64,000 nucleotides of DNA from contig NZ_CP119676.1 in assembly GCF_029318635.1 (NCBI RefSeq), positions 372,001 through 436,000 on the forward strand, read 5' to 3'. Position numbers and translations under genes: made by a program. The notes below the pieces were generated by a model. The model did not search any database and was not told the DNA's origin. It worked only from the letters and a program-made list of their open reading frames with translations. The DNA comes from Varunaivibrio sulfuroxidans. GTDB lineage: Bacteria > Pseudomonadota > Alphaproteobacteria > Rhodospirillales > Magnetovibrionaceae. Each line of letters starts with the position of its first letter. Position 1 is the stretch's first letter. Below, piece after piece: positions 1 through 64,000 of the stretch.

Positions 1-476
1 CGTTGCTCGAAAACGTCACCATCCCGGCTTTGGCGGCCCGCGACGGGGCGTTTAAGGCAAACCTGTTTAAAACCGACCGCAGCCTGAAGGATGTTCATGC
101 GGTGGGCGAGGAGGTTCTGTGCGACGTCGGACTTCAAGATCAGATGCACGAGCAGGCTCGCTATCTTTCCCGTGGGGATAAACGGCGCCTGGAACTGGCG
201 TTGTGTCTGGCGCACCGTCCCCGGCTGATGTTGTTGGACGAGCCGACCGCGGGAATGTCGCGCCATGAAACGGAACGCACCATCGACCTTTTAAAGAAAA
301 TATCGTCTCGCGGCGTGACCAAGGTGATCGTCGAGCACGACATGAGCGTCGTCTTCGCCCTGTCGGACACCATTACCGTTCTCGCCCAGGGGCAAGTCAT
401 CGCCGAGGGCGGTCCCGATGCGGTGCGCGGCAATCCAAAAGTGATCGAAGCCTACCTCGGGGAGGAGCAGGAATGA
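1..476 (+). CDS. ABC transporter ATP-binding protein, LivG-like (5'-truncated)
   Basis: This is the C-terminal part of an ATPase of the branched-chain amino acid/amide importer class; the reading frame runs in from upstream of the window, so the Walker A motif is not visible. Visible motifs are a variant ABC signature LSRGD (residues 55-59 of the visible part, where LSxGQ or LSxGE is usual), Walker B LLDEP (77-81) and the H-loop His of EHD (112). The next gene starts inside its stop codon (ATGA overlap), so the two ATPases are co-translated. Family membership is clear. The substrate cannot be told from here: amino acids, urea or short amides are all possible. Confidence 0.85.
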   Translation, partial: LLENVTIPALAARDGAFKANLFKTDRSLKDVHAVGEEVLCDVGLQDQMHEQARYLSRGDKRRLELALCLAHRPRLMLLDEPTAGMSRHETERTIDLLKKISSRGVTKVIVEHDMSVVFALSDTITVLAQGQVIAEGGPDAVRGNPKVIEAYLGEEQE

Positions 477-1219
477 CCGCCCTTGCACAAAACACCCAGC
501 AGGAATTGCGCGCCGATGCTTTTTTCTCCTGCCGGAACATCAACGCCTATTACGGGGAAAGCTACGTCGTTCAGGATGTCAGTTTCGATATTCACGAAGG
601 TGAGATCGTGGCGCTCCTGGGGCGCAACGGGGCGGGCAAGACATCGACCTTGCGGACTATCGCCCGGGCGCACAACCCGGCGCTGACGTCGGGGGAAATC
701 CACCTGAACGGCACCGCGCTGCATTCCCTGCAGGCCTTCGAAGCCGCCCAGGCGGGGGTCCAACTGGTTCCCGAAGACCGCCGGATCATCCCCGGGATCA
801 CGGTCGAGGAAAACCTTATTTTGGCGCAAATCGAAGGCGCTCCGGGCTGGCCGTTGGCGCGCATTTACGAGCATTTCCCGCGCCTCGCCGAACGGCGCAC
901 GCAACAGGCCACCACCATGTCCGGCGGCGAGCAGCAGATGCTCGCGGTGGCGCGGGCGCTGGCTCGGGATTTGAAACTGTTGCTTCTGGACGAACCCTAC
1001 GAGGGGCTGGCCCCGGTGATCGTCCATGAAATCGAGGCCATCCTGCATGAAGTCAAGGCCCTGGGGATCACCACGGTGATCGTCGAGCAAAATGCCGTCG
1101 CGGCGTTGAAACTCGCCGACAGGGCGATCATCCTCGATGTCGGCGAGGTCGTCTTCACGGGAACCGCCAAAGAGGTCTTGGACAATAAAGAACTACGCGA
1201 AGAATATTTGGCGATCTAG
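473..1219 (+). CDS. ABC transporter ATP-binding protein, LivF-like
   Basis: A complete 248-residue second ATPase of a branched-chain amino acid/amide importer. It shows Walker A GRNGAGKT (50-57), signature MSGGEQQ (149-155), Walker B LLLDEP (170-175) followed by YEGLAP, which is typical of LivF, and a C-terminal dimer segment. It overlaps the preceding LivG-like gene by 4 bp. Such ATPases work in pairs under two membrane permeases and a periplasmic binding protein, which should lie upstream of the window. The nearby acetamidase at 5746 makes an amide substrate conceivable, but that is only inference. Confidence 0.88.
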   Translation: MTALAQNTQQELRADAFFSCRNINAYYGESYVVQDVSFDIHEGEIVALLGRNGAGKTSTLRTIARAHNPALTSGEIHLNGTALHSLQAFEAAQAGVQLVPEDRRIIPGITVEENLILAQIEGAPGWPLARIYEHFPRLAERRTQQATTMSGGEQQMLAVARALARDLKLLLLDEPYEGLAPVIVHEIEAILHEVKALGITTVIVEQNAVAALKLADRAIILDVGEVVFTGTAKEVLDNKELREEYLAI

Positions 1220-1346
1220 TGGTTTGAGTTTAACATTTGAGTCCGATGCAATTGGACACAAATGTGTGAAGAAATCAAACTGCAACAAAAAGATAGATAG
1301 TGGTCGGCCCGATGGTTCGCGGGAGCGAAACGTCGGAGTCGATCCA

Positions 1347-1617
1347 CTAGGGTCAGGACCTCTTCATCTGATACGTCTGGCGGAGATGAATTTAAGTATG
1401 GGTTAGGCGGAAAACCCACCGCAATGGCGCTCATTGCAAGGTTTTTCCAACGACATCCGCGCTTAAATTCATCCCGTCCCGCAGGAATTTGTGAAAAATG
1501 CCCCAAGAGCGTCGTCGAAGACTTTTGAAAGTGAACGGCACTTCCGGCAAGTCTTCTCCCAGGCTTGTGACATTTTTCACAAACCAGACGCACCAGATGA
1601 AGAGGTCCTGACCCTAG
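1347..1617. mobile_element. MITE-like palindromic element, 271 bp
   Basis: The 548-bp gap between the ABC gene and the response regulator holds a structured element. Its ends (1347-1380 and 1584-1617) are inverted repeats of 34 bp with 32 matches; the outermost 24 bp are identical. Nested inside are further perfect inverted pairs: GATGAATTTAAG at 1385-1396 with 1462-1473, TTTGTGAAAAATG at 1488-1500 with 1571-1583, and GAAGACTT at 1517-1524 with 1549-1556. Both ends read CTAG at the boundary, which may include a duplicated TA or CTAG target. No transposase is encoded, so it would be a non-autonomous element mobilised in trans. I see no gene in the remainder of the gap. Confidence 0.6.
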
Positions 1618-1767
1618 GACCGCGCCGACCCGAAGACTCGTGCCGCCGACGGTATCCCCGTGGTGCGCGGTTCTCTTTCCAAGGGAAGCCATGACAAGAG
1701 GCGTTACGATGCGCTAATGTTAAAAAAAAGAAATGGGCGCGTCGCGGTCTAGGGATGGCTTGGGAGT

Positions 1768-2175
1768 ATGGCGTATTCGGTTTTGCTCGTCGAAGACGAG
1801 CCAAATATTGTGCTGTCGTTGCAGTTTATCATGAAACAGGCGGGATTTGACGTCCGTGTGGCGACGGACGGCGTGCTTGCGATCGATGCGCTGGAGCAGG
1901 CGCGCGCCGACGTTGTCCTGTTGGATATCATGTTGCCCAAGCGCGATGGTTTCGCGGTGTGCGAAATGATCAAGGGGACGCCCCGGTGGGCGGACGTCAA
2001 GGTTGTCATGCTGTCGGCGAAAAGCCGTGACGCCGATAAGGAACGGGCGAAGGCCGTTGGGGCCGACGATTTTATCACCAAACCTTTTTCGACCCGGGAA
2101 TTAAGCGAACGGCTGGTTCGAATCGTCGAAAACCAGGGCGATCGGCTTGCCGCGCACGGTAAAACACGGAATTGA
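1768..2175 (+). CDS. single-domain response regulator (CheY-like)
   Basis: A 135-residue receiver protein without output domain. It has the acidic pair E9-D10, phosphoacceptor D53 in LLDIMLP, a Ser in the MLSAKS strand and the conserved Lys in FITKPF. It precedes a small membrane protein and an SLC5-type sensor kinase in the same direction, so it is probably a partner of that kinase or a phosphate-relay intermediate. Families such as CbrA/CbrB and CrbS/CrbR normally pair the kinase with a DNA-binding regulator; here the adjacent regulator has no DNA-binding part, so the final output must lie elsewhere or act through protein contact. Confidence 0.85.
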   Translation: MAYSVLLVEDEPNIVLSLQFIMKQAGFDVRVATDGVLAIDALEQARADVVLLDIMLPKRDGFAVCEMIKGTPRWADVKVVMLSAKSRDADKERAKAVGADDFITKPFSTRELSERLVRIVENQGDRLAAHGKTRN

Positions 2176-2273
2176 CGGACGTTCGAACCCCGGGCGATAC
2201 CGCGCCGGACGCCAGGGTTGACGCCGGGATCGACGCCAAGGCTGACGCCAAGAGTGATGGTAGGGAACCATGA
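2172..2273 (+). CDS. possible translationally coupled mini-ORF (33 aa)
   Basis: A TTG codon at 2172 overlaps the stop of the response regulator (TTGA), and the frame stays open to a TGA at 2271-2273 that overlaps the ATG of the next gene (ATGA). The predicted product is 33 residues, very rich in Asp and Ala, with a four-residue periodicity D-A-x-x encoded by a 12-bp DNA repeat. The double stop/start overlap is what draws attention; a 33-codon open frame in GC-rich DNA can also be chance. It may serve only to carry ribosomes across the gap. Function unknown. Confidence 0.25.
   Translation: MTDVRTPGDTAPDARVDAGIDAKADAKSDGREP
2208..2255. repeat. four tandem copies of a 12-bp unit
   Basis: The units GACGCCAGGGTT, GACGCCGGGATC, GACGCCAAGGCT and GACGCCAAGAGT follow each other without spacer, all sharing GACGCC. 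They fill most of the space between the response regulator and the small membrane protein gene. Being a multiple of three, the array keeps one frame open. Copy number could vary between strains. Confidence 0.8.
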
Positions 2274-2530
2274 TCCGAACGCACCGTAAGAAAGAATCTT
2301 CGATCGTCCTGCTGTGTTTTTTTCTGCTTATTTTTTTTCCGCCTATTTTGGGAATTTATAACCGGGAGTTCCTGATCGGGGGAATGCCCGTGGCCTATCT
2401 GACCCTGTACGGGGCGTGGTTGGCCCTCATCGTTTTGATTGCCATCGGCGCGCGACGACAAATCGACCCCACCGCGCCCGTCTCGAACCGCGATACGTCT
2501 TCGCCCCCTCCGCCCTCGGTGGATTCGTGA
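2270..2530 (+). CDS. small two-helix membrane protein, CbrX-like
   Basis: An 86-residue protein with a basic N-terminus (RTHRKK), two hydrophobic helices (about residues 10-28 and 38-60) and a polar Pro/Ser-rich tail. Its stop codon TGA (2528-2530) overlaps the ATG of the SLC5-histidine kinase. In Pseudomonas a small hydrophobic gene, cbrX, sits in the same place before cbrA and is translationally coupled to it; position, size and topology match, although I cannot check sequence similarity. It may be a small subunit of the SLC5 module, as YhdT-type proteins are for sodium symporters. That role is inferred. Confidence 0.7.
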   Translation: MIRTHRKKESSIVLLCFFLLIFFPPILGIYNREFLIGGMPVAYLTLYGAWLALIVLIAIGARRQIDPTAPVSNRDTSSPPPPSVDS

Positions 2531-5283
2531 TGCTCGGCGGTTTGGTCGTTGGCGTGTCTTTTGCCTATTTGGGAGGGCTGTTCGCCATTGCTTCGTACGG
2601 CGAGCGGCGTGCCGCCCAAGGGCGCAGCCTGACCAAAAACCCTTACGTTTACACCCTATCGCTGGCGGTTTATTGCACGTCGTGGACCTTCTACGGCAGC
2701 GTCGGGCGGGCGGCCCACACGGGGTTGGATTTTCTGCCCATCTATATCGGTCCGACCTTGATGTTCGCGGTGTGGCCGCTGGTCTGGGTCAAGATCGTGC
2801 GCATTTGCAAGGTTAACCGCATCACCTCCATCGCCGATTTCATTTCCTCGCGTTACGGCAAAAATGTCACATTAGGCGCCATGGTGACGGTGATCGCCGT
2901 TATCGGCATTACCCCCTACATCGCCCTTCAACTGAAATCGATCGCCACCAGTTATAACATCCTGGTGGATTTTCGGGGGACTCCGGCCACCTCGGGGGGG
3001 CATTTGTTCGCCATGGATACGACCTTGATCGTGGCGTTAATCTTGGCAATGTTCGCGATTTTGTTCGGCACCCGCCACATCACTTCGAACGAACACCACG
3101 AAGGCCTAGTGACGGCGATCGCCTTCGAATCCCTGATTAAGCTTTTCGCTTTTGTCGCGGTTGGCGTTTTCGTCACTTTTAGCGTCCATGGCGGGTTCGG
3201 CGATCTGTTCGCCAAGGCCATGGCGCGGGCGGATCTAAGAAAGCTTCTTACGGTCAGTAACGATCCGGGGTACAGCCAGTGGGTCACCATGACGCTGCTT
3301 AGTATGGCGGCGATTTTGTTCCTGCCGCGCCAATTTTATATCACCGCCGTGGAAAACTCGGGCGAGCGACAGTTACGCACGGCGGTCTGGCTGTTTCCGC
3401 TTTATTTACTGGCGAGCAATATTTTCGTGCTGCCGATCGCGCTTGGCGGCAAAATGATTTTTGCCGGCAACGGCGCCGACGCCGATATGTTCGTGTTGAC
3501 GGTACCCATTCATTTCGGGCAAGGCGCCTTGGCTCTGTTCGCCTTCGTCGGCGGTCTGTCGGCGGCGACGTCGATGGTGATCGTCGCCTCGATCGCGCTA
3601 TCGACGATGGTTTGCAACAATCTTGCCATGCCCTTCCTGTTGCGCTGGCGGCGCGCGCATATCGACATGCGCGGCGACGTCTCGATGTTGCTGCTGACGA
3701 TAAGACGCACCAGTATCGTCGCGATTTTGTTGCTGGGGTACGGCTATTTCCGCATCGCCAGCGAATCGTACTCCTTGGTGACGATCGGATTGGTTTCATT
3801 TTCCGCCATCGCCCAATTCGCCCCGGCGATGCTGGGGGGGATGTTTTGGAAGGGGGCGACCCGAAGGGGGGCGCAGACGGGCCTTTTGTTGGGGTTTGGA
3901 GTCTGGATATATACTCTTTTACTGCCGTCATTTTCGCAATCGGGATGGCTCGATATCGGTTTTGTCCAGCATGGACCTTTCGCTATAGGGTTTCTTAAAC
4001 CCTATGCCTTGTTCGGTCTCACCGGTTTTGACCACCTGTCCCATTCCCTGTTTTGGAGCATGGTGTTCAATATCGGCGGGTTTGTCGGGGTCTCCGTTAC
4101 GGGGTGGCAAAGCGCCATAGAACGCATTCAGGCGACGTCCTTTGTCGATGTCTTCGCGCGCACCGAAGGCGGCGATAATTCCCGTTACTGGCGGGGTTCG
4201 GCGAGTATCGGCGAGCTGCGTGCATTGTTGGCGCGGTTTCTGGGAGATGACGCCGCCAGGCGCGATTTGGAGGCGTTCGCCGCGGCGCGTGGCGGTGCGT
4301 TGGACCCCACTAAGGATGCCGACACGGCCCTGATCCATCATGCCGAAAAGGTCCTGGCCGGAGCGATCGGTTCAGCCGCCGCGCGGGTCATGATCGCGAC
4401 CGTGGTCAAGGGCGAAGTCGTGGGTCTGGACGCCGTTTATTCGATTTTGGACGAAACGACCCAGGTGATCGAATATTCACGGATGTTGGAAATCAAGTCG
4501 GCCCAGCTCGAAGAAATGGCGGTCAAATTACAAGCGGCGAACAACCGCCTAAAGGAATTCGATTCCCTAAAGGACGATTTTCTTTCCACCGTCAGTCACG
4601 AGTTGCGCACTCCGCTGACATCCATTCGCGCGTTTGGTGAAATTCTCTCCGGCGGAGAGGATATCGCCCCATGGCAGCGCCAAAAGTTTCTGATGGTGAT
4701 CACCCAGGAAAGCGAACGACTGACGCGTCTGATCGATCAAATTCTGGATCTCGCCAAAATGGAGGCGGGGCGCATGGATTGGCGGATACGCGATGTCGAT
4801 TTGAGCGAAGCGTTAAATCAAGCCCTGACGGCGATGAGCGGTTTAATGCACGAGCATGGGGTAACGCTGCACAGCGTCATTGAGGAAAACCTTCCTCCGG
4901 TGCGCGCGGACCGGGACCAATTCATTCAGGTTGCGACTAATTTGTTGTCCAATGCGGCCAAATTTTGCCGTCATCCGGGAGGCGAGGTCGAGGTTGTCGC
5001 GCGCAAGGCGGGGGACGTGATCGTGGTCAGCGTGCGTGATAACGGCGACGGTATCCTGCCGGAAAACAGAGAGTATATCTTCGAAAAATTCCATCAAACC
5101 AATCAGGCGACGAACCAAATGCCGCGGGGAACGGGACTGGGATTGGCCATCTGCCGGCAGATCATTACATTTTTTGGAGGGAGAATATGGGTGGAACCGG
5201 CCAAGGATGGAGGTGCGCGATTTGTTTTTCAGGTTCCCATCGCCGCGTCGCCCGCTCCGCGCCATTTCGATCCAGAGGTTTAG
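2530..5283 (+). CDS. SLC5-transporter/histidine-kinase fusion (CbrA/CrbS-like)
   Basis: A 917-residue sensor. Residues 1 to about 540 form a sodium:solute symporter (SLC5) domain with about 13 membrane helices; this is followed by a STAC-like linker helix region (YWRGSASIGELRALL), a coiled-coil stretch ending KEFDSLKDDFL, a HisKA domain with phospho-acceptor H690 in SHELRTP, and a C-terminal HATPase_c with DNGDG and GTGLGL boxes. Start 2530 was chosen because it overlaps the previous stop and begins the first membrane helix. Family members sense or couple to nutrient transport (histidine in CbrA, acetate-related in CrbS); the ligand here is unknown. The kinase domain is intact. Confidence 0.92.
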   Translation: MLGGLVVGVSFAYLGGLFAIASYGERRAAQGRSLTKNPYVYTLSLAVYCTSWTFYGSVGRAAHTGLDFLPIYIGPTLMFAVWPLVWVKIVRICKVNRITSIADFISSRYGKNVTLGAMVTVIAVIGITPYIALQLKSIATSYNILVDFRGTPATSGGHLFAMDTTLIVALILAMFAILFGTRHITSNEHHEGLVTAIAFESLIKLFAFVAVGVFVTFSVHGGFGDLFAKAMARADLRKLLTVSNDPGYSQWVTMTLLSMAAILFLPRQFYITAVENSGERQLRTAVWLFPLYLLASNIFVLPIALGGKMIFAGNGADADMFVLTVPIHFGQGALALFAFVGGLSAATSMVIVASIALSTMVCNNLAMPFLLRWRRAHIDMRGDVSMLLLTIRRTSIVAILLLGYGYFRIASESYSLVTIGLVSFSAIAQFAPAMLGGMFWKGATRRGAQTGLLLGFGVWIYTLLLPSFSQSGWLDIGFVQHGPFAIGFLKPYALFGLTGFDHLSHSLFWSMVFNIGGFVGVSVTGWQSAIERIQATSFVDVFARTEGGDNSRYWRGSASIGELRALLARFLGDDAARRDLEAFAAARGGALDPTKDADTALIHHAEKVLAGAIGSAAARVMIATVVKGEVVGLDAVYSILDETTQVIEYSRMLEIKSAQLEEMAVKLQAANNRLKEFDSLKDDFLSTVSHELRTPLTSIRAFGEILSGGEDIAPWQRQKFLMVITQESERLTRLIDQILDLAKMEAGRMDWRIRDVDLSEALNQALTAMSGLMHEHGVTLHSVIEENLPPVRADRDQFIQVATNLLSNAAKFCRHPGGEVEVVARKAGDVIVVSVRDNGDGILPENREYIFEKFHQTNQATNQMPRGTGLGLAICRQIITFFGGRIWVEPAKDGGARFVFQVPIAASPAPRHFDPEV

Positions 5284-5745
5284 GATTGCGCGGGAAAACG
5301 ACACCCTGAGCGACAATATGCGCCTCCCTGTGGAAGGGGCGCACGTTCCTTGTGCACGGCTATTCCAGAGGCCGTTTTGCCTGCTTTATCGTTCCCCAAT
5401 GCACCGTTCTCGGCTACACTTAAGGGTGTTTTGAAATGGTGTTTGCGGGGTGCGTCCAATTTTCTGGAAATACACCCATTGCGCCTCGTGACGGGCTTTG
5501 CGGCGATAAGCCCGCGAGCTTTATCTGAAACGCCGGTTCGGCGAACCATATGCGAACCTTCCCATCGGTGCGGAAAAGCTTATCGGGCATGCGTCCGTGA
5601 CGAAAAAACGCCATTGGAGGGAGGAATTTCCCTCATCCGCCAAGGCGTCTGCCCCGCTTACCGTCGTGTCGAAGGGCTGCAAAAAAATTCGAAGCGTGGC
5701 GACGCCTGTTCGTCTCGATTTTTAGGTTTTGAAAGGAGTCTCACA
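5284..5745. other. 462-bp leader region before the acetamidase
   Basis: No convincing gene. The acetamidase frame is open from about 5350 without a stop, but the translated stretch is Cys/Arg-rich and not protein-like. A hairpin GAGGGA-loop-TCCCTC lies near 5617-5634. I could not recognise a known riboswitch or a sigma54 site. A 5' regulatory leader is possible, given that amidase genes are usually inducible. Confidence 0.4.
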
Positions 5746-7080
5746 ATGGCATTAGCTAAAAAACGCATTTCTCCGGAGCAAGTCAAAGCCCAGCGCAACG
5801 TGGTCGTGCAGACATACACCAACGGTATTCTCGACCCCAATCAACCCATGCTGGGACCGGTCGAGGATGGCGGTACGATCATCGCCAACACCGCCCCGGG
5901 CTGTTGGGGACCAATGATCACGCCAAGGCTACGCGGTGGCCATGAAGTCACTCAACCGGTCTATGTCGAGGGCGCCACGCCGGGTGACGCGGTGGCCTTG
6001 CGAATCCGTCAAGTCACGGTGACGTCGATTGCGACGTCTTCCGGTCACGACACCTCGCCGGAAGGCTATTTTCTTGGCGACCCCTACGTGGCGGCGCGCT
6101 GCCCGACCTGCGACAAGCTGTGGCCCGAAACCCATGTGGAGGGGATCGGTCCGAAGGCCGTCATTTGCGACGACTGCGGCAATCCGGTAACGCCATTCCA
6201 GTTCGTGCATGGCTATACAGTTGTTTTCGATGACACGCGTCGCGTGGGTGTAACGATGCCCAAGGCTGCGGCGGAGAAAATCGCCGCTAACGCCGCGCAT
6301 TACGCGGTCCTTCCGGATGGTTCCGTGCAACACCCCATTCTTACGTTCGCCGCTTCGGACATGGCGGGCGTCATGGTGCGGATGCGTCCTTTCATGGGAC
6401 AGCTCGGATCGACGCCATCCATGCCGATGCCGGATTCGCACAACGCGGGAGATTTTGGCCCCTTCCTCGTCGGCGCGCCGCATCCATACGCGATCACGAA
6501 AGAGGATCTTGCCAAACATCGCACGGACGGGCACCTGGATATTGACGCCGTCAGGGCGGGGGCCATTCTCGTCGTCCCGGTCAAGGTCGAGGGCGCGGGT
6601 ATTTACATGGGGGATATGCACGCCCTGCAGGGGGACGGCGAAATTGCCGGACACACGATGGATGTCGCCGGCAGCGTCACGTTGCAGGTCGAAGTCGTGA
6701 AAGGGCGAGCCCTTGACGGCCCCGTTCTTTTCCCTCTTGTCGAGGATTTACCGCCCCTGGCCCGACCGTTTAACGATCGTGAAAGGGCCAAGGCGCAGCA
6801 GTTGGCGCAGCAATGGGGCCTGGATGCGCTCGAAGAATCCGCACCGATTTCGATCGTCGGTTCGGGACCGAACCTCAATGACGCGACCGAGAATGGACTG
6901 CGGCGGGCGGCGGATTTGTTGGATATGAGCGTCGCCGAAGTGCGTAACCGCGCCACCGTCACCGGGGCGATCGAGATCGGCCGTAGTCCCGGCGTGGTTC
7001 AGGTCACTTTCCTTGCGCCGATGTGTAAGCTTGAGCAAGCGGGCCTCGCAAAATTCGCCCGCGAGCAGTACGGGCTTTAG
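5746..7080 (+). CDS. acetamidase/formamidase family protein
   Basis: A 444-residue amidohydrolase of the FmdA/AmdA family, expected to hydrolyse formamide, acetamide or a related short amide to ammonia and the acid in the cytoplasm. Start 5746 follows the ribosome site GAAAGGAG at the right spacing. Family-like features are NTAPGCWGPM near the N-terminus, GxxPGDAV, the central SMPMPDSHNAGDFG region, and IYMGDMHALQGDGE, in which the acidic and His residues fit a metal-dependent active site. A small insert carries two CxxC pairs (C119/C122 and C141/C144) resembling a zinc ribbon. Its ammonia product links it to nitrogen scavenging; the ABC importer and NtrBC genes of this window are plausible partners. 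Confidence 0.87.
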   Translation: MALAKKRISPEQVKAQRNVVVQTYTNGILDPNQPMLGPVEDGGTIIANTAPGCWGPMITPRLRGGHEVTQPVYVEGATPGDAVALRIRQVTVTSIATSSGHDTSPEGYFLGDPYVAARCPTCDKLWPETHVEGIGPKAVICDDCGNPVTPFQFVHGYTVVFDDTRRVGVTMPKAAAEKIAANAAHYAVLPDGSVQHPILTFAASDMAGVMVRMRPFMGQLGSTPSMPMPDSHNAGDFGPFLVGAPHPYAITKEDLAKHRTDGHLDIDAVRAGAILVVPVKVEGAGIYMGDMHALQGDGEIAGHTMDVAGSVTLQVEVVKGRALDGPVLFPLVEDLPPLARPFNDRERAKAQQLAQQWGLDALEESAPISIVGSGPNLNDATENGLRRAADLLDMSVAEVRNRATVTGAIEIGRSPGVVQVTFLAPMCKLEQAGLAKFAREQYGL

Positions 7081-7093
7081 GCCCTGACTCTAG
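7080..7093 (-). repeat. 14-bp motif like the end of the MITE at 1347
   Basis: Read on the minus strand this is CTAGAGTCAGGGCC, two mismatches from the first 14 bp of the MITE terminus (CTAGGGTCAGGACC). It directly abuts the acetamidase stop codon. A near-identical copy lies at 11900. Either a solo remnant of such an element or a shared short signal. Confidence 0.4.
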
Positions 7094-7504
7094 CCACCTG
7101 CGGTTCTATTTGGTGAAATTTCCGAATTCCTTCTTGGGGCGTCACCACGCAAAGCGCCGTGCATCCGTTACCGCACATCCTCCGTACATTCGTGGGGGAG
7201 GGGCGTTTCGCGCAACCATCGGAAGCGGCAGTCGATTTGAGGCTATATCGAATATAAAATATAAATCAAAAAATAGAAATATCAGGAGTGGTCAATACTG
7301 TCATTGACATGATGAAATCGTTTGTTAACAATTGTGTCATTAAGATGTTATTGGCGCATTTCGAGAATATTTTTTTCTTTTTTATGACGCCATTCGTTCG
7401 CTTATGGGTCGGTTCCAATTGGATTTTGGCCTGTTTTCGAGGTTAAGTGGTTTCAAGGTCGTCTTCGATTTGCGCGACCTAATTCAGGTTGAGGTCCTAT
7501 CGAT
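7094..7504. other. intergenic region, partly AT-rich, possible promoter
   Basis: No gene seen. GC content drops sharply between about 7235 and 7380. A TTGACA at 7304-7309 followed 16 bp later by TAACAA could be a sigma70 promoter for the small gene at 7505, though the transcript leader would be about 165 nt. Confidence 0.35.
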
Positions 7505-7735
7505 ATGTTACAGATTCGCCCTAGAAACACGGTGTTTGTCTTTACAATTTATAACAAAACTGTCCGCGCCTTGGTGAAGGAAAATAAAAGCCATTTCTTT
7601 TTCGAGGACCACTGGGCCGATGACCATGTGCAGGATGTCGAGGCCAGGGATGAGGCCGAGGCTATCGCTGTTATTCAAGGTCGTTTTCCCCCCGAGGATG
7701 GATTTATCATCGCGGCCATCTCCGAGAGGCGATGA
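7505..7735 (+). CDS. hypothetical small protein (76 aa)
   Basis: A 76-residue, mostly soluble, acidic protein with a short beta-rich N-terminal half (TVFVFTIYNKTVRALV) and a later stretch rich in Asp and Glu (DHVQDVEARDEAEA). A GAGGT ribosome site lies about 9 nt before the ATG. No signal peptide, membrane helix or known motif is visible. Codon use fits the genome and the gene stands alone between two intergenic regions. I do not recognise the family. Confidence 0.6.
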   Translation: MLQIRPRNTVFVFTIYNKTVRALVKENKSHFFFEDHWADDHVQDVEARDEAEAIAVIQGRFPPEDGFIIAAISERR

Positions 7736-7836
7736 AGCGTCTCGTCCTTGCGAGAAGGCGCCTTGCCCGGTTTCGCTCCGTCGTGCGAGGTCCTCGTGCG
7801 GGGTGTGCTTATCCTTGAAGCCGCGTTGGCAGGTGC

Positions 7837-8985
7837 TTAGAGACCGCCTTCGAAGTATTGATAGGCATCTAGACCGTCAAGGACGACGCCGTCGAACCCT
7901 TGGGTGATAATACCGTAAATATAGGATTTGGCGTTTCCCGAAATAATCGCCTGCCATGCCGGATCGGCATAATCGACGTGGTATTTATCGGGATTGGTGG
8001 TGTAGGGGGCCTTGATGAATTTCGGCGCGCCTTCTTTCCATTGCGGTTTCCAGTAATATCGATAACTTTCCGCCGCCGTGATGTCGAGATGTGCGAAAAC
8101 CAGCCGTCGCGACCCCAGTTTTTTGTATTTCATCAACGCTATTTGTTGCGGGGTAAGCGCGGTGCGCCCGTGAAATACGTCAACGACAACAAGATCGTAA
8201 TTTGTGTTGTGTAAGGCGTTTGCATACTCGTCGGCAGTGCCGAAGCCCTGGCTGTCGCGCAGGTAGGCGAAATTTTTAACATCGCGCATGCTCAGAATGC
8301 TTCTTGGGTTGGCGTCGGGTTTCCAGGGCGACAACTTCGAGAGGACCGGGCTGGATCCAATATAGGGAAGGAAGCCATTTTTCACGTTTTTGCGGATGGC
8401 GCCGCGCGCTTTTGACCACGTGTCGGCGTATTCCAGCGAAAGCACTTTAAGGCCGTATTTTCGGGCCATCGACAAATGCTCCACCGCGCTTTTGGTCGTC
8501 TCCGGAGATGGCGGGTCGCCCTTGTACGTCGTGAACAACTGTTCGGCGATGACCCCATCGAGGCTGTGCATGTAGGTGCGGGCGGGGAAAAAATTGGCGT
8601 CATTTTCGGGGTCGGCTTTGCCTAAAAGGTCCACGCCATTTTGCGCGATGACGGTAAAGCCCGGTTTCAGCGCCCGTGCGTAAACGCTGACGGACTGGAC
8701 AAAGTCCCTCAATTCTTGGCGGTAGTCGCGCAACGCGGGAGGTGTCGCCAACAAAGCGTCGAACGGGGTTTGGTTTTGGAGAGATTGGCTTTGCGGGGCC
8801 GGAGCCTGCGTTCCTCCTGGAGGAGTTTGCGCCCGAACACCGGACGCCATTCCCGCGACAAGCCCGAGAAACGATAGAACGAGGACGCACGCCATCCCCA
8901 GACCCCGCCACAGGGAATGGATTTGTCGTGCGTTTGTGAGGAAGGACGTTTCTTGCAAGGGGACACGCGCCTCTTTCCGTTTCAT
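7837..8985 (-). CDS. exported GH114/TM1410-like putative glycosidase, motifs circularly permuted
   Basis: A 382-residue protein with an N-terminal signal or anchor helix (about 29-50), a Pro/Gln-rich linker, then one TIM-barrel-like domain. Motifs in order: ELRDFVQSVSVYARALKPGF..AQNG (91-117), LDGVIAEQLF (142-151), KVLSLEYADT (180-189), linker, DLVVVDVF (264-271), VFAHLDITAAESYRYYW (296-312), GFDGVVLDGLDAY (363-375). In the TM1410/GH114 family as I know it the last three come first and the first three follow the GFDGV-LD-VDAY strand, so the order is rotated. The family includes polygalactosaminidases. Location is probably periplasmic or extracellular; substrate unknown. Catalytic-type Asp/Glu (D269, E306, D370) are present. 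Confidence 0.75.
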   Translation of the reverse strand: MKRKEARVPLQETSFLTNARQIHSLWRGLGMACVLVLSFLGLVAGMASGVRAQTPPGGTQAPAPQSQSLQNQTPFDALLATPPALRDYRQELRDFVQSVSVYARALKPGFTVIAQNGVDLLGKADPENDANFFPARTYMHSLDGVIAEQLFTTYKGDPPSPETTKSAVEHLSMARKYGLKVLSLEYADTWSKARGAIRKNVKNGFLPYIGSSPVLSKLSPWKPDANPRSILSMRDVKNFAYLRDSQGFGTADEYANALHNTNYDLVVVDVFHGRTALTPQQIALMKYKKLGSRRLVFAHLDITAAESYRYYWKPQWKEGAPKFIKAPYTTNPDKYHVDYADPAWQAIISGNAKSYIYGIITQGFDGVVLDGLDAYQYFEGGL

Positions 8986-9070
8986 GATCGTTCACCGTAA
9001 TCGAATTTTGTTAACGAAGCCCTGCAGGAGACATTCTTGTCCTTATCACCATCCCGTCATCGTCCTAACC

Positions 9071-10180
9071 CTAACGTATGCGCGCACGGATCATTTTGGC
9101 AATCGCCAGTGCGGCGGTCAGCCCCGGCGATTCAATTCCGTAAAGATTGATAAGGCCGCCGACGCCATGATCTTCCGGTCCCTGGATCATGAAATCGCGC
9201 TGCGCCGTGCCGGGGGCTTGAAGCTTTGGGCGAATACCCGCGTACCCCGGGTGCAGCGCGCCGTCCTTCAGGTCCGGCCAATAGCTTCTGATGGCGGCGT
9301 AGAAACGTTCGGCCCGCGCGCTATCGACCGCATAATCGATGGTGTCGATCCATTCGACGTCGGGTCCGAACTTAGCCTGTCCGCCGAGGTCGAGCGTCAG
9401 GTGCACGCCTAGCCCGGCCGGTTGCGGGACGGGATAAATCAGGTGGCGAAACGGCGCCCGACCGCTCAAGGTGAAATAACTGCCCTTGGCGAGGTATCGC
9501 GGCGGAATTTTTTCGCCCGCTAGCGTGGCGCACGACGCGGCGACATGCTGGGCGTCAAGCCCGGCGCAGTTAACGATCCAACGGCAGTCGATCGTCATCG
9601 GGGTGGGGCCACCGGTGTCCATCCGAAGGTGGCGTCCGTCGGGGGTCGGCAATATCCGTTGGAGGGGGCTGTTCAGCGCCACCATGCCCCCGGCGTTCTC
9701 CAACTCGCCCTGGAGGCTGAGCATGTAGGCGTGCGCATCGAGGATTCCCGTCGAAGGAGAAAACAGGGCCGCGCGGGCGTTCAATTGAGGTTCCAGCGCG
9801 CGGACCTGATTTTGCGCCAGCTTTTGCAAATCGCCGACGCCGTTCGACCGCGCGCATGCGGCAATCTCGTTCAATCGGACGTCTTCGGTTTCCCGGCACG
9901 CCACGATCAACTTTCCGCATTTCTCATGGTTGATATGGCGAGTGTGCAGGTAGTCGTAAAGCATCATTCGCCCATCGACGCACAAGCGCGCTTTCAAGGA
10001 GCCGTGGGGATAGTAAATTCCGGCATGGATGACCTCGCTGTTGCGGGCGCTGATTCCCGTGCCGACGGCGTCTTCCTTTTCGAGCACCACGACCTCGCGA
10101 CCGTCGCGCGCCAAGGCGCGCCCAACGGCAAGCCCGACCACTCCGGCGCCGACAACGGCGCATTCCAACGTCTCGATCAT
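9071..10180 (-). CDS. FAD-dependent oxidoreductase, L-2-hydroxyglutarate oxidase-like (DAO family)
   Basis: A 369-residue flavoprotein with the dinucleotide-binding fold GAGVVGLAVGRALA at residues 11-24, the ARNSEVIHAGIYYP segment typical of LhgO-type enzymes, a second FAD contact WIVNCAGL, and a C-terminal GLINLYGIESPGLTAAL closing the FAD site. Expected reaction: oxidation of a 2-hydroxy acid such as L-2-hydroxyglutarate, passing electrons to the respiratory chain, i.e. metabolite repair. It follows the permuted glycosidase gene on the same strand but with 85 bp between, so an operon is uncertain. A glycerol-3-phosphate-type dehydrogenase is a less likely alternative. Confidence 0.85.
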   Translation of the reverse strand: MIETLECAVVGAGVVGLAVGRALARDGREVVVLEKEDAVGTGISARNSEVIHAGIYYPHGSLKARLCVDGRMMLYDYLHTRHINHEKCGKLIVACRETEDVRLNEIAACARSNGVGDLQKLAQNQVRALEPQLNARAALFSPSTGILDAHAYMLSLQGELENAGGMVALNSPLQRILPTPDGRHLRMDTGGPTPMTIDCRWIVNCAGLDAQHVAASCATLAGEKIPPRYLAKGSYFTLSGRAPFRHLIYPVPQPAGLGVHLTLDLGGQAKFGPDVEWIDTIDYAVDSARAERFYAAIRSYWPDLKDGALHPGYAGIRPKLQAPGTAQRDFMIQGPEDHGVGGLINLYGIESPGLTAALAIAKMIRARIR

Positions 10181-10361
10181 TGTGATGACTTTAGGCTAAA
10201 AACAGGACGTCGGAGTGTGATCGTCTTTCCCAGGCGAAGTCAAGGGCGCCGCCGAGACCAAGGGTTCTCCGTGCCGTCGTTCCAAATAAAAAGAGTGTTA
10301 TACGATAGGCTTGTGTTGCTCCATTTAAAGAAGATCATTACATTGCCGCTAGTTTTTCTCA

Positions 10362-11186
10362 ATGCGTTCAGATGAGGGTCCGGTGGGCAGACACGCGCAT
10401 ATTATTGTGGTCGGCAATGAAAAAGGCGGCAGCGGAAAATCCACTACCGCCATGCATGTATCCGTGTATTTGCTGCAATTGGGTTACAGCGTCGCCGCCC
10501 TCGACCTGGACGTCCGTCAGGCGAGCTTTTCGCGTTATTTCCTCAACCGCCACAATTACGCCGAACGTCACGCCGTCGTGTTGCCGCAACCGACATTTCG
10601 CGTTTTACAGCCCAGTCCCGCCGCCGACCGGGAGGTGGCGAAACGCGAGGAAGAAGAGCGCGCCCAGGAAATCATCGATAAATATGCCGGTGCGCACGAC
10701 ATCATCGTCATCGACACCCCCGGAAGCGATAGCGTCTTGGGGCGATGCGGGCATTCCTACGCCGATACGTTGATCACGCCTTTGAACGACAGTTTTGTCG
10801 ATCTGGACGTGCTGGCTCACGTCGATTCGGAAAAAATGACGATTAAGGGGCCGAGCCATTATGCCGAAATGGTGTGGGGGCAAAAAATGATTCGCGCGCG
10901 GCGCGACGGCGGGTCCATGGATTGGATCGTGATGCGTAATCGTTTGACATCCCTGGATGCGCGTAACAAACGCGATATGGCGCGGTTGCTGCATGATTTG
11001 TCCCAAAGAATAGGTTTTCGTCTGATCGACGGTTTCAGTGAACGTGTCATTTTCCGGGAATTGTATCTCAAGGGCTTGACCTTGATGGATCTGCCCGCCG
11101 CCGATCCCGAGTTCGATTTCACGATGTCGCACGTCAAAGCCAGACAAGAAGTGCGCGCCTTGGTCGAGGCGTTGAAGATCGGCTAA
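10362..11186 (+). CDS. mipZ: MipZ-like division-plane positioning ATPase (ParA family)
   Basis: A 274-residue deviant-Walker ATPase: GNEKGGSGKST P-loop (about 18-28) with the signature Lys (K21), then IIVIDTPGSDS as Walker B, and the MipZ-typical ALDLDVRQASFSRYF and LNDSFVDLDVLAHVD segments. In Caulobacter MipZ forms a gradient from the ParB-bound pole and blocks FtsZ polymerisation, placing the septum at midcell. The next start in frame would remove the P-loop region, so 10362 is kept. It is transcribed alone and ends in a small terminator. Confidence 0.88.
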   Translation: MRSDEGPVGRHAHIIVVGNEKGGSGKSTTAMHVSVYLLQLGYSVAALDLDVRQASFSRYFLNRHNYAERHAVVLPQPTFRVLQPSPAADREVAKREEEERAQEIIDKYAGAHDIIVIDTPGSDSVLGRCGHSYADTLITPLNDSFVDLDVLAHVDSEKMTIKGPSHYAEMVWGQKMIRARRDGGSMDWIVMRNRLTSLDARNKRDMARLLHDLSQRIGFRLIDGFSERVIFRELYLKGLTLMDLPAADPEFDFTMSHVKARQEVRALVEALKIG

Positions 11187-11191
11187 TGATC

Positions 11192-11216
11192 GAACGGATA
11201 CCGTTCTTGTTTTTGT
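11192..11216 (+). terminator. rho-independent terminator after mipZ
   Basis: Stem GAACGG (11192-11197), loop ATA, stem CCGTTC (11201-11206), then TTGTTTTT. It lies 6 bp after the mipZ stop. Confidence 0.7.
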
Positions 11217-11291
11217 GTTTAGGGGTGGCCCCTTTATGCAGGCTTCGCTAGTCTCATTGTGGGGTGTGGCATTTTTCTCCTGGAGGGCGTC

Positions 11292-11903
11292 ATGACGCTA
11301 CATTCGATTTTGGCCTTGGCCTTGGCCGTTTTTATTTTGGGGCTGACACCGGGGCCCGGTGTTTTCGCCACCCTTGCCCGCGCCTTGACTCAGGGGGTTG
11401 GGCCCGCGTTGATTTTCGTCGCCGGATTGACCCTGGGTGATCTTGTTTATTTAGCCTTCGCCGTCCTTGGTCTGTCGTACATCGCCGCTGAATTTTCCGG
11501 GATTTTCCTGGGTATCAAGATCGCCGGAGGGGTGTATTTGGTGTACCTTGGAATCACCTTATGGCGCACCAAGGCAGAGGCGGCCGATCTCGGCGTCGGC
11601 GTGGAACGGGGGAGGGTGCGTGGATTTTTGTCCGGCTTGATGCTGACGCTGGGCAACCCCAAGGCGGCTATTTTCTACATCGCTTTTTTGCCGAGCTTCA
11701 TGGACCTTCACGCGGTGTCGTTGTCCCAGTTCGCCATTGCGGCAGGTGTTATCTCGGGGGTTATCTTCACCACGCTTAGCGGCTACGCTTTGTTGGCCGC
11801 CCGGCTTCGTCCGGTATTCAAAAGCCCACGCGCCATGCTCCGGCTTAAGCGTGGGGCGGGGTCCGTAATGATTGGGGTCGGTGGTTTTGTGATTTCTTCC
11901 TAG
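11292..11903 (+). CDS. LysE/RhtB-family exporter
   Basis: A 203-residue inner-membrane protein with about six hydrophobic helices and the family N-terminal motif GLTPGPG (about residues 17-23), which exports amino acids or related metabolites. The central GFLSGLMLTLGNPKAAIFYIAFLP matches the second conserved block. Start 11292 follows GGAGG with 5-bp spacing; an upstream in-frame GTG at 11259 lacks a ribosome site. The substrate cannot be predicted. The stop codon lies inside a copy of the MITE-end motif. Confidence 0.88.
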   Translation: MTLHSILALALAVFILGLTPGPGVFATLARALTQGVGPALIFVAGLTLGDLVYLAFAVLGLSYIAAEFSGIFLGIKIAGGVYLVYLGITLWRTKAEAADLGVGVERGRVRGFLSGLMLTLGNPKAAIFYIAFLPSFMDLHAVSLSQFAIAAGVISGVIFTTLSGYALLAARLRPVFKSPRAMLRLKRGAGSVMIGVGGFVISS

Positions 11904-11913
11904 AGTCAGGACC
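11900..11913 (+). repeat. 14-bp motif like the end of the MITE at 1347
   Basis: CTAGAGTCAGGACC differs from the MITE terminus at one base and includes the stop codon (TAG, 11901-11903) of the LysE-family gene. It is again placed at a gene 3' end, as at 7080. Confidence 0.4.
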
Positions 11914-11983
11914 TAGCCCCGGCGCCCCCCCTCAATGTTCGAGGTCGATTTTTGCCCCGCGCCCCATACCCTCAGGGAGAGCG

Positions 11984-12706
11984 ATGTCCGATACTTCAGA
12001 TAAAACGCCTTCGGCCAAATCGTCGTCTTCGGACGTCGAGGCATTCTTAGAACAGGTCGCGCGGGTCCCCGTACGCGCCCCGGAACCGGGCGTCCAGGGG
12101 CGGATGCTTTTCGCCATGGACGCCACCGCCAGCCGGGAGGGAGCGTGGCGTCAGGCGCTTCGGATTCAAAGTGATATGTTCCTGGCGGCTAAGGACCTCG
12201 GCGGGCTTCGCGTTCAATTGGCGTTTTATCGCGGCTATGGAACATTCAAGGTTAGCCCTTGGATCGACGACAGTGATCAATTGGTGCGCCTGATGGCGTC
12301 GGTTTCATGCCAGGCGGGCCCTACGCAGCTTTCCAAGATATTAAAGCATTGCATAAATGAAACTAAGCAGTCAATTGTAAATGCTTTAGTTTTCGTTGGA
12401 GATTGCTTTGAAGAAGATATTGATCGAGTCGCCGCGACGGCCGGCGAACTGGGATTGCTGGGGGTGCCGGTTTTTATTTTTCAAGAGGGGGAAAACGGTC
12501 AGGCGAGGTCGGCCTTCATGCAAGTTGCTCGGTTGTCCGGCGGGGTCTACGCTCGTTTCGACGCGAAAAGCCCAAACATGCTTCGTGAGTTGCTGAAAGC
12601 CGTCGCCGTATATGCCGCCGGAGGAAGGCCCGCATTGGAACGCGCGGCGCGAAAAAAAGGCGGGGAAGAGGCCTTGCGCCTCGTGCGTTTATTGCCCAAA
12701 CAATGA
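11984..12706 (+). CDS. VWA-domain-like protein, unknown function
   Basis: A 240-residue cytoplasmic protein with a polar Ser-rich N-terminus and one von Willebrand A-type fold: MLFAMDATAS (about 42-51) gives a MIDAS-like D-x-T-x-S; the later PTQLSKIL and ALVFVGDCFEEDID supply the expected second and third loops. No signal peptide is visible. The gene is followed at 49 bp by a membrane-anchored J-domain protein in the same direction, so the two are likely co-expressed and may work together, for example in assembly of a protein complex. That pairing is inference. Confidence 0.7.
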   Translation: MSDTSDKTPSAKSSSSDVEAFLEQVARVPVRAPEPGVQGRMLFAMDATASREGAWRQALRIQSDMFLAAKDLGGLRVQLAFYRGYGTFKVSPWIDDSDQLVRLMASVSCQAGPTQLSKILKHCINETKQSIVNALVFVGDCFEEDIDRVAATAGELGLLGVPVFIFQEGENGQARSAFMQVARLSGGVYARFDAKSPNMLRELLKAVAVYAAGGRPALERAARKKGGEEALRLVRLLPKQ

Positions 12707-12755
12707 TCATAACGCGCTTATCCCACAATGCGTTTATCGGAGTGACTCTGATCTC

Positions 12756-13475
12756 ATGCCTTATCTCATTCTAGGTCTTACCCTTGCGTTGGGGTTGTTT
12801 CTTTTGGGGCGTTGGTTCATCAGTGCCGACCCAAAGGACCTTTTTAAGGTCCTTAAGATTGCCGTGGCGTTGGTTGGCCTCACCATAATTATCGTGTTGG
12901 CGGTTTCGGGGAGGTTGCTGTGGGCGTTGGCCGCGCTGCCCGCCGTATTGATCTGGTTGATGCGCCTGTTCGGGGCCTTCCGGGCGGTGAAATCGTTTGC
13001 CGGGGGGCGGGAAAAAAAGAGTGAAGAAAAAAATTCCGAAATCGAAACAAGTTATCTTCGTATGCAGTTGGACCATCTTACGGGGCGGATGCATGGGGTC
13101 GTTCTTGCCGGTGCGTACCGGGGCCGCGCCCTCGATACGCTCCCCTTGGAGGCGCTTCTGAAACTGTTGGGGACCTTGCGCGTGGACGATCTTGATTCCG
13201 CCCGGCTTTTGGAAAGTTATCTCGAACGTGCGCACCCGGATTGGCGGGATCACAACGAAGATGGATACGGCAATGACGGGGCCGCGCGGACGGGCGAGAT
13301 GGCGCGTGGCGAAGCGTTGAAGGTTCTGGGTCTGGAAGAAACGGCGTCCGCCGAGGAGATCAAGGCCGCGTATCGCCGCTTGATGGCGAACCTCCATCCC
13401 GATCACGGGGGATCGTCGTATCTTGCGGCCCAAATCAACCGCGCCAAGGATGTTTTGCTGGGCGATCAAGACTGA
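12756..13475 (+). CDS. membrane-anchored J-domain protein (TIM14/DjlA-like topology)
   Basis: A 239-residue protein with two or three hydrophobic helices in the first 70 residues, a charged linker (GREKKSEEKNSEIE), a middle helical domain and a C-terminal J domain (about 178-237) with the essential HPD motif in LHPDHGGS. It should recruit and stimulate DnaK at the inner membrane, much as mitochondrial Pam18/TIM14 does with a C-terminal J domain. Start 12756 was chosen because the upstream extension overlaps the VWA gene in another frame. Common in alphaproteobacteria; client unknown. Confidence 0.82.
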   Translation: MPYLILGLTLALGLFLLGRWFISADPKDLFKVLKIAVALVGLTIIIVLAVSGRLLWALAALPAVLIWLMRLFGAFRAVKSFAGGREKKSEEKNSEIETSYLRMQLDHLTGRMHGVVLAGAYRGRALDTLPLEALLKLLGTLRVDDLDSARLLESYLERAHPDWRDHNEDGYGNDGAARTGEMARGEALKVLGLEETASAEEIKAAYRRLMANLHPDHGGSSYLAAQINRAKDVLLGDQD

Positions 13476-13590
13476 TGAGGTTGCGCGAAGGCGTAGAGGT
13501 GTGGCAAAGGATGGGCGCCTTGTGGGCGATGACGACGATGGAGAACGAACAAAAACAAATGGAGCGGTGGGCGGTGCGGTGGGCTGAACA

Positions 13591-14640
13591 ATGACGATTT
13601 CGGCCTTGATGTCGCATATGGCGTTTGGCGTCGCGTTGTTCGCGCTGTCGGCGCTGTTGACCTGGGTGCTGATGCGCAAAGTGCGCATTATCGATCATCC
13701 CAACCATCGCTCGTCGCATCGCACGCCGACGCCTCGTTCCGGGGGGCTCGCCATCGTCGCCACGGTATTTATCGGCCTGTTGACGGTGTTTTTCGTCGGC
13801 GGCGAAGCGCGCTTGAGCCAAGGTTATTATATCGGGTTTCTGGCCTCCGCGCTGGCGGTCGCCGCGGTTTCGATCTATGACGATTTGCACGGTTTGGGGT
13901 TTGCGGCCAAGCTTTTCGTGCAAACCGGCGCCGCGGTGGCGTTGGTGTTAAGCGGGGCGGGGCTTAGCACGGTTTCCCTGCCCGGGATCGGCCATGTGAA
14001 CCTTGGCGGGTGGGGTGGAGCGGTGTCGCTGGTTTGGGTTGTCGGGCTAACCAATGCGTTCAATTTCATGGACGGTCTGGATGGTCTGGCGGGCGGAGCC
14101 GCGGTGATCAGCGCCGCGGCGTTCGGGCTTGTCGCCTTTCTTGAGGGCAGCAACTTCATCTACATGCTCAGTTGGATCGTCGCCGCCGCCAGTTTGGGAT
14201 TTTTAGTGTGGAATTTCCCCCCGGCGAAAATTTTCATGGGCGATTCGGGGAGCCAATTCCTCGGCTTCTTGTTCGCCGCGATGGCGCTTATTGCGGGGCG
14301 CTACGACGGCGCGCACGTACCCTATCTGGTAATGCCCCTTTTGTTCTTTAATTTCATCTGGGATACCGCGTTTACCCTCGCGCGTAGATGGAAAGCGGGT
14401 GAGCCCGTCGCCCAGGCGCATCGTGGGCATCTGTATCAGCTTACCAATCGCATGGGAGCGTCTCATGCTCGGGTCACCCTGACGCACTACGGTATTTTCG
14501 TGGCGCAGGGAATTGGGGCGCTTGTTTTCGTGCACGTTCACGGCGCGGCGCGGCTTTGGGTTTTCGCGCCTTTCGTGGCGTTTCAGACGATTTATACGCT
14601 GGTCGTGATTTCCCGCGCCCGCCGGGCGGGATTGATTTGA
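13591..14640 (+). CDS. undecaprenyl-phosphate sugar-1-phosphate transferase (WecA/MraY superfamily)
   Basis: A 349-residue polytopic membrane enzyme with about ten helices. Diagnostic motifs: PNHRSSHRTPTPRSGG (metal and substrate loop near residue 36), YDDLHGLG, NAFNFMDGLDGLAGG (catalytic DD-type loop) and FMGDSGSQFLGF. It transfers a HexNAc-1-phosphate from a UDP-sugar to undecaprenyl phosphate, the first membrane step of O-antigen, capsule or exopolysaccharide synthesis. GalU, a UDP-sugar dehydrogenase and a phosphomannomutase follow directly, which supports the polysaccharide role. It is not MraY, because the mur/dcw neighbours are absent. Confidence 0.87.
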   Translation: MTISALMSHMAFGVALFALSALLTWVLMRKVRIIDHPNHRSSHRTPTPRSGGLAIVATVFIGLLTVFFVGGEARLSQGYYIGFLASALAVAAVSIYDDLHGLGFAAKLFVQTGAAVALVLSGAGLSTVSLPGIGHVNLGGWGGAVSLVWVVGLTNAFNFMDGLDGLAGGAAVISAAAFGLVAFLEGSNFIYMLSWIVAAASLGFLVWNFPPAKIFMGDSGSQFLGFLFAAMALIAGRYDGAHVPYLVMPLLFFNFIWDTAFTLARRWKAGEPVAQAHRGHLYQLTNRMGASHARVTLTHYGIFVAQGIGALVFVHVHGAARLWVFAPFVAFQTIYTLVVISRARRAGLI

Positions 14641-14760
14641 TCGCCCGCCTCGCACCGGCGACTTGCGGACAGTGAGGCGGCTGTGGCACAAAGACCACCC
14701 AAACGACAAGCCCATCGCCGGGGATGGTTTGAGGCCTTCGGCGTCGATGAAGGGAAGATC

Positions 14761-15630
14761 ATGATTAAGCCTGTACGCAAAGCGATTTTTCCCGTGGCCG
14801 GATTGGGGACGCGTTTTTTACCCGCCACCAAAGCGATGGCCAAAGAGATGCTGCCCATCGTTGATAAGCCTTTGATTCAGCACGCCGTCGAGGAGGCGCT
14901 GGACGCGGGAATCGAAGAGGTGATCTTCGTCACCGGGCGGGGTAAATCCGTCCTTGAGGATCATTTCGACCGCAGCTTCGAGCTGGAAAAAACCCTGGAA
15001 GAGCGCGGCAAGGAGGCTGAACTGCGCTCCGTGCGGGCTTTTTTGCCGAAACCCGGTCAAATCAGCTATACCCGTCAGCAAACCCCCTTGGGGTTGGGCC
15101 ATGCCGTGTGGTGCGCACGTAACTTTATCAACGACGAACCGTTCGCGGTTCTTTTGGCCGACGACCTGATCTTGGCCGAAAAGGGGTGCCTTCGCCAGAT
15201 GGTCGAGGTTTATCAGCGTGTCGGCGGCAACGTGGTCGCGGTCGAGGACGTCGCCCCCGAGCAGACCCATCGTTACGGTATTTTGGACGTCAGCGACGAC
15301 GACGGCGAATTGGTCAAGGCGAAGGGACTGGTGGAAAAGCCCGCCCCCGATGTCGCGCCCTCGACCCTGTCGATTATCGGTCGCTACATCCTTCAGCCCG
15401 AGGTCTTCGCCCAATTGGACCGCCACGAAAAGGGGGCGGGCGGAGAAATTCAGTTAACCGATGCGATCGCGCGGACGATAGACGGCGTTCCCTTCCATGG
15501 CGTGCGCTTTACGGGCACCCGCTTTGACTGCGGCAATAAACGAGGGTTCGTCGAGGCGAACATCGCTTTCGCCCTGGAGCATGAAGACATCCGTGCCGAC
15601 GTACGCAACATGTTGAAAAAATACGTTTGA
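14761..15630 (+). CDS. galU: UTP-glucose-1-phosphate uridylyltransferase
   Basis: A 289-residue nucleotidyltransferase making UDP-glucose from UTP and glucose-1-phosphate. It shows the pyrophosphorylase signature AGLGTRFLPATKAMAKEM at residues 13-30, LLADDLI for metal binding, and the downstream VEKP and GGEIQLTDAI blocks of GalU. Start 14761 is preferred over GTG 14683 because a GAAGGGAAG ribosome site precedes it and the length then matches the family. Its product feeds the UDP-glucose 6-dehydrogenase encoded next. Confidence 0.93.
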   Translation: MIKPVRKAIFPVAGLGTRFLPATKAMAKEMLPIVDKPLIQHAVEEALDAGIEEVIFVTGRGKSVLEDHFDRSFELEKTLEERGKEAELRSVRAFLPKPGQISYTRQQTPLGLGHAVWCARNFINDEPFAVLLADDLILAEKGCLRQMVEVYQRVGGNVVAVEDVAPEQTHRYGILDVSDDDGELVKAKGLVEKPAPDVAPSTLSIIGRYILQPEVFAQLDRHEKGAGGEIQLTDAIARTIDGVPFHGVRFTGTRFDCGNKRGFVEANIAFALEHEDIRADVRNMLKKYV

Positions 15631-15800
15631 CTCTGAAACCCAAAGGGCATGCGCGGCGCTTGAAAGTGTCCCGGCCTTCGCCTACAAATACCCCGTCTTT
15701 TCGTGTGGCGTCCCTCCGTGCCGACGCGCGTGAGGCGGACACTGGCCGTCCCCTCGCGGGGGGATGAATTTTAACGATCAATTAGAGGAGGGTACGGCGC

Positions 15801-17132
15801 ATGCACGTGGCAATGATCGGCACCGGATACGTCGGGCTTGTTTCGGGGACGTGTTTTTCAGAATTTGGTGTCGATGTGGTTTGCGTCGATAAGGACCGCG
15901 CTAAGATCGAGAAACTCGAACAGGGCGTCATGCCGATTTACGAGCCGGGTTTGGACGATCTCGTCGCCAAGAACGTCCGCGAGGGGCGCTTGTCGTTCAC
16001 CGCCGACCTCTCCCGGGCGGTGAAAAAGGCCGACGCCGTCTTCATCGCCGTGGGAACGCCGACCCGCCGCGGTGACGGCCATGCCGACCTTTCCTACGTT
16101 TACACGGCGGCCAAGGAAATTGCCGCGGCGATGGACGGTTATACCGTCGTGGTGACCAAATCGACGGTTCCGGTCGGTACCGGCGACGAGGTTGAACGGA
16201 TTATCCGCGAGGCCCGCCCCGACGCCCAATTCGACGTGGTGTCCAACCCCGAGTTCTTGCGCGAAGGCTCCGCCATCAGCGATTTCACCCATCCCGACCG
16301 GGTCGTTATCGGCACCCACAGCCCGCGCGCCCAGGAGGTCATGCGCGCTCTGTATCGGCCCCTGCACCTGATCGAAACGCCGATTCTATTTACCTCGCGT
16401 ACGACGTCGGAACTGATCAAGTACGCCGCCAACACTTTCCTGGCGACCAAGATTTCGTTCATCAACGAAGTCGCCGATTTGTGCGAGAAAGTCGGCGCGG
16501 ATGTCCAGGACGTCGCCAAGGGTATAGGCTTGGACGGCCGGATCGGTAAAAAGTTCCTGCACGCCGGTCCGGGGTACGGCGGATCATGTTTCCCCAAGGA
16601 CACCTTGGCCTTGGCCCACACCGCCCGTGACATCGGTGTTCCCTTGCGCATTGTCGAAACCGTAATCGACATCAACACCAAGCGTAAGAAGGCGATGGCC
16701 GAACGGGTAATCGCCGCCTGCGGCGGATCCGTGGCGGGCAAGACCATCGCCGTCCTGGGCGTGGCGTTCAAGCCCAACACCGACGACATGCGCGATTCGC
16801 CGAGCCTGGACATCCTACCTCAACTACAGGCCAACGGCGCTACCGTGCGCGCTTATGATCCCGAGGCGATGCGCGAGGCAAAAGCCCTCCTTCCCGACGT
16901 CGTGTGGTGCGACGGCACTTACGAAACCATGGAGGGGGCCGACGCCCTGGTGATCATTACCGAGTGGAATCAGTTTCGCGGTCTTGATTTCGAACGGGTA
17001 AAGGCATTGTTGCGCGCGCCTGTTTTGGTCGATTTGCGGAATATTTACAATCCCGACGAAATGGTTCGAGCGGGCTTCGATTATCATTGCATCGGAAGGC
17101 CGCTTCCCCTCCTTCATGGCGAAGGGAAGTAA
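15801..17132 (+). CDS. UDP-glucose 6-dehydrogenase
   Basis: A 443-residue NAD-dependent enzyme that oxidises UDP-glucose to UDP-glucuronate in two steps. The N-terminal Rossmann motif is GTGYVGLVSG (residues 7-16); the catalytic Cys lies in GPGYGGSCFPKDT; the C-terminal substrate domain has GVAFKPNTDDMRDSPS. A strong GAGGAGG ribosome site precedes the ATG. It stands between galU and the phosphohexomutase gene, giving a sugar-nucleotide operon. A GDP-mannose dehydrogenase is less likely because GalU supplies UDP-glucose next door. Confidence 0.92.
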   Translation: MHVAMIGTGYVGLVSGTCFSEFGVDVVCVDKDRAKIEKLEQGVMPIYEPGLDDLVAKNVREGRLSFTADLSRAVKKADAVFIAVGTPTRRGDGHADLSYVYTAAKEIAAAMDGYTVVVTKSTVPVGTGDEVERIIREARPDAQFDVVSNPEFLREGSAISDFTHPDRVVIGTHSPRAQEVMRALYRPLHLIETPILFTSRTTSELIKYAANTFLATKISFINEVADLCEKVGADVQDVAKGIGLDGRIGKKFLHAGPGYGGSCFPKDTLALAHTARDIGVPLRIVETVIDINTKRKKAMAERVIAACGGSVAGKTIAVLGVAFKPNTDDMRDSPSLDILPQLQANGATVRAYDPEAMREAKALLPDVVWCDGTYETMEGADALVIITEWNQFRGLDFERVKALLRAPVLVDLRNIYNPDEMVRAGFDYHCIGRPLPLLHGEGK

Positions 17133-17139
17133 CCCCGTC

Positions 17140-18543
17140 ATGGATCTATCTCAGGCGGCGCAAAAACACACCTTCGATTCCACCATCCTGCGTGAATACG
17201 ATGTGCGCGGGATCGTCGGCGAAACCCTCACTCCGGCGGACATGACGGCGATCGGTCGGGCCTATGGCACGGTGTTGAGGGAAAAGAACGGACGCACGGC
17301 GGCGGTGGGCTATGACGGGCGGCTTTCGTCGCCCGAACTGGCCGTCGCCCTGTGCGCCGGGCTGATCGCCGCCGGCGTCGATGTGGTGCGCGTCGGGCTG
17401 GGCCCGACGCCGATGCTTTATTTCGCCGTGCACCACCTCGGTCTTGATGGCGGGTTGATGGTGACCGGATCGCATAATCCGCCCGAATTCAACGGCGTGA
17501 AAATGGTCATGAAAGGGCATTCCTTCTTCGGCGCGGATATCACCCGCTTGGGGGATATCGCCACGACGGGGGCCTTCGCCGCGGGAATCGGGCAGGCGCG
17601 CGACGAGACCGTGTTGGATGATTACATCCGGCGGGTCAGTGGCGACTATGACGCAACCAAGGGTCTTAAAGTGGTTTGGGACAACGCCAACGGCGCGGCG
17701 GGCGAGGCCCTGCAGGGCTTGGTGTCGCGTTTGCCGGGAGCCCATATCCTGTTGAACGAAACCATCGACGGCTTGTTCCCGGCGCATCATCCCGATCCCA
17801 CCGTGGAAAAGAATCTGGCGCAGTTAAAGGCCGCCGTCGCCGCCCATGGGGCCGATATCGGTATCGCCTTCGACGGCGACGGCGATCGTCTGGGGGTGGT
17901 CGATGGGCAGGGGCGCGTACTGTGGGGCGATCAGATCATGTGCATCCTGGCGCGCGAGGTCCTCGCCGATCTGCCGGGCGCCGTGATTATCGCCGACGTT
18001 AAGGCCAGCCAGGTGTTTTTCGACGAAATCGAAAGGCTGGGCGGCCATCCCGTGATGTGGAAAACCGGACATTCGCTGATCAAGGCGAAAATGGAGGAAA
18101 CGGGCGCGCCGCTGGCCGGGGAAATGAGCGCGCATATTTTCTTCAAGCATCGTTATTACGGATTTGACGACGCCCTATACGGTGCGGTGCGCCTGCTGTC
18201 GGTCCTCGCCAAGGGGGGCGAAAGCCTGTCCGAACTGCGCGACCGCCTGCCGCAAATGGTCAACACGCCGGAATTGCGCTTCGAATGCGACGATAAACGT
18301 AAATTCCAGGTCGTTCAGGAAGTCCGCGAACGTCTTCGCGCCGCCGCCGACGTTCGCGTCAACGATATCGACGGGGTACGGGTGCTCAACGACGATGGCT
18401 GGTGGCTACTTCGGGCGTCGAACACCCAACCGGTGCTGGTCGCGCGCTGCGAGGCGAAAGACGATGCAGCCCTAGACCGGTTAAAAAAGGCCCTGACCGA
18501 TCAGTTGGTTCGAAGCGGAATACGCCCACCGACCTTCGACTGA
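17140..18543 (+). CDS. phosphomannomutase/phosphoglucomutase (ManB/AlgC family)
   Basis: A 467-residue phosphohexomutase interconverting hexose-6- and hexose-1-phosphates. Visible are the phosphoserine loop TGSHNPPEFNG, the metal loop DGDGDR, the sugar-binding GEMSAHIFF and the phosphate-binding RASNTQPVLVARCE. ATG 17140 is preferred because an AAGGGAAG ribosome site lies before it; ATG 17116 in the same frame would overlap the dehydrogenase gene by 17 bp. It supplies mannose-1-P or glucose-1-P for the polysaccharide block. GalU plus this enzyme would turn glucose-6-P into UDP-glucose. Confidence 0.9.
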   Translation: MDLSQAAQKHTFDSTILREYDVRGIVGETLTPADMTAIGRAYGTVLREKNGRTAAVGYDGRLSSPELAVALCAGLIAAGVDVVRVGLGPTPMLYFAVHHLGLDGGLMVTGSHNPPEFNGVKMVMKGHSFFGADITRLGDIATTGAFAAGIGQARDETVLDDYIRRVSGDYDATKGLKVVWDNANGAAGEALQGLVSRLPGAHILLNETIDGLFPAHHPDPTVEKNLAQLKAAVAAHGADIGIAFDGDGDRLGVVDGQGRVLWGDQIMCILAREVLADLPGAVIIADVKASQVFFDEIERLGGHPVMWKTGHSLIKAKMEETGAPLAGEMSAHIFFKHRYYGFDDALYGAVRLLSVLAKGGESLSELRDRLPQMVNTPELRFECDDKRKFQVVQEVRERLRAAADVRVNDIDGVRVLNDDGWWLLRASNTQPVLVARCEAKDDAALDRLKKALTDQLVRSGIRPPTFD

Positions 18544-18587
18544 CGATGGTTTCATTTCTTAGGTTGCCGGGACGTGGGAGAAACCCA

Positions 18588-19952
18588 TCAGTTGGAGGCC
18601 AGCTCGACGGAGTTCTTAAGGCGCAACGTCATGCAATCCACATCTTTTTTCTTTAACGTTCGGCAGGCCCGGTAGGCCTGTCGTTTGCTTAATCCCACGA
18701 TACGCGCCCGGTAAACGGGTCCGCCACGCGCGCGTAGAGGGACGACCTTAACCGTACCGTCGGTGAGCGAACGGGGGGCCTTGTCAACGGCTTTCGTGGC
18801 GATGGCGAACGCCGGATCGTAGCGTTTATAGGCGCCAACCTGGACTCCCCAACGTGGGGACGTTCGAACATCGGGCGCGGCCGTTTTCACGCGGGCCATT
18901 TTTTTCTCGGCACCCCTGGTGCGGCGCCGTGACGCGGTTTGTGTTTGCCCTCGATCGATTTTGGCGAACGCCCGGTTCAATATCGCTGTCATTTGGGCGT
19001 TGCGTTTGCGGGAGGTCTTGCCGCCGAAAATAACGCCGATGAGGCGGGTGCCGCCGCGGCGCACCGAGGCCACCAAATTAAACCCCGATGCCCGAATATA
19101 GCCCGTTTTCACGCCATCCATGCCATCGTAAGTGGTTAACAACTTATTATGATTCCTGAACGTGGAACCATCGTAGTTGAAGGTTTCCTCGGAAAAATAA
19201 TGATATTTCTTGGGATAGTCGCGGATGATCGCCAGCGCCAATGTCGCCATGTCGCGCGCCGTGCTCATTTGTCCGCGGTTGGGTAGCCCCGAAGCGTTCC
19301 TGAAAGTTGTGCGTTTCATGCCCAATTTTCGGGCCTCGGCCGTCATCATCAAGGCGAACTTGCGTTCACTACCCCCTAAACGTTCACCCAAGACAACGGC
19401 GATATCGTTGGCCGATTTGATGGCGACGGCGCGAATGGCGTCGCGCACGGATATCTTTTCACCGGCGTTCAAGCCCAGCTTCGAAGGTTGTTGGCGTGCG
19501 GCATGGCGCGATACGGTGAGCTTCTCGTTAAGATGTAAGCGCCCCTGATCCAAGGCCTGGAAGACGAGATACAAGGTCATCATCTTGGTCAGCGACGCGG
19601 GGTAATTGCGGGTGTCGGGGTTAACGGCGTGGAGGACCTTGCCTGTATTGACGTCAATGATAAACGAGGCGTAACGCGCGGCGGCGAGTTGAGGGGCGGA
19701 AATTAAGGCGTAAACGGCGATAAGACAGATAAAGAAGGCGGTTTGAATATGTGTCGCCGAGAAAAGTTCTCGCAAAAGTCCTCGCCGATGGCGACGGCGC
19801 GGTCGCGCATCAAGATTGGTGCGCGGGACGGCGTTTTCACCGCGAAGCGGACCCGCTTGAGAGGAGGGAGCCGCATATCGCTTCGTCACTACGTCGGCCA
19901 TCACCCTCAAGGCGACCCCCTTTTCCCTGACTCGACGGCGAAGATCCGACAT
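18588..19952 (-). CDS. D-alanyl-D-alanine carboxypeptidase with C-terminal SPOR domain
   Basis: A 454-residue penicillin-binding-type serine peptidase that trims the terminal D-Ala of peptidoglycan stem peptides. A long basic N-terminus precedes one signal or anchor helix (IQTAFFICLIAVYALISAP), then the peptidase with SxxK (PASLTKMM), SxN (SANDIAV) and KTG (DGVKTGYI). After an Arg/Lys linker, a SPOR domain (WGVQVGAYKRYDPAFA..YRARIVG) should bind denuded glycan at the division septum. DacA-SPOR fusions are frequent in alphaproteobacteria. It faces the sugar-nucleotide operon tail to tail. Confidence 0.9.
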   Translation of the reverse strand: MSDLRRRVREKGVALRVMADVVTKRYAAPSSQAGPLRGENAVPRTNLDARPRRRHRRGLLRELFSATHIQTAFFICLIAVYALISAPQLAAARYASFIIDVNTGKVLHAVNPDTRNYPASLTKMMTLYLVFQALDQGRLHLNEKLTVSRHAARQQPSKLGLNAGEKISVRDAIRAVAIKSANDIAVVLGERLGGSERKFALMMTAEARKLGMKRTTFRNASGLPNRGQMSTARDMATLALAIIRDYPKKYHYFSEETFNYDGSTFRNHNKLLTTYDGMDGVKTGYIRASGFNLVASVRRGGTRLIGVIFGGKTSRKRNAQMTAILNRAFAKIDRGQTQTASRRRTRGAEKKMARVKTAAPDVRTSPRWGVQVGAYKRYDPAFAIATKAVDKAPRSLTDGTVKVVPLRARGGPVYRARIVGLSKRQAYRACRTLKKKDVDCMTLRLKNSVELASN

Positions 19953-20524
19953 GAACCTCGCCTTCTATGGTTTCTTTCCGGACGCCTATTGTGCGATCTC
20001 ACCGCGCAGATGAGACACCCCTACGACAAAGACGCTTAATCAGGGTGTCATTATGCATAAGGCGTCGTCAACAAAGCGTTAATGCCTTGGTCAAAAAAAA
20101 TTGGATGACCTTTGACAAAGTGACTCGATAAATGGACCCGACACGTTTTTCCCGAAGAGCGATTTTTGTGCATAAAATCCCTGGATGATCAAACGTCAGG
20201 TGTTGGGTTCGAGGGGAATATTTATGTTATATTATTTGAAAACAATGCCTTATTGTAAGTTTATCAATATGCTGCGTCGCACAAATTTATTGCTTGGTGT
20301 GTGTCTTTGTTTTATCATTACCTTGAGTTGCAGGTGGCGTGTCTTGGTGTTGGTCCAGGTTTAGCCGGCTGCCGCTGAGCATGGCGTGTTTCGGGTATTT
20401 ATGGAAGGATACCCCTTTGACGTAAGTCTTGGGGCGCGCCAAGGGGGGACGTGGACATCTTGAAAGAACGTCAATCGCTTTGACCAACCGCCTTTAACCG
20501 CACAATTTTTCAGGAGATTTCGTT
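19953..20524. other. 572-bp intergenic region, AT-rich between 20080 and 20330
   Basis: It contains the promoter regions of the divergently transcribed carboxypeptidase and phasin genes. GC falls well below the surroundings around 20215-20310. No gene, tRNA or clear promoter motif could be supported. A 66-codon minus-strand frame (20287-20487) has only a TTG start and no family look. Confidence 0.5.
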
Positions 20525-21565
20525 ATGGTTTCGTCCCCTAAAACGCCGACGTCGTACCCGAAAAATGAACCCTCCGGGCACGCCGACAGCGCCGTTAATC
20601 GTCTCGATACGCACTCGGCGAGCGCCCCTGCGCCTAAGGAAGAGCCGTCGCCTCCCACCGTGGTGACGCCCTCGAATGGGGGTGGGCAAGGCCGTTCGGC
20701 GGACGAACCCGCTTCGTCCTCAGCGGCGGCCTCGCCACAGGGAAATCGTACCGCCCCTCCCATCGGGGCGCGTCCTCTGGGGACGGGCAACGTAGAGGAA
20801 ACGCCGAAGTCCGTGTCGAACACGACGCCCCAACGGGGTGACGCGGCCTCGCGGCCGAAAAAGCGCGCCGCCGCCGCGGGGCGTAAGCAGACAACGCGCT
20901 CCGCACCAATTTCAAAGGCTTCACGCCCGGCTCAAGGCCCATCCGCGGCGCGGGCCGTCCAGACTATGGCGAGCGCCACTTCGCCGACGGACAAGGCTTC
21001 GGCGGCGAAGAGAACAACCGGTACGAAGGCCGCCGCGGGAAAGGCGGCGGGCAAGGCCGTGGCCGCCCCAAAAAAGGGCGCGGCGAAAGCAACCCCGAAA
21101 AAGAACCCCCAAAAGAACAAGACGGCGCCATCCGTTACTTCCCGCAAGGCGGCGTCGTCCCGTACGGCAGCCAAGGGGGATTCAGGGAAGGCGGCGATGT
21201 CCGTAGGAGATGTTTTCGCCTTTGGGCGCGCCAACGTGGACGCCGTTTTGGAGAGTGGCGTGACAGTGTTCATGGGGGTCCAGGATTTTCAGGCTCAGTG
21301 CTGGGATTTTGCCTATAAATCGTTGGGCCAGGGCGTCGAAGCGAGTGCGCGCCTGTTGAAATGCGCGTCGCCAAAGGACGCCATGGAGATGCAGAAATCG
21401 CTTATTCAAGATGGGGTGGAACGCTGGATTCAAACCACTCAGGATTTGTCGAAAATTTCCAACGTGACGGCCCTGGACGCCCTAAGCCCCCTAAGTCGGG
21501 ACCCTCATAGCGAGGAGATGGCGGGCGCACGCCACAAACCCACGACAACGCCTCGACACCCCTGA
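20525..21565 (+). CDS. phasin-family protein with histone-H1-like N-terminal tail
   Basis: A 346-residue protein. Residues 1 to about 220 are low-complexity: first Ser/Pro/Ala-rich, then Lys/Ala/Pro-rich with repeats such as KAAAGKAAGKAVAAPKK, like AlgP or histone H1. From about residue 225 (SVGDVFAFGRANVDAVLESG) to 320 it matches a phasin 2 domain, the amphipathic helix layer of polyhydroxyalkanoate granules. An AGGAG site precedes the ATG. PhaF of Pseudomonas combines the same parts in the opposite order (phasin first, tail last), so this could be a granule-DNA tether. Phasin assignment is moderately sure; DNA binding is inferred from charge. Confidence 0.7.
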   Translation: MVSSPKTPTSYPKNEPSGHADSAVNRLDTHSASAPAPKEEPSPPTVVTPSNGGGQGRSADEPASSSAAASPQGNRTAPPIGARPLGTGNVEETPKSVSNTTPQRGDAASRPKKRAAAAGRKQTTRSAPISKASRPAQGPSAARAVQTMASATSPTDKASAAKRTTGTKAAAGKAAGKAVAAPKKGAAKATPKKNPQKNKTAPSVTSRKAASSRTAAKGDSGKAAMSVGDVFAFGRANVDAVLESGVTVFMGVQDFQAQCWDFAYKSLGQGVEASARLLKCASPKDAMEMQKSLIQDGVERWIQTTQDLSKISNVTALDALSPLSRDPHSEEMAGARHKPTTTPRHP

Positions 21566-21778
21566 AGGGCGTACGCACAATACGGAACCCCGACTTCCGG
21601 AGGTTCCATCAGCGTCCCGGCTGCGTCCGGGCTGCGTCCGGGGATGTTCGGTCTTCGGACGCATTTTTTTTACCACCCCCTATCTTTTGGATAAAATGTC
21701 CATACATCAGAAAGACGCCGATGGCGGAGGCTTTTCCATGGCCTGTGCGGAGGGGCGTTTTCCCGGGGCGTGATTTTT

Positions 21779-21796
21779 CGTATACTGCGTTATACG
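21779..21796. promoter_or_regulatory. inverted repeat upstream of clpS
   Basis: CGTATA (21779-21784) and TATACG (21791-21796) form a perfect 6-bp inverted repeat 50 bp before the clpS start. It could be an operator or overlap a -10 element; no regulator can be named. Confidence 0.3.
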
Positions 21797-21846
21797 GACC
21801 AAAGTTTGAATGACGAAAATCCAATGTTTAAGTGGAGTGCATATAC

Positions 21847-22179
21847 GTGAGCGGCTCAGATAAACCCCATGATGGCGACCGTCTGGATACGGCGATTGTG
21901 GTTAAATCACGTGCAAAGACAAAAAAGCCCTCCATGTATAAAGTACTGATGCTGAATGACGACTATACGCCGATGGAATTTGTCATTCATGCCTTGGAGC
22001 GCTTTTTCGGCAAAAGCCATGAAGAAGCCACAAAGATCATGCTTCATGTTCACCAGCGTGGAGTCGGTGTTTGCGGCGTTTTTACTTTCGAAGTCGCGGA
22101 GACAAAGGCGACGCAGGTGGTCGATTTAGCGCGGAAAAACCAACATCCGTTGCAATGCACGATCGAAAAAGACGATTGA
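21847..22179 (+). CDS. clpS: ATP-dependent Clp protease adaptor ClpS
   Basis: A 110-residue adaptor that delivers N-degron substrates (Leu, Phe, Tyr, Trp at the N-terminus) to ClpAP. The folded core reads [24 protein letters not shown] with the NDD motif that caps the substrate amino group, then the H-rich helix [17 protein letters not shown] 21847 is preferred as start, 9 nt after a GGAG; an upstream GTG at 21832 would add five residues. clpA follows 29 bp later. The window also encodes Aat, which creates substrates for this pathway. Confidence 0.93.
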
Positions 22180-22208
22180 TGTAACTCAAGCCAGCGAGGG
22201 TCCGACAG

Positions 22209-24554
22209 ATGCTTTCGAAAAATTTAGAACAAACGCTGCATCGCGCCTTGGGCTACGCCGGGGAGCATGGCCACGAGTTCGCGACTTTGGAACACTTGCT
22301 TCTGGCCCTGAGCGAGGATTTGGACGCCGTGGCGGTGTTTCGCGCCTGTGGTGTCGATGTCGATCGCGTTCGTCAGGAAGTTCTCGAATTCATCGAGACG
22401 GAGTTGGTCCCTCTAAGTTCGAGCCAAGCGGCGGAACCCAAACCCACGGCGGGATTTCAGCGTGTCATTCAGCGCGCTATTATCCACGTTCAGTCGTCGG
22501 GTAGAGAAGAGGTTACCGGCGCCAATGTGCTGGTCGCTTTGTTCACCGAGCGGGAATCTCATGCCGTTTTCTTTTTGCAAGAGCAAGAAATGACGCGTCT
22601 GGATGCGGTTAATTATATCAGCCATGGCATCGCCAAGGTGCCCGGACAATCTCAACCTCGCCCCATCGGTGGAGCGGATCCGGAAAGTGGCGAGGAAGAT
22701 GTCGCCAAGCAGGGCAAGGAGGCGTTGACCGCCTACTGCGTCAACCTCAATCAGCGCGCCGCGGAGGGGCGGATCGATCCCTTGATCGGCCGCGAAGGCG
22801 AGGTTGAGCGCACCATCCAAGTGCTCTGCCGGCGCACCAAGAACAACCCTCTTTATGTCGGCGATCCCGGTGTCGGAAAAACCGCTATCGCCGAAGGGTT
22901 GGCGCGGCGCATTCACTTGAAAAACGTCCCGGAAGTTCTTGAAAAAGCAACAATTTATGCGCTTGATATGGGTACGTTGCTTGCCGGAACGCGCTACCGT
23001 GGCGACTTTGAGGAACGCCTGAAAGCCGTCATCAAGGAACTTGAAGCGACCCCCGACAGCATCCTATTTATCGACGAAATCCACACCGTGATCGGAGCCG
23101 GGGCGACTTCGGGCGGCTCGATGGACGCTTCCAACATTTTAAAGCCCTCTTTGGCCAACGGCGCGTTGCGCTGCATGGGATCGACCACCTACAAGGAATA
23201 CCGCCAACACTTCGAAAAAGACCGCGCTTTGGTGCGCCGCTTCCAGAAGATCGACGTTTACGAACCTTCGGTCGAGGACACGGTGAAAATCCTACGTGGT
23301 TTGAAACCCTATTACGAAACACACCATCAGGTACGTTATACCCACGACGCCATTCGAAGCGCCGTTGAATTGGCCGACCGTTACATCAACGACCGCAAGC
23401 TGCCCGATAAGGCGATCGATGTGATCGACGAGGTCGGTGCGTCACGGATGCTGGTGCCCAAGGCGAAGCGCCGCAAGGTGGTTTCGGTCAAGGACGTCGA
23501 GGCGGTGGTCGCCAAGATCGCACGAATTCCGCCCAAAAGCGTCTCGCGCGACGACCGCAAGGCGCTACGCACCTTGGAGAGCGATCTCAAGCGTATGGTC
23601 TATGGTCAAGATACGGCGATCGACGCCCTGTCCGGCGCCATCAAGCTCGCGCGCGCGGGGCTGCGCGCGCCGGAAAAACCAATCGGATCGTACCTGTTTT
23701 CCGGCCCGACCGGCGTCGGAAAAACCGAGGTCGCGCGTCAATTGGCTCACACCCTAGGGGTTGAACTGATCCGCTTCGATATGTCCGAGTACATGGAACG
23801 CCACTCCGTTTCGCGCCTGATCGGCGCGCCGCCGGGCTATGTCGGTTACGATCAGGGCGGCCAATTGACCGACGCCATTGACCAGCAACCCCACGCGGTT
23901 CTGTTGCTTGACGAAATCGAAAAGGCGCATCCCGATCTGTTCAACATCTTGTTGCAGGTGATGGATCACGGCAAGCTGACCGACAACAACGGTAAGAGCG
24001 TCGATTTCCGCAACGTCGTGTTGATCATGACATCCAACGCCGGAGCCGCCGATATGGCGAAACCGGCGATCGGGTTCGAGAGAACCGTGCGTGAGGGGGA
24101 GGATACCGAAGCCATCGAGCGGATGTTCAGCCCCGAATTTCGCAATCGACTGGACGCCGTGATTCCCTTCGATAGCCTCAGCACCGATGTCATGAGCCGC
24201 GTCGTTGATAAGTTCATCCTTGAATTGGAGGAACAGTTGTCCGACCGTCAGGTCGCGATCGAACTCAGCGACAAAGCGCGCCTCTGGTTGGCGAAGAAAG
24301 GCTATGACCGTCTCAATGGCGCGCGCCCGCTGGCCCGGGTCATTCAGGAATACATCAAGAAACCACTGGCCGAGGAACTTCTCTTCGGGCGACTCGCCCA
24401 TGGCGGGACGGTTGTCCTGGGCCTCGAAGATGAAAAACTGACTTTCGCTTATCCCGAAACCGCGCCCCCTAAAGGGGCGGCGCGCAAACACGCGGCGAAA
24501 AAGCCCGGTTCGTCGAAAGGTTCGCCGCCGAAACTTCCGGCCTTGATGGAATAG
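22209..24554 (+). CDS. clpA: ATP-dependent Clp protease ATP-binding subunit ClpA
   Basis: A 781-residue Hsp100 unfoldase that threads substrates into ClpP. Order: N-domain with two Clp repeats (1-150), first AAA+ module with Walker [10 protein letters not shown] and sensor region, short linker, second AAA+ module with GPTGVGKTE and the pore loop GYVGYDQGG, then a C-terminal D2-small domain and a basic tail ([15 protein letters not shown]). The absence of a long ClpB-type middle coil and the neighbour clpS identify it as ClpA. It is terminated by a strong bidirectional hairpin. Confidence 0.95.
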
Positions 24555-24584
24555 TCCGCTCGTCGGTGGTCGATAAATTCAGAT

Positions 24585-24623
24585 AAAACGGGGCGCTTCG
24601 TGGTTCGAGGCGCCCCGTTTTTT
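24585..24623. terminator. bidirectional rho-independent terminator
   Basis: A 16-bp stem with one mismatch or G-U pair (24585-24600 with 24606-24621) and loop TGGTT, flanked by AAAA and TTTTTT. It serves clpA on the plus strand and the small secreted protein gene on the minus strand. Confidence 0.88.
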
Positions 24624-24658
24624 GCTTAGGAAAAACCAAGGTCGGGCATCTTTGTGGG

Positions 24659-25264
24659 TTACTGACGGCATGCCGCGTCTTGGACGATGCGTGCGCGGAT
24701 CGCCCCCAAGGCGGCGAGGGCCGTGGTCTTGTGGGGTTCTACGGAATATTGGGTGAGCGCCGTTTTTCCCGCGGGGTAGCTCCGCTCGATCGCGGCGACG
24801 CGGCATTGCCCACACGTGTTGACGATAACCATGCCGACGCCTTTTTGTTGGCCGAGGATAAGGCAACGCTGTCCATCGGCTTTCCCTCCCAGCGTTTGTG
24901 GCGTCGGTGTGCGGGGCGTTATCGGCGCGGCGGAGGGGGCGGTTGGACATGGCGAAATTCCGGTTATCCGGGTCTCCCCCGGCCCCAGGAAGGAGAGTGG
25001 TTGGCGTGCGCCGCCGGGCAGGGTGTATTCACGGTTGGTGGGGAATTGTCCCATCGCCGCGCCGGGGCGGATGCGCATCACCTTGGCCACGACACAGGCG
25101 CTGCAGCGATTAACCAGCCCTTCGCCGCCTTGCTGGCGGTAAAGTTGCACGCATCGCATGGCGGCGTGGGCGTTCTGGGAACGGATGGCGATAACGATCG
25201 ACAATACCGAAGCCGCCATAACGACCGTTAGCAAAAAGCGAAAGGGAAATTTGTGTTTCATCAC
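24659..25264 (-). CDS. secreted protein with two CxxC-containing repeats, unknown function
   Basis: A 201-residue protein with an N-terminal signal sequence (hydrophobic 8-28, probable cleavage after NAHA at 34). The mature part is an internal duplication: repeat 1 has Cys at 38, 54, 57 and 106 (CSAC pair), repeat 2 at 134, 151, 154 and 199 (CGQC pair), joined by a Pro/Thr linker. The identical Cys spacing shows two small domains, likely stabilised by disulfides or binding a metal. Function unknown; a periplasmic location is likely. Start ATG 25264; the neighbour upstream is a FemAB-like enzyme on the same strand. Confidence 0.7.
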   Translation of the reverse strand: MMKHKFPFRFLLTVVMAASVLSIVIAIRSQNAHAAMRCVQLYRQQGGEGLVNRCSACVVAKVMRIRPGAAMGQFPTNREYTLPGGARQPLSFLGPGETRITGISPCPTAPSAAPITPRTPTPQTLGGKADGQRCLILGQQKGVGMVIVNTCGQCRVAAIERSYPAGKTALTQYSVEPHKTTALAALGAIRARIVQDAACRQ

Positions 25265-25333
25265 CTTCCCGTATAGCGAAAAAGTGTTAATCCCGCGTCA
25301 ATGGCGTGCGCCATAACGAGGAAATCATAGCCT

Positions 25334-26506
25334 TCACTTGGGGGTGGAAGGCGCGCGGAACGGTGAAAAATCAGCCAACTCATCAATTTCCTCGGCCACG
25401 GCGTCGCGTTCGGCCTCGATCGCCCGTTCCAGGGCGTCGCGAAAGCCGTCGTCGCGCACCCAATGGGCGCTGTAGGTTTCCACCGGAAGATAACCTCGGG
25501 CGATTTTGTGTTCACCCTGGGCGCCCGCCTCGACGGTTTTTAAACGATGGGTTATGGCGTATTCAATGGCTTGGTAATAGCAGATCTCGAAATGCAGGCA
25601 GGGGACGTGTTCCACGGCCCCCCAATAGCGCCCGTACAGGCCGTCGGAGCCAATCAAATTCAGCGCGCCGGCGATCCAGCGCCCGCCGCGCCGCGCCATG
25701 ATGAGAAGTACGCGATCGGCCATGCGTTCGCCAAGTAGGGAAAAAAAAGTACGGTTGAGATAGGGCCGCCCCCATTTGCGCGCCCCGGTGTCCATGTAAA
25801 AACGATACAAGGCGTCCCAGTGTTCCTCGTGAATGTCCGCCCCGTTCAGGCGCACGACCTCGATTTCCCGCTCGGGGCCAAGAGCGGTGCGCCGCTCCTT
25901 GCGAATCTGTTTGCGCTTACGCGAAGACAGCGCGGCTAAAAAGGCGTCGAAATCGGCGTATCCCGGATTGGACCAATGGTATTGCCGTCCGATCCGGGGT
26001 ATGAAGTTTTTGCTTCCCAGGGCGGCCCAGTCGTTTTTATCGGGAAAGGTGACGTGGAGCGACGACACGGCCATGCGCCGGGCGATGTCCACCATGGCGT
26101 CGATGAGCAGGGCCTTGGTCCCCTCGGGGGCGTCGGGGTGGACCAGGAGCCGGGGGCCGGCGACAGGGGTGAACGGCGCCGCGCACAGCAGCTTGGGGTA
26201 ATATCGCCCTCCGGCGCGTTCGTAAGCGTCGGCCCATGCCCAGTCGAAGACGTATTCCCCATAGGAATGGGACTTGACGTACATCGGGGCACAGGCGACG
26301 AGCCTGCCCGAGGGGGCGTGCGCGACGACATGGCGCACCAGCCAGCCGTTCTGCGCCCCCAAGGTGGCGCTATCTTCCAGGGCAGATAAAAAGGCGTGGC
26401 TGACGAATGGATTTACGCCCCCGGCGCAAATATCCCAGGCGTCCGCCGAAATGTCGCCGATGGCCTCAAGGAGGCTGATTTCCAAAGCGTTCGATCCATC
26501 CGCCAT
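25334..26506 (-). CDS. DUF482/FemAB-like GNAT-fold acyltransferase
   Basis: A 390-residue cytoplasmic protein of the DUF482 family (PF04339), which resembles FemAB and GNAT acyltransferases. Recognisable are WLVRHVVAHAPSGRLVACAPMYVKSHSYGEYVFDWAWADAY near the N-terminus, FLAALSSRKRKQIRKERR in the middle and GRYWGAVEHVPCLHFEICYYQAIEYAI toward the end. The substrate is unknown; peptidyl or amino-acyl transfer has been suggested for the family. It lies 79 bp upstream of RidA's stop on the same strand, so an operon RidA to DUF482 is possible. Confidence 0.85.
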   Translation of the reverse strand: MADGSNALEISLLEAIGDISADAWDICAGGVNPFVSHAFLSALEDSATLGAQNGWLVRHVVAHAPSGRLVACAPMYVKSHSYGEYVFDWAWADAYERAGGRYYPKLLCAAPFTPVAGPRLLVHPDAPEGTKALLIDAMVDIARRMAVSSLHVTFPDKNDWAALGSKNFIPRIGRQYHWSNPGYADFDAFLAALSSRKRKQIRKERRTALGPEREIEVVRLNGADIHEEHWDALYRFYMDTGARKWGRPYLNRTFFSLLGERMADRVLLIMARRGGRWIAGALNLIGSDGLYGRYWGAVEHVPCLHFEICYYQAIEYAITHRLKTVEAGAQGEHKIARGYLPVETYSAHWVRDDGFRDALERAIEAERDAVAEEIDELADFSPFRAPSTPK

Positions 26507-26585
26507 GGCTCAAAAATGGGCGCGCGTCGGCCCAACGATGTGGGTGTAGGCAGGGGTGGGGGAGGGATAAAAACAGGCATGCATG

Positions 26586-27053
26586 TTATTCAATTTCAAA
26601 CAACCCCTCGACTTCAACCGCGACGCCAAGGGGGAGGGAGGGTGCGCCGACGGCGGCGCGGGCATGTTTGCCGATGTCGCCGAAAACCTCGACCATGAGG
26701 TCGGATGCCCCGTTGACGACTTTGGGGTGGTCGGTGAAGTCGGCGGTGCAGTGGACGAAGCCGCCCAGGCGGACGACGCGCTTGACCCGCTCAAGATCGC
26801 CGCCGCAAGCCGCCTTAAGTTGGGCGATCAGGTTGAGCCCGCACAATCGCGCCGCGGCGTACCCCTCGTCGACGTCTATAGTGTCACCTAGGCGACCCAG
26901 GTATTTCAAGGCGCCGTTTTCCACGGTGATCTGCCCCGATACGACGACCAAGTTGCCGGAAACGACGAACGGTACATAGTTGGCGGCGGGGGCGGCGGCC
27001 TGGGGCAGGGTGACGCCTTTTTCCTTGAGGCGTTCTTCGACGGTTTTGGGCAT
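26586..27053 (-). CDS. RidA/YjgF-family enamine/imine deaminase
   Basis: A 155-residue protein of the RidA superfamily, of the longer 150-residue type (YjgH or TdcF-like), including VVSGQITVENG near residue 40 and the C-terminal RAAVGAPSLPLGVAVEVEGLFEI. Members hydrolyse reactive 2-aminoacrylate-type imines released by PLP enzymes. In this subtype the classical active-site Arg lies in the stretch HARAAVGAP. Likely a housekeeping detoxifier; the D-amino-acid and amide metabolism genes in the window could produce such imines. Confidence 0.87.
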   Translation of the reverse strand: MPKTVEERLKEKGVTLPQAAAPAANYVPFVVSGNLVVVSGQITVENGALKYLGRLGDTIDVDEGYAAARLCGLNLIAQLKAACGGDLERVKRVVRLGGFVHCTADFTDHPKVVNGASDLMVEVFGDIGKHARAAVGAPSLPLGVAVEVEGLFEIE

Positions 27054-27150
27054 GACGGACTCCTTAGCTTAAGAAAGATCGCTTGAAGATAAGCCGGTTT
27101 TTACAAATGAGAAGAGCCTTCTTGGTTCCAGGGGGAATGTTCAAGGTTAA

Positions 27151-27181
27151 AAAAAACGAGACGCCCCCATGGGAGCGTCCC
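27151..27181 (-). terminator. rho-independent terminator after nrdJ
   Basis: On the minus strand a GGGACGC.../...GCGTCTC stem with a short ATG-containing loop is followed by TTTTTTTT. It lies about 60 bp after the nrdJ stop. Confidence 0.75.
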
Positions 27182-27239
27182 GCAGATGTCAATAATCGAC
27201 GCCGCGGATCAAGGAGATGAGCGTCGTGCGGTCGTATCG

Positions 27240-30200
27240 TTACGAACAGCCGCTGGTCGCTCCACATGTGTCACATTTCATGCAGGTACCGTTGCGCACC
27301 AAGGTGAAGTTGCCGCACTCACCGCACGAATCGCCCTCATAGCCCTTCATGCGCGCCTCGCGGACACGTTCCATATGAATATCGACGGTTTCCACCATGG
27401 TGCTTTCGACGCTGATTGAGGTATGGTCGGTGCCTGTCGATAAGGATTGCGGCGCGGCGAGGGGGGTGTCCAACAAGGCGGATTCGGCGCTTTTTTCCAC
27501 GCTTTTGCGGTCTTTGGCGCCGCTGATCACCGTCAGCTTTCCGCGCATGAACCCTTGGCTGGCCATGCGCTCGACCATTTCCAACGCTTCCTCGGCTTTT
27601 TTCAAGTCGCCCTCGTCGTTGCCCGAACCTAAGGCGTCGGGCAGGGTGTCGGCGGGTTGAACGTGGGCGAGATCGTTGCGCCCAAGGTAGGATACGGCCA
27701 ATTCGCGGAACAGGTAATCGAGGATCGACGTCGCCATCTTGATGGTGTCGTTGCCTTCGACCAGGCCGGAAGGCTCGAACCGGGTAAAGGTGAAGGCTTC
27801 GACGAATTCCTCCAGTGGGACGCCGTATTGAAGCGCGATCGAAATCGCGATTGCGAAGTTGTTCATCAAGGAGCGGAAGGCCGCGCCCTCCTTGTGCATG
27901 TCGATGAAGATTTCGCCCAGGCGACCGTCTTCGTATTCCCCGGTGCGCAGATAGACCTTATGGCCGCCGACGACGGCCTTTTGCGTATATCCCTTGCGGC
28001 GGTGGGGCAGGCGACCACGTTCGGCGCGGTTGACGATGCGCTCGACGATGCGTTCGGCGACCCGTTCGACCCTTTCGCTGTTCGAATTGGCCGCGGCCAG
28101 TTGTTCGCCCAGGGTATCCTCATCGTCGTCGTCATCCAGCAGGGCGCTTTGCAGGGGTTGGCTCAATTTCGATCCATCGCGGTATAGGGCGTTGGCCTTG
28201 ACGCCCAGGCGCCACGACAGCATGTAGGCGTCCTTGCATTCGTCCACGGTGGCCGAATTGGGCATGTTGATGGTTTTCGAGATGGCCCCCGAGATGAAAG
28301 GCTGCGCCGCCGCCATCATGCGGATATGGCTCTCGACGCTGAGTGAGCGCTTGCCGATCCGCCCACAGGGATTGGCGCAGTCGAACACCGCGAGATGCTC
28401 GTCCTTGATGTGCGGCGCGCCTTCCAGTGTCATCGCGCCACAAACGTAGGTGTTGGCGTCTTCGATTTGTTGACGGGAGAACCCTAAGAACGCCAGCATG
28501 TCGAAAGAAAGGTCGTTCAACGCCTCAAGGGGAATGTTCAGGGTTTGGATACAAAAGGCCTCACCCAGAGTCCACTTGTTGAAAACGAATTTAATGTCGA
28601 AGGTGTCCGTCAGGGACGTTTCCAGATCTTGCAGGATGTCCGCCGTGAAGCCCTTTTCCTTGAGGCTATCGTGATTAATGGCGGGCGCCCCCTTCAAGGT
28701 GCCGTGGCCAAGGGCGTAGCGTTCGATATCGAAAATCTCGTTCTCGCCATAGCCCAATCGGGTCAGGGCGGTCGGGACCATGCGATTGATGATCTTGAAA
28801 TACCCGCCGCCGGCCAGTTTCTTGAACTTGACCAGGGCGAAATCGGGCTCGATTCCGGTTGTGTCGCAATCCATCACCAGGCCGATCGTGCCGGTGGGGG
28901 CGACAACGGTGGTTTGGGCGTTGCGGTAACCATGGGCCTCACCCAACTCAAGGGCGGCGTCCCAGGCGTTTTTGGCCGCTTCGATCAGGGGCTCGTCGGG
29001 ACAATTGGCGCTGTCCAGCGGCACGGGGAGGACGGAAAGTCCCTCGTATCCCTTGTTCTTGCCGTGGGCCGCGAGACGGTGGTTGCGGATCACGTTGAGC
29101 ATGGACTGGGCGTTTTCCCGGTAGCGGGGGAACGTGCCCAACTGTTCGGCCATCTCCGCTGAGGTGGCGTAGGAAACACCGGTCATCAGCGCCGACACGG
29201 CGCCGCAAATGGCGCGTCCCTCGGGGCTGTCATAGGAATATCCGGCGGCCATCAGATAGCCGCCGATATTGGCGAAGCCTAGGCCCAGGGTTCGGAAATC
29301 GTATGATCGCTGGGCAATTTCCGCCGAGGGAAACTGCGCCATCATCACCGAAATTTCCAGGGTGACGGTCCACAGGCGTACCGCGTGTGCGAAGGCGGCG
29401 GCGGCGAAGGAAGCATCCTCCTCGATGAAGTTCATCAGGTTCAAGGACGCCAGATTGCAGGCGGTATCGTCCAGGAACATGTATTCCGAGCACGGGTTGG
29501 AGGCGTTGATGCGCCCCGATTGCGGGCAGGTGTGCCATTCGTTGATGGTGGTGTCGAACTGTAGGCCGGGATCGGCGCAGGCCCAGGCGGCATGGCCGAT
29601 ATCGTCCCAAAGGTCGCGGGCTTTAACGGTCTTGCTGACCACCCCGTCGGTGCGCCGAATCAGGTCCCAGTCGCCGCCGTCGAGCACGGTTTGAATGAAG
29701 TCGTTGGTCAGACGCACGGTGTTGTTGGAGTTTTGCCCCGATACCGTCAGGTAGGCTTCGGAATCCCAGTCGGTGTCATAGGTCGGAAAATCGACTTCGA
29801 GGAAGCCTTGTTCGGCGAATTGGATGATCCGTTGGATGTAGTTTTCCGGGATCATGACCGCGCGGGCGTCCTTGATAGTGCGCTTCAATTCGGGGTTGCT
29901 TTTCGGATTGAAGCGTTCGTCGTCACCCAGTCCCGGCGCCCGGCATGCCGCCATCACGGCGTTGAGGTGTTTTTTCGCCAGCTTCGATCCTGTGACTAAA
30001 GCTGCGACTTTTTGCTCTTCGTGAACCTTCCAGTTGATGAACTCGCCGATATCGGGATGATCGACGTCAACCACCACCATTTTCGCCGCGCGCCTCGTCG
30101 TGCCGCCCGATTTAATCGCGCCCGCCGCGCGGTCGCCGATCTTCAAAAAACTCATCAGTCCGGACGATTTTCCGCCGCCTGAAAGCCCTTCGTTGCCGGC

Positions 30201-30917
30201 GCGCAGCTTGGAAAAATTGGTGCCCGTGCCTGAACCGTACTTGAACAGGCGCGCTTCGCGCACCCACAAATCCATGATGCCGCCCTCGTTGACCAAATCG
30301 TCTTCGATCGACTGGATGAAGCAGGCGTGGGGCTGCGGATGTTCGTAGGCGGATTTGGATTTAATCAGTTTGCCGGTTTTGAAATCGACATAATGGTGGC
30401 CCTGGGCCGGGCCGTCGATGCCGTAAGCCCAGAACAATCCGGTGTTGAACCACTGCGGCGAATTGGGGGCGCCGATCTGGGCGCACAGCATATAGCGCAT
30501 TTCATCGAAATAGGCTTGGGCGTCTTCCTCGGCGTCGAAATATCCGCCTTTCCATCCCCAGTAGGTCCAGGTGCCGGCCAGACGGTCGAAAACTTGCTTA
30601 CAGCTGGTTTCCGAGGTTGTCCGCGCCTCTTCGGGAAGATCGTTCAGTTTTTTTTGATCGGCGACCTTGCGCCACAAAAAAGAGGGGACGGTATTTTCTT
30701 CCACGGGCTTGAGGGCGCTGGGGACGCCGGCCTTGCGGAAATATTTCTGCGCCAAGACGTCGCAGGCGACCTGGGACCAGCCAACGGGGGCTTCCATGTT
30801 CGGCAATTGGAACACGACCGAGCCGTCGGGGTTTTTAATCTCGCTCGATGTGGTGCGAAACTGAAAATTGTCATAGGGGGAACAGTCGGCTTGGGTGAAG
30901 TGACGGAGAATACGCAT
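27240..30917 (-). CDS. nrdJ: vitamin B12-dependent (class II) ribonucleotide reductase
   Basis: A 1225-residue adenosylcobalamin-dependent ribonucleoside reductase that supplies dNTPs with or without oxygen. Conserved parts include [13 protein letters not shown], the active-site strand [24 protein letters not shown] (catalytic C and E region), [21 protein letters not shown] and [16 protein letters not shown]. The C-terminus has four Cys in [15 protein letters not shown], a zinc-ribbon and redox tail regenerating the active-site thiols. It is single, without nrdAB or nrdDG nearby. No cobalamin riboswitch is visible upstream, as expected because the enzyme needs B12 itself. Confidence 0.95.
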
Positions 30918-31644
30918 GAGGTTTTTTGTACCCGTTTTCTAGGGATTGATGATTTTCTTTTTCGATGTGAGCCGTCAGGCCCCCCGGGTCAAAAAGACGA
31001 TGACTCCAGGCCTATGATTTTTAGACAAACGCCTACGACGCATACGAAATATGGCACGCATGGAATGTCCCCCAAGATGGCGGTGCGCCTTGTTTTCGGC
31101 GCATCGTGCGCCCGCCGTCACCATAAACGCCATGCAACGTGCATTGGATACACTACATTGCGTATTCTCTGGGCGGCGAACGCACAAGATGTAGCTCTAA
31201 AACATCCGGATGTTCAAGAAGAATTTTTTCCACAGATTTCATGTAATCATTTAATATCAATGTATTGTAGTGTTATTTTGAATTTTTTACTCAATGTCGC
31301 ATCCGAACTCGATGTCTTTGGAGAGCATCGTTGCGGCAGGTGAAAATGCTTGAGTTCATGGGCCTTCAACGCGCAAAGTTCAACTTTTGGGGGAGTTTTC
31401 GTCGTGCGGGGCGCCACCTCCCGTGTCCGCCTCGAACTAAGAATCGGGTTGGGGGATTCGTGTAGGGATAAGGGGTCCTTGCCGAATAAAAATACGGGGC
31501 ATATTCTGTGGCTTTATTGCCGGTAGCGGTTTATGAATCGCGCAGTATGACGCCCGCAAAAATCGGGTTCGTACCCGGGTCCCGGCCTTTGGATAACGCC
31601 AAGTCCAGATGCACTGCATATTGATTTTAAGGAGATTCCTCGTC
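30918..31644. promoter_or_regulatory. 727-bp divergent regulatory region nrdJ/NDUFA12
   Basis: No gene is supported here. Visible elements in the AT-rich middle are a perfect 14-bp palindrome AACATCCGGATGTT at 31201-31214, a DnaA-box match TTTTCCACA at 31226-31234 and an inverted 8-bp pair ACACTACA/TGTAGTGT at 31150-31157 and 31266-31273. DnaA and NrdR control ribonucleotide reductase genes in other bacteria, but the 8-bp pair does not fit the NrdR consensus well. Operator roles are inferred from symmetry only. Confidence 0.4.
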
Positions 31645-32001
31645 ATGTCTATTTCAACGCGCCTCTATACCTTATTGAAAGGCGATTTGGTCGGCGCCGA
31701 TGAATTCGGCAATCGGTATTACCGCTCCAAGGGACCCAAGCTTAATGGGCGCGAACGTCGTTGGGTGCTTTATCGGGGTAAGGCCGAACCTTCGAAGGTG
31801 CCCGGCGAATGGCATGCCTGGCTACATCACACCAGCGCCGCGCCTTTGTCGGAAAAGGGGATACAGCCCAAGGCGTGGCAAAAAGAGCATTTGCCTAATC
31901 TAACGGGGACGGTCAACGCCTATCATCCCAAGGGCCATCCTGCGGCCGGGGCGCAGCGCCAGCACGCCACGGGCGATTATCAGGCTTGGCAACCGGAATA
32001 A
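31645..32001 (+). CDS. NADH:ubiquinone oxidoreductase accessory subunit NDUFA12
   Basis: A 118-residue supernumerary complex I subunit shared by alphaproteobacteria and mitochondria. Family marks are GDLVGADEFGNRYYRSK, ERRWVLYRG and EWHAWLHH. Start 31645 follows AAGGAGA; the frame extends 36 bp upstream without a ribosome site. It is followed by MCE genes rather than by nuo genes, which is the usual scattered position in this class. Confidence 0.92.
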   Translation: MSISTRLYTLLKGDLVGADEFGNRYYRSKGPKLNGRERRWVLYRGKAEPSKVPGEWHAWLHHTSAAPLSEKGIQPKAWQKEHLPNLTGTVNAYHPKGHPAAGAQRQHATGDYQAWQPE

Positions 32002-32120
32002 TCTCCTTATAACGTAAAGGATAGAGGGGGTTCTGGGGGGGGGCGTCCAGGCAAATACGCCCCGCCGAGAGCATATCGAGTTCGCATAAAGAGCGTGTAA
32101 TTGATGAGGGCCAGCAGACC

Positions 32121-32606
32121 GTGAATACGGAAACTCGCAATATCGTTACAGGCGCGGTGGTGTTCGCTATTTTTGTGATGGCGGTGGTCTTTTCGTATAC
32201 CTCGCGGGACATTGGCGCGGGCGCATCGGGCGACTATTATGAGCTTAACGCCGTGTTTAACCGGATCGACGGCCTATACGAAGGCGACGATGTTCGTTTG
32301 GCGGGTGTGCGTGTCGGAACGGTCGGGATGCAGCGGCTCGATAAAAACTATCGGGCCGTGGTGACCTTAAAAATTAAAAAGGATGTCGTGCTGCCCAAGG
32401 ATTCTTCCGCCGCCATTCACACCGACGGTCTTTTCGGCTCCAAGGCCGTCGTGTTGGAACCGGGTGGGGATATAAAGAACTTGAAATCGGGCGATACTAT
32501 TTCCTTTACTCAGGACTCCGTGATCGTCAGTGATTTGTTGAACTTGATCATCTCCGAAGGCAAGGCGCGCCGCCAGGAGAAAAAACCCGCCGCGAATGGA
32601 AAATGA
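32121..32606 (+). CDS. MlaD-like MCE-domain protein, copy 1
   Basis: A 161-residue protein with one N-terminal membrane anchor (about 8-27) and one MCE domain: YELNAVFNRIDGLYEGDDVRLAGVRVGTV, then VVLPKDSSAAIHTDGLFGSKAVVLEPGG. MlaD forms a hexameric ring in the periplasm that moves phospholipids between membranes with MlaFEB. The GTG start at 32121 is used. It overlaps copy 2 by 4 bp (ATGA). The lipid-transport ATPase and permease are not in this window. Confidence 0.88.
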   Translation: MNTETRNIVTGAVVFAIFVMAVVFSYTSRDIGAGASGDYYELNAVFNRIDGLYEGDDVRLAGVRVGTVGMQRLDKNYRAVVTLKIKKDVVLPKDSSAAIHTDGLFGSKAVVLEPGGDIKNLKSGDTISFTQDSVIVSDLLNLIISEGKARRQEKKPAANGK

Positions 32607-33082
32607 GTGAGGATACCATGGGCAGACACGCGATCGAGACGGTGATGGGGGCGGCGGTTTTGATCGTGGCCGGCGTTTTTGTCTATTTCGCCATCAACAC
32701 CGCCCAAGTCGGAACCATGTCCGGTTACGAGGTGAAGGCCGCCTTTTATACGATCGGCGGGCTGAGCAAGGGATCGGACGTTCGCTTAAGCGGCGTCAAG
32801 GTGGGAACCGTCGTCGATGCGGGGCTCGACCCTAAAAACTATGATGCTATGGTGACCTTGCGTTTGGCCGGTGATGTTCGTCTGCCTAAGGATACGGTGG
32901 CCTCGATTACGTCCAGTGGTATGTTGGGCGATAAATACGTTCGTCTGGAACCGGGTAAGGATACCGCCATGATCGCCGATGGCGGGCAAATCACCCACAC
33001 CAAGGATTACCGTTCTCTGGAAGATCAGGTCGGTGAGATTATTTTTCTCGCCACCGGCGGGACGGGCAAGGGTAACCCATAA
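32603..33082 (+). CDS. MlaD-like MCE-domain protein, copy 2
   Basis: A 159-residue paralogue of the preceding gene with the same layout: one membrane anchor (about 12-30) and an MCE domain (YEVKAAFYTIGGLSKGSDVRLSGVKVGTV, DVRLPKDTVASITSSGMLGDKYVRLEPG). The C-terminal YRSLEDQVGEIIFLATGG replaces the Lys-rich tail of copy 1. Overlapping reading frames suggest equal production, so a mixed hexamer is conceivable. Which copy is the true mlaD cannot be decided from sequence alone. Confidence 0.88.
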   Translation: MSEDTMGRHAIETVMGAAVLIVAGVFVYFAINTAQVGTMSGYEVKAAFYTIGGLSKGSDVRLSGVKVGTVVDAGLDPKNYDAMVTLRLAGDVRLPKDTVASITSSGMLGDKYVRLEPGKDTAMIADGGQITHTKDYRSLEDQVGEIIFLATGGTGKGNP

Positions 33083-33119
33083 CGCCATCCTTTATGTGCA
33101 TCGGAAAGGTTTTCCCCTT

Positions 33120-33905
33120 ATGCGCCAAAATACGCGGAGCGCTGGTCCGACCTCTCAATATTGGGATTCCGAACGTTACCGTCGAAACGCCGCGTTCGTT
33201 TCTGAGTTCGGTCGGGAGCTTTTGGATGAGTTGGCCCCACGTATGGGGGAGGATATCCTTGATTTAGGTTGTGGTGACGGGACGCTCGGGGCGGCGATTG
33301 CCGAAAGAGGAGGCAATGTGGTGGGGATCGATTTCGCCCCCGATCAAGTCAAGACGGCGCGCGCGCGCGGGATCGCCGCTCATGTCGGACATGGCGCGCA
33401 TTTACTCTACGAGAACGACTTCGATGCGGTTTTTTCCAATGCCGCGCTGCACTGGATGCACCCGCCCGAAGATGTCGCCAAAAGTGTCTTTCGGGCGTTG
33501 CGTCCGGGCGGCAGGTTCATCGGGGAAATGGGCGGTATCGGCAACGTGGCCACCGTTCGGCGCGCTTTGCTTGACGCTTTGTCCAAGTGCGGCGTCGATG
33601 GCAAGGCGTTCGATCCTTGGTTTTTCCCTTCCCGCGAAAGCTATCGGGATATCTTGGAAGAGGCAGGCTTTACGGTATCGGCTATCATGCTTTTTGACCG
33701 ACCGACCCCACTGCCCGGCGATTTTATCTCATGGCTGGAGACCTTCGCCGAATCTTTCCTAAGCGCGGTCGATTCCGCCCGGCGCGCTGCGCTTATGGAT
33801 GCTGTCCGCGCCGCTGTTCGCGCCGACCTGTGCACTCCCGAAGAGGGGTGGGTGCTAGACTATGTGCGCCTACGGTTCCATGCAGAAAAACCGGAGATCC
33901 GATGA
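33120..33905 (+). CDS. class I SAM-dependent methyltransferase (Tam-like)
   Basis: A 261-residue methyltransferase. Motif I is ILDLGCGDGTLG, followed by VVGIDFAPDQV and AVFSNAALHWMHPPEDVAKSVFRALRPGGRF, which closely resembles trans-aconitate 2-methyltransferase and related small-acid enzymes. Start 33120 lies 37 bp after the MCE gene; the ORF extends upstream in another frame overlapping that gene and was cut back. Its stop overlaps the next start (ATGA). Substrate unproven. Confidence 0.82.
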   Translation: MRQNTRSAGPTSQYWDSERYRRNAAFVSEFGRELLDELAPRMGEDILDLGCGDGTLGAAIAERGGNVVGIDFAPDQVKTARARGIAAHVGHGAHLLYENDFDAVFSNAALHWMHPPEDVAKSVFRALRPGGRFIGEMGGIGNVATVRRALLDALSKCGVDGKAFDPWFFPSRESYRDILEEAGFTVSAIMLFDRPTPLPGDFISWLETFAESFLSAVDSARRAALMDAVRAAVRADLCTPEEGWVLDYVRLRFHAEKPEIR

Positions 33906-34321
33906 AACGCGACCCTCTTTATGTCTTCGTTTTGAGTAGCTTTTTTTTACTGCTCCTGTCCGCGCCGGCATGGGCTGTCCCCTACAATACGGCGGTTTTG
34001 CAGGCGCTGGACAAGGTCACGGCGCGGGTAACCAAAATCGAGGCCCCGATCGGACGGGTGGTCCATTTCGGCACGCTGGAAATCATCGCCCGGGCGTGCG
34101 ACAAAAAACCCCCGGAAGATACGCCCGAAAGCGCTGCGTTTTTGGATATCTGGGAAGAACGCCCCGGCGAACCGACCGCGAGCGTATTTCGCGGCTGGAT
34201 GTTCGCCTCCAGCCCCGCCTTGTCGGCGATGGAGCACCCGGTCTACGACGTTTGGGTTCTCGATTGCATAAACACGGCTTCGAGCGCACCTTCGAGCAGC
34301 GACGGTGGTGGGTCACAGTAA
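33902..34321 (+). CDS. DUF2155-family secreted protein
   Basis: A 139-residue protein with a signal peptide (MKRDPLYVFVLSSFFLLLLSAPAWA) and a mature region [69 protein letters not shown], diagnostic for DUF2155, a periplasmic or outer-membrane alphaproteobacterial family of unknown role. Start 33902 overlaps the methyltransferase stop. Its last 79 bp overlap the 3' end of aat on the opposite strand. Confidence 0.87.
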   Translation: MKRDPLYVFVLSSFFLLLLSAPAWAVPYNTAVLQALDKVTARVTKIEAPIGRVVHFGTLEIIARACDKKPPEDTPESAAFLDIWEERPGEPTASVFRGWMFASSPALSAMEHPVYDVWVLDCINTASSAPSSSDGGGSQ

Positions 34322-34929
34322 AATTCGGCGTCAACGCTAAAGGCGTCGTCGAGGCGCTTGTGGTAGTCGGCCGCCGAAATTTCGATTGCGCCCAGACGGT
34401 GGAGATGCTCGGTGAGGAACTGACTGTCGAGCAGGCGAAATCCCGAGATATTCAAGCGCGCCACGAGGTGGACCAACGCCACTTTCGAGGCGTCGGTCAT
34501 TCGCGAGAACATGCTTTCGCCAAAAAAAGCGCCTTTCAACGCCAGCCCGTAAAGTCCGCCGACGAGGCGACCGTCCTTCCAGGTTTCGACACTGTGCGCG
34601 AGACCCAGGGTATGCATTTCTATAAAACAGCGGCGGATTTTATCGTTAATCCAGGTCTCGGGACGTTCGGGCGTCGTCTCGGCGCAGGCGTCGATCACGG
34701 CCTCGAATGCGGTGTCGCAGCGCACTTCAAAGAGCGATTTACGAACCGTTTTGCGCAGCGAGCGCGAAACATGCAAGCCGTCCAAAGGAAGGATGCCCCG
34801 AACTTCGGGGTCAACCCAAAAAATTGTCGGGTCATCGCGGCTTTCCGACATGGGAAAAACGCCGGCGGCATAGGCGCGCACCAGGATTTCCGGTGTCAGA
34901 AGGTGCGGGCCAACGGAGGGTCTAGGCAT
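34243..34929 (-). CDS. aat: leucyl/phenylalanyl-tRNA--protein transferase
   Basis: A 228-residue enzyme that adds Leu or Phe to proteins with N-terminal Arg or Lys, creating N-degrons for ClpS-ClpAP. Family hallmarks are [63 protein letters not shown] and [22 protein letters not shown] 34929 is preferred: it overlaps the accC stop by 8 bp, and the longer frame up to 35043 lies entirely inside accC. Last gene of the aroQ-accB-accC-aat operon. Confidence 0.92.
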
Positions 34930-36265
34930 CCTTATCGACGAACTTTTCCAACCAGTGAATGTTGTAATCGCCATTGATGACATCCGCCGCCGAGACCAAG
35001 CGTTGATGCAGAGGAATGGTGGTTTCCAGGCCATCGATGACAAATTCGCTCAAGGCCCGCCGCAAACGCATGAGACATTCGTTGCGATTGGTGCCGTGCA
35101 CGATCAGTTTGGCGATCATGCTGTCGTAATGTGGGGGAACCTTGTAGCTGGAGTACAACGCCGAATCGACCCGCACCCCAAGGCCGCCCGGAGCGTGATA
35201 AATCCCCACCGTGCCCGGCGACGGCATGAACGTGACCGGGTTTTCGGCGTTGATCCGACATTCAATGGCGTGCCCGGAGAAGGTTATGTCTTCTTGGGCG
35301 TAACCCAGGGGTGCGCCATTGGCGATGCGCACCATTTCGCGCACCAGATCAATGCCGGTAATCATTTCCGTGACGGGATGTTCGACCTGAAGACGGGTGT
35401 TCATTTCGATGAAGTAAAAACGGCCGTCCTCGTACAGAAATTCGATGGTTCCCGCGCTGCGATAGCCGATTTTGGCGATGGCCTCGGCGGCGATGGCGCC
35501 GATTTCGGCGCGTTGTTCGGCGTTGAGCGCGGGCGAGGGCGCCTCCTCGAGAACCTTTTGGTTGCGTCGTTGCAGCGAGCAGTCGCGTTCGCCCAGGTGA
35601 ACGACATTGCCGAAATGATCGGCGAGGACCTGAATTTCGATATGGCGAGGTTTTTGCAGATATTTTTCCAGATAAACCTCACCGCTACCAAAAGCCGATT
35701 CGGCTTCGTTCGCGGCCATCTTGATGGCGTCGGGCAGTTCGGAGGCGTTTTGTGCGAGCTTCATGCCGCGTCCACCACCTCCGGCCGAGGCTTTGATCAG
35801 AACCGGGTAGCCGATTTCCTCGGCGATGGACAGGGCCTCGTCGATATCTTTGACCGCGCCGTCGGACCCGGGCACGACGGGGATTCCCGCCGCTTTGACG
35901 GCCTCCTTTGCGGCGATCTTATCGCCCATCAGCTTGATGTGTTCGGCGGTCGGGCCGATGAAGGTAAAACCGTGTTCTTCGACCATGGCGGCGAAGTCGG
36001 CGTTCTCCGACAGGAAGCCGTATCCGGGGTGGATAGCGTCGGCGTTTGAATTTGCCGCGGCACAGAGAATGGCGGGGATATTGAGATAGCTGTCCTTGGC
36101 CGCGGGCGGGCCGATGCACACCGATTCGTCGGCTAGGCGCACGTGCATGGCGTCGGCGTCGGCGGTGGAATGCACGGCCACCGTTTGGATTCCCATTTCC
36201 TTGCATGCCCTTAAGATACGTAAGGCAATTTCGCCGCGGTTGGCGATGAGAACTTTGTCGAACAT
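34922..36265 (-). CDS. accC: acetyl-CoA carboxylase, biotin carboxylase subunit
   Basis: A 447-residue ATP-grasp enzyme that carboxylates the biotin of AccB with bicarbonate, the first step of fatty-acid synthesis. Seen: [16 protein letters not shown] at the start, the glycine-rich ATP lid [37 protein letters not shown], and [20 protein letters not shown] with metal and bicarbonate residues. It is 19 bp from accB and overlaps aat. Length and motifs are complete. Confidence 0.95.
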
Positions 36266-36284
36266 TGTGATCAGTCCCGTTCTC

Positions 36285-36749
36285 TTATTCGATAATCAGT
36301 AAGGGTTCGCCAAATTCGATGGGCGCGCCCGTTTCGACGAGAATCTCGGTAACGGTTCCATCCTTGGGCGCGTGTATCTGGTTGAAGACCTTCATCGCCT
36401 CGACCAACATGACGGTGTCGCCCGCCTTGACGACGTCGCCGACGTTGACAAACGCCGGAGCGCCGGGTTCGGCCGAGGTATAGACGACGCCGACCATCGG
36501 CGAGGTGACGACACCGGGGTGCTCGGCGGGAGAAGGCGCGGGCGCGGGCGCATCAACGGGGGGCGCGCCATGGACCGGCGCGGGCGAGTGGGGCACTCTG
36601 GGCGCGTCGATGTGAGTGACGGCGGCGGTGCGGGCGATGCGGACGTGCACGTCGCCCTGGCCATATTCGATCTCGGTCAATCCTGTTTCATCCAGAACGG
36701 CGGCCAATTTGCGAATCAATTCATCGTCAACGTCGAGTTTGTGCGTCAT
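36285..36749 (-). CDS. accB: acetyl-CoA carboxylase, biotin carboxyl carrier protein
   Basis: A 154-residue carrier. A helical N-terminus ([21 protein letters not shown]) and a Pro/Ala-rich swinging linker precede the biotinyl domain, which ends with the biotinylation motif EAMKVFNQI and the beta-strand [10 protein letters not shown]. The Lys of EAMK is the biotin site. It lies 12 bp after aroQ and 19 bp before accC, the normal alphaproteobacterial arrangement. Confidence 0.94.
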
Positions 36750-36761
36750 TTATCCTGTCAC

Positions 36762-37205
36762 TTATTGTTTTAAAATGTGGGCGAGGGCGTCCACGGCCAT
36801 GGCGTAACCAAAACCGCCGAAACCGGCGATCATGCCGACGGCGGCCTTAGAGACATACGAGTGGTGGCGAAATTCCTCGCGCTGATGGATGTTGGATAGG
36901 TGAACTTCAACGACCGGGAGATCGCACGATAAAAGCGCGTCGAGCAGCGCTACGGAAGTGTGCGTATAAGCCCCGGCGTTGACGATCAACGCGGCGGCGC
37001 GGTCGTGGCGGGCCTGCTGCACCCAGCCGACCAGCTCGCCTTCGCTGTTGGACTGGCGGAAGGTCACCCCCAGACCGCATTTTTGAGCGTGTGCGCGGGT
37101 CGCCGCTTCGATATCCGCCAGGGTCTCGTGTCCGTAAATTTCGGGCTCGCGGGCGCCGAGCATGTTCAGGTTGGGGCCGTTCAAGACCAGGATCTGAGAG
37201 GTCAT
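36762..37205 (-). CDS. aroQ: 3-dehydroquinate dehydratase, type II
   Basis: A 147-residue enzyme of the shikimate pathway that dehydrates 3-dehydroquinate. It has [17 protein letters not shown] with the catalytic Tyr and flexible-loop Arg, [17 protein letters not shown], and [18 protein letters not shown] with the catalytic His. It is the first gene of the four-gene minus-strand operon ending with aat. Confidence 0.95.
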
Positions 37206-37341
37206 CGCCGAGAAATCCTGTTTATCATGATGAGGGGGGCGTTATAGCACCACGCGGCCTTGTGTAACAGCGAGATTTCCCTATGTTAGTTTCAATTTCT
37301 TGAACGCATGCGCAAAAAAATACCAGCTTTGAGGATACTCC

Positions 37342-38328
37342 ATGTCTATTCGCTTGACTATAAATGGCGAAAGCCGTGACTTCGACGATGTCTTGAGCGT
37401 TGCGAAATTGCTGTCCACCATCGGATTGGACGGCGGCAAGGTCGCGGTCGAACGCAATCAGGAAATCGTATCTAAATCGGCCTATGAAACGACGATTCTC
37501 GGTCAGGGTGACCGTCTGGAAATCGTCCATTTTATCGGTGGCGGCGCGTCCGATACCAATAGAGATACGTTCGATATTGCCGGAAAAACCTTCTGGTCAC
37601 GCCTTCTGGTGGGAACGGGAAAATACAAGGATTTCGAAGAAACGGCCAAGGCGATTGAAGCCTCGGGCGCGCAAATCGTCACCGTGGCGGTACGCCGGGT
37701 TAATGTTTCCGACCCCTCTCAGCCGATGCTGGTCGATTATGTCGATCCCAACACCTATACCTATTTGCCCAACACGGCGGGGTGTTATACGGCGGACGAC
37801 GCCGTGCGCACGCTGCGTCTGGCGCGTGAAGCGGGCGGTTGGGATCTCGTTAAATTGGAGGTTTTGGGCGATCAGAAAACCTTGTACCCGAACATGACGG
37901 AAACCTTGATCGCCGCAGAAACGTTGGTTCGCGAAGGCTTTAAGGTGATGGTCTATTGTTCGGACGACCCGATCATGGCGCGTAAGCTGGAGGATTTGGG
38001 CTGCGTGGCGATTATGCCCTTGGCCGCGCCGATCGGATCGGGTTTGGGGATTCAAAACCCGGTCGGGATTCGCCTGATTATCGAACAGTCCAAGGTTCCC
38101 GTCTTGGTCGATGCCGGGGTCGGCACCGCGTCCGATGCCGCCGTGGCGATGGAACTGGGCTGTGACGGGGTGTTGATGAATACCGCCATCGCCGAGGCCA
38201 AGGATCCGATTAAAATGGCGCGAGCCATGAAGTTGGCCGTCGAATCGGGGCGTCTCGCCTACCTTGCGGGACGCATGGCGAAGAAACGTTACGCCGATCC
38301 CAGCTCGCCCCTGGCGGGCTTGATTTAG
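37342..38328 (+). CDS. fused sulfur carrier ThiS / thiazole synthase ThiG
   Basis: A 328-residue fusion. Residues 1-68 are ThiS-like ([46 protein letters not shown]) and end in the normally C-terminal Gly-Gly at 66-68. From about 75 onward comes Thi[38 protein letters not shown] with the Schiff-base Lys, [31 protein letters not shown]. ThiG builds the thiazole ring of thiamin from deoxyxylulose-5-P, dehydroglycine and the ThiS thiocarboxylate. Because ThiS must expose a free terminal Gly, the fused form raises a question. No TPP riboswitch precedes it. Confidence 0.92.
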
Positions 38329-38332
38329 GCAT

Positions 38333-38358
38333 TTCGCCTCGGCGTACGGCGAATTTTT
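38333..38358 (+). terminator. rho-independent terminator after thiSG
   Basis: Stem TTCGCC (38333-38338) with GGCGAA (38348-38353), 9-nt loop, then TTTTT. It begins 5 bp after the stop codon. Confidence 0.65.
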
Positions 38359-38497
38359 CACTTTTCGTCTTCGTTTTTAAAAAGCGACCAGATCGTGCAA
38401 GGACGGTGACGCGTATTGTGTTCTATGCGAAACTGCGAATATACGCTATGACAACGTGTACGTGCAGGCGGGGGTGCCTGGACGGGTAATTTTACCG

Positions 38498-38520
38498 CAC
38501 CGCCCTATAAAGGAGCGGTG
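38498..38520. promoter_or_regulatory. inverted repeat upstream of the phosphoribulokinase gene
   Basis: CACCGC (38498-38503) and GCGGTG (38515-38520) flank an 11-bp spacer CCTATAAAGGA, ending 38 bp before the start. It may be an operator or an mRNA hairpin; a CbbR-type TNA-N7-TNA site cannot be claimed. Confidence 0.3.
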
Positions 38521-38558
38521 AAAAACTCGAAATAATTGTAAAACAGGGGGGGATTAAC

Positions 38559-39443
38559 GTGTCCATTAAACATCCGATCATCGCCGTGACCGGGTCGTCC
38601 GGTGCGGGAACGAGCACCGTCAAGGACGCCTTCGAACATGTATTTAGGCGTGCGAAAATCAATGCCGCCGTGATCGAGGGGGATAGTTTTCACCGCTATA
38701 ATCGCGCCGACATGAAAAAGCAGATGCTCGAAGCCGAAAAAAGAGGGGACAACACCTTTAGCCATTTCGGAGAAAAAGCGAATCTTTTTAAAGAATTGGA
38801 GGAGCTTTTTAAGACCTACGGTGAGACGGGGCGAGGCAAACGTCGGCTGTATCTGCATAGTGAAAGCGAAGCGGCGGCCTATCCGGGATTGAAGCCCGGA
38901 GAGTTCACCCCCTGGGAAGATATCCCACCTAACACCGATCTGATGTTTTACGAGGGACTTCATGGCGCCATCGTGTCCAATGGAATCAATATGAAGTCGT
39001 GTACGGATCTACGGATCGGCGTGGTTCCCGTGATCAATCTGGAGTGGATACAAAAAATCCACCGTGACACCAGCCAGCGGGGGTATTCTCAAGAAGCGGT
39101 GATGGATACCATTTTGAGGCGAATGCACGACTACGTTCATTACATCGTACCGCAATTCGTCAATACGGATATCAACTTCCAGCGCGTTCCCGTGGTGGAT
39201 ACGTCCGATCCGATTATATCGCGTGACATCCCGACGCCCGATGAAAGCCTTGTCGTGATTCGTTTCCGTAGCCCAGAGGCAATTCCGGGAGGCGTGGATT
39301 TCCCATATCTCTTACAGATGATCCATGATTCCTTCATGTCGCGGCGCAACACCATCGTCGTTCCCGGTGGAAAAATGGGACTGGCGATGGAATTAATTTT
39401 GACGCCGATCATCAGCTACATGTTGGATAACCGCCATAAGTAA
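38559..39443 (+). CDS. phosphoribulokinase (proteobacterial type)
   Basis: A 294-residue kinase that makes ribulose-1,5-bisphosphate from ribulose-5-phosphate for RuBisCO. P-loop GSSGAGTST (residues 11-19), GDSFHRYNR with the catalytic Asp, FYEGLHGAIV, and LEWIQKIHRD match the octameric class I enzymes. A GGGGGG site precedes the GTG start. It stands alone between terminators, without cbbL, cbbM, cbbF or a CbbR gene within the window, so the rest of the Calvin cycle must be elsewhere. Intact and full length. Confidence 0.93.
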   Translation: MSIKHPIIAVTGSSGAGTSTVKDAFEHVFRRAKINAAVIEGDSFHRYNRADMKKQMLEAEKRGDNTFSHFGEKANLFKELEELFKTYGETGRGKRRLYLHSESEAAAYPGLKPGEFTPWEDIPPNTDLMFYEGLHGAIVSNGINMKSCTDLRIGVVPVINLEWIQKIHRDTSQRGYSQEAVMDTILRRMHDYVHYIVPQFVNTDINFQRVPVVDTSDPIISRDIPTPDESLVVIRFRSPEAIPGGVDFPYLLQMIHDSFMSRRNTIVVPGGKMGLAMELILTPIISYMLDNRHK

Positions 39444-39470
39444 GGCTTTTCCGTAACTTCATGGCGTACG

Positions 39471-39502
39471 GCCCCTGGAAAATAAATTTCCGGGGGCTTT
39501 TT
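39471..39502 (+). terminator. rho-independent terminator after phosphoribulokinase
   Basis: Stem starting GCCCCTGGAAA and closing TTTCCGGGGGC (39487-39497), short loop, then TTTTT. Confidence 0.8.
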
Positions 39503-39613
39503 CCCGGGTGGATGCGTGACACCCGAACCGATGAGCCACAAGCGTCCAAGCCGTACATCGAACAAGCCGTACATCAAGCCGTTTATGAAAGCTTGTCGCG
39601 GCAGGGGTAGGAG

Positions 39614-40114
39614 CTACGGCTTTTTCTTTCCGGTGTCTTCGAAACGTCCCAGATTGCCCAAAAGCTGTTGCATCAGCGTCAATTCGTTCCCCGCGGTAGG
39701 TGTTTCTCGTGTCACCGGCGTCATGTTTTGGGCTTGATCCAGTCCTACTTTCTTAACGGAACGGACGACACCCTTGTTGTCGAAGGCGATTACAAGGATC
39801 GTTCGCGCGGTGACTTTGGGTTTAAAAAATGCCTCGGTCGCCGTGTGCTCGGTGATGTAGTACCAGACCTCGTTCTTGTCGAACACGGCGACGGAAGAGG
39901 GGGATCCAAGTACGTCTTTAACGGTTTGTTTCGTGTAATCGCCGGGAACGATCTCGGCAACTTTTGCGGGGTCGGGGTCGCTGCCGTGGGTTTCGATGCG
40001 CGGGGCGCATGCCGTAAGTGCAACGCCCACAAGCATCAGGGCGGCGAAATACGCGAGGCGCGATTTCCTTCCGCGTGCAAACGTGTATTGCCTTGCTTGA
40101 CTGAAAAGACCCAT
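39614..40114 (-). CDS. bamE: outer-membrane protein assembly factor BamE-like lipoprotein
   Basis: A 166-residue lipoprotein: a basic N-terminus, a hydrophobic helix ending in the lipobox LTAC (Cys about 36), then the SmpA/OmlA fold (IVPGDYTKQTVKDVLGSPSSVAVFDKNEVWYYITE, TILVIAFDNKGVVRSV). BamE stabilises the BAM complex that inserts beta-barrels into the outer membrane. It is divergent from the bc1 chaperone gene over a 250-bp gap in which GGATCGTGAAC occurs twice. Confidence 0.88.
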   Translation of the reverse strand: MGLFSQARQYTFARGRKSRLAYFAALMLVGVALTACAPRIETHGSDPDPAKVAEIVPGDYTKQTVKDVLGSPSSVAVFDKNEVWYYITEHTATEAFFKPKVTARTILVIAFDNKGVVRSVKKVGLDQAQNMTPVTRETPTAGNELTLMQQLLGNLGRFEDTGKKKP

Positions 40115-40364
40115 TATATCTATCGCTTTTTCGTCCCAGGTGGCCTAAGACAGCCGTCGGAGGCGGGGATGCCGTGGTCTTTAGGATCGTGAACGCAACC
40201 TACCGCGATCACCGGATCGTGAACACGGACAGGCGGGCGCCGCACCCCGACTCCGAAAAGGCCGTGTAGGCTTTTTCCGTCTATCCAATGCAGATAAATG
40301 ACACCCCCCCCGGCATCTGTCAATCGCTGGTCCGTGTCGCAAAACAGATGTCGTGAGATTGCCC

Positions 40365-40976
40365 ATGAAACTTTTTCGTCGCATATGGAGGCCCGATCAT
40401 TCGGAAAGCGCCGCGCACAGCCTGTACGGCGCGCTGGTCGCCCAGGCGCGACGTCCCTCATTTTACCTTGAATATGGCGTCGCCGATACCTTGGACGGTC
40501 GCGTGGATATGATTTTTTTGCACACGATTGTGCTTCTTCGGCGTCTGGGGCAGGCGCGACATCAGACACGGCGCACCGCGCAGAGTCTTTATGATATCCT
40601 TTTTTACGATCTCGAGACCGGTTTGCGCGAACAGGGAATCGGCGATGACGGCGTTCTGCACAAACTACGGGCGATGACCGAAAGCTTCAGTGGTCGCGTC
40701 GGCGCCTACGACGGTGCGTTGAAGGAAGATGACGTTTCGGCGCTCGTGTCGGCGCTGGCGCGTAATATTTACCGAAGTGACCGGTTGGATGACGCGCGCA
40801 TTTTGCGCATGGCGCATTACACGCGGGCATGTGTCCAACTGCTGGATAGCCAGCCGATCGCAACCTTATGCGAAGGGCGGGTGCGTTTCGCCGAACCGCC
40901 TACAATACCCACGCCCGGAAGTGTGAAGCCGCAACCGACACCAGAACGAACGGCGCAAGGTGAGGAAATTCAATGA
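40365..40976 (+). CDS. ubiquinol-cytochrome c chaperone family protein (CBP3-like)
   Basis: A 203-residue protein of PF03981, related to mitochondrial Cbp3, which helps assemble cytochrome b of complex III. Typical are SLYGALVAQARRPSFYLEYGVADTLDGRVDMIFLHTIVLLRRL and LYDILFYDLETGLREQGIGDDGV. ATG 40365 is chosen over GTG 40353, four codons upstream. Its stop overlaps the DUF177 gene start (ATGA). This gene pair is common in alphaproteobacteria. Confidence 0.85.
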   Translation: MKLFRRIWRPDHSESAAHSLYGALVAQARRPSFYLEYGVADTLDGRVDMIFLHTIVLLRRLGQARHQTRRTAQSLYDILFYDLETGLREQGIGDDGVLHKLRAMTESFSGRVGAYDGALKEDDVSALVSALARNIYRSDRLDDARILRMAHYTRACVQLLDSQPIATLCEGRVRFAEPPTIPTPGSVKPQPTPERTAQGEEIQ

Positions 40977-41602
40977 TCCACGCGACAACCCCCTCGGCGC
41001 AAAATCGCCTGGATACCGCGATCCAACGCAGCGAATTTTACCGCCCCGTCAAAGCCGATAAAATTCGCGACGAATATCATGTCGTGATTACAGCCTCCCA
41101 CGATGAGTGCGCCGCCTTGGCCCGGCGTTTTTCCTTGCTTGTGATTGAACGGTTGCAAGCGGATGTGCGTGTAACGCCGGGGGGACGGGGCGCCTTCGTG
41201 TTGACGGCAAAAATGTCGAGCCGGGTCGTTCAGGCCTGCACGGTCACGCAGGAACCCGTTGCGGAAAACATCGACTGCGTGTTTAGCGTCTCCTATAGCC
41301 TTGATTCTCCTGAATACTGGGGAAGTGAAAAAGGGCATGATTCGGATGCAGGGGAGGAATACGCCGACCCTCCGGAACCAATCGTGAACGGTGAAATTGA
41401 CATGGGCGAGTGCGTTGCGGAACAATTAATCCTTGAAATCACCCCCTATCCGCGGGTACATGGCGCATCATTTGTCGATGTCGCCGTCGATGCGCCGAAG
41501 AAAAGTGGCGAAAATGACGGCGTCGAGGCGAGGGTAACGGGCCGAAAAAGTCCTTTTTCCGTTCTCGAGAGACTTAAACAAAACGCGGATGAAAAATCAT
41601 AA
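40973..41602 (+). CDS. DUF177/YceD-family protein
   Basis: A 209-residue YceD-like protein, the family linked to 23S rRNA accumulation and nearly always encoded before rpmF. The core EFYRPVKADKIRDEYHVVITASHDECAALARRF and VVQACTVTQEPVAENIDCVFSVSY, then EPIVNGEIDMGECVAEQLILEITPYPR, are characteristic. The distance to rpmF is 85 bp. The C-terminal tail is acidic and basic mixed, probably flexible. Confidence 0.88.
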   Translation: MIHATTPSAQNRLDTAIQRSEFYRPVKADKIRDEYHVVITASHDECAALARRFSLLVIERLQADVRVTPGGRGAFVLTAKMSSRVVQACTVTQEPVAENIDCVFSVSYSLDSPEYWGSEKGHDSDAGEEYADPPEPIVNGEIDMGECVAEQLILEITPYPRVHGASFVDVAVDAPKKSGENDGVEARVTGRKSPFSVLERLKQNADEKS

Positions 41603-41687
41603 ACCGGGTATTGTCTTGCCCCGGCATGTTTTTTTGTTTAATTAAGCACCCCGTTTCCCTTCCGGGATTCTTGAAAAGGTAACGAAA

Positions 41688-41873
41688 ATGGCAGTCCCTA
41701 AGAAAAAAGTATCAAAATCCAGACGTAACCAACGCCGCGCCCATGACGCCCTTGGCGCGACGCAATATGAAGAATGCTCTTCGTGTGGTGAATTGAAGCA
41801 GCCGCACCATGTGTGCCCTGCGTGCGGCCAGTATAATGGACGCGAGGTTCTGGAGTCGGGCACGGCGGCCTGA
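41688..41873 (+). CDS. rpmF: 50S ribosomal protein L32
   Basis: A 61-residue ribosomal protein starting [21 protein letters not shown], with a zinc-ribbon [20 protein letters not shown] carrying all four Cys. It is located between the DUF177 gene and plsX, the conserved arrangement that couples ribosome and membrane lipid synthesis. Confidence 0.97.
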
Positions 41874-41913
41874 AACACCCTCCTTCAGCGCACTTAAAAG
41901 CGAGGTATAGGCT

Positions 41914-42966
41914 TTGACCGAGCGGGTAATCTTGTCCGTCGACGCTATGGGTGGCGATGACGCGCCCTTTGTGGTGATCGAAGGCATGGACTTGGCGCTC
42001 AAGCGGATGCCTGACTTGGGTTTCTTGTTGTTTGGTGACGAGAGCAAGATTCTTCCCTTGCTCGGCCGGTTTCCGCGCGTCAAGGCATTGACCGAATGCC
42101 GTCATACCCCGGACGCGGTGTCCAATGACGAAAAAGCCGGCGCGGCTTTACGCTCTGGACGAAATTCCTCGATGCGTCTGGCCATTAATGCGGTGGCTTC
42201 CGGCGAATCTTCCGGCGTGGTTTCGGCGGGTAATACCGGCGCGTTAATGGCGATGGCGAAGTTCGTCTTGAAAACATTGCCGGGGATAGATCGTCCGGCG
42301 ATCGCCACCTATTTTCCCACCTTGCGCAACGAATGCGTGATGCTGGATCTTGGCGCGAATATCCTATGCGACGCCGATAATTTGGTTCAGTTCGCCGTCA
42401 TGGGAGAAGTGTTCGCCCGTCATGTCTTGAAGTTGAATCAGCCGACAATCGGTATTTTGAATGTCGGCAGTGAGGACCTCAAGGGGCATGACTCGGTCAA
42501 GCAGGCGGCCGCCATTTTGTCCGATACGAATTTGCCCATCCGGTTTTATGGCTTTGTCGAAGGCGATGACATTGGCGCGGGAACCGTTGACGTTATCGTC
42601 ACGGATGGGTTTACGGGAAATGTCGCCTTGAAAACGGCGGAGGGGACGGCGCGACTTTTCAGTACCTCCCTGCGCGCCGCGTTTAAATCCTCGCTATTGG
42701 GTAAAATCGGCGCCTTGGTCGCAATGCCCGCCCTGAATAAGTTCCGCGACCGCTTCGATCCCCGGCGCTACAACGGCGCGATGTTCCTAGGGTTGAACGG
42801 GGTATGCGTGAAAAGCCACGGCGGTACGGACGCATTTGGTTTTTCCTGTGCGCTTCAAGTTGCGCATAAATTGATCAAGGACCAATTGAACGAAGGAATC
42901 AAAGCCGATTTCGCCCGTTTGAACGTGGAGCCTTCTTCCTTAGACCCGGCATCGCAGGAGGAGTAA
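41914..42966 (+). CDS. plsX: phosphate acyltransferase PlsX
   Basis: A 350-residue enzyme that converts acyl-ACP to acyl-phosphate for phospholipid synthesis. It begins with VILSVDAMGGDDAP, and contains SAGNTGALMAMAKF, PTLRNECVMLDLGANILCD, VTDGFTGNVALKTAEGTA and the C-terminal GLNGVCVKSHGGTD. The start codon is TTG at 41914, preceded by a GAGG. fabH follows after 3 bp. Confidence 0.95.
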   Translation: MTERVILSVDAMGGDDAPFVVIEGMDLALKRMPDLGFLLFGDESKILPLLGRFPRVKALTECRHTPDAVSNDEKAGAALRSGRNSSMRLAINAVASGESSGVVSAGNTGALMAMAKFVLKTLPGIDRPAIATYFPTLRNECVMLDLGANILCDADNLVQFAVMGEVFARHVLKLNQPTIGILNVGSEDLKGHDSVKQAAAILSDTNLPIRFYGFVEGDDIGAGTVDVIVTDGFTGNVALKTAEGTARLFSTSLRAAFKSSLLGKIGALVAMPALNKFRDRFDPRRYNGAMFLGLNGVCVKSHGGTDAFGFSCALQVAHKLIKDQLNEGIKADFARLNVEPSSLDPASQEE

Positions 42967-42969
42967 AGG

Positions 42970-43947
42970 ATGTCCGTTCGCGCGCGTATTATCGGTACCG
43001 GATCGTATCTTCCGGATAAAATTCTTACCAACGCGGCGCTATCGCAAACCGTCGATACCTCGGATTCGTGGATTCGATCGCGCACCGGAATCGCCCAGCG
43101 CCATATCGCGGCCGACGGACAATATACATCCGATCTCGCCTTCAAGGCGGCGCGGGCCGCGCTGGCGCGCGCGCAGGTAGACGCGGCCGAGGTCGATCTG
43201 ATCGTTCTCGCCACCACGACGCCCGACAACACCTTTCCCTCGACGGCGGTCAAGGTGCAGGCCATGCTGGGGATGCAGCGCGGCGCCGCCTTCGATGTTC
43301 AGGCGGTCTGTTCGGGATTTATTTATGCATTATCGGTCGCCGACAATTTTATTCGCGCCGGGCAGGCGAAAACGGTTCTGGTGATCGGGGCGGAAACGTT
43401 CTCGCGTATTCTCGATTGGGAAGACCGCGCAACTTGCGTTCTTTTCGGCGACGGCGCGGGGGCCGTCGTCCTGCGTGGGGAAACCACGGACGGATCGCAC
43501 GCGCGCCCGCCGGGAATTTTATCGACGCATTTGCATTCCGACGGCAGGTTCGCCAATCTTCTTTATGTCGATGGAGGGGCGTCCTCCACGCAAAGTGTTG
43601 GCCACGTGCGTATGTCGGGCCGTGAAGTGTTTCGTCACGCCGTGGTCAATTTGGCGGCGGTTGTTGTCGAGGCGCTCCACGCCAACGGTCTGGATCAGTC
43701 CGATATCGACTGGATCGTGCCCCATCAAGCCAACAAACGAATTTTGGACGGAACCGCCCGCAAGTTAGGTGTTGCGCCCGATCGGGTCGTCGTCACCGTG
43801 GACAAGCACGCCAACACCTCCGCCGCATCCGTTCCGTTGGCTCTTGATGAAGCTGTGCGTGATGGGCGAATTAAGGAAGGCGACCTTGTTCTGATGGAAG
43901 CCATGGGGGGCGGTCTAACGTGGGGCGCGGCGCTGGTGCGCTGGTAG
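42970..43947 (+). CDS. fabH: beta-ketoacyl-ACP synthase III
   Basis: A 325-residue condensing enzyme joining acetyl-CoA to malonyl-ACP to start fatty-acid synthesis. The catalytic triad is visible: Cys in VQAVCSGF, His in [11 protein letters not shown] and Asn in KHANTSAAS. The acyl-binding [13 protein letters not shown] and closing [13 protein letters not shown] are typical. It is co-transcribed with plsX; acetyl-CoA carboxylase genes lie 5 kb upstream on the other strand. Confidence 0.96.
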
Positions 43948-44117
43948 GTCGCCTTCGGAGTGCTTGAGCGTGTCCCGTGCGGCACGAAACGCTTTGATGT
44001 TGCGATGCACAAGTTACGTTTCCGATGGCTTTCGGCATCCCTTTGATATTGACGCAATAATCGTCACGCGATACCCTTGAGTGTTATTTGACCTTAAAGT
44101 GGAACCTGGGACTAACG

Positions 44118-44423
44118 ATGGCAAATAGAACCATTACACGCGCACAGTTGAGCGAGGCGGTCTATCAAGAGGTCGGCCTATCGCGAAATGAGTCCGCTGT
44201 TCTTCTCGAGGCGGTCCTTAATTACATGTCCGAAGCCCTGGTTCGCGAGGAGACGGTGAAGATTTCATCGTTTGGAAGTTTTTCCGTGCGTAAAAAGGGA
44301 CAGCGTATTGGACGTAATCCTAAAACCGGCGAGGAGGTGCCGATCCTTCCCCGCAAGGTTCTGGTTTTTCGTCCATCCCAGGTTATGAAATCGCGCATTA
44401 ACGAGTCGGATTCCTCCCGTTGA
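44118..44423 (+). CDS. ihfA: integration host factor alpha subunit
   Basis: A 101-residue DNA-bending protein of the HU/IHF family. After an N-terminal helical dimerisation part come [30 protein letters not shown], the beta arm with the intercalating Pro region, and the final [19 protein letters not shown] 44118 gives the standard IhfA length; the frame opens 30 bp earlier. The following merR-type gene fits the usual ihfA context. The sigma54 activators later in this window often depend on IHF. Confidence 0.94.
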
Positions 44424-44457
44424 TCTTCATCTAACTGGGATAAGGCGGATTTTTCGA

Positions 44458-44910
44458 ATGTCCACTCATCCTTCAACGCACTACGCCGCCGCGAAAAAGC
44501 GGCGAAACGGAAAGTCGGAGAACGCCTTTCGTACGATCAGCGAGGTTGCCGATGAGCTTTCCCTAGCCTCACATGTCTTACGGTTCTGGGAAACCAAATT
44601 CGCCCAAATACAACCCATGAAAAGAGGGGGCGGGCGACGGTACTACCGTCCAGAGGATGTCGCTCTGCTGCGCCAAATCCGCACTTTACTCTACGATAAG
44701 GGTTACACGATAAAGGGCGTGCAAAAGCTCATGCGTGAGGGGGATATCCCCCTGTCGGATGAAGAGCGCCTGGCGCCGTCTTCCGTCTCTCCCGATGGAG
44801 GCTCGAAACACGACGGAGACGCCCCCGATCCATCGCCTCGACGCGCCTCTCATCGGGATGATTTGCGGGCGGTGTTGGGTGAACTTGAGGCGTTGCGGGA
44901 CCTTTTATAA
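44458..44910 (+). CDS. MerR-family transcriptional regulator (ihfA-linked)
   Basis: A 150-residue regulator with an N-terminal MerR winged helix: [69 protein letters not shown]. No Cys-based metal site is seen in the short C-terminal part, which is Pro/Ser-rich and ends in a helix. This subgroup regularly follows ihfA and then a tRNA-Pro gene, as here. Target and signal unknown. Confidence 0.88.
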
Positions 44911-45009
44911 AAATCCCCATCAAAGGTGAATACCGCCATTGCACATCACAGCGGCGGCGCGTATAGTGCGCGCGCTGTCACTTTGTGAAGCGAAATCAAC
45001 ACGGTCGGA

Positions 45010-45086
45010 CGGAGCGTAGCGCAGTCTGGTAGCGCACTATACTGGGGGTGTAGGGGTCGTGGGTTCGAATCCCGCCGCTCCGACCA
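45010..45086 (+). tRNA. tRNA-Pro (GGG)
   Basis: A 77-nt cloverleaf read by eye: acceptor CGGAGCG pairs with CGCTCCG, D-arm GCGC/GCGC, anticodon stem CTATA/TGTAG with loop CTGGGGG (anticodon GGG), T-arm with GGTTCGAATCC, discriminator A and an encoded CCA. The usual ihfA-merR-tRNA-Pro order supports it. No integrase or attachment-site duplication is seen beside it. Confidence 0.96.
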
Positions 45087-45090
45087 AAAA

Positions 45091-45127
45091 AAGGGATGGG
45101 TCCTATGACCCATCCCTTTTTCTTTTT
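45091..45127 (+). terminator. rho-independent terminator after tRNA-Pro
   Basis: A perfect 12-bp stem AAGGGATGGGTC / GACCCATCCCTT with loop CTAT, followed by TTTCTTTTTTT. Confidence 0.9.
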
Positions 45128-45221
45128 TTAGGCGCGATAAAGTCTAGGGTCGGGAGCTCTTAATTATGGCGTGTTGGCGCATCCCCCATTTTGAATGGAG
45201 GTCTCCTGTTTCAACCCGTTT

Positions 45222-45881
45222 TTAAAAAGAAACCATTTTTTTGGCCATGGACATCCGATCCGCCCCCCATGGCATGGGGGGCGTTGGCGGGCGGTTGCGT
45301 GCGCGGACGATTGTACCGGCCTTGGGGTCTTCGAGGCGTACGCTCGCCGCATCCGTGCGAACCTCCACGCCGCCGCCGGACCAATGCGCGACTTGAAATG
45401 CGCCCATCATATCCCCAATCCAATATTTGGTACCCCGAATCCCAATCGTCGCCAAACGCGTGTTGATGGTTATTCCTCGATCGTTTTGTTTTCCGATAAG
45501 GCCGCTGGCTCCATCGAGCACGCCGGACACCAAATTCAAGGTAGCGCCGTTCTGGAAAGAATAATCAAAAACATTGAACGATGTTCGCTCGCCAAGGGTG
45601 AATAGAGCGTCGTCGATCATTTTAATTTCAAGGCGCGCATCAGCCCCCGTCGAGAGAATGTCTCCGATAAAAACGGCGACACCGGGCGCCAGGGGCCTCG
45701 ATATGGCGTCCAACACCGCGACGGCGCGTCCCTTGACGCGTAAGACCGTTCCGGCTTTTTCTCCCGATGCTTGTTGGGTGGACGCGTCCTGCGCCGCCTG
45801 CGCCATTCGACCGCTAAACAGTCCATACATTCCGGCGACGAAAGGGGCGAACATGACTTTAATGGTGGTGCGTCTGTTCAT
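45222..45881 (-). CDS. FecR-domain protein, secreted
   Basis: A 219-residue protein with an N-terminal signal sequence (MNRRTTIKVMFAPFVAGMYGLFSGRMAQA) and one FecR domain: GTVLRVKGRAVAVLDAISRPLAPGVAVFIGDILSTGADARLEIKMIDDALFTLGERTSFNVFDYSF. This class of FecR protein, not linked to iron sensing, occurs in periplasmic or surface systems. Start 45881 was chosen because the signal peptide begins there; the frame runs 45 codons further up. The C-terminus contains RNRPPTPPMPWG, likely flexible. Divergent from murD. Confidence 0.75.
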   Translation of the reverse strand: MNRRTTIKVMFAPFVAGMYGLFSGRMAQAAQDASTQQASGEKAGTVLRVKGRAVAVLDAISRPLAPGVAVFIGDILSTGADARLEIKMIDDALFTLGERTSFNVFDYSFQNGATLNLVSGVLDGASGLIGKQNDRGITINTRLATIGIRGTKYWIGDMMGAFQVAHWSGGGVEVRTDAASVRLEDPKAGTIVRARNRPPTPPMPWGADRMSMAKKMVSF

Positions 45882-46038
45882 ACCTAAAAACCAATCATTG
45901 ATTTGCATTGATTGCTTACGCGTATTTGAACCCACACTAGAGCACGGATCAAGGTTAATATCCTGCGCAATTGTGTTTCCGCCCGATACCGTACAGGGGT
46001 ATAAGAACCACGACATTTGTTATAGGCGACGGTTTTCG

Positions 46039-47475
46039 ATGATCATCAATAGCTTGTTTCGAGATAAAAAGATTGCCGTTTTGGGGTTGGGCGTCTCCGG
46101 TATGGCCAGTGTTGACGCTTTGCGGGCCAGTGGTGCACAGGTGTTCGCTTGGGATGACGCGGACGAACGTCGCCGCGAATGTTTGGGGCTTGGCGTCGAA
46201 CCCGTCGATTTGGCGGGGCTCGACTGGACGGCGGAAAAGTTCGATTACTTGCTGTTAAGCCCGGGCATTGCGCATACCCACCCTCGTCCGCACCCGGTGG
46301 CGCAATTGGCGAAAAAGGTCGAATGCCCCATCGTCTGCGACGTCGAATTGTTGACTCTCGCCCAAGGAAAATCACGCTTTATCGGTATTACCGGAACCAA
46401 CGGAAAATCCACCACGACAGCACTGATTGGCCATATTTTCGAAAAAGTAGGCCGCCAGGTGCAAGTGGGGGGGAATTTAGGTATTCCCGCACTTGCGCTC
46501 AGCCCCTTGGAAGAGGGGGGCGTTTACGTTCTCGAGTTATCCTCGTATCAATTGGAACTGCTGCACGAGAGTGTGTTCGACATCGCCATTTTACTGAACA
46601 TCAGCCCGGATCATTTGGATCGCCATGGTGGAATGGCGGGGTATGTCGCCGCCAAGGAGAGAATCTTTGAAACACGGGAGGAAAGTGCTCTTAGCGCGGT
46701 CGTCGGCGCCGATGATGCGACATCCCGGGAAATTTTGTCTCGTCTCCACGCGCGCGGACAGCGGCGGGTTGTTGCGATCATGGCGGGCGCTTCGGCGTAT
46801 ATGCGGGAGGCCACAAAGAACACGGGCGAGGTTTTCGCTGGGGTGTATATGGATGACTATATCCTGATGGACGCCCTGGACGGCGTCCCCGGAACGCCCG
46901 TCTTGGACATCCGTGAGTGCGCCAACCTTCGTGGGCGCCATAATGCACAGAACGCCTGTGCGGCATATGCCGCGGTGCGCTTGTCCGGCGTGGCGCTAGA
47001 CGATGCGCAGGCCGCCATACGGTCTTTCCCTGGGCTGGCTCACCGCCAGGAATGCGTAGGGTCCCGCCATGGCGTTACCTTTATTAACGACAGTAAGGCG
47101 ACCAATGGGGATGCCTGTGCGCGGGCGTTGGATAGTTATAAAAATATTTACTGGATCGCCGGCGGCCAGGCCAAGGATGATGGCCTTGATGGCGTTTTGG
47201 CGCATCTGAAAGAAGTGCGCCGCGCCTTTCTCATCGGAGACGCCGCCGATTCCTTTGGGGAAATTCTAAAGGGTGTCGTTCCCATCAGCCAATCGAAAAT
47301 CTTGCGGGCGGCCGTCAATGACGCCTTCGCTGCGGCCCGCGAGGATGGGGTGGGGGATGCCGTCGTGCTGTTGTCTCCGGCATGTGCGTCGTTCGATCAG
47401 TTTAAAAATTTTATGGAGCGTGGCGATGCGTTTAGGGAAATTGCCCAGGGCATTTGTCATCGAGCAACCCCTTGA
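46039..47475 (+). CDS. murD: UDP-N-acetylmuramoyl-L-alanine--D-glutamate ligase
   Basis: A 478-residue Mur ligase adding D-Glu to UDP-MurNAc-L-Ala in peptidoglycan synthesis. N-terminal Rossmann-like KKIAVLGLGVSGMASVDAL, ATP loop GITGTNGKSTTTALIGHI, ELSSYQLELL, NISPDHLDRHGGMAGYVAAKERIF and the closing domain RQECVGSRHGVTFINDSKATN are all intact. ATG 46039 gives the family length; the open frame upstream crosses the divergent FecR gene. The gene is isolated: no mraY, ftsW or murG neighbours are present. Confidence 0.93.
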   Translation: MIINSLFRDKKIAVLGLGVSGMASVDALRASGAQVFAWDDADERRRECLGLGVEPVDLAGLDWTAEKFDYLLLSPGIAHTHPRPHPVAQLAKKVECPIVCDVELLTLAQGKSRFIGITGTNGKSTTTALIGHIFEKVGRQVQVGGNLGIPALALSPLEEGGVYVLELSSYQLELLHESVFDIAILLNISPDHLDRHGGMAGYVAAKERIFETREESALSAVVGADDATSREILSRLHARGQRRVVAIMAGASAYMREATKNTGEVFAGVYMDDYILMDALDGVPGTPVLDIRECANLRGRHNAQNACAAYAAVRLSGVALDDAQAAIRSFPGLAHRQECVGSRHGVTFINDSKATNGDACARALDSYKNIYWIAGGQAKDDGLDGVLAHLKEVRRAFLIGDAADSFGEILKGVVPISQSKILRAAVNDAFAAAREDGVGDAVVLLSPACASFDQFKNFMERGDAFREIAQGICHRATP

Positions 47476-47493
47476 ACCGTTTTCTCGAAAAAC

Positions 47494-47533
47494 AAAAAAA
47501 GGCTGGCGCCTTATTCAGGGCCAGCCCAAGTTT
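47494..47533 (+). terminator. terminator-like hairpin after murD
   Basis: Stem GGCTGGC (47501-47507) with GCCAGCC (47520-47526), preceded by seven A and followed by CAAGTTTT. It is weaker than the next hairpin. Confidence 0.55.
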
Positions 47534-47604
47534 TGTGCTCTTGAGGGAAGATCGTGGTTCCGTATGAACCGTGACCTTGCATGACCTTTATGCCGCCTTT
47601 TATG

Positions 47605-47641
47605 AAAAAGGTCTGTGACCTACGTCACAGACCTTTTTTTT
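47605..47641. terminator. strong bidirectional terminator
   Basis: A perfect stem of up to 15 bp, AAAAAGGTCTGTGAC with GTCACAGACCTTTTT, loop CTAC, flanked by A and T tracts. It separates murD from the convergent minus-strand gene at 47719. Confidence 0.88.
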
Positions 47642-47718
47642 ATAATTTAAAAATTATGTAAAAATATAATATTTCATTTTAAATCAGCATGTTGAGTTAT
47701 GTATGCCCTAGTATAAAA

Positions 47719-48192
47719 TTATGTGTTTTTTAGCCCCATCTGATCGGGAACGCTCCACGTCAGTGCGGAACCCTGAGTTTGGGCGTCTTGCAGCCAGCGA
47801 TGAACGACCTTGGCCTTGCGTTTTCTGTCGCGTATGAACTCCATAAAAACGTCATAACAAGGACCGTTTTTCCGCGGACGAAGATCGCGTATACCCCGTT
47901 CGAGGTTATTGGCGACGTCAATTTGAACAAGGAGCCAATCGGTGATTTCGTCCTCTTCGACGATCGTGCGCATAAAATCGAAAACACGCCGCCACTGCTG
48001 TGAACGCTCAAGGGCCGAGTTGACGTGAAAGGGGTGATTGTGGAGGTATTTATGAATTTCACGCCACTTTTTATGACGGAAGGCGGCGACACTTAACGCG
48101 CCCGGCTCCTTGCGCAGCAATTCTTTTTCTTCTTCTTCGAGATGCCGGAAGATGATCGGCTTACGGCATTTTTGTGCACGGGGATTCCTCAT
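47719..48192 (-). CDS. hypothetical protein (157 aa), helical and charged
   Basis: A 157-residue, strongly charged protein, probably all helical (HLEEEEKELLRKEPG, REIHKYLHNHPFH, WRRVFDFMRTIVEEDEITDWLLVQIDVANNLERGIRDLR, RDRKRKAKVVHRWL). No signal peptide, membrane helix or known motif. Start ATG 48192 lies 8 nt after AAGGAA; a TTG one codon earlier is possible. High content of Trp, His and Arg could mean nucleic-acid or protein contacts. The terminator at 47605 serves it. I do not recognise the family. Confidence 0.65.
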   Translation of the reverse strand: MRNPRAQKCRKPIIFRHLEEEEKELLRKEPGALSVAAFRHKKWREIHKYLHNHPFHVNSALERSQQWRRVFDFMRTIVEEDEITDWLLVQIDVANNLERGIRDLRPRKNGPCYDVFMEFIRDRKRKAKVVHRWLQDAQTQGSALTWSVPDQMGLKNT

Positions 48193-48392
48193 CAAACGGT
48201 ATTCCTTGGGTTTCTATCGGTTATTAAAACTATTCTATATCCTTATGACCCTGTTTTCCATTTCTTCGATTGGGAATTTAGCCAACAGGCCTTATGTTTA
48301 TATAGTGTCGAAGTCCGACGATCGCTTCTCGTTGCCTAAATGTCGCGAGGAGAAACGGCGAACAACGCATAAGTTAGGGGTGCACGCTGAAA

Positions 48393-48743
48393 ATGTCGAA
48401 TAACCCGGAAAAAGATGATTACAAAAGGCTGATGGACCAAAAACGGTTTTTCGGAGAGGTTGAGCAGGGGCTGCAGATTGCCAATCGTGAGATCATTCAC
48501 AGCCGAATACCGACTCTGAACAAAGAATCCGTTTTGTCCTTCGCTGTTGTCGTCGCCCGCATGCGGGCGACGTATCTTGAGGCCGCGTTTCAGATTTCGA
48601 CAACGGACCACGCGCTGGAACCGACCCAGGAGAGTGTCCAGAGACTGCGCAATGCTCGTGAAATGTACGAGGAGGGCAAGGCCGCCTTCGAAGCGCTACG
48701 TTATGCTATCGAGCGTGGCTACGTGGATGTTGATCTTAGCTGA
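48393..48743 (+). CDS. hypothetical helical protein (116 aa)
   Basis: A 116-residue soluble protein predicted to be helical, with SNNPEKDDYKRLMDQKRFFGEVEQGLQIANREIIHSRIPTL at the start and a heptad-like second half (VQRLRNAREMYEEGKAAFEALRYAIERGYVDVDL). No Cys, no membrane segment. Codon use is normal. It is divergent from the preceding gene across 200 bp and followed by a STAS protein on the other strand. Function not recognised. Confidence 0.65.
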   Translation: MSNNPEKDDYKRLMDQKRFFGEVEQGLQIANREIIHSRIPTLNKESVLSFAVVVARMRATYLEAAFQISTTDHALEPTQESVQRLRNAREMYEEGKAAFEALRYAIERGYVDVDLS

Positions 48744-48862
48744 TTCAGCGTTCGGATCGTCAAATTTTCCTGTAATTTTTAAATTCTGGATATTTCCATC
48801 GCTCCCGCCGCGCCAGGTGCGCGACGGGGCTGTTTATATGAGGCTTTTTGGAGGGGGCGAGG

Positions 48863-49198
48863 TTAGAGCGTATGCGCAGTGGAAACGTCGGGAGCAAAAC
48901 ACAAAACCTCCCCCAATTGCGCTGTCTCAAGATACCGAGAGACCGTTTGAGAAACATCGACCAGAACAAATTTTTTGTTTAACCGAGCAGCCTTTTGATA
49001 GGCTTCCAAAAGGCACGCGATGCCGGAGCCATCAACCTCCGTTACTCGCGCCAGCTTGACCATGATTAGGTGAGCGCTGGAAATGGCTTGTAATAAAGTT
49101 TCTCGAAGCTCAAGCGCCGATTCCAGTTCAAGGCTTCCCTTAACGGACACAAGTGTCGCCCGTTCGTGGGTTGTTTCTATTTGTACGTTTGTTTTCAT
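48863..49198 (-). CDS. STAS-domain protein (anti-sigma factor antagonist-like)
   Basis: A 111-residue single STAS domain: VQIETTHERATLVSVKGSLELESALELRETLLQAI, then IMVKLARVTEVDGSGIACLLEAYQKAARLNKKFVLVDVS. In SpoIIAA-type antagonists a Ser in D-x-S-G is phosphorylated by a partner kinase; here DGSG at about 57-60 provides it. No RsbW-like kinase or sigma factor lies beside it, so the partner is unknown. An MlaB-type role is also possible, because MlaB is a STAS protein and MCE genes occur in this window. Confidence 0.82.
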   Translation of the reverse strand: MKTNVQIETTHERATLVSVKGSLELESALELRETLLQAISSAHLIMVKLARVTEVDGSGIACLLEAYQKAARLNKKFVLVDVSQTVSRYLETAQLGEVLCFAPDVSTAHTL

Positions 49199-49839
49199 GA
49201 TGGCTTACGCGCCTTTTTTTGTTTTTTCATTACGTTGTGCCGAGTGCACCTGCCATCCATATGCGATTTTTGTGCCGCAATTAAGTTGTTCCCACCTATC
49301 GGAATCTAAAAAATTAAAAAGACGATAAAGGTACATGAAGCATTGCTGCGCGTTTCGTCCGCCCCCTCAATGCGATAGCTATAGAGTAAAGAGCAGGTGG
49401 CGCTGGATAACCTGTGTTCCTTCCGGAATTCCTCCCAACAATATCGCATCTCTTGTTGACGCCTTGTGGATAAAAATACAAAGAAAGAATTTTACATTTT
49501 CGATTCGCGAAGCTGAGGACCTTAATTGCAGGATGCGAATCGCATATCGCCTCATTGGGGTAAAACTAAACAAGAAAGACAATTGTTTTTTTTAAAATGC
49601 AAAAAAAAATTTAAAAAAGGTTTCATTTTGATGAAAGAAATCGGCGAAAATTAAGCGCGACGTTAACGTTTCAGGTCGAATATCGATAGCAAAAAAACAT
49701 AAAAATTATTTAAAAAAAACATCCTAACACATTAAAATTAAAATGTTTTTTGTATAAGTAGGAACTTTTCTGTCTGGCTGGGTGGTTCCGTTTTTCAGAA
49801 AAAATTATCCCCCTTAAGGCTTGTTTTTAGGTAAAAATG
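49199..49839. other. AT-rich gene-free stretch
   Basis: No gene is supported. From about 49460 the sequence becomes very AT-rich with long A and T tracts (49588-49620, 49686-49760), in contrast to the GC-rich neighbourhood. Two short open frames of 67 and 86 codons lack ribosome sites and family features. It may be a transferred relic or an UP/bent-DNA region for the promoter at 49840-49878. Confidence 0.5.
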
Positions 49840-49878
49840 CTCTCTAGGAGAGAGTTTGGCATGGCATATGCTTATAAT
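49840..49878 (+). promoter_or_regulatory. candidate promoter: perfect TATAAT overlapping a sigma54-like -24/-12 site
   Basis: TATAAT at 49873-49878 is a perfect sigma70 -10 box, without a good -35. TTGGCATGGCATATGCT at 49856-49872 matches the sigma54 consensus with GG (49858-49859) and GC (49870-49871) exactly 12 bp apart and two substitutions. Both predict a start near 49883-49886. An imperfect palindrome CTCTC-TAG-GAGAG lies just upstream (49840-49852). Promoter use is inferred. Confidence 0.5.
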
Positions 49879-49883
49879 AGGTT

Positions 49884-50071
49884 AACAGTCTGACGGAGAC
49901 GGAATAGACCTCCTCCCCCTCCCCATGAAGTTCTGTTTCTTCAGACTGCCCCTATAAAAAGAAACCCACAGTTTGAAAAATGGGTCCAAAAAAATAAAAG
50001 TGCCCCTAAAGCACCAAGAAACACAAACAGACTGCCCCCCCGTGTCCCCCCTCCACGGGGGGTTTTCTTTT
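49884..50071 (+). ncRNA. candidate small RNA with C-rich anti-Shine-Dalgarno loop
   Basis: An unannotated transcript of about 188 nt is proposed from signals alone. Hairpin 1 pairs CAGTCTGA (49886-49893) with TCAGACTG (49941-49948), with an inner stem ACGGAA/TTCTGT, and exposes the loop CCTCCTCCCCCTCCCC (49909-49924). Then ACCCA/TGGGT (49965-49985), GTGC/GCAC with loop CCCCTAAA (50000-50014) and the terminator hairpin follow. CAGACTGCCCC occurs twice (49942 and 50028). Alphaproteobacterial sRNAs with CCUCCUCCC-type loops bind ribosome sites of target mRNAs; that role is inferred here. Confidence 0.55.
50036..50071 (+). terminator. rho-independent terminator of the candidate sRNA
   Basis: Stem CCCCCCGTG (50036-50044) with CACGGGGGG (50054-50062), 9-nt loop TCCCCCCTC, then TTTTCTTTT. 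There is no coding gene upstream on this strand for more than 1.3 kb, which suggests it ends an RNA gene. Confidence 0.8.
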
Positions 50072-50165
50072 GGGGCTACGAGGTGAATAGGTCACTGACC
50101 CTAAACCTCTTGAATATGGAGAATGCCTTGTGTCTTGAAGTGGAGAGACGACCCTTAGGAAGAAA

Positions 50166-50441
50166 TTATTCAAGAATCTCGCGCCCCGCCGAAGTTAACT
50201 TGCAGACGATCCAGTCGGGCTTAAGTGGGTTGTCGAACCACGGTTCGGCCCATCCGTTCCGAATACAACTTTCAACCGTTCGCAAATTTATTTTTTGCCC
50301 TTTTTCATCGAAAAGCGGCAGCTTTCCACCGGGCTGCGACAATCCACGGCGCAACCATTTCGCCTGAGAGTCGCTTGGCGCGTGGGCGCTTTTTTTTTCC
50401 GTTGAAGATTTTTTCCTTTGGGGCATATTTTTAGGCTCCAT
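50166..50441 (-). CDS. hypothetical small protein (91 aa)
   Basis: A 91-residue protein with a basic N-terminal stretch (PQRKKSSTEKKSAH) and a compact C-terminal part AKWLRRGLSQPGGKLPLFDEKGQKINLRTVESCIRNGWAEPWFDNPLKPDWIVCKLTSAGREIL, with the alternation of a winged-helix-like domain. This could be a DNA-binding accessory protein, but the assignment rests only on the helix-turn pattern and the LTSAGREIL ending often seen in winged helices. Divergent from cutA with 43 bp between starts, so the two share a control region. Confidence 0.65.
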   Translation of the reverse strand: MEPKNMPQRKKSSTEKKSAHAPSDSQAKWLRRGLSQPGGKLPLFDEKGQKINLRTVESCIRNGWAEPWFDNPLKPDWIVCKLTSAGREILE

Positions 50442-50484
50442 GGTTGTTTTCTTGTCTGTGCCATAAGACCGAGGGGTTGGAACA

Positions 50485-50862
50485 ATGACGACGGCGCCAC
50501 ATCGCGACAGGCAAACGCCCTCGACTTTCGAGAACCCTACCTCGACACAGGCGGTTATGGTCTATCTGACGACTCCAGACCGTGAAACCGCCGAGGCCAT
50601 CGCCCGCGACCTGATCGATCAACGTCTTGCGGCATGCGCCAATCTCATCGAAGATATGACGTCAATATTTTTCTGGGAAGGCGAAGTCCGCCATGACCGG
50701 GAATGTATCGTTATCCTTAAAACGCAATATCGGGTGATGTCGGACTTGGTTGCAGCCGTCAAGGCGCTTCATCCCTATGAATGCCCGTGTATCGTCTCGG
50801 TTCCCATCGTTGGCGGCGCCGCGGATTTTATTCATTGGATTAAAACCCAAACTTCAATTTAG
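50485..50862 (+). CDS. cutA: divalent-cation tolerance protein CutA
   Basis: A 125-residue trimeric CutA1 protein. The first 22 residues are a variable extension; the core QAVMVYLTTPDRETAEAIARDLIDQRLAACANLIEDMTSIFFWEGEVRHDRECIVILKTQYRVMSDLVAAVKALHPYECPCIVSVPI shows LAACANL, the E-x-E-x-V strand and the HPYECP signature. Genetic links to copper tolerance exist, but the biochemical role is unsettled. Confidence 0.94.
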   Translation: MTTAPHRDRQTPSTFENPTSTQAVMVYLTTPDRETAEAIARDLIDQRLAACANLIEDMTSIFFWEGEVRHDRECIVILKTQYRVMSDLVAAVKALHPYECPCIVSVPIVGGAADFIHWIKTQTSI

Positions 50863-50926
50863 GCGAAGATCCTTTAATTTGGCGAGACTGTTACGTGGAT
50901 CGTCTTGGTCGAGGGCGCAAAACACC

Positions 50927-51862
50927 TCAACGCTTGACGGTGGACGATATTTTATGTGCGATTTGCGCCGCCTCGACGTCTTTTTGCGCAAATCCGGCGT
51001 GGATCGACTGGGCCAGCGGCTTAAGCAGGTTGACATCCTTGAGGGACGGGCAACCCTGGCTATCGCGCAAATTTGTCGTCACGGACATTAGGCTCTCGCA
51101 AAGCTCGGCGACATGGGCGTATTTCGTCCTGTTAATGCGTCGCACCATGTCCTCGGCAAGGTATATCAGGCGGTCAATCATCATTTTCGTGGCTTCGTCC
51201 GCTTCGCCAAACATAGCCAGGGCAGGGACGATGCGATCCACAAGGTAGAGAACTTGAAAGGCGTCGCGTTCCAATTTTAGAAAATTGACGGTTGCGACGG
51301 CCTCGTCGATTGCTTGCTGGATGCTTGATGGGTCGATCCGGCCCTGCGCCAATGCCTTGGCGCGCAAGACGTTGGGGACCGGAAATTGCGGAATTGTCGC
51401 CTCCCGCGCGGCATCGGGTTTTCGACGTTCCGGGCCGATATATTCGTGGGTCACGATAAACGGTTTGCGCGCAAGAACGAGACTTTTGATGCGGCTGAGA
51501 ATTTGACTCGCGGACAGGGGCTTTGTCAGGAGGTCGTCGGCGCCTGCGTTGATAATTTGGCGCACGGCGGACGGTGTTGGGCTCCAACTTGTCGCGATGA
51601 CGGGAATAAATGGGTTTGCAGGGATATCATGATGGCGAAGTTTATGGATAAAAGGGGCGAGACCGCACTCTCCAATATCCATATCGCAGATCAGAAGGTC
51701 CGGTTCCAGCGTTTTGAACGATGACTTCAGATCGAAAAGATCCGCACCCAGGCGAATATTGCGAAACCCGTTATCCGTTAAAATATTACGCAGGGTTTGC
51801 CGGATAACGCTATCTTGGTCGATCAGAAGGAGGTGGACTTGTTCGAAATTGAAACGTTTCAT
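50927..51862 (-). CDS. response regulator with receiver domain and helical C-terminal part
   Basis: A 311-residue protein. Receiver domain 1-130: LLLIDQDSVIRQTL with the acidic pocket, D60 in LLICDMDIGE, Thr/Ser in IATSWS and Lys in DDLLTKPLS. Then FIVTHEYIGPERRKPD, a motif common after alphaproteobacterial receivers, and a helical region of about 150 residues (RIDPSSIQQAIDEAVATVNFLKLERDAFQVLYLVDRIVPAL) resembling a histidine-phosphotransfer or dimerisation bundle. No DNA-binding or enzymatic output is seen. Start 51862 sits at the receiver fold; the frame extends 59 codons upstream. Confidence 0.8.
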   Translation of the reverse strand: MKRFNFEQVHLLLIDQDSVIRQTLRNILTDNGFRNIRLGADLFDLKSSFKTLEPDLLICDMDIGECGLAPFIHKLRHHDIPANPFIPVIATSWSPTPSAVRQIINAGADDLLTKPLSASQILSRIKSLVLARKPFIVTHEYIGPERRKPDAAREATIPQFPVPNVLRAKALAQGRIDPSSIQQAIDEAVATVNFLKLERDAFQVLYLVDRIVPALAMFGEADEATKMMIDRLIYLAEDMVRRINRTKYAHVAELCESLMSVTTNLRDSQGCPSLKDVNLLKPLAQSIHAGFAQKDVEAAQIAHKISSTVKR

Positions 51863-52329
51863 GTCCAGCGCTCCCCTAAAGGCGGGACTTGCCCCCCAAG
51901 CGACGACCCGTGTCGGCAGCGTGGGCGTATCGCCGGCCTCTTTCACATTGTTTTTTTTGCCTCCGAAAACGAAACCCCTAGATGTCCGGAGAAACATCTT
52001 GCGCCGGGAAAAACGGGCCGCTCCGGCGTGGTTTGGCATGTGTCGTAAAATCTAAATAGCCGATAGGCGTCGATCTTTTTCTTAGATCTATAAATCACCC
52101 CGTTCGAGCCGAATTTCACGATCTTCAAGTATCGGCGCAATGTGCCGGATTGTTTCTACAATTAAACCTTAAAATCATAATGATATGTTACGAGGATACA
52201 TGCTTTCCTCGTCGTCGGCAACGGTTTGTAACGGTAGCAGGTCGTCCGAAACGGCTTTGGGGCGGGAAATCGCGTGGGACAACGGGGAGATATCCCCGGC
52301 GATGAAGCCGGCTGTCGCGATACGGTCGT
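51863..52329. other. 467-bp intergenic region
   Basis: It lies downstream of ispDF and upstream of the response regulator, both on the minus strand. Open frames of 70-90 codons on both strands overlap each other and show no family features. An AT-rich patch near 52130-52190 may carry the promoter of the response regulator. I see no RNA gene. Confidence 0.45.
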
Positions 52330-53526
52330 TTATTCGTGTCGAGGGGGCGTTCCATGGGAAACACCGATTTGCGCCAACGCCTGAGCCGCGATGCCTTCGC
52401 CGCGCCCGCAAAAACCCAGACCTTCCGTCGTCGTCGCCTTAACGCTGATACGATCGGTTCCAATGCCTAAAATTTCCGACAAGTTGTTGCGCATACTTTC
52501 GCGGTGCGGCCCGATTTTTGGCGCTTCGCAGATGATCGTTATATCGACGTTGATCAGGCGTCCTCCGCGTTGCGTGATACGTTCCAAGGCGAACCGAACG
52601 AAGGTAGCTGAATCGACGCCTTTCCATTGAGGCGATGAGGGGGGGAAGTGGTCTCCTATGTCGCCATCCGCGATGCTACCTAAAAGGGCGTCGCAAAGCG
52701 CGTGCAAAGCGACGTCGGCGTCGGAATGTCCTTCTAGGCGCTGCACGAACGGGATCCGCGTTCCACATAAATAAAGATGATCTCCGGCAGTGAAGCGGTG
52801 GACGTCGTAGCCGGCCCCCGACCTGTATTCCTCGATGTCCATACGCTCTCTCAGAAGCCGACGCGCACGGGATAAATCTTCCCGGGTCGTGACTTTGAAA
52901 TTATCCTCATCGCCGGGCACTATTTCAACATCCAGACCTGCGGCCCGGGCGATGGCGTCATCGTCGGTCATTGATTGCCCCCGAGTCTTTTCGTGCGCCA
53001 AGGAGATGGCGTCATAGCGAAAGCCCTGCGGCGTTTGCGCCCGCCACAAATTTTCCCGAGAGACGGTCTCTCCGGCCTGTATAGACGTTTGCGAGACGCG
53101 CCGTCCGCGTTTCAACGTATCGACGACGGGCAGGGCGGGGATCGCCCCGGCGGCGTCTTTAACGGCGGCGATCACGTTTGATATGACGGCGGGCGAGACG
53201 AAGGGACGAGCGCCGTCGTGGATCAACACCACATCGACATGATCATTCTGCAGGCTTTCTAGCCCGGCGCGCACCGACTGCTGGCGTGTGGTCCCACCGA
53301 AAACGGGGGCCATCAGGTTCATCCCCTTCGTGCCCTCGCGATAACGTTTTTCATCGTCGTGGTGTATCACGACACGAACCGCGTCCACCTCGGGATGATC
53401 GAGAAAAGCCTGCGCCGCATGGGCAAGCACGCAGCGCCGTCCTATCATGGCGTATTGTTTGGGCATGTCGGCGCCGAAACGGCTTCCCCGTCCGGCGGCG
53501 ACGATCAGGGCGATGCATCGCGCCAT
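52330..53526 (-). CDS. ispDF: bifunctional IspD-IspF of the MEP isoprenoid pathway
   Basis: A 398-residue fusion. The N-terminal half (1-230) is IspD, MEP cytidylyltransferase, with LIVAAGRGSRFGADMPKQY and HDGARPFVSPAVI. The C-terminal half (about 238-398) is IspF, with YRSGAGYDVHRF, GHSDADVALHALCDALLGSIADGDIGDHFPPSS and ISVKATTTEGLGFCGRGEGIAAQA. It catalyses the third and fifth steps of isoprenoid precursor synthesis. The fusion and its place before dusB-ntrBC are standard in alphaproteobacteria. Confidence 0.96.
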   Translation of the reverse strand: MARCIALIVAAGRGSRFGADMPKQYAMIGRRCVLAHAAQAFLDHPEVDAVRVVIHHDDEKRYREGTKGMNLMAPVFGGTTRQQSVRAGLESLQNDHVDVVLIHDGARPFVSPAVISNVIAAVKDAAGAIPALPVVDTLKRGRRVSQTSIQAGETVSRENLWRAQTPQGFRYDAISLAHEKTRGQSMTDDDAIARAAGLDVEIVPGDEDNFKVTTREDLSRARRLLRERMDIEEYRSGAGYDVHRFTAGDHLYLCGTRIPFVQRLEGHSDADVALHALCDALLGSIADGDIGDHFPPSSPQWKGVDSATFVRFALERITQRGGRLINVDITIICEAPKIGPHRESMRNNLSEILGIGTDRISVKATTTEGLGFCGRGEGIAAQALAQIGVSHGTPPRHE

Positions 53527-53685
53527 ATCGTTTTTTATCCAATTCGGTTAATCTGGGTAACGCCGTGAGGCCGCGGCTCAATCTAATGTCCTCTTGGGAT
53601 CTTGCCAAGTCTCGCGTGGTCGGTCAGGTTTAGCCCGGCGGATCGGAGGATGCGCCCAATTCAGACTTAAAGGATGCCCCGCACC

Positions 53686-54504
53686 ATGGCAGATGCTTTT
53701 ATCTTTAGCCTGGCCGCCTTGCTTGCTCTTGTGCCTGTAAGCATCGTGTCGTTAAGAAAAAACGCCACCCGAACGGGGATTTTTTGGGTGCTTTTGGCGG
53801 TCGCCGTCATCGGTCCGGTGGCGCGCACGACGGCTTTGTTATCGGGGACATGGCATACGGGAATTTCCCCCACGCTTTGGGTGAGTATCAGTGCGGCAAT
53901 GGTTTTGTTCTTCTTGGTTGGTCTGTTCAACCGTGAAGCTTTACGCCTGACCCCTTTGCTGGCGCCCTATATGTTCGGCATGGGGCTCCTCGCTCTGGCT
54001 TGGCAACACGCCCCCGCGCAGCCACTGTCCGGCGCCGTGGGGGGCATCGGAAGTTGGCTCGAAGCACACATCGTGATCTCGGTCTTTACTTATGGTTTGG
54101 TCACCATCGCGGCGGTCGCGGCGCTGGGGGCGGTTTTGCAGGAACGCGCCTTGAAAACCAAACGACCGACAATGCTCACCCGGTTGCTTCCTTCCGCGGC
54201 CGATTGTGAGCGACTGCAAATCGGGATGCTGTTTTTGGGCGAGGGACTTCTCGCCCTGGACCTCGTGACGGGCATGATCGCGCAGTATGGCGAAACCGGC
54301 GTGGTCATGATTTTCGATCACAAGACGATCTTCAGCTTAGCGGCCTTCTGCGTTATTGGAGTCTTGATCGTGGCGCGGTACACCAGCGCCGTGCGTGGAC
54401 GCAAGGCGGCGCGCATGGTTCTCGTCGCCTACCTGCTGTTAACCCTGGGTTATCTGGGGGTGAAATTCGTCACCGATGTGCTGATGGTGGGCGGCGGCGC
54501 ATAA
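53686..54504 (+). CDS. CcsA/HemX-type cytochrome c assembly membrane protein
   Basis: A 272-residue inner-membrane protein with eight hydrophobic segments. Features of the CcsA/YpjD family are the His-containing loops around SWLEAHIVISVFTYGLVTIAAVAALGAVLQE and MIFDHKTIFSLAAFCVIG, where the conserved His residues could bind heme. It probably supports cytochrome c maturation or heme handling. ATG 53686 is preferred since the AAGGA site is too close to ATG 53674. Confidence 0.83.
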   Translation: MADAFIFSLAALLALVPVSIVSLRKNATRTGIFWVLLAVAVIGPVARTTALLSGTWHTGISPTLWVSISAAMVLFFLVGLFNREALRLTPLLAPYMFGMGLLALAWQHAPAQPLSGAVGGIGSWLEAHIVISVFTYGLVTIAAVAALGAVLQERALKTKRPTMLTRLLPSAADCERLQIGMLFLGEGLLALDLVTGMIAQYGETGVVMIFDHKTIFSLAAFCVIGVLIVARYTSAVRGRKAARMVLVAYLLLTLGYLGVKFVTDVLMVGGGA

Positions 54505-54634
54505 GCCGAAGCCGTCATTGTAACAGTTCTTCCGGGACTTTTGACGTATGCAGGCGCAATTGCGTTGCAAAATATGAAAAAATGCACAATAAATAGGCAA
54601 AGTCACATCCTTCGTCAATTTAGATGAGTCCCAT

Positions 54635-55621
54635 ATGTCTTATACGATCGGCCCCGTCACACTGCCGAGCAACGTGTTGCTCGCCCCCATGTGTGGCGTC
54701 AGCGATTTGCCTTTCCGTCGTCTCGTGCGTAAGCTCGGCGTCGGTCTCGTGGTTTCGGAAATGATCGCGAGCAAGGCGATGATCCATGCCGCGCGCAAGA
54801 CCATGCGCATGTCCACGCCATGCAGCGACGAGCATCCGATGGCGGTCCAGATCGCCGGGAATGAACCGGAAATCATGGCCGAAGCGGCGAAATTAAACGC
54901 CGACCGTGGGGCCGCGATTATCGACATCAATATGGGATGTCCGGCGAAAAAAGTCGTCAAGGGTTATGCCGGATCGGCGTTGATGAAGGACGAGGCGCTG
55001 GTTGGTAAAATTCTCGAGGCCGTCGTCGGCGCGGTGTCGCTTCCTGTAACGTTGAAGATGCGCACGGGATGGGACGACAATTCCCGAAATGCGCCACAAG
55101 TGGCGAGAATCGCACAGGAGAGCGGCATACGGTCTCTCGTCGTGCATGGCCGGACCCGGTGCCAAATGTACCGTGGCCGGGCCGATTGGGATTTCATTGC
55201 GGAAGTCAAGGACGCCGTTTCCATTCCGCTGTGCGGCAATGGCGACGTGACCACCGTCGAGGATGCCGAAGATTTGATCCGTCGCGCCAACGCCGATGGT
55301 GTGATGGTCGGGCGGGGCAGCTATGGTCGGCCATGGTTTTTATCTCAGGTCGATCATTACCTTCGGACCGGGGAAAAATTACCCGATCCGGATTTATCCC
55401 GGCAGTTGAACATAATCTTCGAACATTACGACGCCATCCTCAGTCACTACGGCGTCGAGGCGGGGCTGCGTATCGCGCGCAAACACCTAGGCTGGTATTC
55501 CAAGGGGTTGGCGGGATCGTCCGAATTTCGCCGCGAGGTTATGCGTCTCTCCGACCCGAAAGATGTGATCGCCCTGCTGCGCGCTTTCTATACCCCCTTG
55601 ATCGAGCAAGTGGCGGCATGA
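54635..55621 (+). CDS. dusB: tRNA-dihydrouridine synthase DusB (NifR3)
   Basis: A 328-residue FMN enzyme that reduces uridines in the tRNA D-loop. Motifs: LAPMCGVSDLPFRRLVRKLG, DINMGCPAKKVVKGYAGSALM with the catalytic Cys, TLKMRTGWDD, VVHGRTRCQMYRGRADWDFIAEVK and CGNGDVTTVEDAEDL. As nifR3 it is the historical first gene of the ntrBC operon; its stop overlaps the ntrB start (ATGATGA). Confidence 0.95.
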   Translation: MSYTIGPVTLPSNVLLAPMCGVSDLPFRRLVRKLGVGLVVSEMIASKAMIHAARKTMRMSTPCSDEHPMAVQIAGNEPEIMAEAAKLNADRGAAIIDINMGCPAKKVVKGYAGSALMKDEALVGKILEAVVGAVSLPVTLKMRTGWDDNSRNAPQVARIAQESGIRSLVVHGRTRCQMYRGRADWDFIAEVKDAVSIPLCGNGDVTTVEDAEDLIRRANADGVMVGRGSYGRPWFLSQVDHYLRTGEKLPDPDLSRQLNIIFEHYDAILSHYGVEAGLRIARKHLGWYSKGLAGSSEFRREVMRLSDPKDVIALLRAFYTPLIEQVAA

Positions 55622-56766
55622 TGACGGACAGTATAACTTCGATAAAAAGAAAACCGCGCACAGCGCCTACGCAGGTCGATGCCGACGCCGTGTTGAACGC
55701 CTTGACCCAGACGGTGATGGTCATCGGCGCCGATGACCGCATCATGTATGTTAACGGGGCCGCCGAACAATTCTTTAAAATCAGCGCGAACAAATTGAAA
55801 AAGAAGTATCTTTTTCGCGAGCTCATCCCCGAGGACAATCCTATATACGGTCTGGTCGTGCAAATTCGCGCCGGTGCGTACGCGGTTTCCGAATATGGCA
55901 TCCATCTGCGCTCGCCGTTATTCGGCCATTACTTGATCAACGCCCAGGCGTCGATGATTCTGGAAACGCCCGGCGCCACGGTTCTTTCCCTTCGCGAGCG
56001 TTCGATCACCGATCAAATCGATCACCGCCTTACCCACCGCGGCGCGGCGCGTTCGGTGTCGGCGATGGCCGCCATGCTCGCCCATGAAGTTAAGAATCCG
56101 TTGTCGGGAATACGTGGCGCCGCTCAACTCCTAGAAAGTAGCGTCAGCGCGGAAGATCATTCACTGACAACATTGATACGCGATGAAACGGATCGTATTT
56201 GCGCCCTGGTGGACCGCATGGACGTTTTCTCCGAAACCGGCCCGATCGTAGCCGAAGCGGTTAATATCCACCTTGTTCTCGATCGGGTGCGCCGGTTGGC
56301 CGAAAGCGGTTTCGGCAGGCACGTCCGTTTCATAGAACACTACGATCCCTCGCTGCCGCCGGTTAGGGGCAGCCGAGACCAATTGATGCAAGTTTTCGTC
56401 AACTTGGTCAAAAACGCTTGTGAGGCGTGCCCTGAAATTGGAGGGGAAATCATTTTAAAAACCGCCTACAAGCACGGCGTTCGGTTTGCGATGCCGGGAT
56501 CGAAAAGCAAAGTGCATCTTCCCTTGATGGTTAGCGTTCAAGATAATGGTCAGGGCATGGCGGAAGATGTTCAAACCTATATTTTTGATCCGTTTGTGAC
56601 CACCAAACCCAAGGGGAGTGGGCTGGGGCTTCCCCTCGTGGCGAAGATTGTCGGAGACCATGGCGGTGTGATCGATTTTGAATCTCAACCGGGACGAACT
56701 GTTTTTCGGGTTATGCTGGCGATGGAGCAGACAACGGATAAGACGGGGGAAGGGACGCGCGAATGA
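55618..56766 (+). CDS. ntrB: nitrogen sensor kinase NtrB
   Basis: A 382-residue cytoplasmic histidine kinase. PAS domain about 22-130 ([29 protein letters not shown]), HisKA with H156 in [18 protein letters not shown], then HATPase_c with [15 protein letters not shown] and GSGLGLPLV. NtrB phosphorylates NtrC under nitrogen limitation and is turned into a phosphatase by PII. Start 55618 overlaps the dusB stop; its own stop overlaps ntrC. The long open frame upstream lies inside dusB. Confidence 0.95.
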
Positions 56767-58199
56767 CGGCAAAAACCGTTTTAATCGCCGACGATGACGA
56801 GGCGATCCGCACCGTGTTAAACCAGGCCCTCGGGCGGGCGGGGTATCACGTTCGAACAACGGGCAATGCGTCGTCACTCTGGCAGTGGGTTAAGGAGGGT
56901 CTGGGCGATCTCGTGATTACCGACGTGATGATGCCCGATGAAAACGGGCTCGATCTTATTCCGCGTATTCTTAAGGTTCGCCCCAATTTGCGTATCTTGG
57001 TGATGAGCGCGCAAAACACCTTGTTGACCGCCGTCAAGGCCACCGAACGGGGCGCCTTTGAATATTTGCCCAAGCCCTTTGACTTGAATGAGCTGCTCGG
57101 CGTGGTTCGCCGCGCCTTGGAAACGCCACGCGGCGCACAACCCGACCGCGCGCGCGGAGAGGAAGGTGAAGATCTCCCCTTGATTGGGCGTTCGAGTTCG
57201 ATGCAGGACATCTATCGAACCCTGGCGCGCCTGATGAATACCGACCTGTCGGTTATCATCACGGGAGAAAGCGGCACGGGAAAGGAGCTGATCGCCCGCG
57301 CCCTGCACGATTACGGCAAGCGTCGAAAAAAACCGTTTGTCGCGATCAATATGGCGGCCATTCCGCGTGAACTGATCGAAAGCGAGCTGTTCGGCCATGA
57401 AAAGGGCGCCTTCACCGGGGCGACGCAGCGGGGCGTCGGGCGTTTTGAGCAGGCCCAGGGCGGAACCTTGTTTCTCGACGAAATCGGCGACATGCCGCCC
57501 GAGGCGCAAACCCGATTGTTGCGCGTTCTACAAGAGGGCGAATATACCACGGTTGGTGGGCGGACGCCGGTTAAAACCAATGTTCGCATCATCGCCGCCA
57601 CCCACCGCGATTTGAAGCAGCTGATCCGCCAAGGGTTGTTTCGCGAAGACTTGTTCTTCCGCCTCAACGTCGCCCCAATTCGCCTGCCCCCCTTACGCGA
57701 ACGGGTAGACGATATTCCCGAGTTGGTGCGCCACTTCATTTCGCTGGCCGCCAGCGAAGGGTTGCCATGGAAGACGGTTTCTCCGGAGGCCATGGAGCGC
57801 CTACAGCGCCATTCGTGGCCGGGCAACGTGCGTGAACTGGAAAACATGATCAAGCGCATGGCCGCATTATGCGCCGAGGAAGATATCGGCCTTGAGGCTA
57901 TTGAAACCGAACTGAACGATAGTGTGCCCATGGCTCCGGCGCCGGATGATTCTGGGGGGCTTTCGGCGGTGATCGAACGGCAGTTGCAGACTTATTTTTC
58001 CGCTCACGGCAAGGCGCTTCCCGCCTCGGGATTACACGAAAGAGTGGTTCGCGAGGTCGAACGTCCGTTGATTTTGTTGACGTTGCAGGCGACCAGAGGC
58101 AATCAAGTCAAGGCGTCCGAGGTTCTTGGTCTTAATCGCAATACCCTGCGTAAAAAAATCCGCGAGCTCAACATTCCGATCGTACGTGGCGGGCGATGA
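56763..58199 (+). CDS. ntrC: sigma54-dependent nitrogen regulator NtrC
   Basis: A 478-residue activator: receiver domain with D54 in [15 protein letters not shown]+ domain with Walker A GESGTGKE, sigma54 contact loop GAFTGA at 215-220, Walker [14 protein letters not shown], and a C-terminal Fis-type helix-turn-helix ([23 protein letters not shown]). Phosphorylated by NtrB, it activates genes for nitrogen assimilation. All key residues are intact, which contrasts with NtrX three genes further on. Confidence 0.96.
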
Positions 58200-60475
58200 A
58201 TGCGCGGATGTCCCCTTACGCGCGCCTCTTGATCCGTTTTCGCATCTGGTCGCGGCGCGTCAAATTGCCCCGGATTTTGGCTTTGGTTCTGGTCGTCGCC
58301 GCCGTCGTTTCGGGCACGGCGACCTTCATCGCGTTGACCGGAACTTCGGCGGGTGAGAATGGCGTCGATCCGCAGACCGTCCTCGTTTTATTGGGCTTGG
58401 ACGGAGTGCTGCTGTTGATGCTGGGCGCGGTCATCGCCTGGCGTTTGGTGGAGATGTGGATCGATCGGCGCAACAAAAGCGCCGGGTCGGGCCTGCTCAG
58501 CCGCATGGTGTTCATGTTTTCCATGGTCGCGGTGACCCCGGCGATTCTTGTCGCCGTTTTCGCCGGGCTTTTTTTGAATTTCGGTATCCAGTCTTGGTTT
58601 TCCGATAAAGTCCGTACCGCCCTTGAGGCCTCTCATTCGGTGGCGACGGCTTACCTCCACGAACATCGGCAATCGATCCGCGCGGTCGCCCTTGCGGTGG
58701 CCGACGACCTAAACAGTGAAGCGGCGTCCCTGGTGCGCAGCCGATACCAATTCGACGCGGTGTTATCGACCCAGGCCGTACTGCGCAACCTGCCGGAAGC
58801 CTTGGTGATCGATTCCAAAGGCGCCGTGCGCGCCCGTGCGCGACTGTCGCCGACGCAAACCATCAATATTCCTGAAGACGCTTTGACCCGGGCCAATCTG
58901 GGCGAGATCGTCATTCTGACATCGGACGCCGATGACCGCGTGCGGGCCTTGCTGCGCCTCAATCAGTTTGCCGACGCCTATCTGCTGGTCGGGCGCTTCG
59001 TCGATCCCCAGGTCATGAGTTATATCGACGCCTCGACCAAGGCGGAAAGCCTCTATAAGAGACTGCAGGAACGCAGTGGCCGCATCCAGATTACTTTTGT
59101 CGTTATTTTTATCGTTGTCTCCTTGTTGCTTTTATTGGCCGCGGTGTGGATCGGCATTTCGTTCGCGACCCAGTTGACGACGCCGATTACGCGCTTGATT
59201 GGGGCGGCGGAAAAAGTGAGCGCCGGGGATCTCAGTGTGCGCGTACGCGCGCCGGCGTCCACCGACGAGGTTGGTACGCTGGCGCGGGCTTTTAATCGTA
59301 TGACCGATCGCCTGGACGTCCAGCAACAAGGCCTGATCGAAATGAACCGTCAGTTGGATGAGCGCCGACGCTTTACGGAAACGGTGCTTTCCGGCGTGTC
59401 GGCGGGGGTTGTCGGCCTTGACGCGCGAGGCCATGTGCACCTGCCCAACCGTTCGGCCTCGGAGCTTTTGGGGCTTGATCTGGATCCGTATATCGGCCGC
59501 CGTCTTGAAGACGCCGTGCCGGAAATGCACACAATTATCGAACGCGCGATAACCAATCCGGAGCGTGGGGCGCGGGTTGAAATTTCGATCGTGCGCGACG
59601 GACGCCCAAGAACCTTGATCGTCAATGTCGTCGCCGAACACCTGGAGGGGGAAGTCATCGGTTATGTTCTGACGTTCGATGATATTACGGAGCTATTGTC
59701 CGCGCAACGCAAGGCCGCCTGGGCCGATGTCGCCAGACGCATCGCCCACGAAATCAAAAATCCGTTAACGCCAATTCAACTTTCCGCTGAACGTTTAAGG
59801 CGTAAGTATTTAAAACAAATAACAAATGATGCGGAAACGTTTACGTTGTGCACGGATACGATTGTTCGTCAGGTCGGGGATATCGGGCGCATGGTCGATG
59901 AATTTTCAGACTTTGCACGGATGCCCGAGCCGGTTATGAAGCGGGAAAATATTTCCGATATTTGCCGCACCGTTTTTTTTCTCGAACGCAACCGCAAGGA
60001 AGATTTGCGCAACGGGGAGCTCCCGGACGGTACCTCCAAACCAGACATTGAGTATATCCTGAATTTACCCGATGATGACGTCTACGCCGTCTGCGATGGG
60101 CGGCAAATCGCCCAGGCTTTGACCAATTTACTCAAAAATGCCGCCGAGGCGATCGACGGTGGGGGCGAACGTGGACTCGCAGGACGGATTACTTTGGCGG
60201 TTTCAACCGAGAGGATGTCGGCCCGGCGAGAAAAGGCCTCCGACGCCCTCGATAACGCCTCCCTCAAGGAAACCGTGCGCATCATCATCGAAGACAACGG
60301 CGTGGGATTGGCGGCGGACATGATCGATCGCCTGACCGAGCCTTATGTGACCACACGCCAAAAGGGCACTGGGTTGGGCTTGGCGATCGTAAAAAAAATA
60401 ATGGAGGATCACGATGGTGATCTGCGCCTTGAAAACCGCCCCTCGGGCGGTGCGCGGATCACCATGATTTTGTAG
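58196..60475 (+). CDS. ntrY: membrane sensor kinase NtrY
   Basis: A 759-residue sensor: about four membrane helices (two near 25-85, one near 98-125, one near 300-325 after a periplasmic or extracytoplasmic region), HAMP domain ([22 protein letters not shown]), PAS domain ([24 protein letters not shown]), HisKA with H518 in [21 protein letters not shown], and HATPase_c ([29 protein letters not shown]). NtrY senses nitrogen or redox state in several alphaproteobacteria and works with NtrX. Start overlaps the ntrC stop. Confidence 0.95.
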
Positions 60476-60572
60476 AAAAATAAACGCGCGCGCTATCTTT
60501 TTTAATTATCATTTCGCCTCGCTAAGCGGAAATTTCCGGCGGTCGGGACGCATATTTTTTCATGGGAACATC

Positions 60573-61970
60573 ATGGCGAACGACATCCTCATTGTTGACG
60601 ACGAAGCCGATATCAGGGTTTTGACGTCTGGAATTCTTCAAGATGAAGGCCATCATTGCCGGCTTGCCGCCAATAGCGACGACGCCTTGAAACATATCGA
60701 AACCCGCAGACCGGACCTCGTTCTTTTGGACATTTGGTTGCAGGGAAGTCGTCTTGACGGTCTTGGAATTTTGGGCGCCATCAAAAAACACGCCCCGAGC
60801 CTGCCGGTCGTGATGATGAGTGGTCACGGCACGATTGAAACGGCGGTCAACGCTATTAAGCAGGGCGCCTATGAGTTTATCGAGAAACCTTTCAAAGCCG
60901 ACCGCTTGGTTCTGGTCGTGGAAAGGGCCTTGGAAGCCGCCCGACTGAAACGTGAACTCGAAGAGTTGCGTCTACGCACAGACAGTGATGACGATCTGAT
61001 CGGTCAGTCCAGCGTGATGGCTACGCTGCGCCAAACGATCGAGCGTGTCGCCCCGGCCAATTCCAGGGTGCTTATTACCGGCCCCTCGGGGTCGGGCAAG
61101 GAGGTCGCCGCGCGGAAACTTCATGGTGCGTCACCACGCAGCAAAGGCCCCTTCGTCGTCGTTAATTGCGCTACCATGGCTCCCGACCGGGTGGAAAGCG
61201 CGTTGTTTGGTGTCGAGAAAAATGACGAGGCGAACGGTAATCACCAAATCGGTTTTTTCGAGGCAGCGCATAACGGGACGTTGTTTTTGGACGAAATTAC
61301 GGATATGCCCGTTGAAACGCAGGGGAAAATTGTCCGCGTTCTACAAGAACAAATTTTTTCCCGAGTGGGCGGAACGGCGCGTATCGAGGTCGATGTGCGC
61401 GTTGTCGCCGCCGCGACTCGCGCAATCCAGGATGAAATCGCCGCGGGGCGGTTTCGCGAGGATCTTTACTATCGCTTGAGCGTGGTGCCCATAGAAATTC
61501 CGCCGCTTAGAAACCGGCGCGACGACATTCCCATCCTGGCGCAGTATTTCATGAATAATGTCGCCAAGCACAACGGTCGATCTCCCCGTACCCTCGCCAA
61601 TGACGCCATCGCCGCCCTGCAGGCCTATAATTGGCCGGGCAACGTTCGCGAGTTGAAAAATGTCATCGAACGCATATTGATCCTTGCCCCTGGGGATTCG
61701 GTTATGGCGATCCGCGCGGATATGTTGCCGGGTGAATTGCGCAGCTCTTCCGCGAAGGTTCCGGCGGCCACGGGAAACACAGAAATATTAGCGCTGCCCC
61801 TGCGCGAGGCGCGGGAGATGTTTGAAAGGGAATATCTTATTTCTCAGGTCCGTCGTTTTAACGGCAACATCTCCAAGACGGCCAATTTCGTCGGCATGGA
61901 ACGTTCCGCCTTGCACCGTAAATTAAAGGCGCTTGGCGTCGATGCGGAAACCGTCCTCAAAGGAGAATAA
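60573..61970 (+). CDS. ntrX: NtrX response regulator, GAFTGA loop replaced
   Basis: A 465-residue NtrC-family regulator: receiver with D53 in LVLLDIWLQG, AAA+ domain with Walker A GPSGSGKE, Walker [14 protein letters not shown] and a Fis-type helix-turn-helix (NISKTANFVGMERSALHRKLKAL). Where NtrC has GAFTGA, residues 214-226 read VEKNDEANGNHQI, so the sigma54 contact is missing. It probably regulates without sigma54, as a binder of sigma70 promoters. The 97-bp gap from ntrY could hold its own promoter. Confidence 0.94.
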   Translation: MANDILIVDDEADIRVLTSGILQDEGHHCRLAANSDDALKHIETRRPDLVLLDIWLQGSRLDGLGILGAIKKHAPSLPVVMMSGHGTIETAVNAIKQGAYEFIEKPFKADRLVLVVERALEAARLKRELEELRLRTDSDDDLIGQSSVMATLRQTIERVAPANSRVLITGPSGSGKEVAARKLHGASPRSKGPFVVVNCATMAPDRVESALFGVEKNDEANGNHQIGFFEAAHNGTLFLDEITDMPVETQGKIVRVLQEQIFSRVGGTARIEVDVRVVAAATRAIQDEIAAGRFREDLYYRLSVVPIEIPPLRNRRDDIPILAQYFMNNVAKHNGRSPRTLANDAIAALQAYNWPGNVRELKNVIERILILAPGDSVMAIRADMLPGELRSSSAKVPAATGNTEILALPLREAREMFEREYLISQVRRFNGNISKTANFVGMERSALHRKLKALGVDAETVLKGE

Positions 61971-62100
61971 GAATTCGCTTTGTTAAGAGGATGGTCGGGA
62001 GTAATTTTTGTTTTCTCAAGACTTCGGCGGATGTCCGCGTGGGGAGGGGGCGAGTGCGGGGAAACCTGCAAGACGTCACGGTCGCCCGCAAAACGTCATA

Positions 62101-62150
62101 GTTGATCGTAGCATAGGTTGATCGTGGCATAAGGTTGATCGTGGCATAAG
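62101..62150. repeat. three tandem copies of a 16/17-bp unit before trkA
   Basis: GTTGATCGTAGCATAG (62101-62116), GTTGATCGTGGCATAAG (62117-62133) and the same 17-mer again (62134-62150). They end 26 bp before the trkA start. Could be a slippage product or a set of operator sites. Confidence 0.8.
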
Positions 62151-62176
62151 ATGGCCATCAAGATGGAAATTATCGC

Positions 62177-63553
62177 ATGAAAGTGATTGTTTGCGGCGCC
62201 GGACAGGTCGGCTTTAATATCGCACGGCATTTGGCGCAGGAAAACAATGACGTCACCGTCATTGACCAATCTCCCGAACTGATCCGTCGTATCAGCGATA
62301 CGTTGGATGTGCAGGGGGTCGTCGGGCATGCTTCGCGCCCGGATGTTCTCGAACGTGCGGGGGCGTCCGATAGCGACATGATCGTCGCGGTGACCTACGC
62401 CGATGAAGCGAACATGATCGCTTGTCAGGTCGCCCATTCCCTCTTCGATATTCCAACCAAGATCGCCCGCGTACGCCATCAGAGCTATCTACAACCGATG
62501 TGGGCGAATTTGTTTTCTCGCGAGCACCTGCCGATTGACGTCATCATATCCCCGGAGATCGAGGTCGCCCGCGCCGTGATGCGCCGTCTTCAGGTTCCCG
62601 GCGCTTTCGAAATGATCGCCCTTGCGGGGGACCGGGTTAAGTTGCTTGGCGTGCGTCTTGACGAGCAGTGCCCTTTAATCAACACGCCCTTGCGCCAACT
62701 TACCCAACTTTTCCCCGACCTGAATATCGTCGTCATCGGCCTAATGCGCGCGGGCGAGGCGGTCGTTCCTTCCGGAGAGGACGAGATGCTCGCGGGCGAC
62801 GAAGTCTATTTCGTGGTCGATGCGAGTCAGCAAGAACGCGCCATGGCGGCCTTCGGTCACGAGGAAACGGAGGCGCGCAGACTGCTGATTTTCGGTGGTG
62901 GGAATATCGGCTTGTTCCTTGCCGGAGAGCTGGAAAGAACCTACCCCAATCTTAACGTTAAAGTTGTCGAAAACAACGCCGAGCGGGCGCAGACGATTGC
63001 GGGGCATTTGAAGACGACGATGGTGATTCACGGCGATGTTCTCGATTCTGAAATACTAGAAGAGGCGAACGCCGCAATTACGGAAACCGTCATCGCCGTA
63101 ACCAATGACGACGAGACCAATATTCTATCGTCGCTTCTGGCCAAAAGAATGGGTTGTGAGCGGGCGATCACGTTAATCAACAAGGGCGCATACGAGCCGC
63201 TGATTTCGTCCCTGGGGATCGACGTCGCGGTTAGCCCCCGCAACATCACGGTATCGACCATTATCCAGCATGTTCGCCGGGGCCGCATACATTCCGTGCA
63301 CGCCTTGCGCGACGGCTTTGGCGAACTGATCGAGGCCGAAGCGCTGGAAACCTCGCCCCTGGTCGGCTCACCGCTACGTGAGGTCAACTTGCCCCAGGGC
63401 GTGTTGATCGGGGCCATCGTCCGGGGCGAAGAAGTCATCAGCCCTCGCGGACATACCGTTATTCAGGCCAAGGATCGCGTTGTCTTATTCGCCAAGGCCA
63501 GCGTCATCCGCAAGGTTGAAGCTCTGTTTTCCGTTCAGTTGGAATATTTTTAG
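62177..63553 (+). CDS. trkA: potassium uptake regulatory protein TrkA
   Basis: A 458-residue peripheral membrane protein controlling the Trk potassium channel. Two RCK modules: an N-terminal NAD-binding fold VCGAGQVGFNIARHLA and a second one IFGGGNIGLFLAGELE near 235, each followed by a TrkA-C subdomain (the second with GSPLREVNLPQGVLIGAIVRGEE). Located directly after ntrX, as in most alphaproteobacteria. No trkH is present within the window. Confidence 0.95.
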   Translation: MKVIVCGAGQVGFNIARHLAQENNDVTVIDQSPELIRRISDTLDVQGVVGHASRPDVLERAGASDSDMIVAVTYADEANMIACQVAHSLFDIPTKIARVRHQSYLQPMWANLFSREHLPIDVIISPEIEVARAVMRRLQVPGAFEMIALAGDRVKLLGVRLDEQCPLINTPLRQLTQLFPDLNIVVIGLMRAGEAVVPSGEDEMLAGDEVYFVVDASQQERAMAAFGHEETEARRLLIFGGGNIGLFLAGELERTYPNLNVKVVENNAERAQTIAGHLKTTMVIHGDVLDSEILEEANAAITETVIAVTNDDETNILSSLLAKRMGCERAITLINKGAYEPLISSLGIDVAVSPRNITVSTIIQHVRRGRIHSVHALRDGFGELIEAEALETSPLVGSPLREVNLPQGVLIGAIVRGEEVISPRGHTVIQAKDRVVLFAKASVIRKVEALFSVQLEYF

Positions 63554-63589
63554 TCTCAAACATTTTACCGTTTTATCCGGGGGCATTTT

Positions 63590-64000
63590 ATGGCGCTTTT
63601 TGCTTACGTCAATGGCCGCTACGAACTCCAACGCGGCGCCGGGGTGCATATTGAAGACCGCGGCTATCAATTTGCCGATGGCGTTTACGAAGTCATCGCC
63701 GTGCAAAATGGCCGCTTGATTGACGAGGTCGGACACTTGGATCGCCTAGAGCGGTCGCTGAGCGCCCTGGAGATCGCGGCGCCTATGGATCGCGCGCCTC
63801 TCGGTTTGATCATGCGTCGGCTGCTTGAAAAAAATCGTATCGATAATGGTATGATCTACCTTCAGATTACCCGCGGAGTCGCTCCGCGCAATCACGCTTT
63901 TCCCGAGGGAATGAAGCCCAGCATCGTCATGACCGCGCGCCGACTGAAACCTTTTTCGCGGTCGCACTTCCGCCAGGGCGTGTGCGTGATTACACGACCA
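63590..64000 (+). CDS. D-amino-acid aminotransferase (3'-truncated)
   Basis: The first 137 residues of a class IV PLP aminotransferase: FAYVNGRYELQRGAGVHIEDRGYQFADGVYEVIAVQNGRLIDEVGHLDRLERSL, then MIYLQITRGVAPRNHAFPEG, typical of D-alanine aminotransferase (Dat) rather than IlvE because of the RGVAPRNHAFP substrate loop. It makes D-Glu or D-Ala for peptidoglycan or degrades D-amino acids. The PLP lysine lies beyond the window. A GGGGG precedes the ATG; the position after trkA is conserved. Confidence 0.88.
   Translation, partial: MALFAYVNGRYELQRGAGVHIEDRGYQFADGVYEVIAVQNGRLIDEVGHLDRLERSLSALEIAAPMDRAPLGLIMRRLLEKNRIDNGMIYLQITRGVAPRNHAFPEGMKPSIVMTARRLKPFSRSHFRQGVCVITRP

Follow-up and report, generated by a model that had tools for sequence, protein, structure and literature searches.

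A candidate sigma54-driven small RNA with an anti-Shine-Dalgarno loop in Varunaivibrio sulfuroxidans and some of its relatives

We describe a locus in Varunaivibrio sulfuroxidans that is very likely, from its sequence and that of its counterparts, a real small RNA (sRNA) gene retained in part of the relatives of this bacterium. The best explanation of the locus, and one that we consider probable, is a free-standing, trans-acting anti-Shine-Dalgarno sRNA driven by sigma54.

Structure of the locus

The window, the whole stretch of 64,000 nucleotides that was analyzed (G000:C1:372001-436000), belongs to the single-contig genome of V. sulfuroxidans (3,066,297 bases). The nearest cultured relative of V. 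sulfuroxidans TC8 is Magnetovibrio blakemorei (PMC10305379). The putative RNA sits in a gap with a STAS protein gene on one side and the genes for a 91-aa protein and then a CutA1 protein on the other (Table 1). No open reading frame (ORF) of at least 60 codons was listed between 49596 and 50082, in agreement with the coding-free stretch described in the first-pass annotation, and all sequence elements named there were read directly at their positions. The part of the gap between the STAS gene and the RNA (49200-49860) is A+T-rich. A Pfam scan of the six neighboring ORFs assigned STAS, CutA1 and Response_reg domains and left three without a match. The two small proteins of 116 and 91 aa accompany STAS or CutA neighbors in several families of the Rhodospirillales, and in some other families the STAS gene adjoins the 91-aa gene (e.g., L032, L035, L036, L078 and L089). 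As had been noted, the window also carries an NtrC gene (56763-58196), as well as an NtrX gene (60573-61967), both above the NCBIfam cut-offs, and hfq lies just beyond the window at G000:C1:437432.

Table 1. Features of the RNA locus and its flanking genes (window positions)
Feature	Position	Strand	Basis or remark
Conserved 116-aa protein, no Pfam match	48393..48743	+	RNA directly behind this gene in Magnetovibrio-type genomes and G026
STAS-domain protein	48863..49198	-	Pfam scan
Sigma54-type -24/-12 element TTGGCATGGCATATGC	49856..49871	+	Sequence; perfect counterparts in G026, G050, G063 and the sibling; rpoN present
TATAAT, probably incidental (A+T-rich stretch separating -12 from +1)	49873..49878	+	No -35; missed by promoter scan
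Predicted transcription start	49883..49884	+	Placed 12-13 nt past the C of the -12 GC
5' hairpin (19-bp stem interrupted by a bulged C; 24-nt loop)	49886..49948	+	Fold; equivalent covarying hairpin in relatives
Apical loop AGACCTCCTCCCCCTCCCCATGAA holding the anti-Shine-Dalgarno CCTCCTCCC (49909-49917)	49906..49929	+	Sequence, fold
Linker	49942..50038	+	11-nt repeat CAGACTGCCCC at 49942-49952 and 50028-50038
Weak terminator-like hairpin, possibly the end of the transcript of the 91-aa gene	49999..50015	-	
Strong terminator with a 9-bp stem, the C-rich 9-nt loop TCCCCCCTC and a T tract	50036..50071	+	
Conserved 91-aa protein, no Pfam match, synteny anchor	50166..50441	-	
CutA1-family protein	50485..50862	+	Pfam scan

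At the base of the 5' hairpin, CAGTCTGA (49886-49893) pairs perfectly with TCAGACTG (49941-49948) over 8 bp, as had been claimed. The 16-nt loop proposed for this stem did not hold up: because the stem resumes with 11 further pairs after a single bulged C, the loop comprises 24 nt on a stem of 19 bp. The sequence CCTCCTCCCCCTCCCC is read at 49909-49924, and the CCUCCUCCC motif is unpaired at 49909-49917 inside the loop, with one exact copy in 49841-50075. The linker also repeats TGCCCCTA, at 49947-49954 and 50001-50008. In the terminator, CCCCCCGTG (50036-50044) pairs with CACGGGGGG (50054-50062) and is followed by TTTTCTTTT (50063-50071), so that the unit closes at 50071 as the first-pass annotation had stated. 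The folding z-score was -4.1 (none of 200 dinucleotide shuffles folded as well) and -5.1 with 100 shuffles.

To put the hairpin in a genomic setting, we used a 464-kb sample of V. sulfuroxidans consisting of the window and twenty 20-kb stretches, one of which was picked for holding a sibling RNA described below. This sample contained 15 hairpins with a C-rich loop, and a terminator followed only two of them, the window RNA and a hairpin at G000:C1:~1888725 on the minus strand; the scan found no second C-rich-loop hairpin within the window. Rfam includes an alpha-r14 model, and a search of the whole window at the gathering score matched only tRNA. At E values up to 5, the segment 49200-50165 matched Hrs1 and isrC only. 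Searches at the gathering score of 12 neighbor loci (including seven with the hairpin and the degenerate L087) and eight more returned only tRNAs.

Conservation by place and structure

A BLASTN search with 49820-50100 on 60 genomes, its own included, found no useful relative: 32 of the 60 matched at E <= 1, the best non-self match covering 37 bases at E 0.005 and the rest being pieces of 16-44 bases. The 91-aa protein, found in 44 of the 60 genomes (own included), served as the synteny anchor; a STAS search matched 48 of the 60, mostly paralogs at other places, and was used for synteny only. Between their 116-aa and 91-aa genes, the Magnetovibrio-type genomes (genera g2 and g4) have a long hairpin, whose loop reads, for example, AACTCCTCCTTCCCCCCACATCACC, and then a terminator. 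Synteny places an equivalent hairpin and terminator in seven Magnetovibrio-type genomes and, outside that group, in G026 and G050, which represent two other families; the copy in G063 is near-identical to that in G050. As in the window, the hairpin of G050 is flanked by a divergent STAS gene and by an ORF that looks CutA-like by eye. This retention at the corresponding place in some relatives, though the sequence has diverged, upholds the earlier claim of a separate sRNA gene.

Other genomes keep the flanking genes and no such hairpin, namely five further loci of the same family (genera g3 and g5; L064, L066, L067, L077 and L090), and G002 of the same family has a degenerate hairpin only (L087). 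Among 19 loci read from other families, the hairpin was recognized in one (L079, from G026). When 53 named loci of the 116-aa gene were scanned strictly, six had both hairpin and terminator (L126, L127, which is M. blakemorei MV-1, L130, L132, L138 and L152, partly the same genomes as in the synteny set), and L156 had a hairpin without a terminator. Conservation in related genomes, which the first-pass annotation had put forward as a test, is mixed: some relatives retain both hairpin and terminator, others have the flanking genes without them, and only some of the RNA-bearing relatives share the promoter class.

Across seven sequences of the 5' hairpin, 12 of 27 pairs showed changes on both sides, compared with 4.9 in shuffles (none of 500 reached 12), and the same count with the structure slid along the alignment was at most 5. 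Counted by further pair types, 36 of 500 shuffles reached the observed value. The C-rich loop is kept while the hairpin covaries. In the Magnetovibrio-type copies, a pairing of an upstream GGTGAT with ATCACC of the loop was considered and dropped; it lies in the promoter region and was not seen in G000, G026 or G050.

A covariance model (R1) built from six of the sequences used for this covariation count gave seven strong matches (E <= 1e-18) in the 317 genomes of the order. It did not recover the V. sulfuroxidans copy (5.8 bits, E 8), and because of this low sequence score we grouped the window copy with the others by position and architecture. Matches at E <= 1e-5 in nine more genomes (10 places) were rejected as members: none of the 10 loci yielded a C-rich-loop hairpin in the hairpin scan, and in the seven with a printed alignment the match was mainly to the terminator. 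By the methods used, the total is 11 of 317 genomes, comprising the seven Magnetovibrio-type genomes, G026, G050, G063 and V. sulfuroxidans itself (G000). The shared position is well supported: wherever the RNA and hfq were on one contig (six genomes: G000, G001, G003, G009, G026 and G050), both have the same strand and hfq comes 13.4-15.5 kb further downstream; G063 has the two on different contigs.

Promoter

The -24/-12 element of the window has its GG at 49858-49859 and its GC at 49870-49871, in the 12-base register of sigma54 sites. It is imperfect, with T for C at the end of the -24 part and A for T in the -12 part, and the first paired base of the hairpin follows 15 nt after the C of the GC. 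A perfect TTGGCACG-N4-TTGC precedes the equivalent hairpin in G026, from another family (promoter TTGGCACGAACTTTGC), and in G050 and G063, from one genus of a third family (promoter TTGGCACGGTCCTTGC); there, the hairpin starts 13 nt past the C. The pattern TGGCAY-N5-WTGC occurred four times on both strands of the 464-kb sample, and two of these sites precede C-rich RNAs. V. sulfuroxidans has rpoN (Sigma54_DBD at G000:C1:2095686-2096165, E 1.4e-68), and in all the gene is present in 11 of the 12 genomes tested. The exception, the 99%-complete genome G002 with its degenerate RNA locus, had no Sigma54_DBD match.

The first-pass annotation had proposed overlapping sigma70 and sigma54 promoters, and the two halves of this claim fared differently. 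The sigma54 half gained from the perfect sites ahead of the equivalent hairpin in G026, G050 and G063, and a sigma54 promoter in V. sulfuroxidans is likely on these sequence features. The sigma70 half was not borne out: TATAAT is absent in the same three genomes, reading found no -35 hexamer 16-18 bases ahead of it, and a scan for consensus sigma70 promoters did not return the site.

The sigma54 site is missing from all seven Magnetovibrio-type copies, and the six of these genomes tested (all except G017) have rpoN. When aligned together with G002, the seven have in common, in varied form, a stretch with TCAAG that ends in GTGATTGG some 18 nt ahead of CCACRT; further upstream they share an ACTGC...AGTT box. 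Both boxes were noted upstream of the RNA in L063, L070, L076, L081, L082 and L096. They point to a different, possibly activator-bound promoter. The simplest history would be that an ancestral sigma54 promoter was replaced in the Magnetovibrio lineage.

We searched 260 bases upstream of nine sites (the window RNA and the sibling in G000, and the sites in G026, G050, G063, G055, G611, G368 and G429) for GCACY-N3-7-RGTGC and TGC-N11-GCA, representing NtrC-type and NifA-type sites, and found none. Because no such site was found in these regions, the suggested control by NtrC is unsupported.

Sibling RNAs and wider searches

At G000:C1:1888218, a perfect sigma54 site is followed by CCTCCCCCTCC, GCCCCGCCCC and a terminator, whose loop ATCCCCCTC inside GTG/CAC is very like that of the window RNA. 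The alignment of the window RNA with this sibling scored 57, and 1,000 dinucleotide shuffles reached at most 47; without the promoter the score was 46, a marginal value that one of 1,000 shuffles equaled. On folding, the C-rich part of the sibling formed no single long hairpin. About 500 bases from the sibling, at G000:C1 ~1888640-1888815 on the minus strand (L208, L188), lies the other C-rich-loop hairpin with a terminator, with the loop region ACCCCTCCTCCCCCCCTTGGGACG. It is convergent with the sibling in the same gap, behind what by eye is an NADH-dehydrogenase-like gene, and no promoter was recognized for it.

We next searched the order for TGGCAC-N5-TTGC with CCTCCYC 25-50 nt behind it. 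Matches were found in 9 of 317 genomes at 10 distinct places, and the reversed control gave 2 matches. Five places were kept, namely the sibling in G000 and those in G026, G050, G063 and G055; the sites in G026 and G050 were called intergenic from their flanking genes. The five dropped places (two in G066, and one each in G218, G221 and G053) had, by eye, no C-rich-loop hairpin with a terminator, and the G053 site precedes an ORF that by eye reads like nirB. In G055, the sigma54 site is followed by two C-rich-loop hairpins and a terminator; this is a weaker case, because a stop-free frame of 618 codons spans the site.

With the same pattern, a search of the class matched 18 of 385 genomes at 20 places, including the sibling in G000 (reversed control, 2 matches). 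A stop-free frame of 137-662 codons crosses 18 of the 19 other places. The five kept sites of the order are also spanned by such frames (133-618 codons; the window site by none), so a stop-free frame is not a fair test for excluding the 18. Three of these (G368, G429 and G695) have good C-rich-loop hairpins, with no terminator found behind them. In L217 and L218 (G429 and G695), a long G+C-rich hairpin presenting a CCTCCTCCCTCC loop comes after the sigma54-type site, either within an open frame or in front of one. In L231, from another family of the class (G611), a sigma54-type site, CCTCCTCCCCC and a terminator occur around 1501, and no stop-free frame crosses the site; this locus is possibly another RNA of the same kind.

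Comparison with known systems

In NfeR1/alpha-r14 of Sinorhizobium and other rhizobia, the CCUCCUCCC motif likewise lies in hairpin loops whose stems diverge, and the targets predicted there are mostly ABC transporters in a nitrogen context (PMC10746234). Those RNAs have three hairpins with the identical motif, whereas the window RNA has one, and NfeR1 has a sigma70 promoter that is activated by LsrB and repressed by NtrC and that, according to the authors, lacks the sigma54 signature (PMC10746234). The window RNA has a -24/-12 element, no -35 and no Rfam match. On the features tested, the window RNA thus appears to work most like NfeR1 without being a member of alpha-r14.

The CcsR/CIN1 RNAs carry a C-rich motif, and NrsZ is a nitrogen-linked sRNA of sigma54-using bacteria. 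The Pfam scan found no DUF1127 among the six neighboring ORFs of the window RNA. CcsR/CIN1 (cuckoo) of Rhodobacter sphaeroides are, like the window RNA, alphaproteobacterial sRNAs near a conserved small-protein gene; there, an RpoHI/RpoHII promoter drives four RNAs together with a DUF1127 gene, in contrast to a single, free-standing RNA with a sigma54-type site (PMC10253847). CJnc230 (FlmE) of Campylobacter jejuni resembles the window RNA in its RpoN dependence and its single-stranded putative anti-Shine-Dalgarno motif (PMC11187230). It differs in its short CCUU motif, in its unrelated bacterium and locus, and in arising by processing of the flgE mRNA, an RpoD promoter being additionally present (PMC11187230). 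NfiR and NfiS of Pseudomonas stutzeri are nitrogen-linked sRNAs in sigma54-using bacteria, and the cited part of that source does not describe them as anti-Shine-Dalgarno-loop RNAs (PMC6606865). In the open-licence PMC literature, the titles and abstract starts among the matches listed contained no description of the window RNA.

Proposed mechanism and candidate targets

Under the sigma54 reading, the polymerase and an enhancer-binding activator would start transcription at the -24/-12 element of a free-standing gene, yielding a predicted trans-acting RNA of about 188 nt (49884-50071). The part transcribed first would be the long hairpin, presenting an open CCUCCUCCC-type loop. This loop would pair with the G-rich Shine-Dalgarno sequences of chosen mRNAs, probably with Hfq, and keep ribosomes off; hfq was present in all eight genomes tested. 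Further contacts may be made by the C-rich linker and by the terminator loop, which is also C-rich. Judged by the motif, anti-Shine-Dalgarno action is likely, and the best candidate targets, still weak ones, may be ABC transporters for nitrogen compounds.

The 464-kb sample (about 15% of the genome) contains 382 ORFs of 120 codons or more, which we scanned with starts assigned by rule and not by annotation. A perfect complement of at least 10 bases within 30 nt before the start was found in two of them. One is a nitrate ABC transporter ATPase at G000:C1:4171 (TIGR01184, 593.9 bits against a cut-off of 291.8) and the other a LivF-like ATPase; the liv-type genes lie at G000:C1:603508-605690 on the minus strand. 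At least 9 bases were matched by four ORFs, adding a LivF/UrtE-like ORF (window 473-1216) and a heavy-metal P-type ATPase. The nine ORFs with at least 8 bases further include ntrX, matched through TTCATGGG, which is not a Shine-Dalgarno sequence, along with a hemerythrin-type protein, an unidentified ORF and the LivK-like and LivG-like genes next to the LivF-like one. The Liv-like assignments fall below the NCBIfam cut-offs. By duplex energy, the nitrate and LivF-like genes ranked only 7th and 8th of the 382. ABC ATPases made up two of the four ORFs with at least 9 bases (P 0.001, a post hoc value from a motif count of six ABC ATPases in 382, which is an under-count). Shuffled loops matched on average 1.1 ORFs with at least 9 bases, and because 28 of 500 reached four, the number of matches is itself unremarkable.

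Among 10 genomes searched at E <= 1e-100, the nitrate ABC gene turned up in five, of which G026 alone had a clear complement to its own loop; two of the others were gapped and two weak. The LivK relatives (2 of 10 genomes, E <= 1e-60) had no loop complement at a plausible start. The result is mostly negative, and target pairing is not conserved in general. We therefore take repression at Shine-Dalgarno sites to be likely and nitrogen-compound transporters to be a lead.

Only tentatively do we extend this picture to the order. The Rhodospirillales may have a small, fast-diverging group of sibling sigma54-wired anti-Shine-Dalgarno sRNAs, with an orthologous copy near cutA, upstream of the ntr-hfq region, and others at G000:C1:1888218, at ~1888725 minus and possibly in G055. 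Such RNAs would couple a sigma54 activator signal, via several C-rich contact sites including the terminator loop, to the translation of nitrogen-compound uptake genes, and the Magnetovibrio lineage would have kept the RNA and exchanged its promoter. We hold this joint scheme to be doubtful as a whole.

Alternative explanations

One alternative keeps the anti-Shine-Dalgarno sRNA and changes its promoter: transcription would start from a sigma70-type promoter made up of TATAAT and an activator, and the -24/-12 resemblance would be accidental. The perfect TATAAT, suitably spaced from the hairpin, fits this reading, as do the sigma70 promoter of NfeR1 with its LsrB activation (PMC10746234) and the Magnetovibrio-type copies, which use some promoter other than sigma54. 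However, there is no -35, the sigma70 scan missed the site, G026, G050 and G063 have the -24/-12 site without TATAAT, and TGGCAY-N5-WTGC is rare, with four occurrences in 464 kb. We consider a sigma70 origin unlikely.

The other alternatives concern function. The C-rich loops might titrate a protein or another sRNA instead of binding mRNAs, for which the several C-rich segments in one RNA and the C-rich siblings in the genome could be cited, as could CrfA of Caulobacter, which sequesters SisA-D (PMC12559287). The loop, however, is an exact Shine-Dalgarno complement that directly fits pairing with mRNAs, and a sponge is very unlikely. It is also highly improbable that the locus is no regulator and serves as a structured terminator or insulator between convergent units, C-rich by chance. 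It is true that the unit faces the 91-aa gene and includes a weak terminator on the minus strand, that terminators are common, and that several genomes of the same family lack the hairpin. Yet the 5' hairpin covaries around a kept C-rich loop, its register to the sigma54 sites is kept in two other families, and units of hairpin plus terminator are nearly unique in the 464-kb sample.

Implications

If the reading as a sigma54-driven anti-Shine-Dalgarno sRNA is true, it would extend such RNAs to a marine and magnetotactic branch of the Alphaproteobacteria and would link them to sigma54. Such RNAs may be under-counted, because both BLAST and a covariance model built from close relatives missed the window copy. 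V. sulfuroxidans is a marine sulfur-oxidising host, and both it and M. blakemorei are available as cultured hosts. The locus would also illustrate clearly how a regulatory RNA can retain its place, loop and terminator through turnover of its stem sequence and promoter class.
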